DNA of 9,138 nucleotides. Source: JBFMHD01 sp040752395 [NCBI: Candidatus Hydrogenedentota bacterium] (GTDB lineage Bacteria; JBFMHD01). A model generated the notes under the pieces. That model was not told the origin of the DNA. It ran no database searches and saw only the letters and a program-made list of their open reading frames with translations. Below, piece after piece: positions 1 to 9,138 of this stretch. How positions within the stretch are numbered: position 1 is the stretch's first letter; every line of letters begins with the position of its first letter. Made by a program: the position numbers and the translations under genes. The stretch spans positions 1 to 9,138 of the forward strand of contig JBFMHD010000113.1 of the NCBI GenBank assembly GCA_040752395.1, written 5' to 3'.

Positions 1-35
1 GCCGGCTGTAGTCCGTAGCCTGTAGCCTGTAGCCC
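1..35. repeat. Heptad tandem repeat, GTAGCCT type
   Basis: Five consecutive 7-bp units fill this stretch in one phase: GCCGGCT, GTAGTCC, GTAGCCT, GTAGCCT, GTAGCCC. The first unit and its phase recur at 9081-9108, so the block belongs to a dispersed family. It lies upstream of yajC and contains no gene. Its left edge is cut by the window. Confidence 0.85.
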
Positions 36-64
36 GTCCTGACACCTCTCACTTCTTCCGTTAT

Positions 65-87
65 CTTGCTTCTTGCTTCTTGCTTCT
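65..87. repeat. Heptad tandem repeat, CTTGCTT type
   Basis: Three exact copies of CTTGCTT (65-71, 72-78, 79-85) are followed by a degenerate unit. The block sits just upstream of the yajC leader. A TTG at 80 within it opens the yajC frame, but it is a poor start because it is made of repeat sequence. Confidence 0.85.
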
Positions 88-118
88 ACTTGATATTATT
101 AGAGTTACAGCGTTTTTC

Positions 119-125
119 AGAGGAG
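119..125 (+). promoter_or_regulatory. Ribosome binding site deciding the yajC start
   Basis: AGAGGAG lies 5 nt before the ATG at 131 and is a strong Shine-Dalgarno sequence. It argues for that ATG rather than the in-frame TTG at 80, which lies inside the CTTGCTT repeat. Confidence 0.8.
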
Positions 126-130
126 CCATT

Positions 131-493
131 ATGTTTGAAAATTTAATTTATGCACAACAAGCTACACCAACCTCACAGTCCCAACCTGGTTGGGGTTCTG
201 TGTTACTTCCTTTTGTTCTAATATTTTTTGTTTTCTATTTTATTGTTATAAGACCGCAGAAGAAAGAACAGAAAAAACAGGATGATATTAGAAAGTCGCT
301 TCAAAAGGGAGACAAAGTAGTCACGATTGGCGGCATTATTGGAACCGTAACTATTGTTAAAGATGAAATCGTTGTTTTGAAAGTTGATGACAACACCAGG
401 ATAGAATTCAGAAAAAATGCCATCTCGTATAAAATACCAGAACCCGAGAAAAATAAAGAACAGATCAGTGCTAAACTAGGAGGCCCAAAATAA
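131..493 (+). CDS. yajC: YajC, preprotein translocase accessory subunit
   Basis: This encodes a 120-residue protein of normal length for YajC, the small inner-membrane partner of SecDF that associates with the SecYEG translocon. One hydrophobic segment at about residues 22-41 ends in the family signature IVIRPQKK. A lysine/glutamine-rich cytoplasmic stretch follows, then the conserved KGDKVVTIGGIIGT block (about 59-72) and a small beta-rich domain containing DDNTRIEF. The ATG at 131 is chosen because of the AGAGGAG before it and because the N-terminus then matches the family. The acylphosphatase gene begins 2 nt after the stop, so the two are probably co-transcribed. secD and secF, common neighbours of yajC, are not downstream here. 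Confidence 0.95.
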   Translation: MFENLIYAQQATPTSQSQPGWGSVLLPFVLIFFVFYFIVIRPQKKEQKKQDDIRKSLQKGDKVVTIGGIIGTVTIVKDEIVVLKVDDNTRIEFRKNAISYKIPEPEKNKEQISAKLGGPK

Positions 494-495
494 TC

Positions 496-768
496 GTGGT
501 TAAAACGAGACAATTTATTGTTAAGGGTCGAGTACAGGGAGTGGGGTTTAGATATTTTGTTTACAGGTATTGTGTTAATCTGGGATTAAGAGGCTATGTA
601 AAGAACCTGCGGGATGGAAATGTTGAGGTTGTTGCTCGTGGAGAAGAGGAAATATTAAATACTTTGTATGGAATACTAAAAGAAGGACCACATCTTGCAA
701 TAGTAAAAGATATCCATGTTAATGAACTAAATGGCGTTAGTTTTACAGATTTTGATATAAGGTATTAA
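496..768 (+). CDS. acyP: Acylphosphatase
   Basis: This is a 90-residue protein, the usual size for acylphosphatase, a small cytosolic alpha/beta enzyme that hydrolyses acyl phosphates such as 1,3-bisphosphoglycerate and carbamoyl phosphate. The first signature, GRVQGVGFR, carries the catalytic arginine (R19). The second, GYVKNLRDG, carries the catalytic asparagine (N37). The later VSFTDFDIRY ending is also typical. The start is a GTG at 496. A possible AGGAGG lies at 478-483 inside the end of yajC, with 12 nt of spacing. The gene starts 2 nt after the yajC stop, so translation is probably coupled. The protein looks intact. Confidence 0.95.
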   Translation: MVKTRQFIVKGRVQGVGFRYFVYRYCVNLGLRGYVKNLRDGNVEVVARGEEEILNTLYGILKEGPHLAIVKDIHVNELNGVSFTDFDIRY

Positions 769-793
769 GTAACTACTGAACTTTGAGCTTAAA

Positions 794-835
794 CCGTACG
801 GAATCCGTAGCACGTGGCATGGAGCCGGTAGTCTG
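794..835. repeat. Degenerate heptad repeat before the isomerase gene
   Basis: Six 7-bp units in one phase each end in G: CCGTACG, GAATCCG, TAGCACG, TGGCATG, GAGCCGG, TAGTCTG. The last two resemble the GCCGGCT-GTAGTCC pair at the left edge of the window. The block is open in the isomerase frame, which is why a gene finder could extend the protein into it. It is more decayed than the other repeats, so this call is moderate. Confidence 0.5.
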
Positions 836-845
836 CAATCTTTAT

Positions 846-1652
846 ATGAGATTTGGGTTTTGTATCCATTTTGGATTAAAAGATATTATAAAAGCTATTA
901 AGAAAGCTAAAAGATTAGGGTTTAATTATGTAGATATTACAATTGACCATCCTACAATGATGGAGGTTGATGTAAGAGAGATAAAGAGATTATTAAAAGA
1001 TTATGAAATGGAGATAGGAATACAAACGCCCTGGGAGACTATATTCTTAGCCTCAAGCTGGGAAGAATGCATTCGAGGGAATTTAGAGGTTATTGATAGA
1101 TGTTTTTCATTTGGTGAAAAAATTGGTTCTAAATACCTTAATGTTCATATAAGGGAAGATTTTGGAAATTTTCTTAATATATGGAACCTTACTGAAGAAA
1201 AAAAACAATTAATGACAGAAACCCTGAAAGAAATTGTTTCAAGATATTCAAATAAAATGATTGTAACAGCTGAGACACCAGGGAGTTCTATTTTCTCTGT
1301 ACCAGAAAATTTTAACAGTATAATAAGAGAAAGCGGTTGTGATGTCTGCATTGATACCGGTCATATCTGGCAGAGCACAAAAAATAATTATAAAAAATTT
1401 GTTCATTGGTTTAATATTCTTAATGATAAAATAAAAGTCATCCATCTCTCCGGTGGAAAAAAGACAAAAACAAGGGTTGCCCCACATTATGTACCTAACC
1501 TTAAGCAGCTTGAAATAATGACTGATTGCTTTAAAAGATGCAAAAATCTGAATTACATTATGTTTGAATTCTTTAGAGGTGTAAAACCTGAGAATTTACA
1601 CAAAAGAGAGATACAAATTTTAAAAAAATTAAGAGATGAGATAGATTACTGA
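846..1652 (+). CDS. Sugar phosphate isomerase/epimerase-like TIM-barrel protein
   Basis: From the ATG at 846 this is a 268-residue protein of the xylose isomerase-like / AP endonuclease 2 superfamily. These are TIM barrels that bind divalent metal and act on sugars, sugar phosphates or abasic DNA. The start MRFGFCIHF forms the first beta strand. Likely metal or catalytic residues are E143 in VTAETPGSS, D170 and H173 in CIDTGHIW, H200 in VIHLSGG and E241 in FEFFRG; H101 may also take part. The length fits the sugar isomerase/epimerase branch, but the substrate cannot be told. The frame is open back to a TTG at 783 and an ATG at 819. Those extensions are repeat-derived (794-835) and lie outside the fold, so 846 is preferred, although no start has a clear Shine-Dalgarno sequence. 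The gene may be read with yajC-acyP. Its end overlaps the convergent permease gene by 7 bp. Confidence 0.75.
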   Translation: MRFGFCIHFGLKDIIKAIKKAKRLGFNYVDITIDHPTMMEVDVREIKRLLKDYEMEIGIQTPWETIFLASSWEECIRGNLEVIDRCFSFGEKIGSKYLNVHIREDFGNFLNIWNLTEEKKQLMTETLKEIVSRYSNKMIVTAETPGSSIFSVPENFNSIIRESGCDVCIDTGHIWQSTKNNYKKFVHWFNILNDKIKVIHLSGGKKTKTRVAPHYVPNLKQLEIMTDCFKRCKNLNYIMFEFFRGVKPENLHKREIQILKKLRDEIDY

Positions 1653-2530
1653 ATAGTTATATATTTTAATATCAAAAATAAAAAGAGTGGATATAGTAAA
1701 GTTGAGACAAATACAGTGCTCGCTGCAAATGAAGCCCCTTTTTTACATTCCTCTGATATTAAATAACTCATCACAGCTGAGGGTGTGGCTGATAAAATTA
1801 ATATAACAGGCATAATCTCTTTCGGGGGTGAGAATAAAAGTATAAATAAAGAGGCAAAAAATAGCCCGAAAAAATATCTGAATAATACCCCACCTGAAAT
1901 AAATAAAAGATTTTCTAATTTTAATGATGAGAGTGAGATGCCAAGAGTGACAAGAGCGACTGGCAGAGCGGATTTTGCAGGGAATGAAATAAAATTCAGG
2001 ATATATTGAGGCAGTGATAATCCTGTTAGATTAAATATTATCCCTAAAAGTATAGCAAAAAGCACAGGGTTAATTAATAAAACTTTAAGCCGTTCTCTTT
2101 TTGGGATATCAGACCCGGCAATAGACAGCCCGAGTGTAAAAATTAGAACTGATTGAGTCTGGTCATAGATAATGGCAAGCGAGGTTTTTTCATAACCAAA
2201 AAGAGATTCTATAATAGGTATGCCAAGGAATCCAGAATTCATAAAAACTACGGGTAACATATAGCTGCTAAAATCTATCCCTAAAATTTTTCCAGAAATC
2301 ACTATGAAAACAGTTGAAAAGAAAATAACAAAAAAAGCAGAGAATATCATATAGAAAATATTAGATCCTATAATATTGACCCCAACGATTGAGAGAAAGA
2401 CATAGAACGGTAAGAGATAATTAACAACGAGGACTGACAAATCTTCTACATTAAATTTTCTGATTTTCCCGGCAACAAACCCGATTAAAATAGCAAGAAA
2501 TACTACAAGCCATTTATAAGAAATATTCAT
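1646..2530 (-). CDS. AEC (auxin efflux carrier) family transporter
   Basis: The 294-residue protein is almost wholly hydrophobic, with about ten membrane-spanning segments. This matches AEC family permeases (Pfam Mem_trans), which export or exchange small organic anions such as malate or malonate in bacteria. The family's NSGFLGIPI motif starts at about N98 in the first half. The second half repeats the five-helix pattern, with ALPVALVTLGISLSSL and LILSATPSAVMSYLIS. The minus-strand ATG at 2530 is preferred over a TTG three codons upstream because that TTG lies in repeat sequence. No strong ribosome site is seen; heptad repeats of GGTTTTx type sit where it should be. The gene converges on and overlaps the isomerase gene. 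The substrate is unknown. Confidence 0.85.
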   Translation of the reverse strand: MNISYKWLVVFLAILIGFVAGKIRKFNVEDLSVLVVNYLLPFYVFLSIVGVNIIGSNIFYMIFSAFFVIFFSTVFIVISGKILGIDFSSYMLPVVFMNSGFLGIPIIESLFGYEKTSLAIIYDQTQSVLIFTLGLSIAGSDIPKRERLKVLLINPVLFAILLGIIFNLTGLSLPQYILNFISFPAKSALPVALVTLGISLSSLKLENLLFISGGVLFRYFFGLFFASLFILLFSPPKEIMPVILILSATPSAVMSYLISEECKKGASFAASTVFVSTLLYPLFLFLILKYITIQ

Positions 2531-2571
2531 AAAACCCAAAACCTATAACCGAAAACCAGACACCGAACCTA
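2530..2571. repeat. Heptad repeat in the permease leader
   Basis: On the plus strand the units are TAAAACC, CAAAACC, TATAACC, GAAAACC and AGACACC in one phase from 2530 to 2564, then a shifted GAACCTA. Read on the permease strand these are GGTTTTA, GGTTTTG, GGTTATA, GGTTTTC and GGTGTCT, directly abutting the ATG. The block therefore forms the permease's 5' leader and replaces a normal ribosome binding site. Confidence 0.75.
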
Positions 2572-2576
2572 AAAAC

Positions 2577-2603
2577 TTTATATTATAATAATCTATCAGT
2601 CAA
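2577..2603 (-). promoter_or_regulatory. Possible promoter of the permease gene
   Basis: On the minus strand TTGACT (2603-2598) is followed after 15 nt by TATAAA (2582-2577). Both boxes are close to the sigma-70 consensus but the spacer is short. It would give a leader made mostly of the heptad repeats. This AT-rich gap offers many chance matches, so confidence is low. Confidence 0.3.
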
Positions 2604-2647
2604 AATTTTTCTTTACTTTTTTCTTATTAATAGAGATATTTACTAAA

Positions 2648-3919
2648 ATGAAACCAGCATCCTTAATTTTTATATATCTTTTTATCTTAATTCAACCATT
2701 GTCCAGTATAACTATCACTTTATGGCATTCGGCGCTCGGGAAAGAGGCCGAAGTGATTGAAGGTCTTGCTACTATTTTTAATCTGCAAAGCAATGATATA
2801 AATTTAAGGGTTGAAAATGTCAGAAAGGAAGGCCAGGGATGGTTTATCTCAGATTATGTTGTTAAGAAGGTGAAGGAGGGTAGGGGACCTGATGTTTTTA
2901 TCTGGGTCAATGATAAAATAGGTTATTGGGCAAATCATAATATTATATATCCGCTTGATGAATTTCTTGATAAAGATAAGATTTACGAATTTTTGCCCTC
3001 AACAGTAGAGGCTGTTAAATTTAATGAACGTTATTATGGATTACCCGTTGCTTTTGAATGTCTTATTTTATTTTACAATAAAAAATATATAAAGAATCCA
3101 CCACTTACTACTGATGATTTAATAAAACTTGCAAAAGAATTTACTGACAAAAAGCATCAATTATTTGGCCTGTGTTATCAGAATAGAGATTTTTATCATC
3201 ATGCTATATGGTTTAATGGTTTTGGGGCAAAACTTTTTGATGAGCGTGGCAAACCAATAGTGACCTCTAAAGAATGCAGAGACTCCTTAATATTTGCTAA
3301 AAGAATTATAACAAATGAAAAGATTTTTCTTCTGAGTTCTGATATTGGTGGTGATGAGGTGAGTTATGATTTACAATTTAAATATTTTAACGAAGAAAAA
3401 ATTGCTATGATGATTACCGGACCCTGGGCTTTATGCTCTATAAATTCAAATATAGATTTCGGCATAGCTAAACTACCGTTTATTAAGGAAGCTAACAATT
3501 GGGCCGAACCGTATCTTGGTGTTAAAGCTATAATGATAACAACCTCATCTAAACATAAAAAAGAGGCTTTTTCTGTTGCGTCATTTTACGCTTCAAGTTA
3601 TGCAGGGTATGTATTTGCAACCCAGGCTGGATACCAGCCTGCTGCTAAAGGTGCTTATGCTTATGATGAGGTCAATAAAAACCAGTTTTCTATAATGTTT
3701 AGAAATCAAGCTTATAATTCAAAACCGTTACCAAATAGAGAAGAAATGGAAATAGTGTGGAATGTTATGAATGGTTACTGGCAGACTGCCGGCGACCCCT
3801 CAACTGAAAGAAAAGGCATAATCACTCTGATAACTATTGAAAATGGATCGACGGAAAAAGTGTTAAAGGATTATCAGAAAATAGTTGATGAAGAATTCAA
3901 AAAAATGAGGAAGAAATAA
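2648..3919 (+). CDS. MalE-like extracellular solute-binding protein, probable sensor component
   Basis: This 423-residue family 1 solute-binding protein has a hydrophobic signal peptide (about residues 1-20). There is no lipobox cysteine, so the mature protein should be free in the periplasm. The alignment by eye to maltose-binding protein is good throughout: ITITLWHSALGKE at the mature N-terminus, GPDVFIWVNDKIGYWA (80-95; compare GPDIIFWAHDRFGGYA in E. coli MalE), GLPVAFECLILFYNK (131-145), ITGPWALCSI (256-265) and a C-terminal VWNVMNGYW (370-378). Sugar-stacking tryptophans W86, W260 and W371 appear retained, and D89 matches MalE D65. The ligand is probably a carbohydrate, but its identity is unknown. 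No ABC permease or ATPase gene is nearby. Instead the TAA overlaps the ATG of the membrane phosphatase gene (TAATG at 3917-3921), which suggests a sensing role. No confident promoter was found; a TATAAT at 2584 lacks a -35 box. Confidence 0.9.
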   Translation: MKPASLIFIYLFILIQPLSSITITLWHSALGKEAEVIEGLATIFNLQSNDINLRVENVRKEGQGWFISDYVVKKVKEGRGPDVFIWVNDKIGYWANHNIIYPLDEFLDKDKIYEFLPSTVEAVKFNERYYGLPVAFECLILFYNKKYIKNPPLTTDDLIKLAKEFTDKKHQLFGLCYQNRDFYHHAIWFNGFGAKLFDERGKPIVTSKECRDSLIFAKRIITNEKIFLLSSDIGGDEVSYDLQFKYFNEEKIAMMITGPWALCSINSNIDFGIAKLPFIKEANNWAEPYLGVKAIMITTSSKHKKEAFSVASFYASSYAGYVFATQAGYQPAAKGAYAYDEVNKNQFSIMFRNQAYNSKPLPNREEMEIVWNVMNGYWQTAGDPSTERKGIITLITIENGSTEKVLKDYQKIVDEEFKKMRKK

Positions 3920-5814
3920 TGAGAATACAACATAAACTTTTTCTCGTAATGGTGGCTGTCACAATTATACCCTTGATTATATTTGGCAGCCTCTCATTAA
4001 ATCAATCGTCGAAAATAATTAAAACAAGAGTATTGGTTCAACTTCAGAAATTAGGTGTAGACCAGAGCAAAATTATTAAAGAGTATTTTCTAAATCTTGA
4101 TGAAGAGATTAAATGGTTCGAAACTAATGATAATTTTCAGCTCTATATAAGATATTTTGACTCGGGGAAAGACATATCTTTCCTTAAGAGTCTGCTTGAA
4201 AGTTCTTTTAGTTATAGAATGAAAAACATTGAGGAACTTCAGGCTATACGATTTTATAGCAGTGACAAACAGGTGAAATTTGAACTCGGGAAACTCGAAT
4301 TTTTTCCACGGGATATAAAAGAAGAATATCTCCTGACAAACTCTGTTTTTCTTTTTAGAACCGAAGACGGTTTTTTAAGAATGAACGTTGTAAAACCGAT
4401 ATTTCTGGAAGGCTTCGAGACCACTCGCGGTTATTTAGTGCTCGGATTAAACTCTACCAGGTTTTTAAATTTGTTTGATAACTGGACACTTGGTGAAAAT
4501 GAAGAGGCAATAGGATTTATTCTTGATACTAAAAACCGTTTCTTTGCCCATACAAAAGATAGTAAAATATTGGAATCATCAAAATCAATTGATTTTGAAA
4601 AAAATACTTTTACCGATAGAGATATTAAAGACAAATTTATATATCTTAAATTTGTGCTTTCCGAAACACCTTATCTCACAAAAGATTCATATCTTTATGC
4701 TGCTGTCTCTCTAAATAAATTTATGCAACCAGTTAATCTTTTAAGAAAAATGGTGATATGGGTTGGTATAGCATCTTTGCTGGTGGCTTTGTTTTTATCT
4801 TATCTTATGGCAAAAACCATTATTCAGCCGGTAGAGAGTCTTGTTGAAGGTGCAAGGATCGTTGCCAGGGGAGACCTTAATTATCAGATCCCATTACAGA
4901 GAACTGACGAGCTGGGAGAACTTACTGATACCTTTAATGAGATGATAAGAAATCTTAAAGAAGCATATAGAAAACTCGAAAATCAAATCGAGTTAGTTAA
5001 TGCTGATTTAGCCCGAACCAATGAAGAATTGAAAATAAGCAACGAAGAACTCCAAAAAAAACAGAGACAGATTGAAGAAGAACTTGATTTCGCAAGACAG
5101 GTGCAGGAAGGGTTGCTGCCGGATGTACCTGAAAAATTAGTTGGTATAGATTTGGCCTCCAAAATGATACCTGCAAAAGCTGTTGGCGGAGATTTTTTTG
5201 CCTATGATTTTGACCCGGATTTCCCTCAACGCATTAGCATTGGCATCGGTGATGTTAGTGGGAAAGGAGTACCAGCTGCATTACTCATGGTCGCTGTAAG
5301 AGACCAATTTCAGTCAATAACGAAATCTGAAAAAGCGCCCGGACGGGTACTCAGCTTATTGAATAAAAGTATCCATCAGGATATAGGAGCTGAATTATTT
5401 GTAACTTTCTTAAATGCTGAGATAGATGTAAAAAATATGGTTCTTTTGGTATCAAGCGGTGGCCATCACCCTGCTCTCGTTTATAGAAATAAAACCGGCG
5501 AGATTGAGGAGGTATCCTCTGGCGGTATTATACTTGGTATGTTCGCTGATATAAAATATCAAGAAAAAGTTGTTGAAATTAACAAGGGAGATGTTATACT
5601 TCTATATACCGATGGCGTTGTTGAGGCTGTATCTCCCGTGAAAGAGATGTTCGGCATAGATAAATTGAAAGGATTATTTAAAACTTATGCTAATGATTCC
5701 GCAGGCAATATTTGCTATAATCTTTATCAGAAGATTTTAGATTTTGTTGAATCAACGCCGCAGTTTGATGATATAACGATTATTGTGGCTAAGATTGGAG
5801 GAACAGATCAATGA
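3919..5814 (+). CDS. Membrane HAMP/PP2C (SpoIIE/RsbU-type) sensor phosphatase
   Basis: The 631-residue receptor has, in order, a membrane helix (about 7-28), an extracytoplasmic region of about 245 residues that may be a Cache-type sensor, a second helix (about 278-297), a HAMP domain (about 299-347) and a charged coiled coil (about 347-400). A C-terminal PP2C-type serine/threonine phosphatase of the SpoIIE/RsbU class fills about 405-628. Metal-binding aspartates are visible: D425 in VGGDF, D445 in GDVSGKG, D565 in YTDGVVEA and D617/D618 in FDD. The expected activity is removal of phosphate from a STAS-domain antagonist, here the next gene. A GAGGAAG at 3907-3913 precedes the ATG, which overlaps the binding-protein stop. 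The stop overlaps the STAS start as ATGA. The context suggests that the binding protein modulates the outer domain. The Cache assignment rests only on topology and length. Confidence 0.93.
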   Translation: MRIQHKLFLVMVAVTIIPLIIFGSLSLNQSSKIIKTRVLVQLQKLGVDQSKIIKEYFLNLDEEIKWFETNDNFQLYIRYFDSGKDISFLKSLLESSFSYRMKNIEELQAIRFYSSDKQVKFELGKLEFFPRDIKEEYLLTNSVFLFRTEDGFLRMNVVKPIFLEGFETTRGYLVLGLNSTRFLNLFDNWTLGENEEAIGFILDTKNRFFAHTKDSKILESSKSIDFEKNTFTDRDIKDKFIYLKFVLSETPYLTKDSYLYAAVSLNKFMQPVNLLRKMVIWVGIASLLVALFLSYLMAKTIIQPVESLVEGARIVARGDLNYQIPLQRTDELGELTDTFNEMIRNLKEAYRKLENQIELVNADLARTNEELKISNEELQKKQRQIEEELDFARQVQEGLLPDVPEKLVGIDLASKMIPAKAVGGDFFAYDFDPDFPQRISIGIGDVSGKGVPAALLMVAVRDQFQSITKSEKAPGRVLSLLNKSIHQDIGAELFVTFLNAEIDVKNMVLLVSSGGHHPALVYRNKTGEIEEVSSGGIILGMFADIKYQEKVVEINKGDVILLYTDGVVEAVSPVKEMFGIDKLKGLFKTYANDSAGNICYNLYQKILDFVESTPQFDDITIIVAKIGGTDQ

Positions 5815-6173
5815 AGGAAGAATATTTCAGCATTAATGTAAGGTCAGATAGACCGGGTGGTGATATAAAAATTATTGATCTTGAAGGAGAACTTGATATT
5901 ACAACTCTTTCTGCTTTGAGAGATATGTTTGATGATTTATATGAAAATAAGTATTATCAGTTAATTATAAATTTTTCTAATGTTAAATATATTGACAGCA
6001 CCATTTTTGGATTACTCGTAAATAAACTGAAGATATCGCGTCACAATTTTGGTGATATTAAAATATTCGGTTTAAATGAGCAACTGATGAGAATTTTTAA
6101 AGTTCTCGGTGGTTTAAAAATATACAAAATTTATGAAAATGAAAAAAAAGCTGTCGAGGCATTCAAGGAATGA
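5811..6173 (+). CDS. STAS-domain anti-sigma factor antagonist (RsbV/SpoIIAA-like)
   Basis: This 120-residue single STAS domain is the usual length for anti-anti-sigma proteins. The strand ending in DLEGELDITT (23-32) and the phosphorylation loop NVKYIDSTIFGLLV (57-70) are typical. S63 in the D-S-T motif is in the position of the serine phosphorylated in B. subtilis RsbV (MDSTGLG); the following glycine is replaced by I65. The family model is that the unphosphorylated form binds a kinase/anti-sigma factor and frees its target. A strong GGAGGA lies at 5797-5802, 8 nt before the ATG, and the start overlaps the phosphatase stop (ATGA). The kinase gene follows with the same overlap, which supplies both the writer and the eraser of its phosphate. 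Confidence 0.92.
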   Translation: MKEEYFSINVRSDRPGGDIKIIDLEGELDITTLSALRDMFDDLYENKYYQLIINFSNVKYIDSTIFGLLVNKLKISRHNFGDIKIFGLNEQLMRIFKVLGGLKIYKIYENEKKAVEAFKE

Positions 6174-6703
6174 AAGATAGTGTTAAAGAAATAGATATAA
6201 AAAAGTTGAACATTGAGAATATAGCCCCAAACCATCTTAAAATTACTTTCCCTAACGATTTTTCTTATGTAAGAATTGTCAGGAAAGCCTGTATAGATTT
6301 TGTTAAAGGGTTTATAGAGAATGAAAATAAACTATTTCAACTTGAGATTTTAATTGATGAAGTCTGTAATAATGCTATAGAACATGGTTCCCCACTTTAT
6401 AAAATGCAGGATATCTATATTAATATCTGGTGCCGAAAAGACGAGATAAAGGTTCGGATTCAGGATGGTGGTAAAGGATATCGGGTAGGAGACGATGAGC
6501 TTAACAGAGAGTTTAGTAAGGAGATTATAAAAGAGAGAGAGGAATTATTCGAGGGATTAAGAGAGATACGCCGAGGACGAGGACTTCTACTTTTAAAAGA
6601 ATTATCCTCTTATTTTGATATCAATCTTGATCCTGTACGTGGGTCAGTTATCGAGTTCTCGGTATGCCCGCGTAGCTCAGCTGGCAGAGCAGCTGATTCG
6701 TAA
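6170..6703 (+). CDS. RsbW/SpoIIAB-like serine kinase (HATPase_c), 3' end inside a tRNA gene
   Basis: This GHKL-type ATPase of the anti-sigma kinase class has 177 residues as read. The N box is ILIDEVCNNAIEHG (60-73), with E64 and N68 in the positions of the SpoIIAB catalytic glutamate and magnesium-binding asparagine. DGGKG (99-103) is the G1 box. RGRGLLLLKEL (135-145) is the G2 box, after a charged lid of about 30 residues. Such proteins phosphorylate a STAS antagonist and hold a sigma factor or another output. The start overlaps the STAS stop (ATGA). The fold appears complete at about V165. The last 12 codons, from C166, are read through the 5' half of tRNA-Thr, and the TAA stop (6701-6703) is in the anticodon loop. 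The tail SSAGRAADS is the familiar translation of a tRNA. No earlier in-frame stop exists. The output target is not in the window. Confidence 0.88.
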   Translation: MKDSVKEIDIKKLNIENIAPNHLKITFPNDFSYVRIVRKACIDFVKGFIENENKLFQLEILIDEVCNNAIEHGSPLYKMQDIYINIWCRKDEIKVRIQDGGKGYRVGDDELNREFSKEIIKEREELFEGLREIRRGRGLLLLKELSSYFDINLDPVRGSVIEFSVCPRSSAGRAADS

Positions 6704-6738
6704 TCAGCAGGTCAGCAGTTCGAATCTGCTCGTGGGCT
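6666..6738 (+). tRNA. tRNA-Thr, anticodon CGT
   Basis: A full cloverleaf is visible. The acceptor arms are GCCCGCG (6666-6672) and CGTGGGC (6731-6737), with one G-U pair. The D arm is GCTC/GAGC with GG in the loop. The anticodon stem is GCTGA/TCAGC around TTCGTAA, anticodon CGT at 6699-6701, which reads ACG. The variable loop is 5 nt, and the T arm is AGCAG-TTCGAAT-CTGCT. G1-C72, C2-G71 and the G35-U36 anticodon bases match known threonine identity elements. The discriminator is T6738. CCA is not encoded directly after it; the CCA at 6742-6744 is 3 nt out of place. The first 38 nt overlap the kinase gene. The convergent phospholipase D gene ends 7 nt beyond. No convincing dedicated promoter was found. 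Confidence 0.95.
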
Positions 6739-6745
6739 TCACCAC

Positions 6746-7990
6746 TTAGAATTGTTCTTCAAAAAGTTTGTAGAGGTATTCTTTTAGTTTTGCGGTTAGC
6801 GGACGTCTTCTAAATTTTTTAGCATCCAACGCCTCGCAATCCTTTAAATCCTTTTCAAATATTTGACCCATCTTCTCTGCAAAATTTTTATCGTAAATAT
6901 TAACATTTAATTCTTCATTGAGTTTGAAACTTCGGTTATCAAAATTTGTAGAGCCTATCGTTGTCCATAAGCCATCAGCTGTCGCAAACTTTGAATGCAG
7001 TTTCTGTTTTTTATATTCATATATTTTCACCCCGTTTTTTAATAGTTCGCCATAATAGGTTCTACCTGCGTATATCGGTGCTTTAGCATCAGTTGCTGAT
7101 AGACCCGGAACTATTATTCTTACATCAACACCTCGTTTTGCTGCTTCAATAAATGATTTTACTGATAAATCGTCAGGTACAAAATATGCGTTCTCCATAA
7201 AGAAATTTTTACGCGCTGAATTCAATGCAAAAAGATAGATATGCTGGATCGCAGAGCTCCCGTTACGCGGTGAACTACCCACAATTCTTAAAGATACATC
7301 GCCTTGCTTCTGTAATGTCGGGAAGTATTCAGGACCTGTTAACACCTCACCGGTTAGTTCCAGCCAGTGTTCCATAAAAATGGATTGCATTTGAAACACT
7401 GAGGGACCCTTAATAACGACCTGAATGTCATACCAGTTTTTACTCTCATCTTCACTTAGCCAGTGAGATGATATCCCGAACCCGCCGCTTATACCAATCT
7501 TACCATCAACTATTATAAGTTTCCTATGAGTTCTATTGATATATCTAATAAATCTGCCGAGTTCAATTGGGTGATAGAAATACAGGCGTACACCTGCTTT
7601 TTTCAGCAATGCAGGTATCTCACCGCCAAGATGTCTTGCACCAAACGAATCTATAATAAGATTAATCTTCACCCCGGATTTTGATTTTCTGCATAATATC
7701 TCAGCAATTTTTCTTCCAATCTCATCATCGTGATAAATATAGGACTCAATATTTATGCTATATTGAGCATTTTCAAGAAGACTGCAAATCAGTTTGTAAG
7801 TTTCTTTACCTGAGTTAATTATCTGGGCATCATTACCCTCAAGTATAGCGGTTCGGCTTATGCCTGAGATAGTCTGGTAGAATGCAGGGTCTTCGAGGTT
7901 TACCTCCGATGGAACAACGATTATCCGTTCATATAAGCAGCCTACTACCAAGCTAATAACAGATAACAGAAAAACGAGCCTATTTTTCAT
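6746..7990 (-). CDS. Phospholipase D-like / cardiolipin synthase-type lipoprotein
   Basis: This 414-residue protein of the phospholipase D superfamily has two HKD motifs: H155-R-K157 with D162 (HRKLIIVD) and H332-S-K334 with D339 (HSKFATAD), the latter followed by GSTNFDNRS. The arrangement and length fit cardiolipin synthase-type phosphatidyltransferases and related PLD enzymes, which act on phospholipids. It lacks the two N-terminal membrane helices of ClsA-type enzymes. Instead residues 1-18 look like a lipoprotein signal peptide ending in LVVGC, with C18 as the lipidated residue. That would place the enzyme on the periplasmic face of a membrane, which is inferred from the motif alone. The minus-strand ATG at 7990 is used; no strong ribosome site is seen. 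The gene is divergent from surE and converges on the tRNA gene. Confidence 0.88.
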   Translation of the reverse strand: MKNRLVFLLSVISLVVGCLYERIIVVPSEVNLEDPAFYQTISGISRTAILEGNDAQIINSGKETYKLICSLLENAQYSINIESYIYHDDEIGRKIAEILCRKSKSGVKINLIIDSFGARHLGGEIPALLKKAGVRLYFYHPIELGRFIRYINRTHRKLIIVDGKIGISGGFGISSHWLSEDESKNWYDIQVVIKGPSVFQMQSIFMEHWLELTGEVLTGPEYFPTLQKQGDVSLRIVGSSPRNGSSAIQHIYLFALNSARKNFFMENAYFVPDDLSVKSFIEAAKRGVDVRIIVPGLSATDAKAPIYAGRTYYGELLKNGVKIYEYKKQKLHSKFATADGLWTTIGSTNFDNRSFKLNEELNVNIYDKNFAEKMGQIFEKDLKDCEALDAKKFRRRPLTAKLKEYLYKLFEEQF

Positions 7991-7996
7991 AACACT

Positions 7997-8011
7997 TGTG
8001 ATAAAATCACA
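7997..8011. promoter_or_regulatory. Small palindrome upstream of the phospholipase D gene
   Basis: TGTGATAAAATCACA has 6-bp perfect arms and a 3-bp centre. It lies 6 bp upstream of the phospholipase D ATG, in that gene's leader. The half sites equal the CRP half site TGTGA/TCACA, but the spacing is 5 rather than 6 bp. It could be an operator or a small RNA hairpin near the start codon. Confidence 0.4.
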
Positions 8012-8037
8012 TTAATTAAAAAGTGAGAAGAAAAAAA

Positions 8038-8066
8038 TTGATTAATAAACGCTGCTTTAGTATAAT
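8038..8066 (+). promoter_or_regulatory. Sigma-70-type promoter of surE
   Basis: TTGATT at 8038-8043 is followed by a 17-bp spacer and a perfect TATAAT at 8061-8066. Transcription would start near 8073 and leave a leader of about 35 nt before the surE ATG. This is the best promoter match in the window. Confidence 0.7.
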
Positions 8067-8082
8067 AATTCAAATTATACTA
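8058..8082. promoter_or_regulatory. Inverted repeat overlapping the surE -10 box (candidate operator)
   Basis: TAGTATAAT (8058-8066) and its exact reverse complement ATTATACTA (8074-8082) flank a 7-bp centre. The left arm contains the -10 hexamer and the right arm covers the predicted first transcribed bases. A dimeric regulator bound here would block RNA polymerase. The right arm, read on the minus strand, also supplies a TATAAT, but no matching -35 was found. Confidence 0.5.
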
Positions 8083-8107
8083 CGCTTGAAGGATTGTAGA
8101 TCTTTAA

Positions 8108-8878
8108 ATGTCAAAATTAACTATAGTGCTTACTAACGATGATGGTATTATGGCGCCGGGGCTTGAAATATTGGAGCGGAGGCTTCAAACCATTGCTGAA
8201 GTGACTGTCATAGCTCCTGTTGAACAGATGAGTGCAGTAAGCCATTCTCTAACATTAACAAAGCCTTTACGTGTTGATTTTGTCTCCGCTAACAAATATG
8301 CTGTTTATGGTACACCAGCTGATTGCATAGCTTTCGCTGTAAGGGAGTTATTGCCTGATATACCCGCTTTAGTCGTATCTGGTATAAATAATGGACCTAA
8401 TCTTGGTGAGGATGTTATATATTCAGGTACTGTTGCGGGTGCGCGAGAAGGCGCTTTATATGGGATTACCTCGCTTGCAATATCTCTTGCAAATGAGAAA
8501 AGGATTACTATTCTTCCTGAAGACTACGATAAAGCTTCGAACATCGCTTTGAATGTAATAAAATCAATACTTAAGAATAATTTTCTTTACAAAGATGTAT
8601 TCTTAAATCTTAATGTTCCAGTTTTAAAAGACAGAGAAATAAAAGGATTAAAAGTGACACATCTTGCGTCAAGAAAGTATCTTGGGAAATTCATCCCTGA
8701 TAAAGAAGAGGGTATATCAAAATATTATTGGGTTTCAGGTGATGAGCCACCGGTCTGGGAAGGTAGTGAGCATAGTGATTATTATGCTATAAAGAATGGG
8801 TTTGCATCACTTACACCGCTCGGGCTTGAAGCTACTGCTTATAACAGAATGAAAGAATTTGAGATTCTGGAGTATTAG
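8108..8878 (+). CDS. surE: 5'-nucleotidase SurE
   Basis: The 256-residue SurE protein is a cytosolic metal-dependent nucleotidase that removes phosphate from nucleoside 5'- and 3'-monophosphates and is linked to stationary-phase survival. The N-terminal TNDDG gives metal ligands D11 and D12. The loop EQMSAVSHSLTL gives S42, and VSGINNGPNLG gives N94, matching E. coli D8, D9, S39 and N92. IYSGTVAGAREG (104-115) is another family signature, and the length is normal. The ATG at 8108 is 14 nt after GAAGGA (8088-8093), a slightly long spacing; no better start exists. A strong promoter and a palindromic candidate operator lie just upstream. surE often neighbours pcm in other bacteria; no such gene follows here, only repeats. 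Confidence 0.96.
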   Translation: MSKLTIVLTNDDGIMAPGLEILERRLQTIAEVTVIAPVEQMSAVSHSLTLTKPLRVDFVSANKYAVYGTPADCIAFAVRELLPDIPALVVSGINNGPNLGEDVIYSGTVAGAREGALYGITSLAISLANEKRITILPEDYDKASNIALNVIKSILKNNFLYKDVFLNLNVPVLKDREIKGLKVTHLASRKYLGKFIPDKEEGISKYYWVSGDEPPVWEGSEHSDYYAIKNGFASLTPLGLEATAYNRMKEFEILEY

Positions 8879-8918
8879 GCAACATTTTGCAAATGTCGAA
8901 TTAGAAATTGAAGTTAGA

Positions 8919-8952
8919 GGTAGCTGCCTGCGCCGCGCTCTACCGCGGCAGC
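8919..8952. repeat. GC-rich hairpin downstream of surE
   Basis: GCTGCC (8923-8928) pairs with GGCAGC (8947-8952) and continues after a one-base bulge as GCG (8930-8932) with CGC (8944-8946). GGTAG (8919-8923) and CTACC (8940-8944) offer an alternative pairing. The stretch is far richer in G+C than its surroundings. There is no following T-run, so it is not a typical terminator. It may be a REP-like element. Confidence 0.5.
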
Positions 8953-8954
8953 CA

Positions 8955-8985
8955 GGCAAAGGCACAAAGGCACAGAGGCACAAAG
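8955..8985. repeat. 8-bp tandem repeat, GGCACAAA type
   Basis: GGCACAAA (8961-8968), GGCACAGA (8969-8976) and GGCACAAA (8977-8984) follow a shortened GGCAAA (8955-8960). The block is non-coding and adjoins the GC-rich hairpin on its left and the GAGTC-type hairpin on its right. Confidence 0.8.
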
Positions 8986-8990
8986 TATGA

Positions 8991-9055
8991 AAAGAGTCGT
9001 GAGTCGTGAGTCGTGAGTCAAAACAGGACTCGAGACTCAAGACTCAAGACTTTTT
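8991..9055. repeat. Heptad-built inverted repeat, terminator-like
   Basis: The left arm is GAGTCGT three times plus GAGTC (8994-9019). The right arm is GACTCGA, GACTCAA, GACTCAA, GACT (9027-9051), with a 7-nt loop AAAACAG between. The GAGTC/GACTC cores pair in four blocks, separated by G-A mismatches and a U-A or U-G pair. The stem extends through AAA (8991-8993) and TTT (9053-9055). The final TTTTT (9051-9055) makes it resemble an intrinsic terminator for surE, and the A-run gives the same on the other strand. Termination itself is an inference. Confidence 0.65.
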
Positions 9056-9059
9056 AGCA

Positions 9060-9115
9060 GGCTTTTGGCTTTTGGCTACAGCCGGCTGGAGTCTGAAGCC
9101 AGTAAGCCCGAAACC
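9060..9115. repeat. Heptad repeat block, GGCTTTT to GCCGGCT type
   Basis: Units in one unbroken 7-bp phase are GGCTTTT, GGCTTTT, GGCTACA, GCCGGCT, GGAGTCT, GAAGCCA, GTAAGCC and CGAAACC. From 9081 they align unit by unit with the block at 1-21 (GCCGGCT, GTAGTCC, GTAGCCT). The 23 bases after 9115 show no recognisable feature before the window ends. Confidence 0.75.
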
Positions 9116-9138
9116 TGAATTTACAATGGAGCAAAGCG

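Follow-up and report, generated by a model that had tools for sequence, protein, structure and literature searches.

A four-gene locus pairing a MalE-like binding protein with a PP2C partner switch, and its recurrence with NMT1-type binding proteins

Four genes on the forward strand (positions 2648 to 6703) of a 9,138-nucleotide stretch of DNA from a Candidatus Hydrogenedentota bacterium (contig JBFMHD010000113.1, positions 1 to 9,138; hereafter the window) code for a MalE-like periplasmic solute-binding protein (SBP), a two-transmembrane receptor phosphatase, a STAS antagonist and an RsbW/SpoIIAB-like serine kinase. Their frames overlap at each junction, the catalytic residues are in place, and the pairing of SBP and receptor recurs elsewhere with another SBP family. 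With moderate confidence, we read this set as a nutrient-responsive partner switch, in which the SBP would report its ligand to the receptor, the receptor would dephosphorylate the STAS protein and the kinase would be retargeted. Together with the recurrence involving a different catcher, the four-gene locus suggests a little-known route from an outside nutrient to an internal phosphorylation signal.

Gene set and domain architecture

The SBP (423 aa; 2648-3919) belongs to Pfam family SBP_bac_1, the receptor (631 aa; 3919-5814) contains HAMP and SpoIIE, and the STAS protein (120 aa; 5811-6173) and the kinase (177 aa as read; 6170-6703) match STAS and HATPase_c_2, respectively. The SBP stop and the receptor start share one nucleotide in TAATG (3917-3921), and both later junctions are 4-nt overlaps in ATGA (5811-5814 and 6170-6173). 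Coordinates, junctions and family assignments agree with the original prediction, and so does the lack of ABC genes, since a Pfam scan of the ten window proteins detected neither an ABC permease nor an ABC ATPase. No MalF, MalG or MalK lies beside the SBP among these ten, i.e., the gene set of a maltose-type ABC importer is missing from them; the single transporter in the window is an AEC-type carrier on the reverse strand (1646-2539). A sigma factor or other target of the kinase was also absent from the ten scanned proteins. Between 2400 and 6900, neither promoter-like sites (14, versus 18.4 in shuffles, sd 4.2) nor terminator-like sites (3, versus 2.4, sd 1.7) were in excess.

The receptor matched HAMP at E 5e-15 and SpoIIE at E 6.1e-47. 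Hydrophobic segments at residues 7-25 and 278-296 flank about 250 residues, the layout of an SBP-activated receptor, with two transmembrane helices and a predicted periplasmic domain between them. This outer domain (about 26-277) is followed by the HAMP domain (296-348), a helical linker and the SpoIIE/PP2C domain (437-626). Phosphatase motifs were located at residues 422 (VGGDFF), 444 (GDVSGKG), 563 (YTDGV) and 616 (FDDIT); the Asp motifs of the PP2C metal site are present, and the metal-site residues are invariant in an alignment with the NMT1-type receptors described below. The STAS protein (Pfam E 4.2e-13; SpoIIAA 1th8, E 4.6e-9) carries Ser63 within IDSTIFG, at the position that the SpoIIAA DS site takes in the alignment, in keeping with the earlier choice of this residue as the predicted phospho-acceptor. 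The kinase (Pfam E 5.7e-12; RsbW 6m36, E 0.0081) has the N and G boxes of HATPases (EVCNNA at 64, DGGKG at 99 and GRG at 136). Domains and catalytic residues thus bear out the partner-switch part of the original prediction. One element that it had missed is a tRNA-Thr(CGT) on the forward strand (6666-6738; Rfam RF00005, 66.3 bits; also ARAGORN), which overlaps the kinase gene over its final 38 nt. The kinase frame therefore ends inside the tRNA, with 165 full codons before it and its TAA stop at 6701-6703.

The outer domain of the receptor gave nothing significant against Pfam at E values up to 10 (no Cache match included) or against PDB chains, and did not match the profile of the NMT1-type receptors (hhalign E 0.51); it could thus belong to a different domain type. 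Single-chain AlphaFold models built without an alignment had pLDDT values of 40.8 and 33.0, too poor for a fold search. A scan of genome contigs with the receptor as query recovered no close relative and no SBP_bac_1 protein paired with such a receptor elsewhere; two weak Bacteroidota loci turned out to be parts of proteins of 2152 and 2234 aa and were discarded as irrelevant. Viral scans with SurE, with the window SBP and with receptor alignment A1 found no relative. A phage scan with the receptor gave seven records, none spanning 80% of it, and the outer domain alone, searched against plasmids, gave two records at E 0.7, neither a meaningful relative.

Binding protein and transport use

The window SBP matched SBP_bac_1 at E 1.2e-24, and its closest natural relative in the PDB is the maltodextrin-binding protein 1elj (E 3.6e-38, residues 23-384). 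It starts with a hydrophobic, signal-like segment (6-24); no lipobox Cys was found, the first 45 residues being free of Cys. In the alignment to the PDB relative the sugar-pocket residues are retained, aromatic ones included; we take these to be W62, D65, E111, Y210, W230 and W340 in MalE numbering.

Such a protein could serve permeases encoded elsewhere in the genome. It might even be there purely for transport, feeding a MalFG pair from another locus and simply made together with the switch, while the outer domain of the receptor senses a signal of its own. We regard this as unlikely, though a contender of some weight. Distant relatives of the SBP (19 to 28% identity) were present in 65 of 395 Bacteroidota genomes, and 29 of the 30 loci opened had a permease-type frame with an EAA motif, pointing to ordinary transport use of that SBP family; the motif was a pattern of our own, and at 4 of the 29 loci it was the SBP frame itself that matched. 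Plasmids yielded 528 records related to the SBP. In addition, adjacency does not amount to contact: according to the available portion of PMC11113362, the ligand-binding domain of the sensor kinase AgtS was bound by neither of two SBPs whose genes lie close to its own. What speaks against a role in transport alone is the lack of ABC permease and ATPase genes in the window, together with the stop/start overlap with the receptor, which is found in two SBP families.

Recurrence with NMT1-type binding proteins

The second family is NMT1. In the Bacteroidota class of genome G179, 17 receptor loci were found in 15 of 98 genomes; three were set aside for the upstream count, their contigs ending at the receptor. 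In all 14 loci with upstream sequence, an NMT1 SBP gene lies immediately upstream of a dCache-HAMP-SpoIIE receptor gene, and in each of them an available ATG would let the two frames overlap by 14 nt. Where downstream sequence was within reach (14 loci), a STAS gene followed in 13 and a HATPase gene in 12. The 14 NMT1 proteins linked to PP2C receptors form one score band (123 to 145 bits), separate from the other NMT1 proteins listed for the class; among five stretches opened around the latter, the gene adjoins an ABC ATPase in two. A further cluster, on plasmid pTs417 of Ca. Thiodictyon (NZ_CP020371.1), combines a STAS gene, an NMT1 SBP, a dCache-HAMP-SpoIIE receptor and a partial HATPase match, with a 4-nt overlap between SBP and receptor and no permease annotated alongside. 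The receptors of the class and of Thiodictyon are homologous (37% identity) and thus count as one further origin, not two. An SBP gene has therefore been linked to a HAMP-SpoIIE receptor gene more than once, in the window and in the NMT1 group. That the SBP gates the phosphatase, the central claim of the original prediction, gains indirect support from this recurrence of the overlapping pair.

These clusters (L089, L100, L086 and others) share with the window the four functions and the SBP/receptor overlap; they differ in having NMT1 instead of SBP_bac_1, an outer domain that Pfam recognizes as dCache and, usually, ABC genes in the operon. The dCache domains would fit a receptor that has no need of the SBP, as the transport-only explanation has it. 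Domains of this type commonly bind ligands directly. The ABC genes also bear on the original prediction, which had named permease genes served by the SBP in relatives as evidence against its proposal. ABC transporter genes do occur in 12 of the 14 class loci with downstream sequence, but the only two permeases scanned by Pfam have SBP_bac_3 domains of their own. In 11 of these 12 loci the ABC parts stand between the receptor and STAS genes, a position that would suit a switch reporting flux, monitoring a transporter complex made of the SBP and a permease encoded elsewhere. We consider this quite improbable, since the SBP_bac_3 domains belong to another family. Locus L089, a plain four-gene set on a 7.8-kb contig without ABC genes, argues both against flux reporting and against an SBP that serves only transport.

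Controls and plasmid neighborhoods

Separate plasmid searches gave 278, 518, 336 and 371 records with SpoIIE matches. Ten neighborhoods were opened, picked by eye and read from PLSDB gene tables that are incomplete, so no rate can be derived from them. Besides Thiodictyon, eight of the nine others had no annotated SBP neighbor, a point against our reading, and one (Aureimonas) was ambiguous. The HAMP-SpoIIE genes of Aminobacter, Nitratidesulfovibrio and Azospirillum plasmids, confirmed by Pfam, are among those without an annotated SBP neighbor, which speaks for an SBP with a transport role only. In Aureimonas pAU20a a dCache-HAMP-SpoIIE gene overlaps an ABC_sub_bind SBP gene. We did not retain it as a further case, as three plasmid relatives of its SBP (one from Nitratidesulfovibrio and two from Azospirillum, the three opened of 13 other records) precede large MFS proteins instead. 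For the Thiodictyon SBP, one of 37 plasmid relatives was opened (Klebsiella), and this one sits with ABC genes.

As a control we used 24 other Bacteroidota SpoIIE loci (the 20 top-ranked plus L074, L078, L079 and L080). GAF_2 was present in 18 of these and HAMP in only 1, so they represent another receptor type and make a weak control. Their neighbors (47 frames, some probably spurious) gave 93 Pfam families; the 25 of these that were listed include no SBP, and no neighbor matched the SBP reference set by BLAST. The SBP gene could also have landed by chance beside an unrelated partner-switch operon, and the genome-contig search, which found no relative of the exact arrangement, would agree with this. 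Yet the two genes run in the same direction with a 1-nt overlap, the pairing recurs with another SBP family and the Pfam families listed for the control neighbors include no SBP, all of which makes an accidental neighborhood hardly credible.

Proposed mechanism

Contact between SBP and receptor, gating, ligand, direction of the response and output are what we infer, in the following steps. In the periplasm, the MalE-like protein would bind an oligosaccharide that is probably alpha-glucan-like and, whether or not it also supplies a transporter, would contact the outer domain of its co-translated receptor. The signal would pass from the second transmembrane helix through the HAMP domain and the helical linker to the PP2C dimer. 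Linker-mediated activation of PPM phosphatases, HAMP types included, is argued for in the available portion of PMC12143880. The change in the PP2C domain may then alter dephosphorylation of Ser63 in the STAS protein, whose unphosphorylated form would bind the HATPase kinase and free or recruit the target of the latter.

On balance, we incline to regard PP2C receptors gated by binding proteins as a separate class. SBPs are joined to HAMP-SpoIIE receptors by overlapping frames at least twice (SBP_bac_1 and NMT1), and an external nutrient would drive a serine-phosphorylation switch in which no histidine kinase, cyclase or chemoreceptor takes part. Should the pairing function in this way, some partner-switch inputs could be predicted from the family of the neighboring SBP, and the Thiodictyon plasmid and the clusters of the G179 class make the idea testable beyond the source of the window.

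Comparison with known systems

The window resembles RsbU-RsbV-RsbW and SpoIIE-SpoIIAA-SpoIIAB in that a PP2C phosphatase, a STAS phosphoprotein and a HATPase kinase are encoded together (the scheme is described in the sections available of PMC8256260). Its operon, unlike theirs, encodes an SBP and a membrane receptor that has an outer domain, and no sigma factor gene was found in the window. Similar in receptor architecture is the SiaA-SiaB-SiaC-SiaD pathway of Pseudomonas aeruginosa, where SiaA is likewise a two-transmembrane HAMP-PP2C protein. The accessible part of PMC7647112 describes dephosphorylation of SiaC by SiaA and a response to carbon availability, and names no SBP. The window receptor scored 120.6 bits against the NCBIfam SiaA model, far under the equivalog cut-off of 700 bits, and was not classified as SiaA; moreover, the phosphorylated residue in Sia is Thr68, and the window has no diguanylate cyclase gene.

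In the available sections of PMC11113362 and PMC9602780, the receptors listed as switched by SBPs are sensor kinases, Ser/Thr protein kinases, chemoreceptors and diguanylate cyclases or phosphodiesterases, with no phosphatase among them. Among the matches listed for literature on SBPs with RsbU, SpoIIE, PP2C or partner switching, no title or abstract opening described an SBP-gated phosphatase, which does not prove that none has been reported, and PMC12088040, on PP2C classification, gave no match for HAMP or binding protein. LuxP-LuxQ, TorT-TorS and XylFII-LytS, complexes of the kind reviewed in PMC6321045 (portion available), combine, like the window, an SBP with a receptor that has a periplasmic domain. 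The output of the window receptor is a PP2C phosphatase and not a histidine kinase as in LuxQ, TorS and LytS, and its complex with the SBP is a prediction from the genes; if it forms and works as proposed, phosphatases would join the receptors that SBPs switch.

Operon structure and SBP ligand

The four genes of the operon (2648-6703, forward strand) were recovered as ORFs at the predicted places, and code for an SBP_bac_1 solute-binding protein (SBP) of 423 aa, a HAMP-SpoIIE receptor of 631 aa, a STAS protein of 120 aa and a HATPase kinase of 177 aa, in this order. The overlaps between them (TAATG, ATGA and ATGA) were confirmed, and suggest that the SBP and the receptor act together. The metal-site motifs of the phosphatase, the N and G boxes of the kinase and the acceptor serine of the STAS protein are all kept. 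The receptor has ca. 250 residues between hydrophobic segments 7-25 and 278-296, and the N terminus of the SBP resembles a signal sequence and lacks a lipobox cysteine. The original prediction had reported the ABC permease and ATPase as absent and the output target as missing; among the window proteins scanned, we likewise found no ABC permease or ATPase and no sigma factor. The remaining ones were YajC, an acylphosphatase, a TIM-barrel protein, a divergent AEC-type transporter, a cardiolipin-synthase-like PLD protein and SurE. Against the model of the cobamide-remodelling enzyme CbiR, the TIM-barrel protein (783-1652) scored 36.9 bits, which is below the cut-off of 105. Short degenerate repeats were spotted by eye in two intergenic regions (2530-2575 and 8955-9060), with units that are ACCGAAAACC-like, GTCGTGA, GACTCAA and GGCACAAA; a 77-aa ORF overlapping the second region (8807-9040, reverse strand) is probably spurious.

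Among natural proteins of solved structure, the maltodextrin-binding protein 1elj is the best match to the SBP (E 3.6e-38). In an alignment with the MalE moiety of a fusion protein, the sugar-pocket residues W62, D65, E111, Y210, W230 and W340 (MalE numbering) are conserved, with Lys at R66 and a divergent E153/Y155 stretch. Judging by its sequence, this SBP likely binds an oligosaccharide.

A tRNA gene over the kinase 3' end

A tRNA-Thr(CGT), absent from the original prediction, was detected at 6666-6738 on the forward strand (Rfam, 66.3 bits; ARAGORN). It covers the final 38 nt of the kinase frame, which has no stop upstream of the tRNA; the stop codon TAA (6701-6703) begins with the final base of the anticodon and continues over the two bases that follow. 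The HATPase match spans kinase residues 27-156, and 5' cleavage of the tRNA from a shared transcript would leave a kinase message without a stop after 165 codons, just past this match, so that kinase dosage could fall. Among 22 loci scanned (L071-L073 duplicate parts of L102, L100 and L101), four had a tRNA of any kind and none had one overlapping partner-switch genes.

NMT1-receptor clusters in other genomes

Some of the Bacteroidota receptor matches extending into the HAMP region led to loci with an NMT1-family SBP before a dCache-HAMP-SpoIIE receptor. In one Bacteroidota class (G179 class), which we guess to be Chlorobium-like bacteria, this receptor was present in 15 of the 98 genomes, at 17 loci (E <= 1e-60), all of which were opened. 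The receptor lies at a contig end in three (L090, L097 and L103); in all 14 with upstream sequence the NMT1 gene is directly upstream, and an ATG giving a 14-nt overlap is available. Downstream sequence was reachable in 14 loci (all except L087, L088 and L102), where BLAST against references assigned STAS in 13, HATPase in 12 and ABC transporter parts in 12. L099 lacks both STAS and HATPase in the fetched piece, HATPase was undetected in L091, and ABC parts are absent from L089 and L103. The SBP-receptor pairing recurs in these genomes with an NMT1 SBP; a counterpart with an SBP_bac_1 protein was not found. L089 (3204-7005, G250:C108) is a plain set of NMT1 SBP, dCache-HAMP-SpoIIE, STAS and HATPase, on a contig of 7.8 kb that lacks ABC genes. 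At L090, another receptor locus of the same genome, ABC parts are present. Both permease proteins scanned (L072 and L076) carry SBP_bac_3 domains of their own, and so do not point to the NMT1 protein as their partner. In the L072 protein (85-3132; 1015 aa), from a G179-class operon, four SBP_bac_3 stretches are joined to a BPD_transp_1 permease.

Plasmid pTs417 of “Ca. Thiodictyon syntrophicum” (L086) has the order STAS, NMT1 SBP, dCache-HAMP-SpoIIE and HATPase. The 5-kb flanks contain no annotated permease. On the opposite strand, at 141-791 and ca. 1.7 kb from the STAS gene, lies an ATP-binding cassette protein. The annotated receptor start is probably too late: from an in-frame ATG further upstream, at 3975 (region 3975-4074), the receptor frame would share 4 nt with the end of the SBP gene. 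The annotated HATPase (6080-6364) is short (94 aa), with a profile match that starts no earlier than position 36, which may reflect truncation or a disturbed gene. Receptor identity to the G179 class is 37% (37.2% over 94% of the query), and both thus belong to one family of pairs.

Specificity of the pairing

NMT1 proteins are found in 53 of the 98 G179-class genomes (family search, E <= 1e-8). The scores of the 14 PP2C-linked copies fall into a single range (123-145 bits). Of the others, four reach 193-199 bits and, among the matches listed, the remainder at most 110. An ABC ATPase adjoins the NMT1 gene in two of five opened stretches without PP2C linkage (L137 and L140). Of ten plasmid SpoIIE neighbourhoods, picked at choice, Thiodictyon has the pairing and Aureimonas is ambiguous; no annotated SBP neighbour was found in Aminobacter, Nitratidesulfovibrio, Sinorhizobium, Sphingomonas, Azospirillum, Marinobacter (a GAF/PAS-type receptor), Methylomonas or Flammeovirga (whose gene begins at record base 1, with the upstream side outside the record). 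The pairing therefore occurs in a subset of SpoIIE receptors.

Other arrangements were also seen. L117 (2633-5361) has a 346-aa lipoprotein-like gene, without a Pfam match, in 1-nt overlap with a 562-aa SpoIIE gene; its product is possibly another extracytoplasmic partner. L136 (G235:C8) holds a row of ca. 330-aa NMT1-type genes (five matched), interspersed on one strand with genes of 509-551 aa, with no match to the ABC references used. In L132, L133 and L134, an ABC_sub_bind SBP is followed by an 826-987-aa protein with an MFS C-terminal half, and in the two Azospirillum plasmids among them an alanine racemase precedes the SBP.

Proposed mechanism and comparison with known systems

The comparisons made assigned no class to the outer domain of the window receptor and, with no SBP_bac_1 relative seen, we consider the NMT1 clusters to be analogues of this operon, which may have been assembled separately, rather than orthologues. 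The receptors on which binding proteins act include ones with outer domains of the 4HB, HBM and Cache types (PMC6321045). Dimeric helical linkers have been argued to switch PPM phosphatases whose input domains include HAMP and PAS (PMC12143880). Combining both, the signal would pass from the ligand through the SBP to the receptor outer domain, then through HAMP and linker to the PP2C domain, and from there, via Ser63 of the STAS protein, to the kinase and its target. Gene overlap is suggestive of joint action of SBP and receptor rather than proof of it: in P. aeruginosa two SBPs are encoded near the kinase AgtS without binding to its sensor domain (PMC11113362).

The receptor classes listed as SBP stimulated in 2024 (PMC11113362) and 2022 (PMC9602780) are chemoreceptors, sensor kinases, protein or Ser/Thr kinases and diguanylate cyclases/phosphodiesterases. 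Phosphatases appear in neither list, as far as excerpts of both papers go, and the best literature matches, by title and abstract opening, gave no SBP-gated phosphatase, in agreement with the original view, in which the pairing was not recognized as a characterized system. Every component is already known in kind; what is new is the combination of an SBP with HAMP-SpoIIE, STAS and HATPase.
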